DNA of 54,925 nucleotides from a virus. The notes under the pieces are model-generated. The model was not told the DNA's origin. It worked only from the letters and a program-made list of their open reading frames with translations, and made no database searches. A program made the position numbers and the translations under genes. Where the stretch lies: positions 1 through 54,925 of IMG/VR virus record IMGVR_UViG_3300020021_000017; one strand, given 5' to 3'. Shown piece after piece: positions 1 through 54,925 of the stretch. How positions within the stretch are numbered: position 1 is the first letter of the stretch; the number at the start of each line of letters is the position of its first letter.

Positions 1-131
1 AAATGAGATCTAGGTTTGGAAAAGAACAATGGAAAGTAACCGATAAAGGCGTAACTGCGAATTTAATTAAACAATATAAGCCTTTTCTTTCTTTACTTAA
101 AAAACAAGTTCCTCGTAGTAAAGGAAAATAA
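1..131 (+). CDS. 3' end of hexapeptide-repeat beta-helix protein (continues from the right end of the window)
   Basis: The first 128 bases match the 3' end of the repeat-protein gene at 53056-53183, including the basic C-terminal tail and its stop (129-131). The downstream sequence differs from that copy. This is therefore the end of the second copy, which starts at 54438 and runs off the right edge. Joining 54438-54909 to 1-131 gives 603 nt, an unbroken 200-codon reading frame, which supports a circular map. Confidence 0.75.
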   Translation, partial: MRSRFGKEQWKVTDKGVTANLIKQYKPFLSLLKKQVPRSKGK

Positions 132-133
132 TT

Positions 134-343
134 ATGTATGCCCGAGTTATCATACCTATGCTCATACCTTCTATGTATGAACCTGTATGTAAATGTATGC
201 TATCCGATATAACCGACCGCGCAATTCGTGAATTGTTATACGAAGTAGAGGACTATATATGGAATGTTAACGCATATATATGGGACGAAGTTGAAATCAT
301 GAATTCAAAGCTACGTAAGGATAGATTTAATATTTATGAATAA
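134..343 (+). CDS. Small hypothetical protein, early-type micro-gene
   Basis: This encodes 69 residues with no recognised domain. The C-terminal half is helical and charged, with a recurring EVEDYIW/IWDEVE pattern that loosely resembles the C-termini of other tiny proteins at 514-913 and 2336-2780. It is the first gene after the beta-helix gene, and its last codons overlap the next start through ATGAATAA. It is probably part of a block of host-interaction genes, judged from position only. Confidence 0.5.
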   Translation: MYARVIIPMLIPSMYEPVCKCMLSDITDRAIRELLYEVEDYIWNVNAYIWDEVEIMNSKLRKDRFNIYE

Positions 344-521
344 GGTAATAAAAAGAGAGGATATAATTAGTTGTTCTGACTTCAAAAAAGCATGGGCACA
401 AGTACACACTTCCATTTGGATATGGATTATTAACCAAAATGATGTTCAAGTACTAAGAATTAGGCTACAGATTAAGGCGGAACTAAAGGAATATGAATGT
501 AGAGATAAAAATAATGAATAA
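336..521 (+). CDS. Small hypothetical protein
   Basis: This encodes 61 residues and starts inside the last codons of the upstream gene (ATGAATAA overlap). It is rich in Trp and Ile with a charged C-terminus. No domain was recognised. Tight overlap on both sides suggests translational coupling in a micro-gene operon. Confidence 0.45.
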   Translation: MNKVIKREDIISCSDFKKAWAQVHTSIWIWIINQNDVQVLRIRLQIKAELKEYECRDKNNE

Positions 522-687
522 GAGTAAAATTATTAACTATCTTATTATTTATTCATATCAGATTCTGGGAGTTTCTTTAACTCAAACACAAATAGTGCGT
601 GAATTCATGATGAACGAAGTTAATAATGAAGTCTGGAATAATTTTGGCTCATTTATAATGCAAGAATTAAAAGATAATGAATTATAA
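514..687 (+). CDS. Small hypothetical protein
   Basis: I prefer the start at 514, which again overlaps the previous stop by ATGAATAA; an alternative in-frame ATG lies at 493. The product is 57 residues, with a hydrophobic N-terminal third and a C-terminus containing NEVNNEVWNN. That motif is reminiscent of GEIWDKVRTEV in the duplicated genes at 2336-2780. Function unknown. Confidence 0.45.
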   Translation: MNKSKIINYLIIYSYQILGVSLTQTQIVREFMMNEVNNEVWNNFGSFIMQELKDNEL

Positions 688-913
688 ATCACATGCAAAA
701 TGGAACCGTACTTATAATTGTTTAGCTCAATATTGGTTCAGTTATTGGCATCGATTTATTGGTTGTAACCCCGGTATTCTAATACAGAATCGTGTAGATA
801 TAAGTATTAGTTTCCAAGTCAACTGTGAAGTCAATGATATGGTGCGGCGCCAAGTGGTTGATGAAGTACGAAACATAATTGCAACACAATGTATTGATAA
901 TATATATAAATAA
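677..913 (+). CDS. Small hypothetical protein
   Basis: This encodes 78 residues, Trp/Tyr-rich near the N-terminus, ending in a helical segment VNDMVRRQVVDEVRNII. It overlaps the end of the preceding gene by 11 nt. No family was recognised. The C-terminal pattern supports membership of the same loose micro-protein group. Confidence 0.5.
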   Translation: MNYKSHAKWNRTYNCLAQYWFSYWHRFIGCNPGILIQNRVDISISFQVNCEVNDMVRRQVVDEVRNIIATQCIDNIYK

Positions 914-924
914 AGGAGTACAAA

Positions 925-1770
925 GTGATAGACAAACTTAGTCCGGAGCAAATTGCAAAGTTCCCTTTTTATGTAAAGAAGTGGGTGACCATTGGATTAC
1001 AAACTCATGCCCTTGACAAACCAGCGATTGAAGCCTGCTTTAATCGAATATATACTGCAATAGGCAGGCCTGCGCCTAAAAAATTTATCTACGTACAGTC
1101 TCCTTACGCAGGGCAGCAACTTACGGGCGAATTGTACTCAATTATATACGGTGCACAAGAGGCTAACTGGCTGTCTTATTATGATTACTTCAGAACCGAG
1201 TGCGGATTAGTTAAAGAGACCGAATCCTTAGTTGGTTTGTTTGAGCTTGCGCCATTATGTGGATGGTGTTGGGTATCGGATGATACCGTAGTCGTGTGTG
1301 AAAATCCCGAATCGATTAGCATGAAAGACAAAAGACTACACAATGAAACAGGCCCTGCAATCCGGTATAGCGATGGCTTTGAAGTCTATTCCTTAAATGG
1401 AGTGCGTATGAAGAAGGAGTACGTCCTAACTCCAGCATCTGAATTATCCGTACAAACTATTATGAAGGAACAAAACGTTGATATACGGCGCGAACTACTG
1501 CGCAAAGTTGGCTTGGAAAACTTCATTAAGCAAACGGGTGCAAAGTTGGTTGACGAATTGACAGTCAAATATAACAATAAGTCTATTAATTATAAGTTGT
1601 TAGATATTGATCTTGGTGATTCAGTAACTGCCCGTGTTCTAAAAATGGACAATCCGTCAATTGATGCCGTTCACGTTGAAGGAGTTGAAGAAACTTGTAA
1701 TACGGTGCAAGAGGCTTTAGCATGGAGAATGGGACTAGATACCTATTCCGAGCCAGAACAATTGACGTAA
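925..1770 (+). CDS. DUF6745-like protein
   Basis: This encodes 281 residues from a GTG start preceded by AAAGGAG at 912-918. Recalled resemblance to DUF6745 proteins rests on the N-terminal W..IGLQT.ALDKPAIE....RIY...G segment, the following sSPYAG region, and GPAIRYSDGFEVYSLNGVRM at mid-protein. Members of this family are mostly uncharacterised. The gene at 1976 resembles a protein often found beside DUF6745 genes, so the two probably act together. The biochemical role is unknown. Confidence 0.7.
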   Translation: MIDKLSPEQIAKFPFYVKKWVTIGLQTHALDKPAIEACFNRIYTAIGRPAPKKFIYVQSPYAGQQLTGELYSIIYGAQEANWLSYYDYFRTECGLVKETESLVGLFELAPLCGWCWVSDDTVVVCENPESISMKDKRLHNETGPAIRYSDGFEVYSLNGVRMKKEYVLTPASELSVQTIMKEQNVDIRRELLRKVGLENFIKQTGAKLVDELTVKYNNKSINYKLLDIDLGDSVTARVLKMDNPSIDAVHVEGVEETCNTVQEALAWRMGLDTYSEPEQLT

Positions 1771-1803
1771 ACAGCCGCTTGTGGCACGAAACGGAGTGTA
1801 GTT

Positions 1804-1986
1804 ATGTTATTGACAATAAAGTTCCTAGAGAGTAAACTTAAGGAGGCTGAAACAGCTATTGCAATGTATGCAACTATGCTAGCTGAGTTAGCCAAAGTGC
1901 AAAAAGAATTGGAACAAACCAAAGCTAATAGCAACTTTTTAAAAGTTGTTACTAATAAAAATGGAAGTGAATCTTATGAAAACTAA
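1804..1986 (+). CDS. Small coiled-coil protein
   Basis: This encodes 60 residues. About residues 8-45 form an alternating hydrophobic/charged helix (LESKLKEAE...LAELAKVQKELEQTK), a probable coiled coil. It lies between the two members of the DUF6745-like pair and overlaps the next gene by 11 nt. No clear ribosome site other than a weak GGAG (1794-1797). Function unknown. Confidence 0.5.
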   Translation: MLLTIKFLESKLKEAETAIAMYATMLAELAKVQKELEQTKANSNFLKVVTNKNGSESYEN

Positions 1987-2293
1987 AACCTTACGTATTA
2001 TCGAACAAGGTGATGTTGTCCTAATCAAAAGAAATAGGGCTGTTGCAGGCATTATGACCAAAAATAATGTTGTCCAAGAAGGCGAGCATACTGGACACGC
2101 GCACCGTATTACTTCTGGCAATGCGACTGTATTTAATCTTGATGGTCAATTGTCTATTAAAGTTCTCAGTGGCGGAGCTACAATAACACACGAAGAACAC
2201 CTCCCAGTTACTATTGAAGAAGGGGAATACGAAGTTCGAATTGTTCGTCAAAAAGATCCTTTCACCAAATTGGTTAACAAAGTAATAGATTAA
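1976..2293 (+). CDS. Hypothetical protein, DUF6745 partner type
   Basis: I choose ATG 1976 (105 residues), with GGAAGTGA just upstream, over the longer frame from 1946. Features include EQGDVVLI near the N-terminus, EGEHTGHAHRI at about residues 37-47, HEEHLPVTIEEGEYEV near the C-terminus and a terminal RQKDPF. The conserved His/Glu clusters (GHAH and HEEH) suggest metal binding. Proteins with this layout are commonly neighbours of DUF6745 genes. The function is not established. Confidence 0.7.
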   Translation: MKTKTLRIIEQGDVVLIKRNRAVAGIMTKNNVVQEGEHTGHAHRITSGNATVFNLDGQLSIKVLSGGATITHEEHLPVTIEEGEYEVRIVRQKDPFTKLVNKVID

Positions 2294-2335
2294 ATGTTAA
2301 GACATATTGCATATCTTATGTGAAAAGATGCTTGT

Positions 2336-2563
2336 GTGCGCAATAATTTAGACAACGGCACAAATAAAGAAAAGTTGCGTAAAATGATGCGGGCCAAATC
2401 CAATACGATAGCCTCTATTATTCGAAGGGCATGCAGTTTGGGTACTGCTATAAGCCTCAGAATACGTGGTGAAATATGGGACAAAGTACGAACTGAAGTC
2501 GCTAGTAATAGAATAAAACATATGTTAACCGATCAAATTAATGAGGATATAAGTGCGCAATAA
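2336..2563 (+). CDS. Micro-gene, tandem copy A
   Basis: This encodes 75 residues from a GTG start (GTGCGCAATAATTTAGAC). It is basic and helical with GEIWDKVRTEV and a conserved C-terminus RIKHMLTDQINED. It is near-identical to the following gene, from which it is separated by a local duplication of 217 bp. The last 11 nt form the start of that next gene. Function unknown. Confidence 0.55.
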   Translation: MRNNLDNGTNKEKLRKMMRAKSNTIASIIRRACSLGTAISLRIRGEIWDKVRTEVASNRIKHMLTDQINEDISAQ

Positions 2564-2769
2564 TTTAGACAATGGTACAAATAAAGAAAAGTTGTGTAAA
2601 ATGATGCAGGCCAAATCCAATAAGATAGCCTCTCTTATTTGGAATGCATACAGTTTGCATGCTGCTATAAGCCCTAGAATACGTAGTGAAATATGTGACA
2701 AAGTACTAATTAAAGTCGGTAGTACTAGAATAAAACATATGTTAACCGATCAAATTAATGAGGATATAA
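2336..2769 (+). repeat. Tandem duplication, two 217-bp units
   Basis: Units 2336-2552 and 2553-2769 align end to end with the same gene boundaries. A third MRNN start at 2770 preserves only the first few codons before diverging to a membrane protein. The arrangement suggests serial duplication with replacement of the body of the last copy. Confidence 0.8.
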
Positions 2770-2780
2770 ATGCGCAATAA
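2553..2780 (+). CDS. Micro-gene, tandem copy B
   Basis: This is a 75-residue duplicate of the gene at 2336. Both ends are conserved (MRNNLDNGTNKEKL and RIKHMLTDQINED), while the middle has diverged at about 15 positions. It starts GTG inside the end of copy A, and its own end (TGCGCAATAA) forms the start of the next gene. The reading frame is kept despite divergence, which argues that it is translated. Confidence 0.55.
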   Translation: MRNNLDNGTNKEKLCKMMQAKSNKIASLIWNAYSLHAAISPRIRSEICDKVLIKVGSTRIKHMLTDQINEDINAQ

Positions 2781-2994
2781 TATCTTAATATTAAATTTAG
2801 TTTCGGTATTATTACTACAAAGTTTCAGTTTATTCTACGTTTCCCAAGTTCGGTCAGATCTCTTTGTGCGCACAGTTGCTTACAACTCAGCAATAGATTC
2901 ATTCGAGACCTGTATGCGCAATGAGCGCAAAGTCAAATACAAACTCAAGAAGTTAATTCAAGAAAATACCTTACCAAGTAACAATAAATGGTAG
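2770..2994 (+). CDS. Small N-terminally membrane-anchored protein
   Basis: This encodes 74 residues. It shares the first residues (MRNN) and the overlapping start with the duplicated genes upstream, then has a hydrophobic stretch at about residues 5-24 (a membrane span or uncleaved signal) followed by a basic helical tail. Function unknown. Confidence 0.5.
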   Translation: MRNNILILNLVSVLLLQSFSLFYVSQVRSDLFVRTVAYNSAIDSFETCMRNERKVKYKLKKLIQENTLPSNNKW

Positions 2995-3033
2995 TATTAT
3001 ATTAATACAGAGAGAACAAATTAAGGAATTTAT

Positions 3034-3228
3034 ATGAATTTGAAAGATAAAGATTGGTATAGTTTAACTATTTTTTTGACTGGGGGATGGGGAGGAGGCA
3101 ATAACATCTCTTGTTCTAACCAAGTCTGGGATAATATTGGGAATAAAATGGACGATACCGAGGGCGTTACTTTACGTATTAAAGGAGCTATACGTGATCT
3201 CGATAATTTGCGATTTTTGCAAATGTGA
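3034..3228 (+). CDS. Small hypothetical protein
   Basis: This encodes 64 residues beginning MNLKDKDWYSLTIF, with a glycine run (GGWGGG) and then NQVWDNIGNKM, again the VWDN pattern of this gene block. The KDWY N-terminus recurs in the possible truncated gene at 3423. A partial AAGGAATTT site precedes the ATG. Confidence 0.5.
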   Translation: MNLKDKDWYSLTIFLTGGWGGGNNISCSNQVWDNIGNKMDDTEGVTLRIKGAIRDLDNLRFLQM

Positions 3229-3433
3229 AACTTATCCTCTTGTAACTAAAGTATTTACTTCTAACGTTGGAGTAATTCTTTGTATTCATTGTTTATTACG
3301 AGCCAACAATATACTACGGAATGATGAATCAAGACCAAGGATTCGCAATTTAAAAGCGGTAGAGCGCAAAGCTGCAAAGTGTTTGTATTTAGAAGCGCAC
3401 TTGGAGCATGAGAGGAAAGTTAATGAAAATTAA
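3194..3433 (+). CDS. Small zinc-ribbon protein
   Basis: GTG 3194 is preferred, with AAAGGAG at 3181-3187 and a 6-nt spacer, over the longer frame from 3137. The 79-residue product has two CxxC pairs (CDFC and CIHC) about 24 residues apart, typical of a structural zinc ribbon, then a basic helix. It overlaps the end of the preceding gene. Nucleic-acid or protein binding is inferred from the fold type only. Confidence 0.6.
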   Translation: MISIICDFCKCETYPLVTKVFTSNVGVILCIHCLLRANNILRNDESRPRIRNLKAVERKAAKCLYLEAHLEHERKVNEN

Positions 3434-3593
3434 AGATTGGTACAATTACTCGGTGTTGTGCCTTGATCATCCTATCCCGGTATACCGGGAACGTTCGGCA
3501 ACATTTGCGATGTCGGAGATTGCTCAGGTTGAGCTTGTGGAACGCCTGGTTGAGACTGCTGCGCTGGTATGGCCTGCGCCTGAAGGGCAGTAA
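3423..3593 (+). CDS. Possible truncated small gene at convergent junction
   Basis: ATG 3423 has a good site (GAGGAAAG) and begins MKIKDWYNYS, echoing MNLKDKDWYS of the gene at 3034. The remaining 40 or so residues are antisense to the end of the portal gene, so the C-terminus is probably accidental. It is best read as a gene family member cut off where the plus-strand block meets the minus-strand packaging operon. It may or may not be expressed. Confidence 0.3.
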   Translation: MKIKDWYNYSVLCLDHPIPVYRERSATFAMSEIAQVELVERLVETAALVWPAPEGQ

Positions 3594-5388
3594 CATCTTG
3601 TATGTACTGACGCAACATATCTAAACTTGTTTCTTCGGCATTATCACGTTTAGCTCTGGCATAGTACTGAATACCAAATTGCAATGCTTGTGCTAAATCA
3701 TCGTAAGCCTCAGGAGGTGTATAAATACCTTCTTCAATGATCTTGTCTAGGCTTTCTTCAATATAATCAAGAGGAGCATTGGAAATATCTTCGTAGAAGT
3801 CTAGATCTGGAAAGTGTAACAATTGTTTACCAACTTGAGGAGAAATCATTCCAGCTTGCATTAACTTCTGTACTTCATCAAGCCGTCCTGCAGGCTCTTT
3901 AGGCAAACTCGATTCTGGGAAACATTGAATGATGAAATCATCTTTAGCTAAGTTAAACTCAGGAAAATCAATCTTTTCAACAGCATTCTTACCCGGACAA
4001 ACAGTGGAATAAGAGCCCTCTCTTTCAAAGATTTCTTGAGCTTTATCAATGATTTGATAAGCTAGGTCAATAAACATTTTCTCATAATTCTGCGCAGTTA
4101 TTGCAAATCTATCAGATGAAATGTTATCATAAGCTTTGATTGCTTCGCCTGAATCCAACCCTGCCGGCTTTTGACTAGAAGCTTGCATCTCAGATACACC
4201 TGATTGTTTATAGGCATATTGCACCAAACGATCACGTTCTTGGTATATCTCGGCAGGAACGCAGGGCGCAACTTCGTACTCTGGCTTTGTGCCTTGATAC
4301 TTTACAATAGCGCCGATCTGATTATTGATGTGAGCAGAGACAACTTTACTGCCCTCTTCCACGAACACCCTAGGAACACCAACAAGATTGATAGACTGCT
4401 GAATAACATAACAAAGTTTATTAATCTCATTCTGAATCCCCATTAACTGTTCGGCCAAACCTTGTGCCCAAAAGCCCAAAGTCCTTGGAGCATAATTAAA
4501 GAATATGAATGGGAAGGTTTTCTTGGTATATTCTTCTTTAAGCATTATCCCACTATTAATAGAGATAACATGTAGTCCATCTGTGGCGTCTGATCCCGAA
4601 GGAAGATGCCAAGATTCTACTACCATTACTTGATCAGATATTGAGCGATGAGAATCCCCACTTTGATCAAATGATCCGCCTTCTGCTGATTGTATAAGGG
4701 CTTTTTTAGAAGGGAACATTGCAGTTAATTGAGAACGATCCATTAACTTAAGTTGATGTAGTTGCCTTGGATTACCGTAAAGAGATTCAATTTCATCAAC
4801 ATAGATCTCGGTATTTAATGTGCGTTCAATGCAAACTTTATTGTCTACTTCGTAAATCTTTACAACACCGGTACCTAGAATGAAGCTATCTATACAAACT
4901 TGTTGCAATATTTCATTAGCCTTTAATCGATACAATTCTCCATCAGAGAACTTATTAAGATCTTTAGACAACTTACGTTTCTTGTAATCCCCACCTGATG
5001 TTAAGAATACAGGGCGGGGTTTAGATTGGGCGATTTTAGCTTTAAGAGTATCACAGCATGATTGGACCACATTGAGAGTTACTCGATCTGCATTATTCTT
5101 ATATTGAGCATTCATCTTGGTGAGGTTCACTCCAAGCCAAGAATATAGAGGCATGTTACCATAAAGACGGGCATAAAGAGCGGCTTGGTGCTGACGATAC
5201 AATTGATTGGTCTTAAGATAACCAACAACACCAAAGATAGTTCCAACCATTTCTTTAGCATCTAATTCCCACCACTTACCTTCAACAGCATAGTTGCCAT
5301 CTTTAATATCAAAGCCTTTGGAAGCTTTTTTCTTACTATTCTTGTTGTTAAGTGAGGCAATGGGATCATGTTTGGTAACTTTTGCCAT
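3472..5388 (-). CDS. Portal (head-tail connector) protein
   Basis: The portal dodecamer forms the DNA channel at the capsid vertex and docks the terminase and tail. The 638-residue length fits podovirus portals. Supporting segments are the N-terminal RQHQAALYARLYGN, the central KVCIERTLNTEIYVDEIE, and the typical SGEAIKAYDNISSDRF motif in the helical stem/crown region. The C-terminus is Gln/Pro-rich and low-complexity. It is the last gene of the minus-strand packaging operon, downstream of the terminase. Assignment is from recalled family pattern. Confidence 0.85.
   Translation of the reverse strand: MAKVTKHDPIASLNNKNSKKKASKGFDIKDGNYAVEGKWWELDAKEMVGTIFGVVGYLKTNQLYRQHQAALYARLYGNMPLYSWLGVNLTKMNAQYKNNADRVTLNVVQSCCDTLKAKIAQSKPRPVFLTSGGDYKKRKLSKDLNKFSDGELYRLKANEILQQVCIDSFILGTGVVKIYEVDNKVCIERTLNTEIYVDEIESLYGNPRQLHQLKLMDRSQLTAMFPSKKALIQSAEGGSFDQSGDSHRSISDQVMVVESWHLPSGSDATDGLHVISINSGIMLKEEYTKKTFPFIFFNYAPRTLGFWAQGLAEQLMGIQNEINKLCYVIQQSINLVGVPRVFVEEGSKVVSAHINNQIGAIVKYQGTKPEYEVAPCVPAEIYQERDRLVQYAYKQSGVSEMQASSQKPAGLDSGEAIKAYDNISSDRFAITAQNYEKMFIDLAYQIIDKAQEIFEREGSYSTVCPGKNAVEKIDFPEFNLAKDDFIIQCFPESSLPKEPAGRLDEVQKLMQAGMISPQVGKQLLHFPDLDFYEDISNAPLDYIEESLDKIIEEGIYTPPEAYDDLAQALQFGIQYYARAKRDNAEETSLDMLRQYIQDVTALQAQAIPAQQSQPGVPQAQPEQSPTSQMLPNVPGIPG
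3475..3490. repeat. 16-bp perfect palindrome at convergent gene ends
   Basis: TCCCGGTATACCGGGA is self-complementary and directly follows the portal stop codon complement (3472-3474), so it encodes the portal's final Gly-Ile-Pro-Gly. It sits where opposing transcription units meet. There is no T-run, so a standard terminator is not supported. It could be a protein-binding site or chance. Confidence 0.5.
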
Positions 5389-5416
5389 GTAATACTCGCT
5401 TTAAAATGGAATGATA

Positions 5417-5725
5417 TTAGGCTTTATCTTCAATTTGAAAAGTAGACCAGAAAAGCATATCATCGCCTTGGGGATAATCGGTTTGAATTTGTTCTACGGA
5501 GGTAGGTGGTTTTGGTATTAGCTGTTCAGTTTTTGCTTGAGTTATCAATTTTTGCTGTTTATACTTACTAAGTGTAGGAATTTTATTAGGAATTGCGTCA
5601 AGAGTTAATTCAACCACGCCCGAATATTCTTCAGCAGCGATTTCGCTTAATTTTATTTGTTTTATGCCATTTTTACGGCAAAAGTTCACTAATTTCTTAA
5701 TATTCTTGATTGGATTGTTCATCAA
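5417..5725 (-). CDS. Hypothetical protein between terminase and portal
   Basis: This encodes 102 residues. It has a basic N-terminus (NIKKLVNFCRKNGIKQIKLSEI) resembling a short helix-turn-helix-like segment and a Pro-rich C-terminus. It lies 28 nt upstream of the portal start. No family was recognised. Position suggests a packaging or head-assembly accessory. Confidence 0.6.
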   Translation of the reverse strand: MMNNPIKNIKKLVNFCRKNGIKQIKLSEIAAEEYSGVVELTLDAIPNKIPTLSKYKQQKLITQAKTEQLIPKPPTSVEQIQTDYPQGDDMLFWSTFQIEDKA

Positions 5726-5787
5726 AACTGCAAGAAGTAGTTAATTCAGTAATTATATTGAGGAATTATGTTTGAGAAGATAGTTGA

Positions 5788-5810
5788 TTGCGGTTTTATA
5801 GTTACCGCAA
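5788..5810. other. Intergenic hairpin downstream of terminase gene
   Basis: A perfect 7-bp inverted repeat (TTGCGGT and ACCGCAA) with a 9-nt loop lies just after the terminase stop. No T-run follows on the minus strand, so it is more likely an RNA-processing or stability element than a terminator. Confidence 0.4.
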
Positions 5811-5817
5811 GTTTTAG

Positions 5818-7263
5818 TTACTTCCGCCATTTCTCTAACTCATCGAAAAGATCTTGAGGAGCGCCGCCATTTGCTTCTTCTTCATAATGCTTTACTTCAG
5901 CTGCTTCCATTTTCTCAGCTTCTTTTTGCCAGTACGATTCTGAATATAATACAGGTGTAGGTTTTGTCGATATCTCAAAATGTGCGTTTATAGGTTTGAA
6001 TGCATATAATACTGCATCACAGATATCTGAATGAAAACGTTTACTTACTACTAATTTATCTGGAGTACTTTTGTCATAATCCCACTCCATTTTGGACGCA
6101 TCTTGTGCAAATCTGGAAGTAGGTTTGGCTTTGAAGCGACCTGTTCTAAGGCAGTCATTTAGCAAGGATATATTTTCATTTTTCCTTATCTTGTCAGCTG
6201 CTTCTACAGGCAAACTCCAGCGTTTACTAAATTCTTCTTGGATCTTTTTGCCCAAAGCCCCAGCGTCAATAATAGTTTTATATGGGGCGTATTTATGCCT
6301 AAAATACTCAATATCTTGAGCTAGAGCAGATATATCTTGTTTACGAGTTATTTTTTCTTCTATCAGATATACATCTCTAGAACCAGTCGCATAGCCTAGA
6401 ATTACTAATGCATCTGCATCTTTGAAGCCAATATCTACTCCAAGCACGTAGTTATTTATTTTGGGAGGTAATTCTGTATAACTATTTAATTTCTCATCAT
6501 AATGTATAACTAATGAATCGCTGTCTAAGATCCATTCACCGAAATACTCGCGTCTTATCGAAGGATTATTTATACTTACCCCTCTACGTTTCAATTCTGC
6601 ATTCAATAGCTCTATGTGGCTTTTACCACTTAATTGTTCTATGAATACATTATCAAAATAAGTCCAATGGTGTCTACTCCATTCTTGCGCAGAATTAGTT
6701 GAAACCTCATAAAAATACCCTGCCGGTATAGGACCGGGAGTGCCCGTTAGGATTAAAGAGCCGTCCAAGTCTAACAGTGCCGGTGCTACTACATCATCGA
6801 TAAGTTGAGTTATATATTCAGGAAATGATTGTGCTTCGTCGATAAATGCTTTTTTAAGCTTTGCAATTCCTCGAAACTTCTCAATCTCAGTGCGGTCATG
6901 GGCACCAGATACATAGATTTTTGATTCATTAGGTAAAGTTAGGCTTAACTCTACTTCATTAGTCTTTCCATCAAGTTTAAACTCCCTATTGAATTGTCTC
7001 AAAACAGGCCAGATAATCGTTTTAGCGTGAGCCCTGCTAGTAGTAATATAAAGCTGATTGCAATTAGGGTTTGTAGCAGCAGTCATAAGTAGTTCCAATG
7101 CTTCTGCGTGTGATTTACCTGCGCGTCTAGAGCACATTGCAACTTTATACTTTGAGGTATCTTCAATGAAAGCAAGTTGCTTAGGAAAGCAGAGTTTACT
7201 TAAATCTATAGTAGTATTGGAGCGTTTATTAAGCTCAGCTAGTACTTTCGTCAAATTGGACAT
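5818..7263 (-). CDS. terL: Terminase large subunit
   Basis: This is the ATP-driven DNA packaging motor with a nuclease domain, 481 residues. The ATPase domain has Walker A CSRRAGKS (about 44-51), Walker B KKAFIDEAQ (137-145) and the coupling motif LTGTPGP (172-178). The RNase H-like nuclease shows GVDIGFKDAD (D277), IIDAGALG (D333) and SDICDAVLYAF (acidic pair near 413/416). Its start overlaps the preceding HNH-like gene by 29 nt. It is upstream of the portal, a usual pairing. Confidence 0.95.
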   Translation of the reverse strand: MSNLTKVLAELNKRSNTTIDLSKLCFPKQLAFIEDTSKYKVAMCSRRAGKSHAEALELLMTAATNPNCNQLYITTSRAHAKTIIWPVLRQFNREFKLDGKTNEVELSLTLPNESKIYVSGAHDRTEIEKFRGIAKLKKAFIDEAQSFPEYITQLIDDVVAPALLDLDGSLILTGTPGPIPAGYFYEVSTNSAQEWSRHHWTYFDNVFIEQLSGKSHIELLNAELKRRGVSINNPSIRREYFGEWILDSDSLVIHYDEKLNSYTELPPKINNYVLGVDIGFKDADALVILGYATGSRDVYLIEEKITRKQDISALAQDIEYFRHKYAPYKTIIDAGALGKKIQEEFSKRWSLPVEAADKIRKNENISLLNDCLRTGRFKAKPTSRFAQDASKMEWDYDKSTPDKLVVSKRFHSDICDAVLYAFKPINAHFEISTKPTPVLYSESYWQKEAEKMEAAEVKHYEEEANGGAPQDLFDELEKWRK

Positions 7264-7699
7264 TCTTACCCCATTTAGGTATTAAATTCTTATTGGATTT
7301 TAGTGCTTTAAGCTCAGTCATTGTGCGAGCAGTATTTATGGAGATAATATATCCAATATTCCAGCAACCTTTTGATCTTCCGTAGTTTTCCCAGCACATA
7401 TCAGGAAGAAACTTACTTTCCAAATTAGCTTTTAAAGGAGCTTGTTTGCGGGATAGATTACCAGTTTTGGTGTGATACCGATGATTGTCAGATTGTGTAA
7501 TATGAGCTACAATCTTGCGTACTTGGTAGTTGATTGCATTTTTAGCAATTTTAATAGGCAAATACATAGGATTTGTGGCAGACAACTCAGCAGTCTTAAG
7601 TTTGAGCTTAAAGCACCTGAGTGCCTTACCACGATCCTTCTTTATCTTTCGATGGTATTTACCCCAACTTCCACCAGCCTTAAGATGCTTCTTCTTCAT
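7235..7699 (-). CDS. HNH-endonuclease-like protein with altered catalytic motif
   Basis: I place the start at 7699 (154 residues), after the overlapping upstream gene; the open frame extends further to 7855. Residues 101-146 follow the layout of phage HNH enzymes: a M-[TS]-W-[ED]-N-[YH]-G segment (here MCWENYG), then the position of the usual WHIDHI motif (here WNIGYI), then NLIPKWGKN like NLQPLWAKxN. The His and Asp-His expected in the centre are Asn and Gly-Tyr. It is probably catalytically dead or repurposed. HNH proteins next to terminases are common and can assist packaging cleavage. Confidence 0.55.
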   Translation of the reverse strand: MKKKHLKAGGSWGKYHRKIKKDRGKALRCFKLKLKTAELSATNPMYLPIKIAKNAINYQVRKIVAHITQSDNHRYHTKTGNLSRKQAPLKANLESKFLPDMCWENYGRSKGCWNIGYIISINTARTMTELKALKSNKNLIPKWGKNVQFDESTS

Positions 7700-7916
7700 T
7701 ACCAGATTCCAAAACAGCCATAGCTTTGATATTGCCAGCGGGAACAAGAGCTTGACGCTTTGTATTGGCAACGAGCAGATAAATAAACAAAGTTTGACCA
7801 TCCCACCACATTTCCAAATCTCTACGTTTAGAGATATTAAGGCTGATATCGCCATTTAGAATGGGAGGTGCGCTCACAGCGTTGATGAAAGTAACATTGC
7901 TAATCTTAATCTTCAT
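7680..7916 (-). CDS. Small hypothetical protein
   Basis: This encodes 78 residues, probably beta-rich (MKIKISNVTFINAV...LEMWWDGQTLFIYLL) and ending in an acidic GNEEEAS tail. It starts immediately after the upstream stop (TAAATG) and overlaps the HNH-like gene by 20 nt. No family was recognised. Confidence 0.55.
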   Translation of the reverse strand: MKIKISNVTFINAVSAPPILNGDISLNISKRRDLEMWWDGQTLFIYLLVANTKRQALVPAGNIKAMAVLESGNEEEAS

Positions 7917-8225
7917 TTAATCATTTCTTTCGTTTTTAATTACAAGCGCAGCATCGGTATCGGAAACCATTTTCCAAACCTCTTCCGCAGCCCTGAATAA
8001 CTCTAATCTCGAGCCGGCCAAATGCACTTCACGATCTGAAGTAAGCATAGTATGATCTGCCCAAGCTTTAACCAATCGTTCAGTATTGAGAGCAGCTTGG
8101 ACTAATTTAAGTACTTGATCTAATTGGCTCTGCGTCATTACTTTATCTCCACTAACGACAGTACAATCAATATTCCTGCAACCATAACTATCTATAATAT
8201 GACCACAAGTACACTTTTCCATCAT
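7917..8225 (-). CDS. Hypothetical protein with N-terminal Cys cluster
   Basis: This encodes 102 residues. The N-terminus CTCGH...GCRNIDC may bind zinc; the remainder is helical. The start overlaps the stop of the GNAT-like gene by 4 nt (8222-8225), indicating coupling. Function unknown. Confidence 0.6.
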   Translation of the reverse strand: MMEKCTCGHIIDSYGCRNIDCTVVSGDKVMTQSQLDQVLKLVQAALNTERLVKAWADHTMLTSDREVHLAGSRLELFRAAEEVWKMVSDTDAALVIKNERND

Positions 8226-8662
8226 GTCACAAAATATGGAACGTATTCCAATCCTTTAATCTTGTTTTTTAAACGACTTCCAACCTTAGTCAAATGAGTG
8301 CAATAAACAGCATTATCAGGATTAATAGAAGTACATAACAACTTAGCTACGCCATGCGTGCGGTAAGCAGGTTTACAGTAAACATAATGAAGGACTGTAG
8401 ATGCATAACCATCTTCTTTTACAAGAAAACCTAGAATAATATTGGGTTCATCCTGAAATACAGCAACTACAGAATTCTTAGCGCGTTCTAAAATACGCTC
8501 CAAAAGAATATGGTGAAATTTGTAATAGTTGTCTCTAGATATGTACCGAGTAAAGTCAGCACTGCCGTGATAGTAATTATTGAGCCAAGTACTGATAACA
8601 AAGTTATAATCTGTAGAAGCATCAAAATCACGGAGAATAACTATTTTGTCTCCTAATTCCAC
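8222..8662 (-). CDS. GNAT-family acetyltransferase-like protein
   Basis: This encodes 146 residues from a GTG start. N-terminal IVILRDFDASTDYNFVISTW and the central VAVFQDEPNIILGFLV...VLHYVYCKPAYRTHGVAKLL match the acetyl-CoA-binding core: beta strand, then R/Q-x-x-G/A (here RTHGVA). Phages often carry such short GNAT-like proteins of unknown substrate in packaging operons. Acetyltransferase activity is inferred from the fold only. Confidence 0.7.
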   Translation of the reverse strand: MELGDKIVILRDFDASTDYNFVISTWLNNYYHGSADFTRYISRDNYYKFHHILLERILERAKNSVVAVFQDEPNIILGFLVKEDGYASTVLHYVYCKPAYRTHGVAKLLCTSINPDNAVYCTHLTKVGSRLKNKIKGLEYVPYFVT

Positions 8663-8766
8663 GTTCTATTAATCCTATCGCTTATAGTAACTTTACCTGT
8701 TAATTGAGGACCAAAACTATAAAAATAATTGTAACCGCCTTTTCGAGAAGCTTTATACAACTCCAT
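8653..8766 (-). CDS. Possible 37-residue microprotein
   Basis: A short frame not overlapped by other genes except at its last codons, which overlap the GNAT-like GTG start. The sequence is MELYKASRKGGYNYFYSFG..., basic and aromatic, with a plausible composition, but no good ribosome site is visible. It fills the only gap in this operon segment. Confidence 0.35.
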   Translation of the reverse strand: MELYKASRKGGYNYFYSFGPQLTGKVTISDRINRTWN

Positions 8767-8807
8767 TTTGAATACTTTAGTTAAAATAAAATGAATTATT
8801 TTCGCTT

Positions 8808-9275
8808 TCATCTAGAGGCCCCATCCTTGTTAGTTTCCCGTACCCACTCTAAAAACTCTTTCTTAAGTCGTACTAAAATTTTACTCGCCGGTAAATCACT
8901 ACTTCTTCCACTGGTTGCACCCAATAGTTTTAGTAAAGGTCTGATCTCAGTATCCAGTTTAATTTCAATTAAGGGTGCTCCGTTTGAATGCATTTCCCAA
9001 ATTTTACGATCTAACTCTGTTGCAAAGCAATACTCATGCAAGAAGATACCTGCACTACGGTAGTACTCGAAACCATCTTCAATTTGCTCTACAGAAACCC
9101 CCATACGTGCTGCATCTTTAAGGGCAAGAATCTTAGGAACCATATCACCCATTTTGAAATGCTCAAGATCTTCAAAACCAGATTCTTTCAGTTTCTGATA
9201 CCATTCTTTTTGTAACTTCCTAAAATTAGATTGTCGGATTCGGTTGGTCTTTGGGAATGACATCTTTTGTTGCAC
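8808..9275 (-). CDS. Hypothetical protein, candidate small terminase
   Basis: This encodes up to 155 residues (GTG 9275; ATG 9263 is an alternative). It is helical with KLQKEWYQKLKESGFEDLE near the N-terminus and SKILVRLKKEFLEWVRE near the C-terminus. Its place two to four genes before the large terminase and its all-helical, DNA-binding-like character make it one candidate for the small terminase subunit. No decisive motif is visible. Confidence 0.5.
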   Translation of the reverse strand: MQQKMSFPKTNRIRQSNFRKLQKEWYQKLKESGFEDLEHFKMGDMVPKILALKDAARMGVSVEQIEDGFEYYRSAGIFLHEYCFATELDRKIWEMHSNGAPLIEIKLDTEIRPLLKLLGATSGRSSDLPASKILVRLKKEFLEWVRETNKDGASR

Positions 9276-9564
9276 TTTCTTGTTGTTTAGCTTCTAATTC
9301 TTGAGCTTTACGTTTTGCTTTCATATCTTGAATGATATTAAACAGGTGCTGATTATGAATCATCTTTCGCATTGCTGCAGCTAGTTCTTCTGTATCAAAT
9401 GTATCTTTCATGGAAGAATCATGCTGAAGTAATCCAGCAGCGAGTTCTTTAAGATCCAAGGTGTTCTCGAAACCATTGGCCGCAAGGAAAGAGTCAATTT
9501 GTTCGTTAACTCCTTCCGCAGTCTGTGAAACCTTAATTAGGTTAGACTTTTTCATCCAGAACAT
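9226..9564 (-). CDS. Hypothetical helical protein
   Basis: This encodes 112 residues. A hydrophobic-helical core (LKELAAGLLQHDSS, EELAAAMRKMI) is followed by a Lys/Glu/Gln-rich C-terminus likely to form a coil. It overlaps the next gene by 50 nt, more than usual in this operon, so one of the two starts may be further downstream. Function unknown. Confidence 0.55.
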   Translation of the reverse strand: MFWMKKSNLIKVSQTAEGVNEQIDSFLAANGFENTLDLKELAAGLLQHDSSMKDTFDTEELAAAMRKMIHNQHLFNIIQDMKAKRKAQELEAKQQESATKDVIPKDQPNPTI

Positions 9565-9623
9565 TTTCTTTTACTCCTACTTTAGGGGCATATTCTATGA
9601 TAGCATCTTCTAAATTATTAATC

Positions 9624-9878
9624 TCAACCCGCCACTGGAATAGGTTCACTAGGAATAGTGGACTGTGCTGAAGTGGTAGCCAGACTTACTTCAACAACAG
9701 GAGTTGGGTTAGTAGAAGGAGTTTCAGGAGTTGCGGGAATAGATGCTTGCTCTTGGAGTTTTGACAACTCAGTAAACAAAGTTTCAATCTTCGTTCCGAG
9801 AAGGCGAGACTGGACGATTGCATGTCCTAACTCCGCGCATTTATTGCCATATTGTTGTTTCAAGTTTTCGTTATTCAT
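9624..9878 (-). CDS. Hypothetical protein
   Basis: Start at 9878 (84 residues) is preferred: ACGGGGATC precedes ATG, and the longer frame to 9953 would overlap the upstream gene. The N-terminal helix (LKQQYGNKCAELGHAIVQ...LFTELSKLQEQ) is followed by a Pro/Thr/Ser-rich tail. Function unknown. Confidence 0.5.
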   Translation of the reverse strand: MNNENLKQQYGNKCAELGHAIVQSRLLGTKIETLFTELSKLQEQASIPATPETPSTNPTPVVEVSLATTSAQSTIPSEPIPVAG

Positions 9879-9897
9879 TAATTTGATCCCCGTTTTT

Positions 9898-10125
9898 TTA
9901 CTGTTTTTTTCCGCGATTAACCTTAACCGCTTCGTTTGTGAATACTTTGACATTTTCTTTCAATTCTCCGTTAATCGCTATAATTATAGGAAATATTTCT
10001 AATTTTGTTTTATGAAAAATACCTTGATGAATATCTATCCAATTATGGGCGCCTATTTTAGCGAAACAAGTGGAGGTTGCTTTAGACTTATCAAAAAACT
10101 CATATATATTATAAGACTTAATCAA
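9898..10125 (-). CDS. Hypothetical protein
   Basis: This encodes 75 residues from TTG 10125 overlapping the preceding stop (TTGA). It contains AHNWIDIHQGIFHKTKLEIFPIII and a basic C-terminus. The ATGA/TTGA-type overlap suggests coupled translation. No family was recognised. Confidence 0.5.
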   Translation of the reverse strand: MIKSYNIYEFFDKSKATSTCFAKIGAHNWIDIHQGIFHKTKLEIFPIIIAINGELKENVKVFTNEAVKVNRGKKQ

Positions 10126-10583
10126 AAACTTAACCCGACCATTATACCAAATGCTGGACTATTTGTAACTTGCAAGCCTAGAGTAAATGGTCCTAGAACT
10201 GATTTAGTTAAGTAAGCACCATAACTAATTCTACCGTTAGACAAATCAATAGTACTGAGAGCGCCAATATTGAGAGTACCTTTATCGTAAGACTTTGTGC
10301 TAGTTGCCTCCGCCGTGCTATTTTCATTTGATATCTCTTCAGACTGATCACTTTCGACACTGAGATCCTTCGTGGTGGTTATGGTCGAGCCATCTACCGC
10401 CTTAGTGACAACAGTAACAATGTTGTCATGTTTAATAGTTTGTGTATCATGAACAACTTGCATTTCCGTCTGTATTTTGGTTTCTGTTACAATTTTAGCT
10501 GGAAGGGAATAATAACCAATTGCAATTCCAACTACAGTGCATATAATAGAAGTAATTATTGTATTTTTAAGACTTATTTGCAT
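10122..10583 (-). CDS. Membrane-anchored protein with beta-rich C-terminus
   Basis: This encodes 153 residues with an N-terminal hydrophobic segment (about 8-28) that is a signal anchor, then a Thr/Ser/Glu-rich linker predicted to be extended. The Gly-rich C-terminal segment (about 105-153) alternates hydrophobic residues and ends in Phe, as many envelope beta structures do. It could act at the cell envelope. No lysis motif was recognised. Confidence 0.55.
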   Translation of the reverse strand: MQISLKNTIITSIICTVVGIAIGYYSLPAKIVTETKIQTEMQVVHDTQTIKHDNIVTVVTKAVDGSTITTTKDLSVESDQSEEISNENSTAEATSTKSYDKGTLNIGALSTIDLSNGRISYGAYLTKSVLGPFTLGLQVTNSPAFGIMVGLSF

Positions 10584-10813
10584 TTACAATCACAGTGTTT
10601 TTTAGTTTTGACTTTAATCTTTCGGCATTGTTGAACAACTGGATAACTTGCATCAAAAGAAGTAAGTTTGTCATAACCCTTTTGATCGGTGTAAAGAGCT
10701 TTTCCATTCTCAACAACTTTTGTAACTTTACAGACTACTCTTGTAGGTACTAAATCACCATTAAGACTATAAACAGCTATTTTATCACCAATTTTAAATT
10801 TAGATTTATTCAT
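10574..10813 (-). CDS. Small hypothetical protein
   Basis: This encodes 79 residues. The N-terminal half FKIGDKIAVYSLNG...TRVVCKVTKV looks like a small SH3/KOW-type barrel, and the C-terminus is Lys/Cys-rich (KKHCDCKCK). It overlaps both neighbours by a few bases. Function unknown. Confidence 0.55.
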   Translation of the reverse strand: MNKSKFKIGDKIAVYSLNGDLVPTRVVCKVTKVVENGKALYTDQKGYDKLTSFDASYPVVQQCRKIKVKTKKHCDCKCK

Positions 10814-11067
10814 TTCTTCTTACCGTTCTCTTCAATAAGTTTAGTAGCTTCAGCCTTTAGTTCTGCCTCATTCATTTTCTTCAATCGTTCCATTTCGGCA
10901 TCTGGAATGGTCTCTAGTTCCTTTAATACTTTGATATAAGCAACTAGATCACGAGCGCTAGACGCATCTAGCTTGGTACGAGAAACAGAGGTAAAAATGT
11001 GATTAATATCGCGTCGCATTGACTCTGTTGCTTTTTCCATCAAGTTTTGTATTAACTCTTTATCCAT
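10810..11067 (-). CDS. Small helical protein, first gene of packaging operon
   Basis: This encodes 85 residues, all helical: SSARDLVAYIKVLKELE and EMERLKKMNEAELKAEATKLIEE. The dimensions and pattern resemble small packaging or terminase-accessory proteins, so it is a second candidate for the small terminase. The -10 of the promoter at 11074-11079 lies only 6 nt from the ATG, so the transcript may begin at or next to the start codon. Confidence 0.6.
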   Translation of the reverse strand: MDKELIQNLMEKATESMRRDINHIFTSVSRTKLDASSARDLVAYIKVLKELETIPDAEMERLKKMNEAELKAEATKLIEENGKKK

Positions 11068-11073
11068 ACTCTT

Positions 11074-11102
11074 AATATATACATCTTTAGCATAGTTGTC
11101 AA
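11074..11102 (-). promoter_or_regulatory. Strong sigma70-type promoter for the packaging operon
   Basis: On the minus strand a consensus -35 TTGACA (11102-11097) is followed by a 17-nt spacer and TATATT (11079-11074, five of six bases matching). It points into the packaging operon. The expected start of transcription falls at about the first codon of the gene at 11067. Confidence 0.65.
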
Positions 11103-11179
11103 CATTTAGTTTACTTTTGTACTTGTACGTATACCAGCAGTTGTCCCACAGGCATGAGGGTAAACTCTTTGTAACCGAT

Positions 11180-11530
11180 CAGCTACAATACATATCTAAT
11201 AGGCGGTGCTATCCAAGCTGCCTAAACCCACCTACAGTACCCTGTCAGTCGCCCTTTGCACTCTCACTGCATGCCCATTAGCACCATTAATGCAGTCTGC
11301 AAAGAAACTATCTGGCATATTTCTATTGTCTCTAGCGCCAGGGAAAGATTCGGGCGAGATATGTAAGCGCCCTGCGGCCTATTTAGCACTAGAGGCATGT
11401 AGCTTTCGGTCCTGTTTAGCAGGGCCGCTCTTACGATTAGGGAAGCATTTACCCCTAACTTTTAGGCTTTATTTAAAGAGGCAGGAAAGCACTAAACAAA
11501 CCCGCTATCTCCTTCATATCACAAAACCCC
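11180..11530 (+). ncRNA. Hairpin-rich non-coding block, candidate structured RNA
   Basis: No convincing gene lies here, although open frames exist. The block contains many inverted repeats: TAGGC/GCCTA (11200-11224); nested arms CTTTGCA/TGCAAAG and ACTGCAT/ATGCAGT (11254-11304); GGGCG/CGCCC (11352-11372); an 8-bp stem CGGTCCTG/CAGGGCCG with a 5-nt loop (11407-11427); and TTAGGG/CCCTAA (11437-11458). The 8-bp stem uses a G-U pair on the plus strand but an A-C mismatch on the minus, favouring plus. The block is more GC-rich than its surroundings. The RNA class is unknown. Confidence 0.45.
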
Positions 11531-11577
11531 TGCAAATACAAGTTTACATATAGAAGATTATGTGTAAAGATAGAGTA

Positions 11578-11673
11578 ATGAACTTTATCTCTGGTACTAA
11601 AAGTGATGTAGGTAATCTTATGGTTGGCACAGTATTACTGCTAGGGATCATGGTATTATGCACTCTATATTAG
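11578..11673 (+). CDS. Possible 31-residue membrane microprotein
   Basis: The short frame MNFISGTKSDVGNLMVGTVLLLGIMVLCTLY has one clear transmembrane segment and a weak AAAGATAGAG site. Its end overlaps the next gene start. It is the first possible gene of the plus-strand replication block. Confidence 0.35.
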   Translation: MNFISGTKSDVGNLMVGTVLLLGIMVLCTLY

Positions 11674-11843
11674 AGAGCTTACGATTTGGGTTAGAACAAC
11701 TTTTATTAGATGGGACGTGGCTTATGAATTACTTTGCGTTTCTAGCCAGTAGGTTTGCGATTCGAGTACTTAAAGGTGGAATAAATCGTTGGGAACTAAT
11801 TATTTACTTGCTCTCAATTATCTTTATTGTGTACTATATATAG
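11658..11843 (+). CDS. Small membrane protein
   Basis: This encodes 61 residues with a C-terminal hydrophobic segment (WELIIYLLSIIFIVYYI) and an amphipathic N-terminal half. It overlaps the preceding microprotein. No family was recognised. Confidence 0.4.
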   Translation: MHSILESLRFGLEQLLLDGTWLMNYFAFLASRFAIRVLKGGINRWELIIYLLSIIFIVYYI

Positions 11844-11864
11844 ATAGGAGACCTTATACTGAGA

Positions 11865-12104
11865 ATGAAGAGAAGTCGAAGTAGTCAAGAAAAAATAAAA
11901 ATGATTGTATATGTAGTTATAGCTGAAGCGGCAGATTATGGTGAACCAACGGACATTATTAAAGTATTCTCCATGCGAGAAAAAGCAGAAGCGTTTAAGG
12001 ATTTGAATACTAGAGCAGATATGCCTTTTGGTGAAAAAGATATCTACTCTGGTGATCATGGGTTTCAACGTTTAGTAATTTACGAATTTAAATTGGACGA
12101 ATAA
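11865..12104 (+). CDS. Hypothetical protein, DUF7336-like
   Basis: This encodes 79 residues; ATG 11901 (67 residues, MIVYVVIAEAADYGEP) may be the true start because homologous-looking proteins begin at that strand. The pattern VYVV...D.GE...I..VFS.REKAEAF resembles a small phage domain family (DUF7336 type). Function unknown. Confidence 0.5.
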   Translation: MKRSRSSQEKIKMIVYVVIAEAADYGEPTDIIKVFSMREKAEAFKDLNTRADMPFGEKDIYSGDHGFQRLVIYEFKLDE

Positions 12105-12107
12105 AAT

Positions 12108-12311
12108 ATGTTTGTATTCAGATGCAGTAGACAAGGTTGCGATTTACTTTTTCCTACAGGAGGTGAGGCACAGAACCATGCTGAAACAGAATTACATTGC
12201 GAAATGTGTAACTTTTCTATTCGTAAACCAATGACACCAATGAATATCCATTCAATTTGTACTGATTGTCAACAAGATTTAAACAGGAAACATGAAAATG
12301 TCCAAAGATAA
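12108..12311 (+). CDS. Small multi-Cys zinc-binding protein
   Basis: This encodes 67 residues with CSRQGC, CEMC and CTDC arrangements and several His residues, typical of one or two zinc ribbons. It lies in the replication operon 3 nt after the preceding gene and overlaps the next by 20 nt. A nucleic-acid or protein adaptor role is inferred only. Confidence 0.6.
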   Translation: MFVFRCSRQGCDLLFPTGGEAQNHAETELHCEMCNFSIRKPMTPMNIHSICTDCQQDLNRKHENVQR

Positions 12312-12804
12312 TAAACCTACTTATTACTGTAGTCCAGGGGGATTAATGTCACAAGATTACCTGCACAAACTCCAAGCTATTATGAAGGCAGCCTCCAATG
12401 TTCCTTCACTGCAGGGACAACAAGATTCTACTGAATCCAGTGTATTAATAGGCGGAGACGATAAACTAACACACCCTTTAGATATACAGGCTGCTAAGAT
12501 GTATGAAGAGGACAAAATTGAAAGTATGGAAGCAAAGTTAAAGAAGTTGAACTATTCTCTAGTGCCGCCAGAACCAATTGAATCTGTAGTACGAGTTCTA
12601 ATGTTTGGGGCGAAAAAGCATTCTATTGGTGGATGGAAGAAATATCCAGATCCAGTTATTTATACTAATGCAATTGAACGTCATCTGGCCTGTATTAAGA
12701 AAGGTGAATTAATCGATCCTGAAACAGGTGAATCTCACTATGCAGCAATCTTGTGTAGCGGGATATTTTTGGAATGGCATCGTTTGAATGGGGAGAAGAA
12801 ATGA
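12292..12804 (+). CDS. dATP/dGTP diphosphohydrolase-like protein (DUF5664 type)
   Basis: This encodes 170 residues. The N-terminal 70 residues are variable. The C-terminal domain follows the family pattern: KLNYSLVPPEPIESVVRVLMFGAKKHSIGGWKK, then AIERHL, GE.IDPETGE.H and ILCSGIFLEWH. The family is annotated as dATP/dGTP diphosphohydrolase N-terminal domain and is related to MazG-type all-alpha NTP pyrophosphatases. The likely role is shaping the dNTP pool during phage replication, consistent with a dUTPase downstream. Activity is not proven by sequence. Confidence 0.65.
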   Translation: MKMSKDNKPTYYCSPGGLMSQDYLHKLQAIMKAASNVPSLQGQQDSTESSVLIGGDDKLTHPLDIQAAKMYEEDKIESMEAKLKKLNYSLVPPEPIESVVRVLMFGAKKHSIGGWKKYPDPVIYTNAIERHLACIKKGELIDPETGESHYAAILCSGIFLEWHRLNGEKK

Positions 12805-13379
12805 ATTTCAATGATCTCGAATTTAAGGCGGAGGATTTTGAATCCGTCATTAATTTCCTGGAGCCACGTATGACCTTCATAGGCGCGGACGATAAGAAGG
12901 TCATTACGAAATACACAAATGAGTACCTCCGTGACTTAGTTAACCGTCTCCTCCGCGAGCGGCTGGGGAAATTCCATAAGGATGAAGAACTGTATGTAGC
13001 CTATGGCAATCAAGGCATCCGATTGCATGACGTGGAAGTTAAACTTGCCGAAGCGAATAACAAAATCGACGCTTGGAAATCACGCGCTGCCATTAACGGC
13101 AAAATCGCCATTAGAAATACGGAAAAAGTGGACGAAGTGAGAGACGAAGCAAAAGAGGTTATCGAGACGCTATTGGAGTTGATCGATCTGAAAGATGAAG
13201 CTTTGAAGTTCTACGCGGATGGGGCTAACTGGACGACGAACGATGACGAATTTCACTTTATCAAAGTCGGCGATAGAGACTGGTCTAAAGAAGATGCGGG
13301 CTTTGTCGGTGGAAAGATTGCCCGCGAAGCGTTGGGGGAAGAAAGATTAGTATCTAAATTAATAAGAGGTAAGAAATGA
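12801..13379 (+). CDS. Hypothetical coiled-coil protein of higher GC
   Basis: Start 12801 (192 residues) overlaps the preceding stop by ATGA. Central residues (about 80-140) are a charged, probably coiled-coil helix; the C-terminus is KLIRGKK. Codon use is clearly richer in G and C (for example CGCGAGCGGCTGGGG) than neighbouring genes, which suggests recent acquisition. No domain was recognised. Confidence 0.6.
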   Translation: MNFNDLEFKAEDFESVINFLEPRMTFIGADDKKVITKYTNEYLRDLVNRLLRERLGKFHKDEELYVAYGNQGIRLHDVEVKLAEANNKIDAWKSRAAINGKIAIRNTEKVDEVRDEAKEVIETLLELIDLKDEALKFYADGANWTTNDDEFHFIKVGDRDWSKEDAGFVGGKIAREALGEERLVSKLIRGKK

Positions 13380-13492
13380 GATTTAAGGTTGGTATGAAAC
13401 TTTTAGGTTTCCTTTTTTGCATTAATAGACTATTATCTAAGTTACAGGTTTGTATTATTGCTTGGATGACTAAAGGTATATTTTATGAATAA
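13376..13492 (+). CDS. Possible 38-residue hydrophobic microprotein
   Basis: ATG 13376 overlaps the preceding stop (ATGA) and follows AAGAGGT at good distance; its stop overlaps the CYTH gene start. The product MRFKVGMKLLGFLFCINRL... is basic and hydrophobic and probably membrane-associated. Overlap on both sides supports translation. Confidence 0.45.
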   Translation: MRFKVGMKLLGFLFCINRLLSKLQVCIIAWMTKGIFYE

Positions 13493-14084
13493 TGAGAATC
13501 GAGAGGTAGAGAAAAAATTTATTATACGAGGATTGCTACTTGATGATATTAATGAAATACTAATGAATTTCATTCCCAAAACTACCATTGAGCGCTACAT
13601 CAATCCCTGTACAACTACTGATTTCTATTGGAAAGTTCCAGTTAATTCTGAATTGAATACGGGTGGCATTCAGGCTCAGTTTGTGCGCCTTCGAGATTCT
13701 TGGGGTGTCGGTTCCGATGGATTCAGTCGCCAGTTGAAAGAGATCACAATTAAGGCAAAAGACAAAGATACTAACGTTGATCGCTTGGAACTTAACATTG
13801 CAATTGATGATGTTGCAAAAGCCAAGATGTTTCTGAATTTAGTGCTTGGACCTTCTAAGTCTATTCAAAAAGAAGAATGTGTAATTTTTATAAAAGAAAT
13901 GGGTGCAAACGGTCTAGTTGTAATTTCCCTGGCCCAGATCAAAGGGGAGCAGCAGGTTTATTTGGAGATTGAAGGACAAAGCGAAGAAGTAATTAATCTA
14001 TATGTTACTAAACTACAGAAAAAATTAGAATTCTTTCAAGAGGAGAAATCTCTATATGAAATCTACATCGAAAAAGCCTTTTAG
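13485..14084 (+). CDS. CYTH-domain (triphosphate tunnel metalloenzyme-like) protein
   Basis: This encodes 199 residues. The N-terminus has the signature ExExK (EVEKK, residues 7-11). It is followed by alternating charged beta strands expected of the tunnel: AQFVRLRDSW, RQLKEITIKAKDKD, RLELNI and QVYLEIEG. The family binds and hydrolyses triphosphates (class IV adenylyl cyclase, thiamine triphosphatase, tripolyphosphatase, RNA triphosphatase). The actual substrate cannot be told. Its position between small membrane proteins and the nuclease/SSB genes suggests nucleotide metabolism or host interaction. Confidence 0.75.
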   Translation: MNNENREVEKKFIIRGLLLDDINEILMNFIPKTTIERYINPCTTTDFYWKVPVNSELNTGGIQAQFVRLRDSWGVGSDGFSRQLKEITIKAKDKDTNVDRLELNIAIDDVAKAKMFLNLVLGPSKSIQKEECVIFIKEMGANGLVVISLAQIKGEQQVYLEIEGQSEEVINLYVTKLQKKLEFFQEEKSLYEIYIEKAF

Positions 14085-14220
14085 CATTAAAAGAATTTTA
14101 GATTTGAATGCCCATCTAATTATTGCATTTACTCTCATTGGCATTGGAACCTATTTCCTATCGGGTAAGATAGGATTTGGTATATGGTGTATAATTGTAG
14201 GATTATGTCAATTTTTATGA
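14056..14220 (+). CDS. 54-residue two-span membrane protein
   Basis: ATG 14056 follows AGGAGAAA at 14041-14048 and lies within the end of the CYTH gene. The product begins MKSTSKKPFSIKRIL and has two hydrophobic segments (about 20-35 and 41-54). It overlaps the next microprotein by ATGA. Role unknown. Confidence 0.55.
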   Translation: MKSTSKKPFSIKRILDLNAHLIIAFTLIGIGTYFLSGKIGFGIWCIIVGLCQFL

Positions 14221-14294
14221 TATCATTTATAATAGGTTTTATTATAGGATTTTTGATAGTACAAATATTTTTTATCATATTTACAAATAAATAA
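14217..14294 (+). CDS. Possible 25-residue single-span microprotein
   Basis: ATGA overlap with the preceding stop. Almost the whole product (MISFIIGFIIGFLIVQIFF...) is one transmembrane helix with glycines spaced four and five residues apart. It is tiny, so confidence rests on the coupled start only. Confidence 0.35.
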   Translation: MISFIIGFIIGFLIVQIFFIIFTNK

Positions 14295-14307
14295 TAAAAG
14301 GTGGGTT

Positions 14308-15243
14308 ATGGAAATAATGAGTATTTTTAGAAAGTTCTTTGCGGAGTTTAAAACTCCTCGCCTTCGTGACCGTAGGGAACACTACGCATCAAGTATCATG
14401 TCAGATCTTAGGGACCAGTATTGGGCATTAACCGGCGAACCAGAGACTAATCCTTCCGACACTGCGGGAAGAGTTAAGATGTTTCTAGGTAACGCTATTG
14501 AAAAAGAACTTAAAGACGAAATCCTTTCTAATCTGCACTTCTTTGGTCTACACCTACTTGGGACGCAGGTTCCTGCTGGCCTCGATAACCCTAATTTCAA
14601 CATGTATTATGATGCTGTTGTTACTGAGCGCGATGGTGCCAAATGGGGCAAAAAATATATCCTGGAAGTCAAAAGTAAAAGCGGCATTGGTGCTGACATG
14701 TTTATGCGATCTTTTGATCCCGGTGATTCTTATATGGCCCAAATGGCTTTGTATCTGCATACTTCACATTTGAAAGGATTGACGGATGAAGGCATTTTTA
14801 TCTTTGTTCCTCTCTCTAATGATACTATCGGCGATATTGTTGCAATCTACTGCAAATACGACCCGTCCACTAGATTTATTACTGCGCATTATGCAACGAC
14901 ACTATCAGGACACGAACAGAAAATAAATTTTATTTTTAATGTTGACTTAGCAATTGAACGTGCTAAATTAATAGATACGGCAGTCAAAAATAAACAAGAA
15001 CCAGCGGGGGAATTTATTTATAAATTTCCTCTTAATGAAGATTACCTTAAGAACGTTTCTGATTTTCAACTTGAAAAGGCTGCAAAAGGTAATGTAGTGT
15101 TGGGCGACTGGCAGGTTAAGTATAGCCGATGGAAAGATAAGATTTTGAAACAAGAAAATATTGAACCAGGTTACTCAAAGGCAGAATTAGAAATTCTTGT
15201 TGCTGAATATAAACGACGTCATCCGAAGAGTAAGAAGTTTTAA
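14308..15243 (+). CDS. PD-(D/E)XK-family exonuclease-like protein
   Basis: This encodes 311 residues; AAAGGTGGG precedes the ATG. Motifs are GNAIEKELKDEIL (helical acidic motif I, about residues 57-69), MYYDAVV (aspartate, about 104-110), YILEVKSKSG (the E-x-K core, about 120-129) and SYMAQMALYLH (the QxxxY-type motif IV helix). This matches RecB/Cas4-like exonucleases used by phages for recombination or host DNA breakdown. It lies directly upstream of the SSB-like gene. Confidence 0.8.
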   Translation: MEIMSIFRKFFAEFKTPRLRDRREHYASSIMSDLRDQYWALTGEPETNPSDTAGRVKMFLGNAIEKELKDEILSNLHFFGLHLLGTQVPAGLDNPNFNMYYDAVVTERDGAKWGKKYILEVKSKSGIGADMFMRSFDPGDSYMAQMALYLHTSHLKGLTDEGIFIFVPLSNDTIGDIVAIYCKYDPSTRFITAHYATTLSGHEQKINFIFNVDLAIERAKLIDTAVKNKQEPAGEFIYKFPLNEDYLKNVSDFQLEKAAKGNVVLGDWQVKYSRWKDKILKQENIEPGYSKAELEILVAEYKRRHPKSKKF

Positions 15244-15265
15244 TAGTATTCCGAAGGGGAATGTC

Positions 15266-15297
15266 GGGTAGGCAGCGAATCTTATAAATACCTACCC
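15266..15297 (+). promoter_or_regulatory. Stem-loop in leader of SSB-like gene
   Basis: GGGTAGG (15266-15272) pairs perfectly with CCTACCC (15291-15297) around an 18-nt loop. It sits between the nuclease stop and the SSB-like start, followed by a second small hairpin (AGCC/GGCT). It could be a weak terminator (an A/T-rich tail follows) or a translational control element. Confidence 0.4.
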
Positions 15298-15351
15298 AAA
15301 TTTTAATAAACCACGAAGCCTTAGGGCTGAGTATGAATGGAGTGAATGAGT

Positions 15352-15792
15352 ATGAAGGAACTTAAAGTAGTTGGTGGTGTAGTAAAGGAAGAGATCTTGA
15401 TGTATTATCAACCTAATGCACCTAAGACGCCTCATGCCAAAGTGAAAGCTTTGACTGTTGGTAAACCAATCTTGGGAACGTATGAAGGATCATTTGTTAA
15501 CAAGTTCGATAAGCGCAATCACCGCATTAAGACTTCCAAAGGTCTCATTGCAGTTGTTGGTTCTGCTGGTCTTGACAAGGATATGGTTCAAGTTGACCTT
15601 GGTGCGGATATCTCTGTAATGTATAAGGGTACTAAAGAGATTAAGTCGGGAATGTATAAGGGAAAGAAAGCTCATAGTTACGAAGTTAAGGCTAGTTCTT
15701 TTGACGCAAATCGTAAAGTTGAGGTTAAAGCCGCGCTTAAAGTAGCTGCTCCTGTAATTGATACCGAGGTGGACGATAACGATCCTTTTTAA
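15352..15792 (+). CDS. ssb: Single-stranded DNA-binding protein-like
   Basis: Start 15352 (146 residues) has GGAG at 9 nt; an ATG at 15346 is alternative. The product is Lys-rich with beta-barrel-like alternation (IAVVGSAGLD, VQVDLGADISVMYKGTKE...) and ends in an acidic tip, VDDNDPF. That matches the protein-recruiting acidic tail of SSBs (compare DDDIPF). It sits between the exonuclease and helicase genes. No further family evidence. Confidence 0.65.
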   Translation: MKELKVVGGVVKEEILMYYQPNAPKTPHAKVKALTVGKPILGTYEGSFVNKFDKRNHRIKTSKGLIAVVGSAGLDKDMVQVDLGADISVMYKGTKEIKSGMYKGKKAHSYEVKASSFDANRKVEVKAALKVAAPVIDTEVDDNDPF

Positions 15793-15882
15793 ATAAGTTT
15801 GCCAGTCCTTAATTGGGTAAATGATACTTATATCAACTGGTAATAATTCAGTGGGGTTTGAACTTTTGTTCAGCCATCTAGC

Positions 15883-15914
15883 GCCTCAGTAGATTCCGTC
15901 TCTGGGGCATTTTT
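15883..15914 (+). terminator. Rho-independent terminator after SSB-like gene
   Basis: GCCTCAG (15883-15889) pairs with CTGGGGC (15902-15908), including one G-U pair, followed by ATTTTT. It would reduce transcription between the SSB-like gene and the replication genes, or separate early from later expression. Confidence 0.65.
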
Positions 15915-15927
15915 GTCTGGAGGATTT

Positions 15928-16197
15928 ATGTTAAAGAAAAAACCTACACTCAAGAACCGAAACACGGAACTTGATTTAATTGAAAAATCTATAAAACTTA
16001 AAGACGGTAAGTATCGATTAGATTTCGGTGAATATGGTTCTTGTGGGCATATTACCGTTTATCAGCTAACAAAAGATACCGAAGGACAAAACTATTACGA
16101 ACAAACACATAGTTTTACTACTGATAACGTACCTACAATTCGTAGTTCAACCAAAGGTATTTTCCTGCTTTTAAAAGATCTCTACTTCTCAGAGTAA
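15928..16197 (+). CDS. Hypothetical protein
   Basis: Start 15928 (89 residues) follows GGAGG with 6-nt spacing. Basic N-terminus (MLKKKPTLKNRN), then a small beta-rich body (KYRLDFGEYGSCGHITVYQL). It is the first gene after the terminator. Function unknown. Confidence 0.6.
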   Translation: MLKKKPTLKNRNTELDLIEKSIKLKDGKYRLDFGEYGSCGHITVYQLTKDTEGQNYYEQTHSFTTDNVPTIRSSTKGIFLLLKDLYFSE

Positions 16198-16200
16198 TTT

Positions 16201-16533
16201 ATGAATGCCCTGGACCTAACTAAATTATTCGCGTGTACTTGGAAAGAGCGGTACGGAAAGCCCTATACAATAAATTTTGGTCGCGATTCGTCGATGTTTA
16301 AAACATTGTTGACAGACTTTACAGACCTAGATATTCAAGATATGATCAAGTTCTATTTATTCGAATTACAGAGCACTTTTGCTATTGAAGGTGGGCATAC
16401 AACTGCAATATTTAAATATTGTATACCACAAATAATTGCCGAAATGCAAAGATATAAGAAAATCGAAGAAGCAGCAAAGAACGTTGATAAAACAGATTTT
16501 CAGCGTTTGCAAGAAGCTAGAAAGAAGCTATGA
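16201..16533 (+). CDS. Hypothetical replication-associated protein, possible helicase loader
   Basis: This encodes 110 residues, helical: LFACTWKERYGKPYTINFGRDSSMFKTLL..., a pattern seen in small phage proteins preceding DnaB-type helicases and thought to act as loaders or replisome organisers. It overlaps the helicase gene by 4 nt (ATGA), supporting a joint role. The assignment is by pattern and context only. Confidence 0.5.
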   Translation: MNALDLTKLFACTWKERYGKPYTINFGRDSSMFKTLLTDFTDLDIQDMIKFYLFELQSTFAIEGGHTTAIFKYCIPQIIAEMQRYKKIEEAAKNVDKTDFQRLQEARKKL

Positions 16534-17363
16534 AATCTTTAGAAGAAGCCTGTATAAGGACTAATTGGGATTCTTTTGTATCTTATTTAGATCGCAGGGT
16601 GTCGGGCATTCAGACGGGTATTACAGCCCTAGATTCATATTTACTTGGTCTGGGCGGTGTAACTGTGATCCAAGGAGATACTGGAACAAATAAATCCACC
16701 CTTATGTTGCAAATTGCTCTTCATCAATTAATGCAAGGAAATCCAGCGCTTATTATAGATCGTGAAAACGGTCAAGGTAGACTTCGCAGTCGTCTAACTT
16801 GCCAACTTAACGGCATTTCTGAAACAGACTTGCTTGTAGGAACTAGAGAGCAAAGATTATTTTGGGTTAAGCCAGTTACAAGACTACCTTTTTATATTTA
16901 CACTGAGAGCGTTTCTGATTTTGTAATTCTAGAAACCCGCATAAAAGAAATGGCAGACCTTTACCCAGACAAACCCCTGCTCCTAATCATAGATTCTCTA
17001 CAAGCTCTTGTCCCAGTTAACGAGGACCAAAGAGTTAGCCTCGAGAAATGGCTTTATTGGGCCGATGGGATGAAGGTACAATATGACGGTAGGTTGACTA
17101 TCCTAGCAACTTCAGAGGTTCGTAGAGCCTCTTATGAGGTTAAGGAGGCAATAGGACGGGCTAAAGGAACTAACGCGGTGGAATACAAAGCAGAAGTACT
17201 TTTGAACTTAAAAGAGGTTGCTGACACAGGTGAGATTAAAGTTGAAGTTGCAAAGAATCGTGATAATATTAAAGGTGCGACAATACTTTTACGCAAGGTT
17301 TTTGCAGATCCAAGTAATAATAGAAGTTTTACTTTTTGCTTAGAAGGAGCGGATGAATTATGA
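16530..17363 (+). CDS. RecA/DnaB-like replicative helicase ATPase
   Basis: This encodes 277 residues without a DnaB N-terminal domain. QTGITALDSYLLGLGGVTVI leads into Walker A GDTGTNKST (about 50-58), where the usual glycine before Lys is Asn. LLLIIDSLQALVP is the Walker B region (about 151-163), followed by ILATSEVRR. The C-terminal KVEVAKNRDNIKGA matches the DnaB/KaiC motif near the ATP site. It is likely the replicative helicase acting with the family A polymerase. Adjacent genes overlap by 4 nt. Confidence 0.75.
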   Translation: MKSLEEACIRTNWDSFVSYLDRRVSGIQTGITALDSYLLGLGGVTVIQGDTGTNKSTLMLQIALHQLMQGNPALIIDRENGQGRLRSRLTCQLNGISETDLLVGTREQRLFWVKPVTRLPFYIYTESVSDFVILETRIKEMADLYPDKPLLLIIDSLQALVPVNEDQRVSLEKWLYWADGMKVQYDGRLTILATSEVRRASYEVKEAIGRAKGTNAVEYKAEVLLNLKEVADTGEIKVEVAKNRDNIKGATILLRKVFADPSNNRSFTFCLEGADEL

Positions 17364-18172
17364 TTTGTAGTCTTTGTAACATGGAAGCAATTGTAAATCA
17401 AGCTGAAGGGAAAGAATTCTTTTACTGCCGAACTTGTAAGATTGAGCCAACAGAAAAGAGAGATATAAACTATCCCATCTTACCTCCAGGTTCTATACAT
17501 TATAATGCAAATACTTTCCCCGGTTCCGTTAATCCCTCTTTCGGACCATTGATCCCCGCTTCCCGAGCATTCTTTGATAATGTTTCTAAAATCCAATCTT
17601 CGCCGCATCAGTTAGGTTCCGCTCTTAGAATTCCGTTCACGATAACAACACAAACGGGATTGCTCCCATCTTCGCCGCATCACTTGCTTTCTTTATCGAC
17701 ACCAATAGTTTTGTGGTGGCTTATTCCAGCCGATCTAAATCCCTTCTCAGTTTACTTAAATAAATGGCTACCCGGTTCCTTACAACTTAGTACGCTACCT
17801 GATATATTTTATGGTATTGATCGCAATCTTGATCGAATACAATTGGCTGGAAATTGGTATGACGGGACAGGCAAAACTATAGAAGAAGGTATAATAAATT
17901 TATCTTATGATATTATGCAAAGAGGAGGAAATGTAGACACAGTATTCATGCATTTAACAGATTTTACTAATCTTTGTAAACATTTAGGGAATTTCTCTCC
18001 CATTTCATATCATACAATAATCTATAGCCACTCCAAAATTAATGTATATCCTGATTCAGATTGTCCAAAAGGTTTTGTTTATCTAGTTCAAATGAATACT
18101 TGGGAATACAGTCTTAATTTTAATGCACTTTACTGCACTAATCTTGCATTCAATGGAGTATTGAAACTATGA
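17360..18172 (+). CDS. Zinc-ribbon protein with major-capsid-protein-like C-terminal domain
   Basis: This encodes 270 residues. Residues 3-26 hold a zinc ribbon (CSLC...CRTC). Residues 27-145 are Pro/Ser-rich with LPPGSIHYNA. Residues 150-252 align with residues 261-380 of this phage's own capsid protein (45997-47292): FYGIDRNLD/FWGVDRSVD, QLAG/RLAG, YDGTGKTIEE/FDGSGESIEE, CPKGFVYLVQMNTWEYSL/CPQQMCYLLELDVWKLRSL. The first 61 aligned positions hold about 24 identities by hand count. It overlaps the helicase gene (17360-17363) and a small Zn protein (18169-18172). Role unknown: captured capsid fragment, assembly regulator or decoy are possibilities. Confidence 0.8.
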   Translation: MICSLCNMEAIVNQAEGKEFFYCRTCKIEPTEKRDINYPILPPGSIHYNANTFPGSVNPSFGPLIPASRAFFDNVSKIQSSPHQLGSALRIPFTITTQTGLLPSSPHHLLSLSTPIVLWWLIPADLNPFSVYLNKWLPGSLQLSTLPDIFYGIDRNLDRIQLAGNWYDGTGKTIEEGIINLSYDIMQRGGNVDTVFMHLTDFTNLCKHLGNFSPISYHTIIYSHSKINVYPDSDCPKGFVYLVQMNTWEYSLNFNALYCTNLAFNGVLKL

Positions 18173-18363
18173 AGAAGCCAATTATTCGTTGTGAACGCTG
18201 TCATCATGAAGGAAGAGTAGAAAAATTACATTGTTTCGTTTGTGCTGGTTGCAAGAGAGTGGTAGAGTATAAGAATACTGACAAGAAACTTTTTGTGGAA
18301 ATTGATTTAGGACTGTGCAATCCGTGTCATGAAAGATGTCCTCATAGACCAGAAGGAATGTAA
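18169..18363 (+). CDS. Small multi-CxxC zinc protein
   Basis: This encodes 64 residues with CERC, CFVCAGC and CNPC/C pairs, enough for two zinc ribbons. It overlaps the gene before by 4 nt and abuts the polymerase start. A structural or nucleic-acid-binding accessory to replication is plausible from position. Confidence 0.6.
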   Translation: MKKPIIRCERCHHEGRVEKLHCFVCAGCKRVVEYKNTDKKLFVEIDLGLCNPCHERCPHRPEGM

Positions 18364-20432
18364 TGAGACCAAAAAATCCTAAATTTATTTGTGTAGATTG
18401 TGAAACAACAGGATTAGACTGGACAAAAGATACCTTACATGGCTTTGCTTACGCTTATGAAGAAGGTGAAGCAATTTATGTTAATGTTTCAGATATACCT
18501 AATTATGTAAAAGAGGATTTGGAAAATTCCGCTATTTCAGTTATTGGTCATAATCTGCATGCGTTTGATGCAAAGTTTCTATTTGCCATAGGGATTAAGA
18601 TACAAGGCAAAATGATTGAAAATATGGGTATTTGGCAATTATTGGATGACACTACTCCTTTAGGTTTGAAATTCTTGTCTGAAAAGCATATTGGTCTTGA
18701 ATCATTGGAACGTAAAAGGCTTCTGGATGACACTATTAAAAAAGCAGGAGTTTCTAATATTGCTGGGCTATGTGCCAAAGATTTACTTGATGCTTCTCAT
18801 CCATATCTAAAAGTAATTGGCGATTATTGTGAAGAAGATTGTAATAATACTTTACACCTGGCACTTCTAGGCATGGAAAAACTTAAAGAATTAGATAAGA
18901 AACTTAAAGAAAAATATAGGGTTACTAAAACTCCTCTTGATTACTTCCGAGAAGAATTCACTCCTCTTGAGAGTGTTCTGTTTAAAATTGAGACTGAGGG
19001 GTTTCGAGTTAATTTGGCTGTCATTGAGAAGTTGAGGGCAAGTGCCGAGATCAAACGGGATGAGTTGACTGCGCGCCTTAATAAGGGCTTTAAAGAGCAA
19101 ATTGCAATTATTGAAGATAAGCTGTACCAGTCAGCCCTGCTTAAACTAGTGATGCCTGCTGCAAAAGCTAAACGTATAAAAGGAGAAGGTAAATTAGCTT
19201 TTAGTTGGGAGAATGCTAATCACGTAGCAATCCTATTCTTCGAGCATACTAATTTCCCAGAGGAATTCATCCGTAGGACCGCTAGAGGTAGTTATGCTAC
19301 TGATAAGACTTATATTAACGGGCTAATGCAGTCATTACCCAAAGGGCACATTCTCCTAAAAGCAATTCCTATCTATGCAAAATATAAGTTAAATCAAAAG
19401 GTACTCACTACTTATACAGGAGATTCTGAAAAGGGTATTTATTCGAAAATCAGAAAAGGTGAGGACGGTAATCATTACATTTATCCTACTTTTCGGCAGA
19501 CAACTACTACTGGAAGATTGGCGTGCAAATCTCCAAACATGCAGAATATTCCACGAAACTCTCCCATTAAAGAATTATTCATACCTACTCAAGAGGGTAA
19601 TGTGTTTGATCATTTCGATTATAGCCAGATAGAATTAAGGATTGCGGGGCATTTGGCTAATGACAAAGATATCATTGCTGCGTATATTAATGGTGATGAT
19701 GTACATAAACAAACAGCAGCCACACTTTTTGAAATACCTATTACGGAAGTCACAGATATTCAAAGACAAGTTGGTAAAACATCTAATTTTTTAACGATTT
19801 ATAAAGGAGGTGCTTATAGATTGCAGGAAAGTCTCAGACAGCCAAATGGCTCATATCCGGGGCTCGAGTTTAGTAAAGAAGAGTGCCAAGAGTTTATTGA
19901 TAAATTCTTTGAACGCTATCCTGATCTTACTAAGTACCTCGCAAATGTACTCGTATTTGTTAGGAAAAACAGGTTTGTAATTAGCGAAGTGGGACGTATT
20001 CGAAGGTTAAGTGATATTGCTTTTGGTGATGAAGGCAACCTTAATTACAAAACTAAACGGTTTGGTGGTACACAACAACAAAGACAATTAATTATACAAG
20101 ACTTCAAAACAAAGAGTATACCAAATCCTTCTGAAGATGATATTTTCTGGGCCGCGCACAAGCGCTATAATCATGCAGTTAAGCAAGCATTTAACTTCCC
20201 AGATCAATCCTTATCTGCTAGTATAATTAAGCGCGCAATGATTAAGTTACATGCTGATGGTATTTCAATTCGTAATCAAGTGCATGACTCATTAGATATT
20301 GAGAGAGAAGAGAAGTTTACCAGTAAAACAGATTATGTACGGCATGTAATGGAAACTATCTATCCTTGCAGGCTTCCAATTAAAGTAGATTTTAAGACAC
20401 TTAGGAGTTTCAGTGAAGAAGATAAAGCCTAA
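18363..20432 (+). CDS. polA: Family A DNA polymerase with 3'-5' exonuclease
   Basis: This encodes 689 residues. The N-terminal DnaQ-like exonuclease has FICVDCETTGLDW (D12, E14), IGHNLHAFD and YCEEDCNNT. The palm/fingers have TTTGRLACKSPNMQNIPR, motif A DYSQIELRIAGHLA (about 419), motif B RQVGKTSNFLTIY (about 467) and motif C QVHDSLDIE (about 640). Motif B has Phe at the position governing sugar discrimination; T7 polymerase has Tyr there. No 5'-3' nuclease domain. This is the replicative polymerase of the phage. The HNH gene starts inside its end. Confidence 0.95.
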   Translation: MRPKNPKFICVDCETTGLDWTKDTLHGFAYAYEEGEAIYVNVSDIPNYVKEDLENSAISVIGHNLHAFDAKFLFAIGIKIQGKMIENMGIWQLLDDTTPLGLKFLSEKHIGLESLERKRLLDDTIKKAGVSNIAGLCAKDLLDASHPYLKVIGDYCEEDCNNTLHLALLGMEKLKELDKKLKEKYRVTKTPLDYFREEFTPLESVLFKIETEGFRVNLAVIEKLRASAEIKRDELTARLNKGFKEQIAIIEDKLYQSALLKLVMPAAKAKRIKGEGKLAFSWENANHVAILFFEHTNFPEEFIRRTARGSYATDKTYINGLMQSLPKGHILLKAIPIYAKYKLNQKVLTTYTGDSEKGIYSKIRKGEDGNHYIYPTFRQTTTTGRLACKSPNMQNIPRNSPIKELFIPTQEGNVFDHFDYSQIELRIAGHLANDKDIIAAYINGDDVHKQTAATLFEIPITEVTDIQRQVGKTSNFLTIYKGGAYRLQESLRQPNGSYPGLEFSKEECQEFIDKFFERYPDLTKYLANVLVFVRKNRFVISEVGRIRRLSDIAFGDEGNLNYKTKRFGGTQQQRQLIIQDFKTKSIPNPSEDDIFWAAHKRYNHAVKQAFNFPDQSLSASIIKRAMIKLHADGISIRNQVHDSLDIEREEKFTSKTDYVRHVMETIYPCRLPIKVDFKTLRSFSEEDKA

Positions 20433-20754
20433 AAAGAAGAGAGTTTCGAAGTATCCTTGGTACTACAAGTATCTATTTGCGGCTGCCCGTAAAACCTTTA
20501 GGTGGTCTCCAGCCAAGAGAAATGCCGTGAAACGTGCATTTGGTAAGTGTGAACTTTGTGAGCAATACGCCGATAAACTAGTTGTAGATCACATCCGTCC
20601 TGTAGTAGATCCTGAAACGGGCTTCACAACTTGGGATTCTTATTACACAAGATTATTCGTTCCTGAGAGCGAAGTGCAGGCTATCTGCAGTCCGTGTCAT
20701 AAACTGAAAACTAAAACAGAAGCCAAGATACGTGCTGGGGTTCGTAATGCTTGA
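20413..20754 (+). CDS. HNH endonuclease
   Basis: This encodes 113 residues from a GTG with AGGAG 5 nt upstream, overlapping the polymerase end by 20 nt. Basic N-terminus, then CELCEQ, LVVDHIRPVVDPETG (the DH catalytic pair), and AICSPCHKLKTKTE (second Cys pair with the distal His). This is an intact HNH motif, unlike the degenerate one at 7235-7699. It could be a homing-type nicking enzyme or a recombination/packaging aid. Confidence 0.85.
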   Translation: MKKIKPKKKRVSKYPWYYKYLFAAARKTFRWSPAKRNAVKRAFGKCELCEQYADKLVVDHIRPVVDPETGFTTWDSYYTRLFVPESEVQAICSPCHKLKTKTEAKIRAGVRNA

Positions 20755-21004
20755 TATTGTAAACAGCATTTTCAACATCTTTAGTACTTTTGCAATTCTC
20801 GCTAGTTGCTATGGAATATATAAAGCTAAAAAAGTACATAAACAAAGCATTATTACAACTCTTTTTTTTGTTTCTTATGGAGCTTGGAATATTTATTATT
20901 TCTATATTTTAAAGCAGCATTTTAGTATGTATTGTGTCATGGTGACTTTAGCAGCTAATTTGTTATGGACCGGTCTGATTATAAAATATTGGAAGAATGC
21001 ATAA
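20747..21004 (+). CDS. Three-span membrane protein
   Basis: Start 20747 (85 residues) overlaps the HNH stop. Three hydrophobic helices (about 5-25, 32-52, 55-78) with TLFFVSYGAWNIYYF between them, a layout like half-size PQ-loop/SemiSWEET-type transport proteins. Similar small phage membrane proteins exist with unknown function. Transport is not asserted. Confidence 0.55.
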   Translation: MLDIVNSIFNIFSTFAILASCYGIYKAKKVHKQSIITTLFFVSYGAWNIYYFYILKQHFSMYCVMVTLAANLLWTGLIIKYWKNA

Positions 21005-21006
21005 TT

Positions 21007-21759
21007 ATGAGTAAAAAAGCAAAAGTAATCTTGTTTGATATTGAGAATAGCCCGATAACGTCTTATACCTGGGCGATGTTTGATACCAATGTAATTGATA
21101 TTAAGAAAGATTGGGAGCTCTTGAGTTTTAGTTATAAAGAATTGGGACAAAAGAAAGCAACGTGCATAACTAGATTAGATTTTGTTGATCCTACCGATAA
21201 ATCTCTTACTAAAGCTCTATGGGATGTTTTAAACGGGGCGGACATTCTTATAGCACATAATGCCAATGAGTTTGATGTTAAGAAAGCTAATGCTAAGTTT
21301 TTGGAATGGAAATTAGGCCCCGTTTCTCCATCACACGTCATTGATACATTGAAGATTGCTCGTAGATATTTCAAATTGTCAAGTAATAAACTTGACGAGT
21401 TAGGTAAGATTCTTAAAGTTGGTAGAAAAGTTAAGCACGAAGGATTCAGTTTGTGGCTAAAATGCATGGCTTCTGATGAAAAAGCCTTTAAGAAAATGGC
21501 TCGATATAATAACGAAGATGTGCAGTTGTTAGAGAGAGTTTATTTGAAGCTTCGTCCCTGGATGCAAGCGCATCCCAATTTGGGACAAATTGAACAAGAG
21601 TTTAGTAGCTGCCCAAAGTGTAAATCCACTAAATTAGTTAAGCGAGGATTTGGTTATACCAAAACTACTACTTATCAGCGGTACTTTTGTACTAGTTGTA
21701 AGGGATGGTGTAAAGGCGCAACTATTAAGGGTTTGAAACCAGAATTTACAGGAGTTTAA
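21007..21759 (+). CDS. DnaQ/RNase H-like 3'-5' exonuclease with C-terminal zinc ribbon
   Basis: Start 21007 (250 residues) is chosen over a longer frame inside the upstream gene. ILFDIENSP gives the DxE motif, ADILIAHNANEFDVKKANAKF the second Asp region, and MARYNNEDVQLLERVY the third acidic motif. This is the pattern of YprB-like or predicted 3'-5' exonucleases. Residues 210-240 have CPKCKS...CTSCKGW, a zinc ribbon that probably binds nucleic acid. A second proofreading-type or RNA-trimming nuclease beside the polymerase is plausible. Confidence 0.75.
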   Translation: MSKKAKVILFDIENSPITSYTWAMFDTNVIDIKKDWELLSFSYKELGQKKATCITRLDFVDPTDKSLTKALWDVLNGADILIAHNANEFDVKKANAKFLEWKLGPVSPSHVIDTLKIARRYFKLSSNKLDELGKILKVGRKVKHEGFSLWLKCMASDEKAFKKMARYNNEDVQLLERVYLKLRPWMQAHPNLGQIEQEFSSCPKCKSTKLVKRGFGYTKTTTYQRYFCTSCKGWCKGATIKGLKPEFTGV

Positions 21760-21760
21760 T

Positions 21761-22003
21761 GTGACTAGGATAAAAATGGGCGACATTGTTCGCATCATCT
21801 TTAATGACCATGCACAGGGTTCCGGGTATGCCCCGGGGGTATTACAATTTGAATGTTTTGGTAGGATTGCGGGGATTACTAAGACACACTTTGATGTATG
21901 TACTTGGGGGTATTTACCTGGTCATTTACAAGAAGCTGATGACAATTGTGACTTTACTCATATCGTTCGTGGAGCTATTATTTCGATAAAGGTTTTGAAA
22001 TAA
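21761..22003 (+). CDS. Small hypothetical protein
   Basis: This encodes 80 residues from GTG 21761 with GGAG 6 nt upstream. Beta-rich: KMGDIVRIIFND, GRIAGITKTHFDVCTW, AIISIKVL. Probably a small barrel domain. Its end overlaps the minus-strand microprotein gene by 26 nt. Function unknown. Confidence 0.55.
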   Translation: MTRIKMGDIVRIIFNDHAQGSGYAPGVLQFECFGRIAGITKTHFDVCTWGYLPGHLQEADDNCDFTHIVRGAIISIKVLK

Positions 22004-22142
22004 CTCGCATTGTTTTCTTCAATTCGGAACGAGTTCTCCTTCTACTAACTTCTCCCATCTGCACAGGTTCTTTCACGCCCGAAATAAACAAATAAACAAG
22101 TGATGATAAGAAAAAAGCTACGAATGCTATTACGATACTCAT
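21978..22142 (-). CDS. 54-residue membrane microprotein on the opposite strand
   Basis: The frame MSIVIAFVAFFLSSLVYLFISG... has one transmembrane helix (about 3-21), then an Arg/Lys-rich cytoplasmic-type tail (RRRTRSELKK) and ends PLSK. The composition is typical of a real microprotein, and it is the only minus-strand gene in this block. A strong minus-strand terminator hairpin ends 17 nt before the ATG, with a promoter further upstream, so expression may depend on read-through. The ribosome site is weak. Confidence 0.5.
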   Translation of the reverse strand: MSIVIAFVAFFLSSLVYLFISGVKEPVQMGEVSRRRTRSELKKTMRVISKPLSK

Positions 22143-22158
22143 TTATTTCACACAAATG

Positions 22159-22240
22159 AAAAAGGCCTCCTTTTGGAAGCCCTGCTTGGGGAGAGTAAGA
22201 TTTTGCTCTGTGAGCCCCTACTCCCCCCTAATTTTGTATA
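22159..22240 (-). ncRNA. Candidate small RNA or attenuator leader
   Basis: The minus strand forms a 10-bp stem (22228-22219 with 22197-22188) containing an inner GCTC/GAGC hairpin. A terminator follows: GGCTTCC/GGAGGCC with AAAA loop (22181-22164) and TTTTT (22163-22159). Both stems contain a G-U pair on the minus strand that becomes an A-C or C-A mismatch on the plus strand, so the RNA is minus-sense. A promoter lies just upstream. The predicted length is about 80 nt. Confidence 0.55.
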
Positions 22241-22245
22241 TCTTT

Positions 22246-22275
22246 ATACTAACGTAATATAAGGTCATTTGTCAA
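22246..22275 (-). promoter_or_regulatory. Promoter for the minus-strand small RNA
   Basis: Minus strand -35 TTGACA (22275-22270), 18-nt spacer, -10 TAGTAT (22251-22246); TATAAA three bases further down is an alternative with a 21-nt spacer. The same perfect -35 occurs at 11102-11097. Confidence 0.5.
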
Positions 22276-22346
22276 GTAATAATAAGCATTTAATTTAACT
22301 TGCAAATTGCAACTTCTTGTGTAATTATGGAAAAAGGAGGTGTTCT

Positions 22347-22886
22347 TTGAGCGTCATTACGTCAAATCGAAAAATAGTGTTTTCTGGAAGCATTAATGAA
22401 GAATCAACAGCCGAACTGATAGCCGCCCTGCTTTCTATGAATTGCTACACAGATGAAGAAGTAACACTAATCATCAATAGTGGTGGTGGGCATTTAGATG
22501 ATGGTATAGGTATATATGATTGTATCCGCTCCCTTCCATATAAAACTCATGGTATAGTGTTTGGGCAAGCTAGTTCTGCAGCAGTATTGATATTGCAAGC
22601 ATGTACTATGAGAACAATAGGTGAGAATTCTATTATTATGGTACATGCAGGTTCCGTAGGTATCGATGCTAGACATCCTGAGGAAACATTTAAACAAGTA
22701 AAGACTTCCGTAGATATGGTAAGAAGAACAACGAAAATCCTTGCTTTAGCTTGTGGTATTGATGTAAAATTAATGAGTAGAAGAATGAGATTCGGATCTT
22801 CTTATGTTGGACAAAAGGCTGTTGATGCGGGGTTTGTAGACAATGTACTTAAAATAGGAGATTTATACCGTGGAATTAAAGTTTAA
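22347..22886 (+). CDS. ClpP-like serine protease
   Basis: TTG 22347 follows a full AGGAGG (22335-22340) with 6-nt spacing, giving 179 residues; the longer frame from 22317 starts upstream of that site. ClpP-fold features are LIINSGGGHLDDGIGIYD (oxyanion loop and handle), GQASSAAVLI with nucleophile Ser77, and MVHAG with His100. The usual third Asp in the tdrD region is not evident (MSRRMRFG). It lies in the replication operon rather than with the head genes, so it may be a host-directed or regulatory protease, or the displaced prohead protease. Confidence 0.8.
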   Translation: MSVITSNRKIVFSGSINEESTAELIAALLSMNCYTDEEVTLIINSGGGHLDDGIGIYDCIRSLPYKTHGIVFGQASSAAVLILQACTMRTIGENSIIMVHAGSVGIDARHPEETFKQVKTSVDMVRRTTKILALACGIDVKLMSRRMRFGSSYVGQKAVDAGFVDNVLKIGDLYRGIKV

Positions 22887-23283
22887 AAGAATTACAATCG
22901 GATCACGATTACCCGATTATCGACAAGAAGGTAATGGTGGATTGGATCTTACTGTTGCTTCACGATCAATTGGGCTTAACTTTGTAGAATATGGATTCGG
23001 AGTAGCTGTTGAGATCCCAGTGGGTTATGTTGGATTTTTGGTACCAAAAGCGTCCATCTCTGACACAAACCTGTATTTAGCCAATTCGGTTGGAATTATC
23101 GATAGTAACTTTAAGGGAGAATTGAAAGCTAGATTCAAACGAGATGGTGGAAGTCCAAAGTTTCCTTCGATTGGCGACAAGATTGTTCAGTTAGTTGTAT
23201 TGCCTATTCCTCAAATGGAACCTTCGTGGGTTGAAAACCTCACGCATTCTGAGCGTGAAGCGCTAGAAAATAAAGAAGAGTAG
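22870..23283 (+). CDS. dut: dUTPase (deoxyuridine 5'-triphosphate nucleotidohydrolase)
   Basis: This encodes 137 residues from GTG 22870, overlapping the protease gene by 17 nt. Trimeric dUTPase motifs are GGLDLTV (motif 1), VPKASISD (motif 2), VGIIDSNFKGELKA (motif 3, with catalytic Asp) and GDKIVQLVVLPI (motif 4). The Gly-rich motif 5 tail is not recognisable, as in some phage enzymes. It converts dUTP to dUMP, keeping uracil out of DNA and supplying dTMP precursor. Confidence 0.9.
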   Translation: MELKFKRITIGSRLPDYRQEGNGGLDLTVASRSIGLNFVEYGFGVAVEIPVGYVGFLVPKASISDTNLYLANSVGIIDSNFKGELKARFKRDGGSPKFPSIGDKIVQLVVLPIPQMEPSWVENLTHSEREALENKEE

Positions 23284-23284
23284 T

Positions 23285-23836
23285 ATGACAATTCAAGAGA
23301 TACAAGTAAAAGAACGTAAACAAGCAGCGTTGAAAGTTATTTCATTATTGAAATCATTACGTAAACGTAAAGTTGGCAAGAAGTACTATAGAACTCTAGC
23401 TATCCTAGCCAATTCTATAAAGAGTTCTGGTACTTATCATTCTTGGGGCGATGGGTTCCAGTACTTTAATGAAGTTGAGGATGCGGCTTATGAGATCGGT
23501 GAGTTTTGCAAAACCTGGGGACGAATCTTTATAACTCAAACCAAAGAGAAGTTCGGTACTGCTCGGGTATATTGTTACTTTGCATATCCGAGTTTACACG
23601 GACTGATTTGGCCTGGATACTATTGCAAACGACCTAATTACCCACAATGGCTTTGGTCCGCAGATATCTATTATCTTAGTAAGATTTTTGCAGTTATTAG
23701 CCGATTGATTGGATTTAATAAGTACCAGACGTTTATCTACCGCTTGGCTTACAAGCGAGCTTTGGCGAAGTATCCTATGATTCGAAATGAGATTTTAGCA
23801 GGGGCCGATCATGGGGAGCTGCTTAAAGATTTGTAG
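23285..23836 (+). CDS. Hypothetical aromatic-rich protein
   Basis: This encodes 183 residues with many Trp/Tyr (TYHSWGDGFQYFNEVE, CKTWGRIFITQTKEKFGTARVYCYFAYP) and a Lys-rich N-terminus. One residue gap after the dUTPase stop. No family was recognised. The C-terminus AGADHGELLKDL is acidic. Confidence 0.6.
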   Translation: MTIQEIQVKERKQAALKVISLLKSLRKRKVGKKYYRTLAILANSIKSSGTYHSWGDGFQYFNEVEDAAYEIGEFCKTWGRIFITQTKEKFGTARVYCYFAYPSLHGLIWPGYYCKRPNYPQWLWSADIYYLSKIFAVISRLIGFNKYQTFIYRLAYKRALAKYPMIRNEILAGADHGELLKDL

Positions 23837-23857
23837 TGCTAAAATTAGGATCGAACA

Positions 23858-23947
23858 ATGAGAATTGCAGAACGTATAGTACTCTTTATCAGTTATGTAT
23901 GCTGGACTATAGTTATAATACTATTTATATTAAGCTATCTCAAATAA
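23858..23947 (+). CDS. Possible 29-residue single-span microprotein
   Basis: The frame MRIAERIVLFISYVCWTIVIILF... is almost entirely one membrane helix with a short basic N-terminus and AGGATC upstream. Its 3' end overlaps the lysozyme gene on the other strand. It would be the last gene of the plus-strand block. Confidence 0.35.
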   Translation: MRIAERIVLFISYVCWTIVIILFILSYLK

Positions 23948-24361
23948 AGCTTTTTCAGCTAATCTTCGTTTCAATAATCCAGCATTTGCGATACCATTAA
24001 TATGAGACCACTTGACGAACTCTTGGGCAGCAGAGCCAAAAGCTCCGTTGTTTACGTCAGCCAGTAAAGTACTTCGTCCTAAGTTCCCAATGCCAATGTT
24101 AAAAGCTAGGGAAACCAAAGCCGCAAACTGATTATCATTTACATTTGACTTGATAGCGTCATCGACTTGTTGCTCTGCATTTGTTAGGTCCTGAACTAGG
24201 AAAGCTTCTGCCTGATCTTGCGTAATAGAATCCCCATCACATACGCTGTGAGTATGACCATACCCAATAGTCCAAACACCGCCCTGGTCTTGATACGCGT
24301 CTAATCTACACCCTTCAAAGTGCTCAATGAGAGCCATTCCCGCTGAATTAATCTGTCTCAT
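23930..24361 (-). CDS. GH24 endolysin (T4/P22-type lysozyme)
   Basis: This encodes 143 residues without a signal peptide. The catalytic triad spacing is exact for GH24: E16, eight residues, D25, five residues, T31 in HFEGCRLDAYQDQGGVWTIG. QFAALVSLAFNIG is the conserved C-lobe helix and GLLKRRLAEKALF the terminal motif. It cleaves the glycan strands of peptidoglycan and needs a holin to cross the membrane; holin-like genes lie upstream. It starts adjacent to the rhomboid gene stop. Confidence 0.93.
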   Translation of the reverse strand: MRQINSAGMALIEHFEGCRLDAYQDQGGVWTIGYGHTHSVCDGDSITQDQAEAFLVQDLTNAEQQVDDAIKSNVNDNQFAALVSLAFNIGIGNLGRSTLLADVNNGAFGSAAQEFVKWSHINGIANAGLLKRRLAEKALFEIA

Positions 24362-24945
24362 TATTTTTCAACCAAGCAATAAAGTAGCATTGCAGTAACC
24401 ATTCCACCTAAATGAGCAGCAAATGCTGTCCCAGTGGGCATTACAATAGCTGTACAAGTTGCAATGTATTGTGACATAAACAAAAACGCCATGAATAGAA
24501 TACTAAGTACTCTTACTATCTTATTCTCTTTGCAAGAAAGCAGGGCGTAAAATACACAGCCGCTTATAGCCACAGAACTACCGAGTAATTCAGTCCACCC
24601 AAACAGGCTGGGAGTAATCATGAAGAATAGAGAGCCACATACCCCCGTAATAAACCATATTGCAAGGAACTTTAGGGAACCTATTTTACGCTCTAAATAG
24701 ATGCATAAGGGACCGCCAAATACGAAATTTCCAGTTAAGTGTATGAAGCCAGAATGAGCAAACATATGAGTGATCATATGTAGTATACTAAGGACACCAA
24801 TACCATCTTCGTATTTAACTGCTAATTGGTCCATTAAGCCAGGATAAAATAAAGATGTTACGTATGCAATAGCACTAAGAAGGAACATTGAGAAGAACGC
24901 TATCGGGGAGTGTTTTGATGAAGGTCGTGGTTTTTTGCTTAACAT
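24361..24945 (-). CDS. Rhomboid-family intramembrane serine protease
   Basis: This encodes 194 residues, six membrane spans. Family marks are HSGFIHLTGNFVFGGPLCIYLE (HxxxN, H69/N73), GSSVAISG with Ser124 at the GxSx position, and AAHLGGMVTAML with His178. The Ser-His dyad is intact, although GASG is GSSV. Rhomboids cleave transmembrane substrates within the membrane. Its place between holin-like genes and the endolysin suggests control of lysis or envelope proteins; it could instead be a host-acquired gene. Confidence 0.85.
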   Translation of the reverse strand: MLSKKPRPSSKHSPIAFFSMFLLSAIAYVTSLFYPGLMDQLAVKYEDGIGVLSILHMITHMFAHSGFIHLTGNFVFGGPLCIYLERKIGSLKFLAIWFITGVCGSLFFMITPSLFGWTELLGSSVAISGCVFYALLSCKENKIVRVLSILFMAFLFMSQYIATCTAIVMPTGTAFAAHLGGMVTAMLLYCLVEK

Positions 24946-24969
24946 TGATTATAAACCTTTAAGTCGTGG

Positions 24970-25179
24970 TTATGGAGTTATGTTATTATTGTCATTTCTA
25001 GAAATCATTATGTCTTGCGCAGACCTAGCCCCAGAAGCTCCAACACATATAAATGCAATAGAGCTAGCAGCTTCAGTATGACCCATCCACACACAAATAA
25101 GGATGCAAATCATACCGAGAGTAGCTATAAAGAAATGTTCGTAGGTTTTAAATGACATGTTAAGGTTTAATTTTGACAA
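24970..25179 (-). CDS. Holin-like two-span membrane protein
   Basis: This encodes 69 residues with helices at about 13-33 and 38-54, separated by a short polar turn, and a polar C-terminus (RNDNNNITP). The size and layout fit a class II-type holin that would open the membrane for the endolysin two genes downstream. It overlaps the next upstream gene by 20 nt. Assignment is by topology and context. Confidence 0.6.
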   Translation of the reverse strand: MSKLNLNMSFKTYEHFFIATLGMICILICVWMGHTEAASSIAFICVGASGARSAQDIMISRNDNNNITP

Positions 25180-25387
25180 ATATTTCTACTATTGTAGCAA
25201 TAATAGCCAATAAAGACAATAGACTTAATGCGCCTGAAAATTTATAATGTAACTTTTCTAGAATGTCAAGTCTTTTCTCTAGCAATTCCGTGCGTTTCAT
25301 ATGCTCTTTAAGTAAGTTATTGTAAATAGAGAGTTTGTTGTCAATTTTGAGTAATTTGATTGATATACTAGTGTTGTTGGTTTCCAT
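25160..25387 (-). CDS. XhlA-like membrane-associated protein
   Basis: This encodes 75 residues with an N-terminal coiled coil (KLLKIDNKLSIYNNLLKEH...LEKRLDILEK) and one C-terminal membrane helix (about 52-70). This is the layout of XhlA-type holin partners and similar lysis accessories. It is the first gene of the lysis cluster, 10 nt after the preceding structural gene. Confidence 0.55.
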   Translation of the reverse strand: METNNTSISIKLLKIDNKLSIYNNLLKEHMKRTELLEKRLDILEKLHYKFSGALSLLSLLAIIATIVEIFVKIKP

Positions 25388-25397
25388 AAAGCACTAA

Positions 25398-26801
25398 TTA
25401 CTTACCCCTACTTCGTAGTAAATTGGAAAGCGCTAATGCTCTCATGAACTTACCTTTTTTATTCTTATCAACTAACCCACCATCGGCCATTGCATTACTA
25501 AAGTCACCTTTGGAAGTATCTTCCTGCATTCTGTCAGCTTCGTTAGCTGTTCGGCTCTCGGAAGCGTCTGCAATGCCAGTTTGGTATGCAAATTCATCTT
25601 CTGCATCTTCGTGGATATCTTGTTGCATATCTTCAATCATATCACCCATTGGATCTGAAGGCTCAAATACACCTCCACCTTGAGACATTTTCTGATGATG
25701 TGAAAGAGCAGCCATTTTCTTGGTCCCATATTTCTTTCGACCGATAGCCGCCGCTAATGCTGCGGGGTTAGTAACGCCTTTTTGGTGACTGAGATGACTC
25801 TCTAACTTAGCAAATCGTTTACCTGAGCCTAGTTTAGCTTCCCCACCCTTTGACATCATATCCATTTCATATTCTGAATCTATAGAAGGATCATCATGAA
25901 TCATTCCACCGTCTTTAAGGTAGTTATCCTTACAATCGATATCCCCATCTTCTGATTCTAGAGAATCGGATTCAGAAACAAACTCATTCTCGTTGTTTGC
26001 AATCCCGCCTTCAGACATCATTGAGGCTTCCGGCAATCTATGTTGAAGTGCTGGTTTAGCCTTACTAAGAATTTTTGTAGCAATCTTGCTATTTCCGCCA
26101 GCTTTGTGATGTGCAGCAACTTCGTCTAACGCTTTCTGGACCATACCGCCCTGTGCGTATCTTGGCTCAGAACCCATTTCCTCGTTGTAATTTTGGTGCA
26201 GTCCTACCGTATCATCGTCATCGTGCGGATTGGAAAGGTCATTATTCATGGCCTCTACCAACTCATTGTGATACTCCTTATCGGAGTTAACAATACCGCC
26301 GTCAGCGTATTTTACCAGGGGACTCTTTTTTGCATTCGTTCGTTTCATTTCTTCCTCAGACATTCCGTCCTGGTAACCAGGAGCATTAGAGTAATCAGTT
26401 ACTTTGCCGCCCTTTGCATAATTACTTTGAGATTCAAATCTTGTTTTCGTTTGAGAATCCGTTTTGGCCTTATCCGCAGTATTATTTCGGTTAGCTTTAG
26501 CTTGTGCTTGTTCAATAGTCTCAGCACCGCTGTAATCTTCTTTAAGTACTGGAGCAGGTCCACTACCTACTACATCACCAATTTGTCCGCCGATAACACC
26601 GCCAGTAGACATCCCACCCATACACATTGCACAACCTTCAGAATCAGTTATTGAACCGCCATGTGCTTTATGTGCAGCTTTATATGCATGAGCATTTGAC
26701 AGTGCTGCTGCTACTGCTTGATTTTGTGGGTGACCTGATGCAACCATTTCTTTGATATTCTGAGAAATGATTTTATGTGAACTACCTTTTTTGAGAGGCA
26801 T
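25398..26801 (-). CDS. Low-complexity virion-associated protein with repeated GG motifs (DUF6496-like N-terminus)
   Basis: This encodes 467 residues. The N-terminus MPLKKGSSHKIISQNIKEMVASGHPQNQAVAAAL resembles the DUF6496 segment of phage proteins, echoed near residue 340 by HQKGVTNPAALAAAIGRKKYG. About ten short motifs of the form [AS]xGG[MGKEL][VI] (ADGGIV, AQGGMV, SEGGIA, KDGGMI, ADGGLV and others) are spread along a polar acidic chain. Probably a disordered internal or head-associated protein. No enzyme domain. Confidence 0.6.
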   Translation of the reverse strand: MPLKKGSSHKIISQNIKEMVASGHPQNQAVAAALSNAHAYKAAHKAHGGSITDSEGCAMCMGGMSTGGVIGGQIGDVVGSGPAPVLKEDYSGAETIEQAQAKANRNNTADKAKTDSQTKTRFESQSNYAKGGKVTDYSNAPGYQDGMSEEEMKRTNAKKSPLVKYADGGIVNSDKEYHNELVEAMNNDLSNPHDDDDTVGLHQNYNEEMGSEPRYAQGGMVQKALDEVAAHHKAGGNSKIATKILSKAKPALQHRLPEASMMSEGGIANNENEFVSESDSLESEDGDIDCKDNYLKDGGMIHDDPSIDSEYEMDMMSKGGEAKLGSGKRFAKLESHLSHQKGVTNPAALAAAIGRKKYGTKKMAALSHHQKMSQGGGVFEPSDPMGDMIEDMQQDIHEDAEDEFAYQTGIADASESRTANEADRMQEDTSKGDFSNAMADGGLVDKNKKGKFMRALALSNLLRSRGK

Positions 26802-26814
26802 TTGATCTTCCTTG

Positions 26815-27012
26815 TTACATAGAAATTACATGAGTGACAGGATTATATACTATTTTGTATATCTTATTATTTACAACTAAGTTAACTGGCCATTGTCCTT
26901 GGCTTACTTTAGATACTATCGGTGCCCCGCCTGGCAATATGATAGTTCCTGCAATCACTGCTGCTAAAAAATTCTGTATAGCTATAGATACAAGTATTTG
27001 TGCCGGAGTCAT
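26815..27012 (-). CDS. Small hypothetical protein
   Basis: This encodes 65 residues with an N-terminal hydrophobic stretch (QNFLAAVIAGTIILPGG) followed by a beta-rich C-terminus. It lies 13 nt upstream of the repeated-GG protein gene and within the structural operon. Function unknown. Confidence 0.5.
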   Translation of the reverse strand: MTPAQILVSIAIQNFLAAVIAGTIILPGGAPIVSKVSQGQWPVNLVVNNKIYKIVYNPVTHVISM

Positions 27013-27049
27013 GTTGTGTCCTTTGAAGAATACTAATTAATGAAAATAA

Positions 27050-28105
27050 TTAAGCTGGGCACCATTGTCCAAGTATACTGACAAATCGGTATCGCAAAAT
27101 CTGTCCTATTGTTAGTGAAGTGGGAGGCGCAACTAAAAATCCCGATCCATTGCCATTTAAAGTAAAACTTGTAATTACACGCTGTGTAGTAATTGAAAAT
27201 AACTGTCCATCCGGGGGAGCAGCAGGTAAAGTTAGAGTAAATGAAACAACGGTAGTAGCATTTGTCAAAATTATTGCCGGAGGCATAATGGGAACAAGGG
27301 GTGCATTCTGCGTATAAGGAACAGTAAAGTTACCGCCAGCCATGTTGTATGTGATGTACGAAGGCTGCTGACCAGTTGCAATTTCATCAAGAGCGTCTTT
27401 AACAATAGAAGCATTAAGACTAGAATTACCACTACCATATCTTATTTGAGAAGAATCATCAATGAAATTTACGCTTATTGCGCCAGAAAAAGCTGACTGT
27501 GGTACGGTAATTATGGAACTAGCATCCACGTCGAAAGAAACCAAGCCGCTGCTACTTCCACTAATAGTATCTGCTATCTGTGTGGCATCAAGACCAAACA
27601 TTAGCACTTGTCCTTCAACATCAAGTATGGTATTGCCACCAGCAAATGTACCGAAATTAAGAAACATTCCTAATGCTGTTCCCGTTGGAACAGAAATCAT
27701 AGGAGCTGATCCAGAGGCTTGTAAGGTGGTGCTATTCATTTGTATAAAAACAACTGTAGAGCCTACTGTATAAACAGGACTATTGGAATTGGAATTTAAA
27801 GTTAGGAAATTACAAGTATCTGGAAATGCTGTAAATACGCAACCGTCATCTAAATTCACAACATCTTCTTGTAGATTACCAATAAAAGTTACTCCAGTGA
27901 GGTCATAGGTACCTGCGGGGATTTCTGGAGTAGTGAAGGTTGAATCAAAAAATACTTGTCTAGCTCCTTGTAATAAAGAAAGTGCTGCATAGAGCAAAGA
28001 CCAATCTGTGTACGTGTTTAATCCTGCCGTTCCGCCAGGTTGGAATACCAACGAGGAAAACAGTCCAGGTCCCGAACCAGAGGATGATGAGCTAATTCGC
28101 GCCAT
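27050..28105 (-). CDS. Beta-rich virion surface or fibre protein
   Basis: Start 28105 (351 residues, MARISSSSSGSG) overlaps the preceding stop. Ser/Gly/Thr-rich with repeating short beta segments of a right-handed beta-helix character in the middle (VGSTVVFIQMNSTTLQASG...), and a C-terminal PPTSLTIGQILRYRFVSILGQW. The last motif is common at the end of phage tail-fibre-like chains. Likely a receptor-binding or tail appendage component. Confidence 0.6.
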   Translation of the reverse strand: MARISSSSSGSGPGLFSSLVFQPGGTAGLNTYTDWSLLYAALSLLQGARQVFFDSTFTTPEIPAGTYDLTGVTFIGNLQEDVVNLDDGCVFTAFPDTCNFLTLNSNSNSPVYTVGSTVVFIQMNSTTLQASGSAPMISVPTGTALGMFLNFGTFAGGNTILDVEGQVLMFGLDATQIADTISGSSSGLVSFDVDASSIITVPQSAFSGAISVNFIDDSSQIRYGSGNSSLNASIVKDALDEIATGQQPSYITYNMAGGNFTVPYTQNAPLVPIMPPAIILTNATTVVSFTLTLPAAPPDGQLFSITTQRVITSFTLNGNGSGFLVAPPTSLTIGQILRYRFVSILGQWCPA

Positions 28106-28106
28106 A

Positions 28107-29063
28107 TTAATCACCAATCTCTATTGCACAAAGGGTTTGTCCGGCATTATCGCTGATCGCCCAAATCTCTTGCGTAGCAATAAGGTCCATTTGCAGGGAG
28201 TCTCCGTTAACCAGCGGGTACCCTGTAGTAGTAGTTACCGATGAATCATTACCTATGTATACAGTACTGCCCGAAATAGTAAGGGCTTTGAGGCCTAATG
28301 AACTTCGACCTGAAAGAGGACTAGAAGTAATTTGTACTGCAGTAGTGTCTACAGCATATTGAGAAGTTTGAAAGGTATTTAATCCATTCAAATTTACATC
28401 GTTTCCACCTGGAGAAGCAGAAGTATCGACTAAAAGAGCACCTGCAGTATTAGCTTGGACGTTAACGAAGGTTGTAACTGGAAACTGTCCGTTAGGGGCC
28501 TCGGCATTCAAAACTGCCTTGACCACATCCACGCCCTGCCCAGCAATAACGTTTGATTCTACGTTAGTTTGATAGGTAGACCTGGTAACTGCATACTTAA
28601 AGATCTTGATATTCAGAGTGGTAGTTGTAACAGGACCGTTGGTGTAAACTAACCTAAAAAACTGTGCTCTCGGAGCAATAGATAAGTAAACCCCTTGGTT
28701 AGCAATAACAGAAAAAGCTAGGGGGAAATTCCAAGTGGTTCCGTCGATAGAAAACTGAAAACTAGCTCCATTAATAGCAGAATCTTGATCTGATAAAATG
28801 GATACGTCTAAATCAGTAAATGTACTTACATCTTCCGCAGTTCCGGTAAATACTGCATTTGGGCTTAATTGAACAACAGTCGAATTGTTAGTAGAAGCAG
28901 TAGGAGTTATAGTTGCCGTATTAATAGGAATGGCTTGTGCTGTCCCAGTGTTAGTAACAGTAACCGCTTGATTAGCTGGAAAATTACCAACAGTAACTGA
29001 ACCCGGTATTGTAACCGCACCTGTAATCGTGGTAGTAGAGGCTGGATATGAAATTGAAGGCAT
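28107..29063 (-). CDS. Hypothetical virion protein, beta-rich
   Basis: This encodes 318 residues. N-terminal repeats of valine/threonine strands (ITGAVTIPGSVTVGNFP), then IQ-type segments SFQFSIDGTTWNFPLAF and a C-terminus ending GQTLCAIEIGD. The style is a carbohydrate-binding or baseplate-like beta-sandwich found in phage tail genes. One of five consecutive genes of this type. Confidence 0.55.
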   Translation of the reverse strand: MPSISYPASTTTITGAVTIPGSVTVGNFPANQAVTVTNTGTAQAIPINTATITPTASTNNSTVVQLSPNAVFTGTAEDVSTFTDLDVSILSDQDSAINGASFQFSIDGTTWNFPLAFSVIANQGVYLSIAPRAQFFRLVYTNGPVTTTTLNIKIFKYAVTRSTYQTNVESNVIAGQGVDVVKAVLNAEAPNGQFPVTTFVNVQANTAGALLVDTSASPGGNDVNLNGLNTFQTSQYAVDTTAVQITSSPLSGRSSLGLKALTISGSTVYIGNDSSVTTTTGYPLVNGDSLQMDLIATQEIWAISDNAGQTLCAIEIGD

Positions 29064-29065
29064 GA

Positions 29066-29407
29066 TTATAAACCCTTGTTATAAGTATCTATGTTAAGAG
29101 TTCCGGCACCAGAGGTAGCGGTATAAGTAATTCTTAAATATTGAACAGATGTTTGTGTAACATCAAAAATATATGTATTCCCGCCAGACGTTACAGCTAA
29201 AGTAGCGGGGGATACTGGTGCTCCTAAAGTAGTGAAATCAATACCGTCAACGCTACCTTGAAGGGACAGAGTGCCGACCGCAGTAGACCCCGCTGACACG
29301 ACGCAAGATGCACTAGCTCCATACATATATTGCAATTGCCATATAGATGAAGTTAGGTTACCAGCCATATTGCCATTGACTAAAATTATTGAGGGATATG
29401 TTCTCAT
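29066..29407 (-). CDS. Small virion beta-sandwich protein
   Basis: This encodes 113 residues with alternating strands (SCVVSAGSTAVGTLSLQGSV, VQYLRITYTATSGAGTLNI). The pattern WQLQYMYGAS...GTLSLQGS..GIDF matches the protein at 31547-31918 and probably forms a homologous module. It directly abuts the large fibre gene. Confidence 0.55.
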   Translation of the reverse strand: MRTYPSIILVNGNMAGNLTSSIWQLQYMYGASASCVVSAGSTAVGTLSLQGSVDGIDFTTLGAPVSPATLAVTSGGNTYIFDVTQTSVQYLRITYTATSGAGTLNIDTYNKGL

Positions 29408-31545
29408 TACGAAATCCTCTGTATTTTAAACGAACTATAAGTAGCTGGAGCATTCGTATTAGTGTCTGTATGCACCATGATAACATCACCAGGAGTTACA
29501 CATTGATAAACTCCGCCTTGACTACCACCAAAATTGATTGCCGGACCTAGAGAAACTCGCTGCACACTTGGTACAGTGTATGCAGGATTAGGGATCGTTG
29601 CTCCAGTTTCATTAATTGTAATTGCAACCGACATAGTAGCGGCCGATGTAGTCATACTACAAGTCATTGCGTAGAATCCAGCTGTATTAAGAATAAATGT
29701 ATCTCCTAGTGCAGGATCGCTATTATATGTTATATCTGTGCCAGTATTTGTAACAACATTTGACCAAACTACTATTGTAGGGTTAGTCGTACCGCCACCA
29801 CCATTAGAGGAACTAGGTGTATCTACTTGTACTATTTCGACTCCGGTGAATCCTCCGCCGCCGCCTGAGGGCGGTTGCCAAGTACCAAATCCAGAGGCAT
29901 CTGAAGTTAAGACGTTCCCTGCAGTGAGGGTACCAGAAGTTAATTGAAATCCAGGAGTTCCTGTAATAAGTAGGTCTGTAGTAATTATAGATCCGGATGT
30001 TACCGAACCAATGAAGAATGCAGTGTTAAAAGGAAATCCTACTGTACCTATATTAAATGCTGTAGATGCAGCTGGCAATAGATCTGCGTTGATTGCAGTA
30101 GAGGAAAGATTTGAAAGGGAGGTATTTGCTCCACCGGCGCCTGCTGATTGAAAATTAACTGTATTAGTTGATAGATCTCCTGTTATAGTTACAGAAGAAT
30201 CTGAACTTGTTAAAGTAAGAGTAGATGTAGGAGTAGAAGCTACCGGGTCCGTACCCGCATCAGTTACAACGGTTGTAAATGAATTAGAGGCAGTAGATGT
30301 ATTAGTAATTGTGGTTGTTCCACCAGTGCTCGAAACAGAAATGCCCGTTCCAGCAGCTATTACTTGAGCAGCAGTTGTATCACTATTGATACTTGTAATT
30401 CCAGAACCACCAGAACCAATTTGTGTCTCAACTCCAGCTGCTGTTAATTTATAAAGATTATCGTCTGATTTGAAGTAAAGTTTATCAGTTCCTGAAGCAG
30501 GTAGATGGGTGGGGGTGGTTATTTGGCTTATTTGAAGGGGGGCGTTCTCAATGAATACCCCCGCACCACTCACATCTAAATTGGGTTGTAGGATGATGTC
30601 AGTACCAACATTTATCATCAAGGTGCCTGAAGCACCGATATTCATCGCACCACCGCCACCAGTAAGCAATGTTAGAGATGAAGAAGTAATTGGATCAAAT
30701 ACCTGTATTGTGTTGAGATTTGTAATGCTGTGCTGGTTTAGATCAACATCTTTAAATGCACCATTGTAAGGCACAAAATCATTTGCGTTGGCTATAGGTT
30801 GCCAGGTTTGTCCAGTACCTCCGCTTAAAAAGTCAGGGCCGAAGTCGTCGCCGGATACTATATTACCGCTAACACCGGAATTAGTAGTGGCTACAAGTGC
30901 AAATGCAGGAGCATTTCCATTGAGTGCAGTAACAAAAGCAGTATAAGTAGTGTTATTACCAGCAGTAATTTGTATTGCGCTCCCAATAACATTTATTGAA
31001 CTAACTCCAACACTACCGCTAACAGTTAATCGTACATTTATAGAGTTACCTGCAGTACCGGGAGTTTGGGCGGTAAAGGTTAGATTGCCGAAGGACAAAG
31101 ATTCAGTTAACGTTGAATCAGCAGAAATACCCGTAAATCCGTCATATTCGCCTAGATCAGTATTATAAATCAGTAGTCCATTTGTAGGTGAAACTATTGC
31201 ATTCATCTGAGCGGAAGTCATTCTTGGTAGTAAAAAACCTTGAGTAGTAGAAGAAAGATCTAGGAGCGCAGAGTGATCAATGATGCCCGTACCTAGAAGT
31301 AAGGTAGTTCCGTCCCACTCACCAAAACCATTGAAACTTCCAGAATCGTTAAACTGTACAGAATCAACAGCTCCACCGGGACCGCCGCCACTTCCAGTAT
31401 TAGTAATGGTGATAGTTTGGCCAGAAGGTGTTACAGTAATACCCGTTCCACCAACGATGACAACAGCACCTGTCTCACCATTGATTGACGTAACTCCGCC
31501 AGAACCACTTGAAGTTGCTGGATATTCTGCGTAGAATTGACTCAT
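29407..31545 (-). CDS. Tail fibre-like protein
   Basis: Start 31545 (712 residues) lies next to the preceding small gene's stop. The N-terminal collagen-like/Gly-rich segment SGSGGVTSINGETGAVVIVGGTGITV is typical of phage fibre shafts and recurs at about 400 (SINSDTTAAQVIAAGTGI). The body carries repeated TITITNT and DGTTLLLGTG modules. The C-terminal 130 residues look like a C1q/TNF-type trimerising head (TFILNTAGFYAMTCSM, VSLGPAINFGGSQGG). Likely host recognition. Confidence 0.7.
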   Translation of the reverse strand: MSQFYAEYPATSSGSGGVTSINGETGAVVIVGGTGITVTPSGQTITITNTGSGGGPGGAVDSVQFNDSGSFNGFGEWDGTTLLLGTGIIDHSALLDLSSTTQGFLLPRMTSAQMNAIVSPTNGLLIYNTDLGEYDGFTGISADSTLTESLSFGNLTFTAQTPGTAGNSINVRLTVSGSVGVSSINVIGSAIQITAGNNTTYTAFVTALNGNAPAFALVATTNSGVSGNIVSGDDFGPDFLSGGTGQTWQPIANANDFVPYNGAFKDVDLNQHSITNLNTIQVFDPITSSSLTLLTGGGGAMNIGASGTLMINVGTDIILQPNLDVSGAGVFIENAPLQISQITTPTHLPASGTDKLYFKSDDNLYKLTAAGVETQIGSGGSGITSINSDTTAAQVIAAGTGISVSSTGGTTTITNTSTASNSFTTVVTDAGTDPVASTPTSTLTLTSSDSSVTITGDLSTNTVNFQSAGAGGANTSLSNLSSTAINADLLPAASTAFNIGTVGFPFNTAFFIGSVTSGSIITTDLLITGTPGFQLTSGTLTAGNVLTSDASGFGTWQPPSGGGGGFTGVEIVQVDTPSSSNGGGGTTNPTIVVWSNVVTNTGTDITYNSDPALGDTFILNTAGFYAMTCSMTTSAATMSVAITINETGATIPNPAYTVPSVQRVSLGPAINFGGSQGGVYQCVTPGDVIMVHTDTNTNAPATYSSFKIQRIS

Positions 31546-31546
31546 A

Positions 31547-31918
31547 TTATGAAACCTTCGCAGACATTGAGGCATTCAAGATGCCAGAACCAGAAGTAGC
31601 AACATAATGTAAACGAACAAAACCCGCACCAGTTCCGCGAATATCAATAAACCCTGTCCCCGAAGTACCAGTAGCCGTTGTGGGAGCAGAAAGAGTAAGA
31701 GGAACCCAAGAGCCAGTACCTGCTTTGTATGAACCATCAGCATTGAAGATCGCGTCGTTACACACTTCTACTTCGAAGGTGCCAACAGGGGAACCGGTCC
31801 AAATCACATTATAAGACAAAAAACTTACTTGGGTGGAAATTGTAATGGGGGAGATAACATCAGTTGCCATACTGGCATTGATGATTATGGGATGGTTTTT
31901 AATGAGGTTTCGAGACAT
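31547..31918 (-). CDS. Small virion beta-sandwich protein
   Basis: This encodes 123 residues: ISFLSYNVIWTGSPVGTFEVEVCND, PVTLSAP and GFIDIRGTGAGFVRLHYVATSGSGILN. The final pattern mirrors the protein at 29066-29407 (RITYTATSGAGTLN), indicating related modules. Located before the fibre gene in the operon. Confidence 0.55.
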   Translation of the reverse strand: MSRNLIKNHPIIINASMATDVISPITISTQVSFLSYNVIWTGSPVGTFEVEVCNDAIFNADGSYKAGTGSWVPLTLSAPTTATGTSGTGFIDIRGTGAGFVRLHYVATSGSGILNASMSAKVS

Positions 31919-32012
31919 AGGGTGCTCCGGATTGGTTCGCTGGGATACCAGCTAGCTATTCTGTATACAAAGGTAAGTATCGGTATTTTAACTAAGTATT
32001 CTGAATATTTAC

Positions 32013-34877
32013 TTATTTCAGCCCCGTAGACATTTTTTGTGCGTTTGTAAGATATGATTCAGAAATACTTGCTTTAGTTAGTGAACCCTTTCTTCCGCCC
32101 TTACCTATACTATTTGGTGAAGGAGGAGGTTGGGGGGTATTGAAGGTCGATTGCAACTGCATGATATTAGAACCTTTGGTAGTTAAAGCAGTTCCAAGAA
32201 ACTTGCCTAAAAGCATCTTATTTTGATAGGGCATGCTTTGCGATTTATCTAAACCTTTAGTAGAAAGAGAATTCATGATATTTTGTCTCATAGAATTTAA
32301 TAGTTCTGGATGAACATTAGTTGTAGCTAATAGTTTATTTTGATTCAATATGCCGGACTTCATATCTTTGAGCAGGGACGTTGGGTTTACGATGCCTTGG
32401 TATGCATCAATAACGTGAGCCATTTCTTGCTTATTTGGTTGATAAGGCATATCCAAAGGACCACCCTGCTTCTGAGGCACGATGGAGTCCATGTACTGAT
32501 TAGCGCGCACAACGGTCTGTTGCATTGCACTAGATGTTTGTGGAGCATGATCATGAAGATTCTCAGTGAGGTTTGTAACGTGACCTAGTAATCCATCTGG
32601 TCCTTGTTTAATCTTTGCAAGTTTACTAATGATATCATCATATTGATCTTTTTGATCTTGATTAGAAGCGAGAACCTTAGCTGCGGAAGCAGTCGAAAAA
32701 GGCTCAGCAGTATTTACTAGGGCTTTTGCTCCTGATGCAATAGCTTTGGCAGATTTAGTAGCCATGTTTTCAATGGCCATCAAAGCACCGACTGTACGGG
32801 TTTCTGGTCCACCAATAGCTTTTTGAATAGCAGTTAATCCAGCCCAATCTGCAACGTGCCCAATAGTTCCTTTGATAGGATGACGAAGGAAATTTATACC
32901 AGATAACACTGAGGATGCGGGGGTAACTCTAGTTCCACCTTTACCAAAAGCTTCTAAATAAGTACTTGCAGCCTGTAGCTTTTCCAATTCACCTGGTTGA
33001 AACATAACCTTTTGAACTTCTGGAGAAAACTTGTTTACTTCTTTTAATACTTTAGAAGGATCAATCCTACCGTCAAATAGGGTCTTTTCTACGATCTTTG
33101 ACTTCTGACTGTCAACCATTGATTTCAGTTCATCGGGAAAAGTCTCTTGCATGAATTGGAGGAAATCGGGATCTTTCTTAGTAAATAAACGGTTTGCAAG
33201 TTTAGTAGGATTTAAATCGTTAAGAAAATTAAGAATGTGGGTAGGTCCATAAGTTTTGGACTTACCAGCTGCACCAGCAATCTCTTCCATTTTATTCATT
33301 AGTCCCGAATATTTCTCATCTACTAAGGCTTTTTGAGCCGGGAGATTTCTTAGTTGTTCTACCAAGTCAGGCGGGAAATTAGGATCACCTTCTAATTGAG
33401 TAGCCAATCCTTCTACAGTTTTATTTTCTAAACCATCAAGTTCATTGCGAACCAGGGAAGCAGCATATCTAAGATTAGGTTTACCAATGGTCTCTTTTGC
33501 AATCAAAGTTCCATATGCTTTGATCTGATCCAGAGTTTTTAAATTACCAATGTCTCTAGCTGCAGAACTTAGGAAAGAAGCTTGATCGGAAGTAGGAGAC
33601 AATTTTATAGCATCGGATTTATAAAGATTTTTAGAAGCAGTTTCTGTATCCTTGGGTTCCAACGTTACAGCTTTACCGTTCTGTTGAAGTTCGTCATATA
33701 TAGGTTTAAGTGGTTCATACTCGGCATTAAACTTATCAGTCATACTTTGCTGTAAGTTTTGTCCAAGTTCATGATCGGTCATGGCTGGAGTACCGGGGGT
33801 GATAATCTCACCAACTTGATTTTCAACAGAATCCAAAGCTCCATCAACAGCCTTAGCCCTATTAATTCCGACAGTAGTCGGGGACGCTCTAAGATCGCGC
33901 CCGAAACTTTGTATACCCTTATCGGCGGCTAGTTGCTCTTCAAATGCGGGGACGCCTAGGGTTCCTGCTGCACTTTTAATTTCGTCAGCATTATCTTTTA
34001 GGCCGCTCATCTTCTGGAAATACCCACGTTTCTGAGTATCAGATAAACTAGAATCCAGCAGGATATCTTGCATAGATGCGGGAGCAGCGTCTGCAGAACT
34101 TCCAGTAATTGCATCTCCACCAGTTCTGAGATTACCGAGAGTTTCTGCAATATCAGATTTATATGGATTAGGAAGCAACGTACCGAGCCCCGCACCAAAC
34201 ATGGCACTTTCACCAATTTGCGTAAGTGCGTGCTGGGCAACTAAGTGTGGATCACCAAGTGCTGATTCAGAAACAACATTACCAGTACCGTACAAAGCCC
34301 CCTCAACGGCACTACCAGCAGCTTTAGGAACTACCTTTGCCATTATTCTAGAAGCTAAAGAAGCTTCGGGACCGGCATTCATTAAACCTGACACACCCGC
34401 AGCAGTAGCTCCTCCAGCCTCTGAAATTAATCCAGGAGCGCCTACTCCACCAGCTAGCAGTGAAGCACCAATACCACCAATTTCACCAGCAGTAGAAGCG
34501 ATAGGATTATATTCTTTTAATTTAGCAAGATCCTTCTTGGACATTCCCATTGCTTGCAGGGCGTAATCTGAGGTTCCTGCACTAACGCCTCTTAACGCTC
34601 CAGCGGCTGTGGCTTTAGCAACATTACCGACGCCCTCGCCGTATTGAATGGACTCATTATGCTTTGTGACATCTTGAGTAGATGGGAATGATAATCCATT
34701 ACCCAATGAGTTTGAGACTTGTTCCGCGGGAACAGAAACCAGATTCCCATTCTCATCCTTCAGCGGCAGGGACGAGCCAGTAGGCAACTCATGAGTACCT
34801 GCTTGGAAAGCAGTTCCCAACTGATCGTAATCTACATTTTCAGGTTGACCAGTTTGTTTGTTGATTAAATTAGGCAT
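32013..34877 (-). CDS. Large internal virion (ejection-type) protein
   Basis: This encodes 954 residues, helix-rich with Ala/Gly segments (VAKATAAGALRGVSAG, AMFGAGLGTLL) that could insert into membranes. N-terminal signature NKQTGQPENVDYDQLGTAFQAGTHELP resembles the large inner-core proteins of podoviruses. It is third of a run of three inner-protein genes. Such proteins are ejected with DNA to build a channel across the envelope. No lytic transglycosylase motif seen. Confidence 0.65.
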   Translation of the reverse strand: MPNLINKQTGQPENVDYDQLGTAFQAGTHELPTGSSLPLKDENGNLVSVPAEQVSNSLGNGLSFPSTQDVTKHNESIQYGEGVGNVAKATAAGALRGVSAGTSDYALQAMGMSKKDLAKLKEYNPIASTAGEIGGIGASLLAGGVGAPGLISEAGGATAAGVSGLMNAGPEASLASRIMAKVVPKAAGSAVEGALYGTGNVVSESALGDPHLVAQHALTQIGESAMFGAGLGTLLPNPYKSDIAETLGNLRTGGDAITGSSADAAPASMQDILLDSSLSDTQKRGYFQKMSGLKDNADEIKSAAGTLGVPAFEEQLAADKGIQSFGRDLRASPTTVGINRAKAVDGALDSVENQVGEIITPGTPAMTDHELGQNLQQSMTDKFNAEYEPLKPIYDELQQNGKAVTLEPKDTETASKNLYKSDAIKLSPTSDQASFLSSAARDIGNLKTLDQIKAYGTLIAKETIGKPNLRYAASLVRNELDGLENKTVEGLATQLEGDPNFPPDLVEQLRNLPAQKALVDEKYSGLMNKMEEIAGAAGKSKTYGPTHILNFLNDLNPTKLANRLFTKKDPDFLQFMQETFPDELKSMVDSQKSKIVEKTLFDGRIDPSKVLKEVNKFSPEVQKVMFQPGELEKLQAASTYLEAFGKGGTRVTPASSVLSGINFLRHPIKGTIGHVADWAGLTAIQKAIGGPETRTVGALMAIENMATKSAKAIASGAKALVNTAEPFSTASAAKVLASNQDQKDQYDDIISKLAKIKQGPDGLLGHVTNLTENLHDHAPQTSSAMQQTVVRANQYMDSIVPQKQGGPLDMPYQPNKQEMAHVIDAYQGIVNPTSLLKDMKSGILNQNKLLATTNVHPELLNSMRQNIMNSLSTKGLDKSQSMPYQNKMLLGKFLGTALTTKGSNIMQLQSTFNTPQPPPSPNSIGKGGRKGSLTKASISESYLTNAQKMSTGLK

Positions 34878-34879
34878 AA

Positions 34880-36526
34880 TTATTTAATAGGAGTTGTAAT
34901 TTGTGGGAAATTAGTTTTTGGTTGACCAAGTTTCTGCGCCGCCAATAGAGGATCTAACTTAGGTGTAGCTGGACTCATCATTGTAATTACATGCTTTAGG
35001 GCTTCGGTATTGGCTTGTGTAGTTTCTGGATTATCTAGTACTTTTTTGAAATAAGGAACAATTTCTTTATTCGCTAGAAATTCAGTCATTCTAGAACCGG
35101 GATTAACTTTTCTGAGCAGAGGATACATTTCACCTTCTAAGGCTGATAATTGTCTAGTAGATTGAATTGGGTTTAAAAGTCTATTAGTAGGAGTTTGTAT
35201 AGCAGACATACGTTTCATTATATCATCTACACCATTTAGTGCGGCTTGTTTATTTTGAAAAGTCTCGTATTCCCCCTGCAATTGTTTAGCGTCCGCAGTA
35301 CTGCCCGTTCGTCCCAAGAAGTTAATCTGCTGCTGAATAGGATCTCCTTGTGTAGAATTAGGACCGCCCTGACCGTTTAGAATATTCTGAGTCATTCCAT
35401 ACATGGCTTGTTGATTGATCAATTGGCCTTTTTGCATGTCAATTTGAGAATTCAGAAGTGCAGCGTGTTGTTTTGCCAAAGGATCTTGGGTGTTCGAAGC
35501 AATCGTTTGAATCTTAGCTTGTGCCTGACTTAATGAGAATGCTTTAGCCATGTTAGTAGCAGTATCTAGATTACCTGTTTGTTTGTAAATATTGCTTAGA
35601 AGAGATTCTTTCTTTCCTAAGTTCAACTTTTGTGCTTCCATATCCTGATCGATAGCTTTATTAATCATTTCAACTGCGGGATTCTGTGCATTAGGAGAAC
35701 CACCAGCCCTGGCAAATCCTTGAGATAACGAACCAAGTCCAAGAGCAATCGCAGCAGAAATCTTATTGCCAGTCGATTGATGTTCCCAATATGGTTGGAT
35801 TTTAAAGTTTGCAATATCATCTGTGTATTTGGAAGCTAGATTAGTCAGATTGTCACGTTGTGCTTGATACGTATCTTGCAGATCTTGTTGTTGTTTAGCC
35901 AAACTATTGAGTACGGTAGCAGTTTGTTTACCCATACTGGCCTGAGCATCACCAACTGCAGTGTTAGCAGTTTGCTCGGAACTAAGGGCCTTATTCATTA
36001 TATCATTGCCAGGAAACGTAGTTCCCGTATTTTGCATTCCTTGTTGAGGAGATTGAAAGGGTATCCCAGTTTGTGCTGCAGACGGAGAGGTATTGGGAGT
36101 TCCGACAGCAGACATAATACCAGGTGCTTCAGGTATTCCCTCTTGTCCAGGCATTTCTACAATTTGATTAGGTGCAGAGGACTGCGCATCGGCTTCTTCA
36201 GTCGGAGCTACTTCAGCATCTGAAGCATCAGCAAGTAGTGGATTGGAACTTTCCGCCACTTCTCCACCATCTGATAAATGTTGTGAAGCTGGATCAGAAG
36301 AGGGCATAGCAACGGAAGGAAGTTTAGGATTCTTGTCAATCAATCTATCTGCTCGGGCTTCTTTAGTTGGAGAAGCATCCTCAAGTTTAGGTAACTTTCT
36401 AATCTGCTTAAAAATCTCTTCGCCAATATGGGGTTTGGCAATATTAATAGATTTATTATTTCTCATATCGTGGAGTTCGAAATGGGTAGGGTGCTCACCA
36501 ATTAGTCGTAGATGTTTTAAGATCAT
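34880..36526 (-). CDS. Internal virion protein
   Basis: This encodes 548 residues. N-terminal 50 residues form a small folded segment (LKHLRLIGEHPTHFELHD...IAKPHIGEEIFKQI), then a Pro/Ala/Ser-rich linker containing HLSDGGEVAE. A long helical region follows (about 190-400, Gln/Ala-rich). The order, size and composition fit podovirus inner-core or ejection proteins. Two nt separate it from the next gene. Confidence 0.6.
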   Translation of the reverse strand: MILKHLRLIGEHPTHFELHDMRNNKSINIAKPHIGEEIFKQIRKLPKLEDASPTKEARADRLIDKNPKLPSVAMPSSDPASQHLSDGGEVAESSNPLLADASDAEVAPTEEADAQSSAPNQIVEMPGQEGIPEAPGIMSAVGTPNTSPSAAQTGIPFQSPQQGMQNTGTTFPGNDIMNKALSSEQTANTAVGDAQASMGKQTATVLNSLAKQQQDLQDTYQAQRDNLTNLASKYTDDIANFKIQPYWEHQSTGNKISAAIALGLGSLSQGFARAGGSPNAQNPAVEMINKAIDQDMEAQKLNLGKKESLLSNIYKQTGNLDTATNMAKAFSLSQAQAKIQTIASNTQDPLAKQHAALLNSQIDMQKGQLINQQAMYGMTQNILNGQGGPNSTQGDPIQQQINFLGRTGSTADAKQLQGEYETFQNKQAALNGVDDIMKRMSAIQTPTNRLLNPIQSTRQLSALEGEMYPLLRKVNPGSRMTEFLANKEIVPYFKKVLDNPETTQANTEALKHVITMMSPATPKLDPLLAAQKLGQPKTNFPQITTPIK

Positions 36527-36560
36527 AATTCGCCTTGCTCTCTCGGCCCAGAGGCCTAAA

Positions 36561-37703
36561 TTACTTTTTAGTATTCATCTTTCTTTTAGCTTCTACTACT
36601 TTACCGAACGAGCCCTTTGAATTCAAGATAGCTTGTACAAACTTCTGAGCATTACCAGACGGATCTTCTGAATTAACCACTGTACGAGGTACTACTACTC
36701 CACCGGGCTCAAGATGCGTTTTGTAAGTATCATTCTTAGGCGAATCACCTTTAACTTTAGCCTTACCAGGAACTGTCTTACCTTGCATTGGGTCCATTTG
36801 GCCTTGCGCAGTAGATTTCGCTTGATCAGGAGATAAGTATTTCTCACCGGGACTAAGCATTGCGGGAACTTTACCACCTTGATTGAACAGAGCCGCTAGG
36901 GAAAGTAATCCGCCCAGCCCTAACTTCTGCGGGTTCTGCTCACTAGGAACTTGTCCACCATCTGACATTGCCGCTGCTTCTCCAACATCTCCGCCAACAC
37001 TTCCACCAGCACCCCCGCCACCACCGATTCCACTTGTTCCCCCAGAGCCTCCCATAATCTGACCAATACTAGGCAAAAATTGACTAATTAGTCCACCTGT
37101 AATAGCATTAGTAGCGGCCACATTAGCACCTTGGCCTGCAAGACTCTGTTGGTTTTGTCCTTGATTAGCTTGTTGCAGAATCTGTTGTTGCGTAAGATTT
37201 TGCTGACCAACAAGACCAGCTTGTGACTGAGCCTGTCCAATTTGATTGCCATATAAACTTGAGAGAGCATTCTGAGCGGCTAATTGTTGTTGCGCGCCCA
37301 TAGTAGCCGCCTGACCGGCTGCTTGCTGTTGAGTTTGTGCACCAGACTGAGCCGCTAATCTAGCAGCTAATCCAGGATTGATGCCTTTAGCAGAAGCAAT
37401 CTGAGCTGCTGTATTAGACATGTTCTGGTTAGTAGCTTGATTCAATTGGTTAAGGGCTGGATTTGGACCGGTACCAGAAGCCTCTTGCTGAAGTTGTCCG
37501 CCAACTTGATTCAAACCATTTGAAGCATTCTGAGCATTACCTGTCAAGGCATTAAGGAAATTCTGTTGCTGTGTGGAAACGCCCTGTTGGTTTGTAAGAG
37601 CATTTTGTGCTTCCCCAGAGAGTCCCGTTTGCCCCTGATAGGGGGTAGTTTGAACAGTATTGCCGCCCTGCAGGCCCTGTGCGAGTGATGTTAGAAAACC
37701 CAT
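36561..37703 (-). CDS. Internal virion protein, Gln/Ala/Gly-rich
   Basis: Start 37703 (380 residues) follows GGAGA at good distance. N-terminal MGFLTSLAQGLQGG, a very Gln/Ala-rich helical middle, and a Gly-rich hinge. The C-terminal module with MSDGGQVPS, GKVPAMLSPGEKYLSP, KVKGDSPKNDTYK and LEPGGVVVPR is shared among phage inner proteins. Likely an ejected inner-core component. Confidence 0.6.
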   Translation of the reverse strand: MGFLTSLAQGLQGGNTVQTTPYQGQTGLSGEAQNALTNQQGVSTQQQNFLNALTGNAQNASNGLNQVGGQLQQEASGTGPNPALNQLNQATNQNMSNTAAQIASAKGINPGLAARLAAQSGAQTQQQAAGQAATMGAQQQLAAQNALSSLYGNQIGQAQSQAGLVGQQNLTQQQILQQANQGQNQQSLAGQGANVAATNAITGGLISQFLPSIGQIMGGSGGTSGIGGGGGAGGSVGGDVGEAAAMSDGGQVPSEQNPQKLGLGGLLSLAALFNQGGKVPAMLSPGEKYLSPDQAKSTAQGQMDPMQGKTVPGKAKVKGDSPKNDTYKTHLEPGGVVVPRTVVNSEDPSGNAQKFVQAILNSKGSFGKVVEAKRKMNTKK

Positions 37704-37746
37704 AGAAATCTCCGATTTCGACGGAAGCTTTTGCTTCCTATAATTA

Positions 37747-38121
37747 TTATCGTAAACCCTTAATAAAAACAGAATGTAATAGGGGAGTAAAATCCTCACC
37801 CTCTAAAAATTTAATAACTGACCCATGTTCAGTGATTGCCAATATCTTAGTGTACTGGGCTTCTTTACAAAACTTCACAAGTTCCAAATAGATAGTGTCA
37901 ATTGCTGTTGATCGGTCTAAAGAGTTAGCGTCTTTGTTGGAGATCAATCCCTCTATAATTGCAAAAGACGAATCTGTTTGATGTACAAATACTGCTGCAA
38001 TATCATCGACCATGAACCCAACTTCTGGAAAGTCAAAAGGTTCTGGAGGCACCGTAGCCCTCGCCTCATACCAGCCCTCGATCTTATAAATATCATCAGG
38101 TTTAATTCGTCTAACATCCAT
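37747..38121 (-). CDS. GNAT-like virion-operon protein
   Basis: This encodes 124 residues. GWYEARATVPPEPFDFPEVGFMVDDIAAVFV is followed by AIIEGLISNKDANSLDRSTAIDTIYLELVKFCKEAQYTKI, the shape of a short GNAT fold lacking an obvious acetyl-CoA loop. Such proteins recur in podovirus morphogenesis operons with unknown function. Confidence 0.6.
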   Translation of the reverse strand: MDVRRIKPDDIYKIEGWYEARATVPPEPFDFPEVGFMVDDIAAVFVHQTDSSFAIIEGLISNKDANSLDRSTAIDTIYLELVKFCKEAQYTKILAITEHGSVIKFLEGEDFTPLLHSVFIKGLR

Positions 38122-38133
38122 TTACGTGAATCC

Positions 38134-41100
38134 TTAAGAAATTATTTGTCCCGGAGCAACTTTATTAAGACCAACTTTAACGCCCGCAATAATCGTCAAT
38201 CCCGATAAACTAAGACCTTCCCCAAAGGGAGCAGTTTGCACATCTTGAATAGTTATCTGAAATGACTGAGTCTTTTGCTGAACTAGATCTAATCTCCATT
38301 GTTCTGTCGGAGCAGGACCGCCAAAAGTTCCATTAGAACCGTAAACATTACCGTCACCAAATACATTACCACCACCGAATAACGCTGTAGCATTAGCGTA
38401 CACAACTTGAGTAGCACCAGGATTGAAGTTATTAGCAATACTAACTTGTAATGTATGGGGAGATTTAAAAGTCCCAAGTATGTAGACCTTGTAGCATCTC
38501 TGGTAACCCTGTAATCCAGCTAGTTGAAGCCATGATGTTCTCACTCGTAAAGGTACGAATGCCCCATTATCTGTGAAATTACCAATAGATTCCTGAAACA
38601 CTACTCCATCCGTACCGAAGTATGTAAACAGATCTTGAAAGATAATTGCATCGGAAGCAAACTGATTAGTGAACGTACCCCATTGCTGGTAGTAATAGTC
38701 GTACATTAAAGAGATACCCGAGGTAGTAACAAATCTGACTTGATTCGTGTTCGGAACTAATATAGATGCCGTAATAGTTAGGTTATTAAAAGCCTCGACT
38801 TCAGCGCCTACATACCTAGAATTCAATCCTCGATCTAACAGGTATATGCCCTTAGGGCTTTGAAACATCAAACCAGAAGGCATTGTAACGATTGAATTCT
38901 GATTAGTACACCCACAATCAGTAGTTACTAAGAAAGGAGTAGAGAAATCATTCTGTAATCCTTCAGAATTTGGTCCTAGTCCCGCAAAATAGAAGAGAGA
39001 ATTGGTCTTAAAGATAATTAACTTATCATCCATTGTGAAGATAGAGGTTATGAAGCCGCCCCTTGGATCAATAAATTCTGTAAGAGAATCATTGAAACTT
39101 ACAGGAATACCTTCATCTGTAACTTGAGAGTACCAAAGTAGATTTGGATCTTCTGCAACAACCAAGATAACACGATTGTTGTAAGTTGTCAAGATATTTG
39201 TTGCGGGTGCACAGATATTTTCTAGGACGCCCCCAGTTGTGTACAATAACTCATTGCCAATTAGTGCCGCATCAGGAGTTGTGTCTAAGAATTGTACGCT
39301 GTCAACTGTTGTATCATTATATGTAGGTGCAGTTATTGAACTAACCCGGAAGAATGTTGTGCCATTAGCGACGGTGCGATATAGTACAATGCTTACGGGT
39401 GTTCTAGGAGAAATTTTACGAGTAATTCTAAGGGTATCGACATTAATAACACTGCTATCAGTATCATGAGTAGTGATGGTTTGGGCCGTACCACTTGCAA
39501 TGGCCGGTAGGCTCATTGTAATGGTTGAACCGGCAATATCTAGTGACACAATAGTCGTGTTAGTTTGCAAATCAGTAACGTTTGTAATAACTTGACCAAC
39601 AAACAACCCCGTAAAAGATGATACGGAGCGTAAAATAGTCGGTGTTGATGTAGCAGAGGTCGTAGCAGTGAATGTAACTGCACCTCCCATGGGAAACATA
39701 ACAGTTAATGGGATCGAAGGTGCACTTTGATGATTATTACCCTGATTATCAGTCCATTCATAAGTAGCAGAGTACTGCCACGAAGGCTGTGAAGTCAAAA
39801 CACCCCAACCTATTCCACCTGCGGGAGGGAAAGGAGGGATTATAAGTGTTACAGTCTCAGGGAACACGAAGAATCCATGCTCAACTACTGAAATCCCATC
39901 ATACATCGAGAGTATTCCACCAGATATATGAAGATCGTTGCCTAATGTGACTGATCCGAAGTTATTAAGATCTGCAAAGTTGATAAACGCGCCATTAAGG
40001 CCCGTTTGTGTATATATATTGCCGCTTTCAGCCTCAAGAAGATCCTTAATCAGATAAGCAACTTCAAATGAAGTGCTATTGATCATGTTAATTTGCGGTA
40101 ATATTACTTTAAGTGTAAGTCCACCGGCATTTTGATAAGCAATCTTTGTAATAACTATTCCAGAAGAATTTACAATATAGTAAAGAGGCTGTAATTGTGA
40201 TTGGTAAGTAACACCAAGATATACAATGCCCAGATACTGAAAACACTTCGCCCATAGTCCCACAGACCGAAGAAATACTGTCGGAGTACCGACGGTTCCT
40301 ATTAGAGTACCTGTATTAGTTCTAACTAATGTATTGTAGGCAATTACGTTAGAAATTTCATAATAGAATGTTGCAGTAACTCCAAGTACAGATGCAGTAA
40401 TGTTGCGAGTATTTGCAACAGTTTCGACTGTAGTCCACCCTAATACTGTTGCGGTCAAACCTATATTTTGTATGCTATAAAGCACTTCTGTACCAGTAGT
40501 TATTCCATCAACTACTGCACACCATACGAAGTTGTTAGTTACATCACCGAATATAGTCAAACCGGTATTTGCATTAGCCCCTATAACAGTAGATGTGGCT
40601 GACTGGACTAGAAAAGGATTAATGAAACAGAAAGATACGTTTGTGGTATTATTATTCCACGCAAAATAGACACTATTATTTATAACAGTAGCATCGTAAT
40701 TTCGTTCGGATGGAGTTGTATTCACTGTAGTAGCAATATCTATTGGTGCAGAAGGAACAGAAGGTGTTGTAATAGGAATAGAAATTTGTCTTAAATGAGA
40801 AGTGCTGGAATCAATATATGATATTAGGAAGTAATTACCAAGTACATTTACTTTAGGTTGTACAGCGACCGTACCTAGAGAAATCGAGGATACTACTGTC
40901 TGATCTGTATTTGAATCAATAATTGAATAACGGGAAGTACCGTCTGAACTTTCCCATACATAACAATAGTAACCAGAAGTATGAAATGCACTATCTTGAG
41001 TAGTCTGTTGTACGGTATCCCGCACAATTGATTCTACGCTTAATGATACAGATTGTGCAGTTCCTTTAGGTGTCCAGTTCAATCCAGTTTGATTGTAAGA

Positions 41101-41565
41101 GTAAATAGTTAATCCGTCAAATAGGATGGCTTCATTTTGGTAGGAAGCTCCACCAAGTGCTAATCCAATGCTAGGATTTAATGCAGAGATCGTTTGTGCA
41201 GTTCCAGAAGCAATCGCAGGAAAACTAATAGTTATGGTATTGGCATTAACATTTATAGATTCGATCTTAGTTCCTGGAGTCAGGTCAGTAGCATTAGATA
41301 AAAATTGCCCCGTATATAGAAGTATGTTAGAAGATACTGCGGTTAGGACATTGGAACCAGAAAGAGTAGTGGCAGTAAAGGTTATAGGAGCAGCAATAGA
41401 AGTAGAAAATGCACTATACCCAAATCTCTTGTGAATGCTCATACCTTCGGTAAATACCGCATTCTCAAGCAATTCAACTTTAGGAGGTTGGACCTGATAC
41501 TGATCGGTCTTTGTATCTAATCCACTCTTAAAGGGAAGAGTAATATTTTGTTTTTGTAACGCCAT
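38134..41565 (-). CDS. Large tail nozzle/stabilisation-type protein
   Basis: This encodes 1143 residues. The N-terminus (LPFKSGLDTKTDQYQVQPPKVELLENAVFTEG...RFGYSAF) matches the opening of podovirus tail nozzle or gp12-like proteins. The protein is longer than T7 gp12 (794). An internal duplication is visible: residues about 60-130 and 620-690 share a TFTATT...TGLFVGQ/YTGQFL...NATDL...TITISFPAIASGTAQTI pattern. Beta-rich throughout. Probable lower tail component. Confidence 0.7.
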   Translation of the reverse strand: MALQKQNITLPFKSGLDTKTDQYQVQPPKVELLENAVFTEGMSIHKRFGYSAFSTSIAAPITFTATTLSGSNVLTAVSSNILLYTGQFLSNATDLTPGTKIESINVNANTITISFPAIASGTAQTISALNPSIGLALGGASYQNEAILFDGLTIYSYNQTGLNWTPKGTAQSVSLSVESIVRDTVQQTTQDSAFHTSGYYCYVWESSDGTSRYSIIDSNTDQTVVSSISLGTVAVQPKVNVLGNYFLISYIDSSTSHLRQISIPITTPSVPSAPIDIATTVNTTPSERNYDATVINNSVYFAWNNNTTNVSFCFINPFLVQSATSTVIGANANTGLTIFGDVTNNFVWCAVVDGITTGTEVLYSIQNIGLTATVLGWTTVETVANTRNITASVLGVTATFYYEISNVIAYNTLVRTNTGTLIGTVGTPTVFLRSVGLWAKCFQYLGIVYLGVTYQSQLQPLYYIVNSSGIVITKIAYQNAGGLTLKVILPQINMINSTSFEVAYLIKDLLEAESGNIYTQTGLNGAFINFADLNNFGSVTLGNDLHISGGILSMYDGISVVEHGFFVFPETVTLIIPPFPPAGGIGWGVLTSQPSWQYSATYEWTDNQGNNHQSAPSIPLTVMFPMGGAVTFTATTSATSTPTILRSVSSFTGLFVGQVITNVTDLQTNTTIVSLDIAGSTITMSLPAIASGTAQTITTHDTDSSVINVDTLRITRKISPRTPVSIVLYRTVANGTTFFRVSSITAPTYNDTTVDSVQFLDTTPDAALIGNELLYTTGGVLENICAPATNILTTYNNRVILVVAEDPNLLWYSQVTDEGIPVSFNDSLTEFIDPRGGFITSIFTMDDKLIIFKTNSLFYFAGLGPNSEGLQNDFSTPFLVTTDCGCTNQNSIVTMPSGLMFQSPKGIYLLDRGLNSRYVGAEVEAFNNLTITASILVPNTNQVRFVTTSGISLMYDYYYQQWGTFTNQFASDAIIFQDLFTYFGTDGVVFQESIGNFTDNGAFVPLRVRTSWLQLAGLQGYQRCYKVYILGTFKSPHTLQVSIANNFNPGATQVVYANATALFGGGNVFGDGNVYGSNGTFGGPAPTEQWRLDLVQQKTQSFQITIQDVQTAPFGEGLSLSGLTIIAGVKVGLNKVAPGQIIS

Positions 41566-41567
41566 TA

Positions 41568-42779
41568 TTAAAGCCTGTAAGCTGCCATTGCAGCTATTGA
41601 TATTGTTGCTTCAGGTACATAAGAAGAAATGAACGGACTAACTCTGAAAAATAATTGGTATAGATTGGTACCAGTTCCTGGACTAAAATCTATAAATTTT
41701 AAAGAACTTAAAGGAAGTGTTTGTACTCCACCAGAAGTCGAGGGTTCATTTTGTTTCCAATCACTTTGTGTTTGCGCTTGAAATGGAGTACCATTTTTGT
41801 ATAGAGTATAGAAGGCAGTAGGAGTACTTCCGACATGGAAACTTATAGAACCTATTGTTATAGCACATACAGAAGAAGTTTGACCGTCACATATAATCAT
41901 TACAGGTCGTCCTACGGGACTAGTTATACTTACTTCTAATCCTGAATAAGTATCTCCAGGACTAGAGGTAGTATCTCCTAAACTAATTCCTAAAGCAGTA
42001 GCACCCGGGATCAGCTTATCCTGAGTTACAGAACCGTCAGCTAAGTTAGATCCCAATATAGAAGTAAGAGCAATCTTAGTATTATCTATAGTTATATCTG
42101 CAAAGTTACCCGCTGTTATAGTTATATCGGCTATCATTGCAGTTACTAATTGCGGCACAAAAGATATTGTTCCGGTTGAATCTAAAGTTAAAATCTGTGC
42201 CGGTCCAGAAGGAGGTAATGATACGGGTAATGTAAGAACAATTGCACTTGTTGCTAATAGCGATGAAGGAGATAGTGTTATTGTAAAATTACTAATATTA
42301 GTAAGTATCTGATCGGCACCCTCCATTGCTGAAAATACTCCCGTAGAGGTAGTATATGAAAATTGATTCAGTGCTGTACTGTAACTAGCTATTGCTCCAG
42401 ATGAAGAATAGTCGCCAAAGAAACTGCCTACTGCCGTGGGTGCTACTGCACCATTAAATGTAATTAATACTTGCTGACCAATGTAATTGTTATAGTAAAG
42501 GTCAGAAACGCTATATACTTTACCTACATCAGCAGTAGTTATTAATGGAGATAATTGTTGATTAAATTGCAGTGAGGCAATGTTAGCTAAACTAAAACCA
42601 GTAAAGGAAAAATCAGATACAATTGCAATAGCTGCCGTAGGTATTTTTACTCCTGATCCAGTAGTGTGGTTATGGCCATCAATAATATTAAACCCGTCCA
42701 GGAAGTCTTGTGACCATGTGGGGTCATCGGTTGCCTGTATAATTGGCAGGGGCAGTAACATGTTTGGTGTTGTTGCCAT
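41568..42779 (-). CDS. Tail appendage protein, paralogue A
   Basis: This encodes 403 residues. The N-terminus PIIQATDDPTWSQDFLDGFNIIDGHNHTTG parallels VINVTPDPLWSQDFLDDLNLIDLHNHTTG of the next gene, a virion-binding segment often seen at fibre N-termini. The rest is beta-rich and more divergent. Fibre or spike-base protein by composition and position. Confidence 0.65.
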   Translation of the reverse strand: MATTPNMLLPLPIIQATDDPTWSQDFLDGFNIIDGHNHTTGSGVKIPTAAIAIVSDFSFTGFSLANIASLQFNQQLSPLITTADVGKVYSVSDLYYNNYIGQQVLITFNGAVAPTAVGSFFGDYSSSGAIASYSTALNQFSYTTSTGVFSAMEGADQILTNISNFTITLSPSSLLATSAIVLTLPVSLPPSGPAQILTLDSTGTISFVPQLVTAMIADITITAGNFADITIDNTKIALTSILGSNLADGSVTQDKLIPGATALGISLGDTTSSPGDTYSGLEVSITSPVGRPVMIICDGQTSSVCAITIGSISFHVGSTPTAFYTLYKNGTPFQAQTQSDWKQNEPSTSGGVQTLPLSSLKFIDFSPGTGTNLYQLFFRVSPFISSYVPEATISIAAMAAYRL

Positions 42780-42781
42780 TA

Positions 42782-43981
42782 TTACATGATCTCGTAAGCT
42801 ACTAAAACTGCGTTATTGATAAATACTGAGGCAGAATTTCCTGTATTGACGACATTGTATGATAGAGTATAGTTATACACACCTGCTCCTACAAAGTCTA
42901 CTTGTGCGATAGAACTAAGAGGAATATTCATTGATATGGCAGAAAAATTATCAAATGTCGTTGAGATACTATAAGAGTTTATTGGAGTACCGTTTCTAAG
43001 TAATGTAAAAGTGGCTTGTGCTATTGCAGGACTAGTGGCATTTGGGCAACTGACTCCAATAGAATTGAATCCTGTGAAATTGCCCGGACCAGACATTAAT
43101 AGAATTTGTACAGGCCTGCCGCTTGTAGTAAACACTGGACAAGAAAGTCCGGTGGGTATTGAAGATACACTGGTAGTTGAGGCAGTTATTGCAGTACTCA
43201 CAGACACATTAAGCGGAGCAAGATTTAGATCTGTTACTGTATTATTTGCAATCTGTGCGCTAGTAATGGTATTATTTGCAATCTGTGCGCCAGTAATGGT
43301 ATTATTTGCAATCTGTGCGGCGGTTATAGCTAGATTTGCAATTTCTATTCCAGTGATTTGAGCTGCGACTAATAACCCAGCATTACTTATAGTGAGAGGC
43401 AATGGTGTAGTTGGCGAAGGTAGTGTTATAGGTAATGTTAAGGTGTAGTCTACAGTCAGTGTAGAATCAACCTGTAATTGAATTGTATTACCTAAAGCAT
43501 TAGTAAGAAGAAGCGAACTACCTTGAATAGAAGAAAATTGGTTGATGGAATTTGTATATGAAAAAAGATTTGCAGTACTGTTGAAATATGCAATGGCATG
43601 GGCAGTTGTATAGTCCCCTTTAAATCCACCGCTACCTGTAACGTTGACGGAAGGGCCACTAGTTATCTGTACCGCTGTTCCAGCGCCATTGGTGTACCAC
43701 AGGTCCCCAAGATGTGTGTATATGGAGCTAGGGGTTGCTAATGTCGATCCCTGTTGCACAAATGCAGCGCTAGTAAGATTAACTGCACTAAAGTTATTAA
43801 AATTCAAGTCTGCGTTAATATTGATTCCAGCAGTAGGAACTTGTTGCCCTTGACCAGTAGTGTGATTGTGGAGATCGATAAGATTCAAATCATCTAGAAA
43901 GTCTTGTGACCAAAGGGGATCTGGCGTTACATTTATTACAGGTAACTCAAGGCTCATGTATTGAGACAAAATTGTAGTCAT
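42782..43981 (-). CDS. Tail appendage protein, paralogue B
   Basis: This encodes 399 residues, sharing its N-terminal 70 residues with paralogue A. The middle has a tandem NNTITGAQIANNTITSAQIA repeat (8-residue unit, about four copies), forming a repeating beta or trimeric shaft. Nucleotide copies are visible at 43220-43330. Likely part of the same appendage as paralogue A. Confidence 0.65.
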   Translation of the reverse strand: MTTILSQYMSLELPVINVTPDPLWSQDFLDDLNLIDLHNHTTGQGQQVPTAGININADLNFNNFSAVNLTSAAFVQQGSTLATPSSIYTHLGDLWYTNGAGTAVQITSGPSVNVTGSGGFKGDYTTAHAIAYFNSTANLFSYTNSINQFSSIQGSSLLLTNALGNTIQLQVDSTLTVDYTLTLPITLPSPTTPLPLTISNAGLLVAAQITGIEIANLAITAAQIANNTITGAQIANNTITSAQIANNTVTDLNLAPLNVSVSTAITASTTSVSSIPTGLSCPVFTTSGRPVQILLMSGPGNFTGFNSIGVSCPNATSPAIAQATFTLLRNGTPINSYSISTTFDNFSAISMNIPLSSIAQVDFVGAGVYNYTLSYNVVNTGNSASVFINNAVLVAYEIM

Positions 43982-44295
43982 TAAAAAACCTCTAGATCAA
44001 CTGTAACAAGTACTGAGCTATTCAATAAAAGAGTCTTATCGGGAGTAAGGTTGGTATCTTGTGTGTCAAATACTTGAGAGAAAACAACCCTCATCCTCAA
44101 TATTGACCAACCTTGCAATTTTCTACCAAGCCCGTGATTTATTACATTAGGGCCAACTTTAAGAACTATTCCAGGTAATATCTGAGCATTGATCAAAGGA
44201 TTCTGTGTAATGGGATTAAGAGTGTTGGCAATGTTATCCTGGATGCGTTGGAGAGTAGAATCTCCAGTTTGTAATTTTGAGAATTGAGAAATCAT
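43981..44295 (-). CDS. Small tail-associated protein
   Basis: This encodes 104 residues. VGPNVINHGLGRKLQGWSIL is the core of a small family found between adaptor and fibre genes in podoviruses, with C-terminal LLLNSSVLVTVDLEVF. Probably a structural tail subunit. Confidence 0.6.
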   Translation of the reverse strand: MISQFSKLQTGDSTLQRIQDNIANTLNPITQNPLINAQILPGIVLKVGPNVINHGLGRKLQGWSILRMRVVFSQVFDTQDTNLTPDKTLLLNSSVLVTVDLEVF

Positions 44296-44333
44296 TTTAG
44301 CAATTTCCTATTGCGCAATCGAGTGCAATGAGA

Positions 44334-45068
44334 TTACATACCGCCATTAGGACCGTCACTGCCATAAGATCCATACGCTCTATTCATTCTCTGTACGTCA
44401 GAAATAGTATCAGGCATTCCTTCATCGCGATTAGTAGATGCACCGTTAATACGAACTACTAAAGCTGCCTTCTGTGCCATTAACACAGACACATCTGATT
44501 CTTCTTTTTGCATTGCTCTGATGGCCGCGTCAACAATGATGTAATCTGTCCATTGACCGGGTGTGACTGGAACATCTGTGCTAAGTACAAGGGGCGCAAG
44601 TACCGGTATATACCAAAGTCTGAAAGATTGTGAACCTGACGGTAGGGGGATGAATCGTATCATGTTACCGATTATTCGATATCTTAGATTTAAAACACCT
44701 AAGTACGTTGTAGGCGTATTACCGTAAACATATTTGTTGCGGTCTGCAAAGTTATATTTGCCTAGCGTAATCCAGGCATCAGTTGGACCAGAAATATGTG
44801 CTGCTAAAGAAATGTCTACGCCCATAAGTTTGTAGAAGTTTGCTGGCAGGGGGTAGTGGCTGGTGAGGCCTGTGAAGGTGAAAATGGGTGGCGGTAGAAC
44901 GGTAAAGTAATCTTCATATACGGTTACAAGAAGATCATAAAGTTCTAGGTAGGCTGCATTGATGTAGTTAGTCCATTCGGGATCAGTGACGAAGTTAGAA
45001 TTAACTAGGTCTGAGCGCTGCTTGGCTTGAAGGATTATAGTATCTAATGTGAGTGAATTTGGGTCCAT
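44334..45068 (-). CDS. Head-tail adaptor (gp11-like)
   Basis: This encodes 244 residues. DTIILQAKQRSDLVNSNFVTDPEWTNYINAAYLELYDLLV matches the start of podovirus adaptor proteins. Further conserved patterns are ISLPLPANFYKLMGVDI-like text (YPLPANFYKLMGV), FRLWYIPVLAPL and DYIIVDAAIRAMQKEESD. It bridges the portal ring to the tail nozzle. Position downstream of the capsid gene is as expected. Confidence 0.75.
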   Translation of the reverse strand: MDPNSLTLDTIILQAKQRSDLVNSNFVTDPEWTNYINAAYLELYDLLVTVYEDYFTVLPPPIFTFTGLTSHYPLPANFYKLMGVDISLAAHISGPTDAWITLGKYNFADRNKYVYGNTPTTYLGVLNLRYRIIGNMIRFIPLPSGSQSFRLWYIPVLAPLVLSTDVPVTPGQWTDYIIVDAAIRAMQKEESDVSVLMAQKAALVVRINGASTNRDEGMPDTISDVQRMNRAYGSYGSDGPNGGM

Positions 45069-45162
45069 ACGCTCGTCCTCAATAGAAAAGTGTTGGGGAG
45101 GAAGGATATTTAGTCCCCCTCCCCCACGACGACATTATTAATGATGCCGGCGAATATTTCTA

Positions 45163-45738
45163 TTACTCGTTACCTGCTTTGGCAGTAGAGTTCTTAACGA
45201 ACATGTCGAATCCAAGGACAGATCCGGCAGTAGGATCAGTTGCCGCACCAGCTGAATTCAGGCATTGCATGATCAGAGAAGGTAGACCAGGCTGCGTGAT
45301 CGTGAGGTTCGTGTTACCAATCACTTCAACGTGACTGATACCAGAATTGGTTACTAGAAAGGCAGAGCCGGTTCCAGCGCCAACAGTCGTTGCAACAAAC
45401 GGAATACCGGGGGCTGCTACGAGACCGATGTTCAGTCCCGCTGCATTAAAATTAGTAGTACCTAACGCATTGATAACATAACTATCACCAACAACGAAAG
45501 ATCCTGCTGCAACAGAAGTCGTTGCCGGAGAAACAAACCCAGCTGCTCCCGCGAGATATCGCGGATAAACTTGACTGAGAACTACTTGGTAAGTTCCAGG
45601 AGAAAGACGAGTAATCGAAGTGATACCCGCACCTTTGATTGTTCCGACCGCACCAGTACCGAGCACTACGAAGTTACCTTCGATATATGTGAGCATTGGT
45701 TGAGCACTATACAGGAATTGATATTTAAGTCTAGCCAT
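45163..45738 (-). CDS. Probable capsid accessory or decoration protein
   Basis: This encodes 191 residues, Gly/Ala/Thr/Val-rich and mostly beta (VVLGTGAVGTIKGAGITSITRL, SVAAGSFVVGDSYVINALGTTNFNAAG). The second segment GDSYVINALGTTNFNAAG is a recurring short motif of phage surface proteins. It is separated from the capsid gene by 258 nt of hairpins. Decoration is inferred from position and composition. Confidence 0.5.
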   Translation of the reverse strand: MARLKYQFLYSAQPMLTYIEGNFVVLGTGAVGTIKGAGITSITRLSPGTYQVVLSQVYPRYLAGAAGFVSPATTSVAAGSFVVGDSYVINALGTTNFNAAGLNIGLVAAPGIPFVATTVGAGTGSAFLVTNSGISHVEVIGNTNLTITQPGLPSLIMQCLNSAGAATDPTAGSVLGFDMFVKNSTAKAGNE

Positions 45739-45770
45739 GTTATTATTTTCTTCCAGTTCCGAAGCAACTG

Positions 45771-45902
45771 AAATCCTTCTATTAGTATCGCCCGAAGGAT
45801 TTAGGGGAGGGTGTCAAACAGCTACTGCCGTTAGGCAGGAACGGAATAGACGGTTTAATTATACCGTTTATGGTATAAAACTTGTTTATCCCTGTAAGGG
45901 TA
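45771..45902 (-). promoter_or_regulatory. Cluster of stem-loops downstream of the capsid gene
   Basis: Four perfect or near-perfect inverted repeats lie in the 258-nt gap after the capsid stop: AAATCCTTC/GAAGGATTT (45771-45802, 9 bp), CTGCC/GGCAG (45825-45838), TTATACC/GGTATAA (45859-45878) with an alternative ACGGT/ACCGT, and TACCCT/AGGGTA type (45887-45902). None has a strong minus-strand T-run. They may stabilise capsid mRNA or be partial terminators that boost capsid expression over downstream genes. Confidence 0.5.
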
Positions 45903-45996
45903 TAACTTAATACTCACTACCGAGAATTAGGTTAAATACTTACAGTAAAAGTAAATTGGGAACCAAATCACATCGTGATCTGGCCCCCAGAATTAA

Positions 45997-47292
45997 CTAG
46001 GCTGACAACCGGATTACGCAGTTCCAACCAGGCGCACTAGTGATCAAATTGGCATAATAACCAATTCGGATCTCTAATGCATCCGCAGTACCAACGCGAA
46101 GACCTTCAAGGCCTTCCATGCCGTACGTGAGGATATGAGGCGCTTTTCCAAGCGACCGCAGCTTCCACACGTCTAGCTCCAGGAGGTAGCACATCTGCTG
46201 TGGGCAGTTACGGTCAGGAATGACCGTGATCGGGCCGTACGGAGCATGAACAGTGATACCCTTAAACGCGATATCTCCCATGCCACCTTCACCGTCATCG
46301 CCGCGCACATCAACATATTGCACCTTACTTCCCAATTCTTTTTCAAGAGCTGAGTAGGATGCGAAGTTCATGAAGCACATTTCAGGCGCTCCGCCTTCTC
46401 GTGCAACAAGTGAACTTCCGTCAATGAGGGCTTCTTCGATTGATTCGCCTGATCCGTCAAAACGGACGCCTGCGAGTCTGGTCACATCAACTGATCTGTC
46501 CACTCCCCAGAAACTGTCGCCAGTAACAGGAGCAATGAACGGCAACCACGCGGCTAAACCAGCAACCTTCAAGAACGAAGTCGTTCCAGAAGCGCCAGCT
46601 GCACCGATGTCACCCTGCGCCACTAGGAAGCTCAAGGCCGCCCATTGTGCAGAAGGAGTTGCACTTGAGGATAACAGAATCAACTGACCCGTAGATCGAT
46701 TAACATTGGTGACTTGAGCAGTCGTAGCAGAAGGAACGCCGCCATCAGTAGCAGTTGCAACTAACGTCATTCCAACTTCGAACTGTACGATGTCATTCGT
46801 GTCAAGCAGAACGATCGTGATGACCGTACCGACCAACGCGTATGTACCAATTTGTCCGCGTGTACCCGTTCCACTGCGGAACAAGTCACCGGCTAAGTCA
46901 TTCGAGATCGAACGAAATGAGGCATCAACCTGGAGCTTGCCTTCGTCCAAAAACGCACCCGCATTCTGTCCCGTTGCGGCTTCGAGAAGCTCGTTCGAGA
47001 TAGATGCGATCACGTAGTTGCTTACTCGGAATACAAAGAAACTTTGCATCTGAGTAGGCGTTTGATTAAGCTGAGCATTCGCAAACGTAGCGGATCTTCC
47101 TTGCGGAGTTCCGTAGATCAACGGCACGGGAATATACTTTCCCGCGAACCCTTGAGGACTTTCGTCCTTAGGGATAATGGCCAACATCGGATTCTTTTTA
47201 TAAACTAGATCTTTCATGTACTCGGTAGGATTGTCGTACAATTCCTTGAGTGCAGCGATCTGGTTCGTTGCATTATTAAAAACTGGAGGCAT
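45997..47292 (-). CDS. Major capsid protein (HK97 fold)
   Basis: This encodes 431 residues. N-terminal ALKELYDNPTEYMKDLVYKKNPMLAIIPKDES, the mid segment FFVFRVSNYVIASISNELLEAATG, DVTRLAGVRFDGSGESIEEALIDG and the C-terminal YLLELDVWKLRSL.KAPH fit HK97-fold capsids of podoviruses. Residues 150-245 hold an inserted beta domain. It follows the scaffold gene and is GC-richer than its surroundings, as expected for a highly expressed gene. Residues 261-380 recur in the protein at 17360. Confidence 0.85.
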   Translation of the reverse strand: MPPVFNNATNQIAALKELYDNPTEYMKDLVYKKNPMLAIIPKDESPQGFAGKYIPVPLIYGTPQGRSATFANAQLNQTPTQMQSFFVFRVSNYVIASISNELLEAATGQNAGAFLDEGKLQVDASFRSISNDLAGDLFRSGTGTRGQIGTYALVGTVITIVLLDTNDIVQFEVGMTLVATATDGGVPSATTAQVTNVNRSTGQLILLSSSATPSAQWAALSFLVAQGDIGAAGASGTTSFLKVAGLAAWLPFIAPVTGDSFWGVDRSVDVTRLAGVRFDGSGESIEEALIDGSSLVAREGGAPEMCFMNFASYSALEKELGSKVQYVDVRGDDGEGGMGDIAFKGITVHAPYGPITVIPDRNCPQQMCYLLELDVWKLRSLGKAPHILTYGMEGLEGLRVGTADALEIRIGYYANLITSAPGWNCVIRLSA

Positions 47293-47324
47293 AGTACACC
47301 TTAATTATCAATTAGTTACCATAT

Positions 47325-47352
47325 TGCAACTGCATGTTGCACACACGTGCAA
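47325..47352 (-). promoter_or_regulatory. Mutually exclusive hairpins between scaffold and capsid genes
   Basis: TGCAAC (47325-47330) pairs with GTTGCA (47336-47341), and TTGCAC (47337-47342) pairs with GTGCAA (47347-47352). The arms overlap, so only one hairpin can form. They sit in the 66-nt leader of the capsid gene. Confidence 0.4.
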
Positions 47353-47358
47353 AATGAG

Positions 47359-48399
47359 TTAGCCTCGTCCGTACAACTTAGCAAGGACTTTGGCTTTACG
47401 TTCCGCTGGTGATAGATTTTCTTTGACAGGACGTGCGGTGCCGTCTGTTGCAATTTGATGCGTTAGGGTAGTAGGTACCCATTTTGGCTTCGTTATAGGT
47501 GCAGCTTCATTACCAGCAACAGGAGGTATTCCAGTACCTTGAGTTCCGGTATTCGTAGCCAGGGGGGCATTGATCCCGAGCTTTGCCTGTAGTTTAGCTA
47601 CTTTGAATAAATCGAGTGCTTGTTCTTCGAAATAAGATTCGACGGACTTGCAGGCTTCCTCGACATTCATTATGCGGCCAGTGTTATTGTAATGCTGGGA
47701 CATTAACTCGAACACTACTCCGCTTGCTTCATTCTTTGAGACCAAGGCGAAATCATCTGGGCGCGCCTTGACAAAATCTTCTATTTCTAACTTAACCTGG
47801 TCGGTGGCTTGTTGATATTGTTGTTGGGCCTGAGCATTCGCTTGTTCAGCGGCTTGAGCCTGCTGAGCTTTAAATTCTGAATCACGTCGGCTGTTCTCGT
47901 CACGTAACTGCTGTAACTCACGTTGCATCCTACTCTCTACTAACTCTGGAGTGGGCTTAGAATCGTTTAGGACGAATTGAGTAAGCTGTTCGTACGTCAT
48001 CCCCAGGTCTTTCATGGCCTCAATGGGGTTTTGCAATGCACGGGCTTTTAAATCGTTTTGGTAAGTGCTCTTTACAACATCAGCGGGTTGCAACGTTGCA
48101 AGTTTAGCCTCGAGCTCTGCAATCTTAGTGGCTTGAGCTTTGGACGCAGTAGATGCTTGCATTGCACGTTGCGAACTGGCTCTCTCTTTTTCAACCAGCG
48201 CATTGAAGCGCTTATTCATTTCGATGCGTTCTGGGGAGGGTGTCGGGGCTTTGACTTCAGGAACAACAGGGACAACGGGGCTGGGGGCTACTTGCGCTAT
48301 AGATGCCTTTGCTTGAAGAGTTTGTTGCTGAGGGGTGTTAATAGTAGTTGCAGCTACAGAGGGCTTTACATTGAAACCAGAGCCGATGGGGGCAGGCAT
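47359..48399 (-). CDS. Scaffold protein
   Basis: This encodes 346 residues, Ala/Gln/Glu/Lys-rich. Central coiled coil (ERIEMNKRFNALVEKERAS...IAELEAKLATL, then QQAQAAEQANAQAQQQYQQATDQ), disordered Pro-rich N-terminus, and a basic C-terminus (LSPAERKAKVLAKLYGRG) that would contact the capsid shell. It is directly upstream of the capsid gene. GAGGT precedes the ATG. Confidence 0.8.
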   Translation of the reverse strand: MPAPIGSGFNVKPSVAATTINTPQQQTLQAKASIAQVAPSPVVPVVPEVKAPTPSPERIEMNKRFNALVEKERASSQRAMQASTASKAQATKIAELEAKLATLQPADVVKSTYQNDLKARALQNPIEAMKDLGMTYEQLTQFVLNDSKPTPELVESRMQRELQQLRDENSRRDSEFKAQQAQAAEQANAQAQQQYQQATDQVKLEIEDFVKARPDDFALVSKNEASGVVFELMSQHYNNTGRIMNVEEACKSVESYFEEQALDLFKVAKLQAKLGINAPLATNTGTQGTGIPPVAGNEAAPITKPKWVPTTLTHQIATDGTARPVKENLSPAERKAKVLAKLYGRG

Positions 48400-48413
48400 T
48401 GTACCTCGTGGGT

Positions 48414-48432
48414 TGCAAGCACTTTACTTGCA
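48414..48432. other. Hairpin upstream of scaffold gene
   Basis: TGCAAG (48414-48419) and CTTGCA (48427-48432) form a 6-bp stem with a 7-nt loop within the leader of the scaffold gene. The wider 48433-48534 gap has no clear promoter. Confidence 0.3.
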
Positions 48433-48534
48433 GTATGTGTTAATGTGTGATAAGATATACGAATATCCGACTGACACACGTTGATGAAATCGTAAGGAAT
48501 GGTAAACTGGTTAATAGTATTAAGGAGTTAGGAA

Positions 48535-48783
48535 GTGAATCATATTTGGGTTAATAGTGTTAATGGTAGTGGGGAATTAATTTGCAATAGTTGTGGCAAA
48601 CTTAGTTCTGATAATTCACTAAGTATAAATACTTGTTTTGGACCTAAACTTAAACTTACTGGAATAAGTGGTGGTAAACTATCGCCTGGATACCCCGATC
48701 CACCTATCCCACTAGTTGCAGCAGACGGTTCTTGCAGTTGCAGTGAGAGGTCCTGCGTAATATGTACACCGAGCTTTTTATAA
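48535..48783 (+). CDS. Small Cys-rich hypothetical protein
   Basis: This encodes 82 residues from GTG with TAAGGAG upstream (48520s). MNHIWVNSVNGSGELICNSCGK at the start, a Pro-rich middle, and CSCSERSCVIC near the end suggest zinc or disulfide binding. It is isolated on the plus strand opposite the scaffold leader. Weak support. Confidence 0.4.
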   Translation: MNHIWVNSVNGSGELICNSCGKLSSDNSLSINTCFGPKLKLTGISGGKLSPGYPDPPIPLVAADGSCSCSERSCVICTPSFL

Positions 48784-48880
48784 CTTGAGTTGTATCTTTA
48801 TTAGAACATACACCTAATACACATTCCATATTCTTTTGGTATGAGCATAAGTATGGCTAATCTTTAGTACATAAGTATTT

Positions 48881-49268
48881 GTAAACTGTAAAGACTTCAT
48901 CTAGTTTACTTTAGAGTGCATAGAAACCCAATCTCTTACGGGTTCGTGAGCCTATAAGAAGAAGGGAATCTTTACTCAATGAAAGGTTTTATAGATTTAA
49001 CGCTTGCAATTTGTGCCGCGCTGAGAATTACTTGCCACTAAGTGGGTTTTGGCTATCGTCTTTCGACGAGCTCACGCCCCGTACCACACACTCAGACAAT
49101 CAATAAAGAGGAATGGTGGCTCGTACTTCTCATAATCACTTCAACCTAATTTAATACCGAGCCCTGCTATGATTGAATCGCTGTGCAATATGGGTTCTTA
49201 GTGGTGCCCTACGGCTTCGGAGCTTATCCCGACACACTAATTGATTACCTTGCGGTTCCAATCCAACC
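48881..49268 (+). ncRNA. Long hairpin-rich non-coding block, candidate large structured RNA
   Basis: No gene from 48784 to 49665. The 5' part is rich in paired arms: GTAAACT/AGTTTAC (48881-48909); CTGAG/CTCAG (49021-49095) enclosing CCAC-taa-GTGG and TCGTC-tttc-GACGA; GGCTCG/CGAGCC (49118-49163); TTAGTG/CACTAA (49198-49240) enclosing GCT-tcgg-AGC; and GGTT/AACC (49254-49268). Nested arrangement across about 400 nt suggests one folded RNA. The strand is uncertain. Confidence 0.4.
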
Positions 49269-49470
49269 TTAACAAAACTCTTCTAATTACATTAATATCA
49301 TACTTTATTGCAATTTGCAACTGTTATCTTTGCCTCTACTGCAAAAAGTGTTGTTAAACTTGTAAGTTTTGGTGTAATGTGTAATAATTGATACACGTTG
49401 CAATTCTCCCTACTTATACTCTAAATGTAAACAAACGATTACATTAGGCACTCTTATTTATATATTAGTT

Positions 49471-49489
49471 GTTTAGAATGATTCTAAAC
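49471..49489. promoter_or_regulatory. 19-bp palindrome, operator-like
   Basis: GTTTAGAATgATTCTAAAC is a 9-bp inverted repeat about one central base. Two more inverted repeats follow: CTACTAA/TTAGTAG (49524-49541) and AATTGT/ACAATT (49559-49580, followed by TTTTC, weak terminator-like). The region 49269-49665 is strongly AT-rich and otherwise empty. An operator cluster or replication origin is possible. Confidence 0.45.
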
Positions 49490-49665
49490 TCACCAAATTT
49501 ATTAATAATACTAATCATTTAAACTACTAAGACTTTAGTAGATGTATATTTATTAGTCAATTGTTATTAGATATACAATTTTTCATTATCTTTTAGGCAT
49601 AAGCATCCTGGCATTCACATTGCAATATACTAATCTTACGAACACTAAACAAAGGAAAGTGATTT

Positions 49666-49803
49666 ATTATCGATTACAAAGGTTTTAAGATTCACCAAAA
49701 TGTTTACACTGGTTCTTTCTTCTATTTCGAAGGTAAGAATCTTATTAAAACTTCTACTTTAGCTGAGATGAAACGAATCCTTGATGCAAAGGAGACAAAA
49801 TGA
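49666..49803 (+). CDS. Small hypothetical protein with a probable ATT start
   Basis: The 45-residue frame IIDYKGFKIHQNVYTGSFFY... has a convincing composition and an AAGGA site 9 nt upstream, but no ATG, GTG or TTG exists between the preceding in-frame stop and the first conserved-looking residues. ATT 49666 is the best start. It overlaps the next gene (ATGA) and ends DAKETK. Confidence 0.45.
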   Translation: MIDYKGFKIHQNVYTGSFFYFEGKNLIKTSTLAEMKRILDAKETK

Positions 49804-49937
49804 ATCTAATATTCCTCACACTCGGTCTTTTGTTACTAATCCCACTTTGCTTAGTTTGTTATGTGGCTTGGTGCATTCATCCAATTCTAGGTATCATTGC
49901 AGCCATAAGCATTTTCAGCGGTGGTCTCTATTCTTAA
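49800..49937 (+). CDS. 45-residue two-span membrane protein
   Basis: ATG 49800 has GGAG 6 nt upstream and overlaps the previous stop. The product MNLIFLTLGLLLLIPLCLVCY... has two hydrophobic segments (about 2-23 and 28-42). Function unknown. Confidence 0.5.
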   Translation: MNLIFLTLGLLLLIPLCLVCYVAWCIHPILGIIAAISIFSGGLYS

Positions 49938-49952
49938 TAAAGGAGTTTACTT

Positions 49953-50336
49953 ATGAGAAGTACATTATTCATCCTTACTGTATTTAGCCTACTTGCAGGG
50001 CATCAAGCACGCGCAGACGTTACTTGGGACCATATGGGCACAAGTTTTGCCTTACAAACTATTACATATGGGATAGCAGAACAATTCTTAAGTATCGGTA
50101 CACACCAAGAATGTACGTATAATCATTACAAAACTTCTTGTGAGTATCTATCACATAAGAAAGTGTTCAATCGTACAGAGGCTGTAATATTCAGTGCTGC
50201 TATAACTTTTGCAGCAACGTTTGCATATTCATATGCCAAAACACTTCACAATACACCTTTGTCGGGTACTGAAGTTTTGTCTAATGTAATAGGCCAAACA
50301 GTTGGTATTAGTACTATTTATGCTTTTCATTTTTAG
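49953..50336 (+). CDS. Exported hypothetical protein
   Basis: This encodes 127 residues after AAAGGAG. N-terminal signal peptide MRSTLFILTVFSLLAGHQARA with likely cleavage after ARA. The mature part contains two Cys (C.YNHYKTSC) that could form a disulfide, and a hydrophobic AVIFSAAITFAATFAYSYA segment. A periplasmic or membrane-associated product is expected. No family recognised. Confidence 0.65.
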   Translation: MRSTLFILTVFSLLAGHQARADVTWDHMGTSFALQTITYGIAEQFLSIGTHQECTYNHYKTSCEYLSHKKVFNRTEAVIFSAAITFAATFAYSYAKTLHNTPLSGTEVLSNVIGQTVGISTIYAFHF

Positions 50337-50398
50337 TAAGTATAATGAGCATAATTGCAACACAATGTTCTATTATACTAATAACGAAGGAACGAACA

Positions 50399-50608
50399 AT
50401 GAATAATATTAGTCCATTTAACACTCAATCGCCGTTTGCAGTTGTAAGCCCTACAGCTGCAGTTAGCCCGACCGCTGCAAATCACCCTGCTTACAAGGTT
50501 GCACAAGGACCTGTACAGCATAAGGAAGAAGGTGGATTGGTCTATTCAACTCCTGCAGCGAACGTAACTATTAGTGCGGCAGCTATCAAGGCGGCGAAAG
50601 ATGTATAA
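50399..50608 (+). CDS. Small low-complexity protein
   Basis: Start 50399 (69 residues) follows GAAGGAACG. The N-terminal half is Ser/Pro/Thr/Ala-rich (SPFAVVSPTAAVSPTAANHP), the C-terminus ATNV-like and Ala-rich. It overlaps the next gene by 8 nt. Function unknown. Confidence 0.45.
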   Translation: MNNISPFNTQSPFAVVSPTAAVSPTAANHPAYKVAQGPVQHKEEGGLVYSTPAANVTISAAAIKAAKDV

Positions 50609-50879
50609 CGAAGATAAAGCATTTGTCATTAATAACGTTTTGTTCATTACAGACTGTAATAATAAACTCTTACTAACGATTCCTTGGAAAAACGTTATTA
50701 ATGCATTAGGAAAGGTTGTAAAGCCTATTGTAGCTGAGGCAATTGCAATGCCAGTTATTACTATTTCAGAGCCGGTTGCGGCACCGAAGCTACAGGACGA
50801 ATATCCAATTAAGGGAATAAACATAATTGAAAAGCGTAGCTATGGTATATTTAATAATGAAAGAAGGAACAATAAATGA
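50601..50879 (+). CDS. Hypothetical protein
   Basis: Start 50601 (92 residues, MYNEDKAFVINNVLF) overlaps the preceding stop. Contains a hydrophobic core IPWKNVINALGKVVKPIVAEAIAMPV and a basic C-terminus. It overlaps the lipoprotein gene by ATGA. No family recognised. Confidence 0.45.
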   Translation: MYNEDKAFVINNVLFITDCNNKLLLTIPWKNVINALGKVVKPIVAEAIAMPVITISEPVAAPKLQDEYPIKGINIIEKRSYGIFNNERRNNK

Positions 50880-51022
50880 ACACCTATATCTTTACAGCTT
50901 TCATATACTTAGTGGCAACAGTGCTTGCCTTCATAGTGCTTGCCGGGTGCGGTCAGCAAGAAGCATTTAATTACATTTGTGTTGCACCGTTGCACTATAA
51001 TAATGGCAATTGCGTATTATAA
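50876..51022 (+). CDS. Small lipoprotein
   Basis: This 48-residue product has an N-terminal hydrophobic signal (IYLVATVLAFIVLAGC) with a clear lipobox LAGC, so Cys25 would be lipidated. The mature part is about 24 residues with two Cys (ICVAPLHYNNGNC). Small outer-membrane lipoproteins of this size act as o-spanins in some phages, but it lies outside the lysis cluster. Other envelope roles are equally possible. Confidence 0.55.
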   Translation: MNTYIFTAFIYLVATVLAFIVLAGCGQQEAFNYICVAPLHYNNGNCVL

Positions 51023-51054
51023 CCAGCGTTTATCGCTACAAACCAGGAGTAAGT

Positions 51055-51798
51055 ATGAATCCATTTACTACAACTATCCCCTCACTTGAAAATGTTACTG
51101 AAAAGTACAAATTTATCTCAACTGCTCAATTTATTGAGGATGTTACTAGCATGGGATATACGGTTGAGCGTACGTCTAGTCCGCGCCAAGGTTTGGGAAT
51201 GCACTCAATGGTTTTTAATAATCCGTCAATGCCTAAACTAGATGGTCTGGACCTCCGATTACTTGCGACTAATTCTCATGATGGTACTAGCGCATTCAAG
51301 TTGTACATTCAAGTTGGTGTTGGTATTTGTTCTAATATGCTTGTTGCATTCATGCCCGAACTGGCTAAAGCCTCTCGAATCATCCACCGTGGGTATGCAC
51401 TAGACAAAGTTGTTGGCGCTGTAACTGCAGTTAACAATAAAATTAATAGTGTATTAGATTCAATTGAAGAAATGAAGTCGATTCAAGTAAGCCCGGAACA
51501 AGCGTCTGAATTCATTGTTAAGGCAAGCGCCCTGCGGGATGCGAAACCTTTCCGAATCATGGACCTACAAACCGTTCGGCACCGTGAACAGACCGACAAC
51601 AATGCTTGGAATGTGTTCAACAGAGTGCAAGAGGCTGTTGTCAAAGGCGGATATGTAACACAAGCTGAATATCTGGGTAATAGCGGAACTTACATTGGTC
51701 CTGGTTCTAAAGCACGCGAAATAATTTCTATTAAAGATAGAGTACAGATGAACTATAAATTGTGGGAATTAGCAACAGAAATTCTAATCAAAAAGTAA
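51055..51798 (+). CDS. DUF932-like phage/plasmid protein
   Basis: Start 51055 (247 residues) follows AGGAG with 4-nt spacing. The segment LRLLATNSHDGTSAFKLYIQVGVGICSNMLVAF matches the DUF932 core (NSHDGTSA...C.N.L). The C-terminus RTDNNAWNVFNRVQEAVVKGG and KAREIISIKDRV fit family members. DUF932 proteins are spread among phages and plasmids. A role at replication or anti-defence is debated and not shown here. Confidence 0.75.
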   Translation: MNPFTTTIPSLENVTEKYKFISTAQFIEDVTSMGYTVERTSSPRQGLGMHSMVFNNPSMPKLDGLDLRLLATNSHDGTSAFKLYIQVGVGICSNMLVAFMPELAKASRIIHRGYALDKVVGAVTAVNNKINSVLDSIEEMKSIQVSPEQASEFIVKASALRDAKPFRIMDLQTVRHREQTDNNAWNVFNRVQEAVVKGGYVTQAEYLGNSGTYIGPGSKAREIISIKDRVQMNYKLWELATEILIKK

Positions 51799-51818
51799 TC
51801 TGGAAGGTATCGATTATT

Positions 51819-51890
51819 ATGAGTTCTTCGAAAAAACCAGTAAAGTCTAATAATGGAGCGCCGATTCAAAAACCTAAATCTCGGTTTTAA
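51819..51890 (+). CDS. Possible 23-residue microprotein
   Basis: The basic peptide MSSSKKPVKSNNGAPIQKPK... has GGAAGG 10 nt upstream. Very short, weakly supported. The rest of the 51799-51970 gap shows nothing else. Confidence 0.25.
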   Translation: MSSSKKPVKSNNGAPIQKPKSRF

Positions 51891-51970
51891 TATGGCTATT
51901 AAAGAAAACACAAAGTAAACATAATTGCACGTTAGTTGGATGTTATTCTAGTAATAAGAGGAGATCAAAT

Positions 51971-52333
51971 ATGAATATTGTACTTCATATCGAACATATG
52001 AATCACAATGACGGAGAATCTTATTCTGAATGCCCTATGTGCATTGCAGAAGAACGTCAAGATGCGCTGGACGCAGGTATTCCAGCCTCTGTAATCGATG
52101 GGAAAACTAAACTTAGCGAGCACTTTACATCAGAACAAATTAATGCAAATGCTGAAAAATCTGTTGAATATAATTGTACTAATTGTGAGGATACGGGTAC
52201 CGAGCCTGCAACAGGGGATGGTTGTCAAGATTGTTGTGAGCACGACGATAAAGATGACCACTGTTGTCTGATATGTGGCGCTGAAATCGATTGGTCTGAC
52301 TTTTATAACGAAGATTATGGTCTCGATCGATAA
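51971..52333 (+). CDS. Cys-rich acidic zinc-binding protein
   Basis: This encodes 120 residues preceded by AGAGGAG. Cys pairs: CPMC (residues 21-24), CTNCED, CQDCC, CCLIC, with interspersed His/Asp, an arrangement for at least two zinc sites. Net charge strongly negative. The His/Asp cluster EHDDKDDHCC is notable. Function unknown. Confidence 0.6.
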   Translation: MNIVLHIEHMNHNDGESYSECPMCIAEERQDALDAGIPASVIDGKTKLSEHFTSEQINANAEKSVEYNCTNCEDTGTEPATGDGCQDCCEHDDKDDHCCLICGAEIDWSDFYNEDYGLDR

Positions 52334-52364
52334 GCTTCGCAGCATTGTTTCTTAAATTAACCAT

Positions 52365-52401
52365 ATTTTAATTATAGATCGAATCTAACGGAGGATATCT
52401 A
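52365..52401 (+). promoter_or_regulatory. 37-nt leader repeated before three genes
   Basis: The block from TTTTAATTATAG through CGAATCTAACGGAGG to TATCTA occurs here, at 53198-53234 and at 54401-54437, with one mismatch in the second copy and one at the first base of the third. Each copy ends in an ideal ribosome site (GGAGG). TTAATTATAG could supply a -10. The shared leader suggests common regulation or duplication. Confidence 0.7.
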
Positions 52402-53184
52402 ATGAAATATAAATTTACTGGATTAACGAAAATTGCTGCAGGTATTACACTGCGACAAATTATTCGTAAAGCAGATAAAAAGATCGGCGGTTGGATTGAG
52501 AAAGAAACTAATCTAGCTCAAAATGGCGATGCTTGGGTATATGGCGATGCTCGGGTATATGGCGATGCTCGGGTGTACGGTGATGCTCAGGTGTACGGCA
52601 ATGCTCAGGTGTATGGCAATGCTCGGGTATATGGCACTGCTTGGATATTCGGCAATGCTCAGGTGTATAGCAATGCTCAGGTGTACGTCAATGCTCAGGT
52701 GTATGGCAATGCTCGGGTATATGGCACTGCTTGGATATTCGGCGATGCTTGGGTATATGGCGATGCTCGGGTGTACGGTGATGCTCGGGTATACAGCAAT
52801 GCTCAGGTATACGGCGCTGCTTGGGTATATGGCAATACTTGGGTATACGGCGATGTTCGGGTGTACGGTGATGCTCAGGTGTATGGCAATGCTCAGGTGT
52901 ATGGCAATGCTCGGGTATATGGCACTGCTTGGATATTCGGCAATGCTCAGGTGTACGGCAATGCTCAGGTGCTTCAATCAATAGATATTATAAATATTAT
53001 AATCCGCCCTTATTCAATAACTATCACTCCGCAAAACATCGTTATTGGGTGTCAAATGAGATCTAGGTTTGGAAAAGAACAATGGAAAGTAACCGATAAA
53101 GGCGTAACTGCGAATTTAATTAAACAATATAAGCCTTTTCTTTCTTTACTTAAAAAACAAGTTCCTCGTAGTAAAGGAAAGTAA
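52402..53184 (+). CDS. Hexapeptide-repeat left-handed beta-helix protein, copy 1
   Basis: This encodes 260 residues. Residues 1-41 are a unique basic domain (MKYKFTGLTKIAAGITLRQ). About residues 42-190 hold some 25 hexapeptide repeats of the form [GN][DN]A[RQW]VY (DNA unit 18 bp), the pattern of a left-handed parallel beta-helix. The last 70 residues are a basic tail with RFGKEQWKVTDKGV. The repeat array opens false frames on both strands. The C-terminal tail may bind nucleic acid or membrane; transferase residues are not visible. Confidence 0.8.
   Translation: MKYKFTGLTKIAAGITLRQIIRKADKKIGGWIEKETNLAQNGDAWVYGDARVYGDARVYGDAQVYGNAQVYGNARVYGTAWIFGNAQVYSNAQVYVNAQVYGNARVYGTAWIFGDAWVYGDARVYGDARVYSNAQVYGAAWVYGNTWVYGDVRVYGDAQVYGNAQVYGNARVYGTAWIFGNAQVYGNAQVLQSIDIINIIIRPYSITITPQNIVIGCQMRSRFGKEQWKVTDKGVTANLIKQYKPFLSLLKKQVPRSKGK
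52525..52975 (+). repeat. Array of degenerate 18-bp tandem repeats
   Basis: About 25 units of 18 bp with consensus like GGCGATGCTCGGGTATAT, with variants GATGCTC, AATGCTC, ACTGCTT. The order of variants includes higher-order blocks (for example the 54-bp block at 52609-52662 repeats at 52699-52752). Such arrays can gain or lose units by slippage. Confidence 0.85.
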
Positions 53185-53262
53185 TTTTTTAATTAGTATT
53201 TTAATTATAGGTCGAATCTAACGGAGGATATCTATATTGGCTATACACATTATTGGTCTTTT

Positions 53263-53745
53263 TTGAAACCAAGTAAGGATAAGAAATACGCAGCTAAGGT
53301 TGAAACAATGTATCAAAAGGCATTATTGGAATGTGCTAAAGTTGTTCTATTCTACAACAAAACTGCAATAGGTGACGATAGACTTAGCGGATTTACCGCA
53401 CATACTAAAGTCGGTGCATACGGCGGTTTGCAAGTTAACGGCAAAGGCGGCAACGGGCATGAAGAATTCACTTTGCGTGAGCATTACAATCAACTCGAGC
53501 CGGGGTTTTGCAAAACGGCGCGCAAGCCTTATGATATTGTCGTAACTGCTTGTCTCTTAATTCTCTATTATCGACTTGGCGACTTAATCGATATTAGCTC
53601 AGACGGTGATACGGATGATTGGGTGAATGGCAGAGCTCTTGCTAAGCAAGTATTGAAACTAAACATTACTATTCCATGCTCCATTCGCCTATCGGTGTTT
53701 GACCATACCTCAGGATTACGTTTTATAGCGGGAGGCAAATTATGA
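53263..53745 (+). CDS. Hypothetical protein with unusual start region
   Basis: This encodes 160 residues from TTG 53263. The shared leader's ribosome site instead points to TTG 53237, which reads nine codons (MAIHIIGLF) to a stop inside a T6 run, overlapping the 53263 start (TTGA). Either a leader peptide couples translation, or a one-base indel in the T-run breaks a single longer gene. Contains FTAHTKVGAYGGLQVNGKGGNGHEEF and CLLILYYRLGDLIDI. Function unknown. Confidence 0.6.
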   Translation: MKPSKDKKYAAKVETMYQKALLECAKVVLFYNKTAIGDDRLSGFTAHTKVGAYGGLQVNGKGGNGHEEFTLREHYNQLEPGFCKTARKPYDIVVTACLLILYYRLGDLIDISSDGDTDDWVNGRALAKQVLKLNITIPCSIRLSVFDHTSGLRFIAGGKL

Positions 53746-54389
53746 ATCTTTTAACTCAAAATCGCAAGATGAAAAAGTCAAAAGATAAACGCACATTCAA
53801 TTTCGGCATCCCTGCATATAAGGACAAAGTCGGAAACAAAACGTGTCCTAATGCCGCAGCATGTATTGTAGGTTGCTATGCGAATGCGGGTGCCTATATG
53901 TTTTCTAACGTCAAATCCGCATTCGAAGCTCGGCTCAAAGCAACTAAGCAAAACAACTTTGCAGAATTGATACAATTAGAATTAGACAAAAAGCGTGTTG
54001 AACGGCTTCGCATTCATGATTCGGGAGACTTCTATTCTCTCGAATATACTATGAAGTGGTTTGAAGTAATGAAAGCTAATCCAAGTATTCACTTCTATGC
54101 CTATACTAAGATGGTCTCAATGTTCAAAGTATTAACTTTGGCCGGACACATTCCTTCCAACTTTACTCTCATTTATAGTTTCGGAGGTACACAAGACAAA
54201 CTTATCGACAAGAATACAGACCGGCATTCAATGGTATTTGAAACACACAAAGAGCGTAAAATTGCAAAGTATTCTAATACAACTGAGGACGATAGACACG
54301 CTGTTGGACTTAATATACGCGTAGGGTTAGTTTATCACGGCGCAAAGTTATACAAGAATACAACTTGGAATAAGGTTATAGTAAAGTAA
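53742..54389 (+). CDS. Phage gp88-like protein
   Basis: This encodes 215 residues. It matches the 'gene product 88' family: LLTQNRKMKKS, FNFGIPAYKDK, KTCPNAAACIVGCYANAGAY (Cys cluster), RLRIHDSGDFYSLEY and NPSIHFYAYTKM. The Cys cluster suggests a metal or Fe-S site. The function of the family is unknown. It overlaps the preceding gene by 4 nt and lies between two copies of the beta-helix gene. Confidence 0.85.
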   Translation: MNLLTQNRKMKKSKDKRTFNFGIPAYKDKVGNKTCPNAAACIVGCYANAGAYMFSNVKSAFEARLKATKQNNFAELIQLELDKKRVERLRIHDSGDFYSLEYTMKWFEVMKANPSIHFYAYTKMVSMFKVLTLAGHIPSNFTLIYSFGGTQDKLIDKNTDRHSMVFETHKERKIAKYSNTTEDDRHAVGLNIRVGLVYHGAKLYKNTTWNKVIVK

Positions 54390-54437
54390 AGGAAAGTAAT
54401 TTTTTAATTATAGATCGAATCTAACGGAGGATATCTA

Positions 54438-54925
54438 ATGAAATATAAATTTACTGGATTAACGAAAATTGCTGCAGGTATTACACTGCGACAAATTATT
54501 CGTAAAGCAGATAAAAAGATCGGCGGTTGGATTGAGAAAGAAACTAATCTAGCTCAAAATGGCGATGCTTGGGTATATGGCGATGCTCGGGTATATGGCG
54601 ATGCTCGGGTGTACGGTGATGCTCAGGTGTACGATTATGCTTGGATATCCGGCAATGCTCGGGTATATGGCGATGCTTGGATATTCGGCAATGCTCAGGT
54701 ATACGGCGATGTTCGGGTGTATGGCAATGCTCAGGTGTATGGCAATGCTCAGGTGTATGGCGATGCTCGGGTATATGGCGATGCTCGGGTGTACGGTGAT
54801 GCTCAGGTGTACGGCAATGCTCAGGTGCTTCAATCAATAGATATTATAAATATTATAATCCGCCCTTATTCAATAACTATCACTCCGCAAAACATCGTTA
54901 TTGGGTGTCAAATGAGATCTAGGTT
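54438..54925 (+). CDS. Hexapeptide-repeat beta-helix protein, copy 2 (5' part)
   Basis: The first about 190 nt are identical to copy 1, then the repeat array differs and is shorter (about 15 units). The segment after the array is again identical up to the window end. The gene continues at bases 1-131, giving 200 residues in total. The same leader with GGAGG precedes it. Confidence 0.75.
   Translation, partial: MKYKFTGLTKIAAGITLRQIIRKADKKIGGWIEKETNLAQNGDAWVYGDARVYGDARVYGDAQVYDYAWISGNARVYGDAWIFGNAQVYGDVRVYGNAQVYGNAQVYGDARVYGDARVYGDAQVYGNAQVLQSIDIINIIIRPYSITITPQNIVIGCQMRSR
54559..54830 (+). repeat. Shorter 18-bp tandem repeat array
   Basis: About 15 units of the same 18-bp type as 52525-52975. 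The order of variant units differs from copy 1 after the fifth unit (GATTATGCTTGG appears only here), showing independent expansion or shuffling while both flanks stayed identical. Confidence 0.8.
54910..54925. repeat. 16-bp terminal repeat (assembly closure)
   Basis: The final 16 bases equal the first 16 (AAATGAGATCTAGGTT). They join the two parts of one reading frame without a shift. This is consistent with a circular or circularly permuted genome, but the same sequence also exists internally at 53056-53071. Confidence 0.85.

Follow-up and report, generated by a model that had tools for sequence, protein, structure and literature searches.

A gene at positions 17360-18172 (+) of the analysed window, the 54,925-nt viral record IMGVR_UViG_3300020021_000017, encodes a 270-aa protein in which a predicted N-terminal zinc ribbon is fused to a domain homologous to part of the phage's own major capsid protein (MCP). 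The gene lies in a replication operon between helicase and DNA polymerase genes, and the same fusion occupies the same slot in a related phage. We consider it probable that this is an exapted capsid module, inherited, folded and non-assembling, carried on a ribbon protein that is made with the replication proteins. Any particular function proposed for the fusion is tentative at best.

Gene organisation and operon context

The open frame starts with an ATG, 10 nt downstream of a ribosome-binding site read from the sequence (AAGGAG, 17344-17349, +). Its start overlaps the stop of the upstream DnaB/RecA-like helicase gene (16530-17363, +; PF13481, 2.7e-11; phrog_19, 2e-16) by 4 nt (ATGA), and its stop overlaps by 4 nt a second zinc-ribbon ORF of 64 aa (18169-18363, +; C..C/C..C motif, with a homologue in the related phage), and this ORF leads directly into the gene for a family A DNA polymerase (18363-20432, +; PF00476, 4.8e-62). 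This arrangement agrees with the preliminary description, in which the ORF was said to be coupled to the helicase gene in a replication operon and encoded opposite to the head genes: the MCP (45997-47292), portal (3472-5388) and terminase (5818-7263) genes are all found on the minus strand. A gene for a ClpP-like serine protease (22317-22886, +; PF00574, 3e-24) is located in the replication cluster and not beside the head genes.

Residues 1-30 (17360-17449, +) are a predicted zinc ribbon, as had been described, with two CxxC knuckles (C3/C6 and C23/C26) in the sequence, placed around a beta hairpin in the AlphaFold model (pLDDT 84-90). The linker that follows, residues 31-132 (17450-17755, +), lacks recognisable homology and is predicted to be disordered (block pLDDT 35-56), with predicted disorder spanning about residues 37-160. 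Similarity of residues 32-132 to the MCP was no better than that of shuffled sequences, and a search with the DNA of this middle region returned no match.

Relationship to the major capsid protein

The remainder of the protein, residues 133-270 (17756-18169, +), is capsid-derived and corresponds to a remnant of the MCP P/A domain. The MCP itself (45997-47292, -) matches the NCBIfam equivalog NF033394 (capsid_maj_Podo) at 88.2 bits against a cutoff of 80, and the Pfam SU10_MCP family only weakly. BLASTP aligns fusion residues 133-249 with MCP residues 246-377 at 41 of 137 identical positions (30%; E 4e-19), the matching MCP segment (residues 246-378) being encoded at 46159-46557 (-), and the alignment score of 165 compares with 33±4.7 in 2000 shuffles (maximum 61; Z 28). 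These statistics confirm the similarity to the phage's own MCP reported in the preliminary description, and the best tblastx block (39% over 64 aa) bears out its hand count of about 24 identities in 61 positions; the alignment begins near residue 133 (KWLP...), however, and not at residue 150 as had been given. One deletion of ~20 aa (MCP residues about 320-344) falls within the match and a second of ~34 aa (381-414) lies ahead of the last strand, while the final residues of the fusion (NGVLKL) also align with the MCP C-terminus.

The idea that the resemblance reflects chance, or an unrelated family sharing the same motifs, draws on the fact that the ORF is recognised by no Pfam, PHROG or NCBIfam model and falls below every profile threshold, but these profiles offer no other family to explain the motifs, the BLASTP and shuffle statistics refute chance similarity, and the homologue from the related phage independently matches the window MCP at 1e-13, leaving this explanation a negligible probability. 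In an all-against-all BLASTP of window ORFs the fusion-MCP pair was the only internal similarity crossing functions, the rest being neighbouring paralogues or repeats. Elsewhere in the window, two adjacent ORFs of 75-79 aa (2324-2780, +) are 76% identical, an apparent tandem duplication, and two YdcK/bactofilin-like beta-solenoid genes (52402-53184 and 54414-54925, +; the second truncated where the contig stops) are 66% identical.

Predicted fold and missing capsid elements

AlphaFold modelled residues 161-270 with ten-residue block means of pLDDT 66-95, and the elements of this model (H174-187, E194-197, H199-209, E218-222, E225-231, E239-243, E248-251, E256-259, E266-269) follow the same order as those of the MCP model (H285-298, E305-308, H310-319, E346-350, E353-359, E367-371, E376-380, E414-418, E425-428). 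Among the matches listed by VIA-align, 50 of 50 were HK97-fold shells, either phage or encapsulin (best Z 10.2), and the top Foldseek match of the domain was the SU10 capsid (8.5e-5); sequence queries against solved structures were uninformative. The preliminary description had regarded a lack of overlap with the HK97 A/P domain as fatal to a capsid origin; all three methods instead returned the HK97 fold, with the caveat that the alignment supplied to AlphaFold included MCP rows, which makes this support dependent on homology. The models thus support an HK97 P/A fold for residues 161-270, in the sense that the sequence is compatible with that fold rather than independent proof of it.

Both the alignment and the AlphaFold model lack any counterpart of MCP residues 1-245 in the fusion, and with them the N-arm, E-loop and spine helix, while MCP residues 381-414, at the expected position of the P-loop, are deleted according to the sequence alignment. 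In HK97, the N-arm, E-loop, spine helix and P-loop are the parts that link capsomers, and the A domain sits at the capsomer centre. Because these capsomer-linking elements (probably including the P-loop) are absent, the capsid domain of the fusion is unlikely to form shells.

A syntenic homologue and its distribution

A search of related phages, as the preliminary description had proposed, recovered the same fusion between the helicase and polymerase genes of IMGVR_UViG_3300043540_000524, where a 229-aa homologue (L016:7060-7749) consists of ribbon, linker and capsid domain. The helicases of the two phages are 74% identical, the polymerases 67% and the MCPs 80-83%. An assembly chimera is ruled out as the source of the fusion, since this syntenic second case comes from a separately assembled record. 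Taken together, BLASTP, shuffles, AlphaFold and operon comparison uphold the earlier picture of a capsid-derived domain fused to a ribbon in a replication-operon setting.

No record other than IMGVR_UViG_3300043540_000524 was found to combine the same helicase with a close polymerase; the search for the helicase covered an IMG/VR scan and 21 records, the later 48 being outside it. The homologue itself was reached only through the polymerase locus. The fusion was present in 2 of the 70 records examined: across the 68 further records scanned with a fusion profile, the MCP itself was all that the capsid part matched, and MCP queries against 69 records revealed no third A-domain fusion. Direct searches with the 270-aa protein gave no match in INPHARED phages or IMG/VR, and a search for the MCP among named phages likewise gave no relative. 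IMG/VR and GTDB genomes were also scanned with a profile of two rows and with a DNA pattern for the ribbon; these scans yielded ribbons on other tails but no additional fusion, a result that does not extend to an individual inspection of the 19 genome loci matching the ribbon pattern. Eight of the 68 further records, several of them nearly identical to one another, carry the ribbon N-terminal to other tails.

Divergence, selection and origin

Between the two phages the ribbon is 60% identical, the capsid part 32%, and the linker and tail 24-32%. Rapid change alone does not imply lost function, since an SSB-like gene (15346-15792; 33%), the 64-aa ribbon ORF (35%) and a 206-aa gene beside the terminase (pre-terminase; 32%) diverge comparably fast in the same pair. 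The fusion in the window keeps 24 of 42 positions conserved in all MCPs compared with 11 of 35 conserved in the clade only (p 0.021), and its homologue keeps 24 of 39 compared with 7 of 33 (p 0.0006); co-retention in both fusions has a p of 0.0015, a value inflated by shared ancestry. The 32% identity of the capsid parts also exceeds the 19±5% of a neutral simulation without stops (reached in 5 of 1000). Based on two sequences and an alignment that favours the signal, these comparisons give a modest signal of selection on the capsid fold.

Both fusions share the two internal deletions (MCP about 320-344 and 381-414) and the derived residues Y132, V192, D201, G238, V240 and Y250, which argues for a single origin. 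In trees both formed very long branches with weak sisterhood (88/90; 94/45), such that the trees neither placed the donor MCP nor firmly tested a single origin, and an independent origin from the MCP of the window phage itself was not rejected (AU p 0.139 and 0.467).

Inferred role of the fusion protein

We posit a single fusion event in which the C-terminal P/A part of an MCP of this clade, devoid of N-arm, E-loop and spine helix and also of two internal segments, became attached to a small zinc-ribbon protein that is specific to the clade and encoded between the helicase and DNA polymerase genes. The attached part would since have persisted as a module that folds but does not assemble, in a protein co-translated with the replication proteins. 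Exaptation had been among the possibilities raised at the outset and, understood as retained and inherited reuse, it is borne out by the syntenic homologue, the preferentially kept core positions and an identity above neutral simulation. We infer that the fusion is expressed early. The ribbon may bind nucleic acid or a protein partner, and the capsid domain might be a stable carrier whose surface changes fast and contacts a host factor, such as a defence protein that recognises capsids, at a time before real capsids exist; this pairing of roles is a guess, and doubtful as it stands.

The main rival, which we regard as unlikely though it deserves serious weight, is a captured tail of little function, in which the ribbon does the work, the MCP 3' fragment behind it is the residue of accidental recombination, and coupling of translation to the downstream ribbon and polymerase through the stop-start overlap is the main reason why the frame stays open. 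The ATGA overlaps, the contrast between the 60% conserved ribbon and the 24-32% of linker and tail, and the quite different tails on ribbon proteins of other clade members would all be expected under this scenario. It accounts less well for the preferential keeping of core capsid positions, for identity above that of the no-stop neutral simulation and for retention of the fold-forming segment in both lineages.

The retained part includes the A domain, the portion found at the capsomer centre in HK97, and the gene is located in the replication operon, both of which suit an A-domain decoy that, made with the replication proteins, would occupy host capsid sensors before functional capsids appear. 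Capsid sensing is established: a capsid protein is a proven trigger of CapRel (PMC9712102), and staphylococcal Thoeris is capsid-triggered, with its sensor modelled at the centre of the MCP hexamer (PMC11312562). A decoy, however, should track its own MCP, whereas the fusion is no closer to its own (30%) than to others (37-39% to the L001 MCP) even though the two phages' MCPs are 80-83% identical, and Thoeris requires a hexamer, which the fusion piece should not form. We therefore judge a decoy improbable. Doubtful to a greater degree is an assembly inhibitor or timer, that is, an A-domain fragment binding MCP capsomers and delaying shell assembly during replication; keeping the intracapsomer domain while losing the intercapsomer elements is the make-up expected of a dominant-negative protein, but an interface with a partner conserved at 80-83% should itself be conserved, and the domain is 32% identical.

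Fast divergence alongside such similar MCPs argues mildly against any role needing an exact copy of, or tight binding to, the phage's own MCP. A decoy or timer appears to suit this rate less well than does either a tolerated tail or a module whose partner changes quickly, as a host factor might. The exapted module may possibly serve in counter-defence or protein binding, the former reading drawing on the fact that capsid proteins trigger CapRel and Thoeris.

Other self-fragments in the clade

In IMGVR_UViG_3300015199_000002, the tail of a ribbon protein (L022:7986-8465) resembles the phage's own DNA polymerase (L186:3427-5535, -) around SGxxxGRFxCxNPN (SGTVTGRFQCVNPNPSSIP), scoring 72 against 31±4 with none of 2000 shuffles reaching that score (BLASTP 3e-4 within the genome). 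Four different small ORFs of 101-124 aa in five records (L009:3321-3686, +; L171:1992-2366, -; L172:1831-2136, -; L173:225-548, +) terminate in a piece of the MCP N-arm (about MCP residues 10-60, DLVYxxNPFLAL.PK...PVP), the ORFs of L009 and L171 standing directly before the large-terminase gene and after a likely small-terminase gene. A ribbon protein of G055 containing GLTAWLP reached only p 0.03 against its MCP and was not counted as a self-fragment.

In three relatives the MCP gene is split near codon 52-57 by an HNH-endonuclease ORF (L002:10001-11929, L009:9272-11146, L010:5465-7394), an intron-like interruption near where the N-arm pieces stop; Rfam at gathering thresholds identified no intron in the window or at three loci, the L002 and L010 loci included and L009 not covered. 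Given this proximity, and the link between homing endonucleases and domain shuffling in phages (PMC10448857), break-and-repair around homing endonucleases is a plausible source of such fragments, although the boundaries of the A-domain piece lie elsewhere than the split site. A broader proposal would be a long shot: that phages of the clade repeatedly attach parts of proteins essential to themselves (the A-domain and N-arm of the MCP, the motif A region of the DNA polymerase) to small accessory proteins and use them as self-mimics, for example to absorb host sensors of those proteins.

Comparison with known systems and significance

The fusion resembles SU10/Podo-type HK97-fold MCPs (PF17236, NF033394) in P/A sequence and predicted fold, but differs from them in the loss of the N-arm, E-loop, spine helix and apparently the P-loop, in the added zinc ribbon and in its replication-gene setting. 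Encapsulins, which are cellular HK97-fold shells, reuse the fold outside the virion, as the fusion presumably does; they keep the shell-forming elements and form compartments, whereas the fusion piece is without these elements. Fv1, a capsid-derived restriction factor of animals exapted as an inhibitor, shares the principle of a capsid-derived exapted protein and is otherwise an analogy, protein and system being unrelated. To our knowledge, the capsid-remodelling proteins of satellites are not MCP fragments. Like the fusion they are products of non-structural genes, but they act around capsids (PLE external scaffold, PMC10945586; SaPI, PMC12409344) and belong to satellites, whereas the fusion is a phage-encoded MCP fragment. 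Neither a fusion of a capsid fragment to a zinc ribbon nor a truncated MCP turned up as a precedent in a literature search whose coverage left most subscription papers outside.

The further self-fragments in the clade suggest that the A-domain fusion is not a lone accident. HK97-fold proteins are known as shells, and this very common viral fold would have found a new use if a P/A domain, trimmed and unable to assemble, is retained in a replication-operon protein. The fusion provides a concrete gene with which to ask whether phages turn pieces of their capsids against capsid-sensing immunity.
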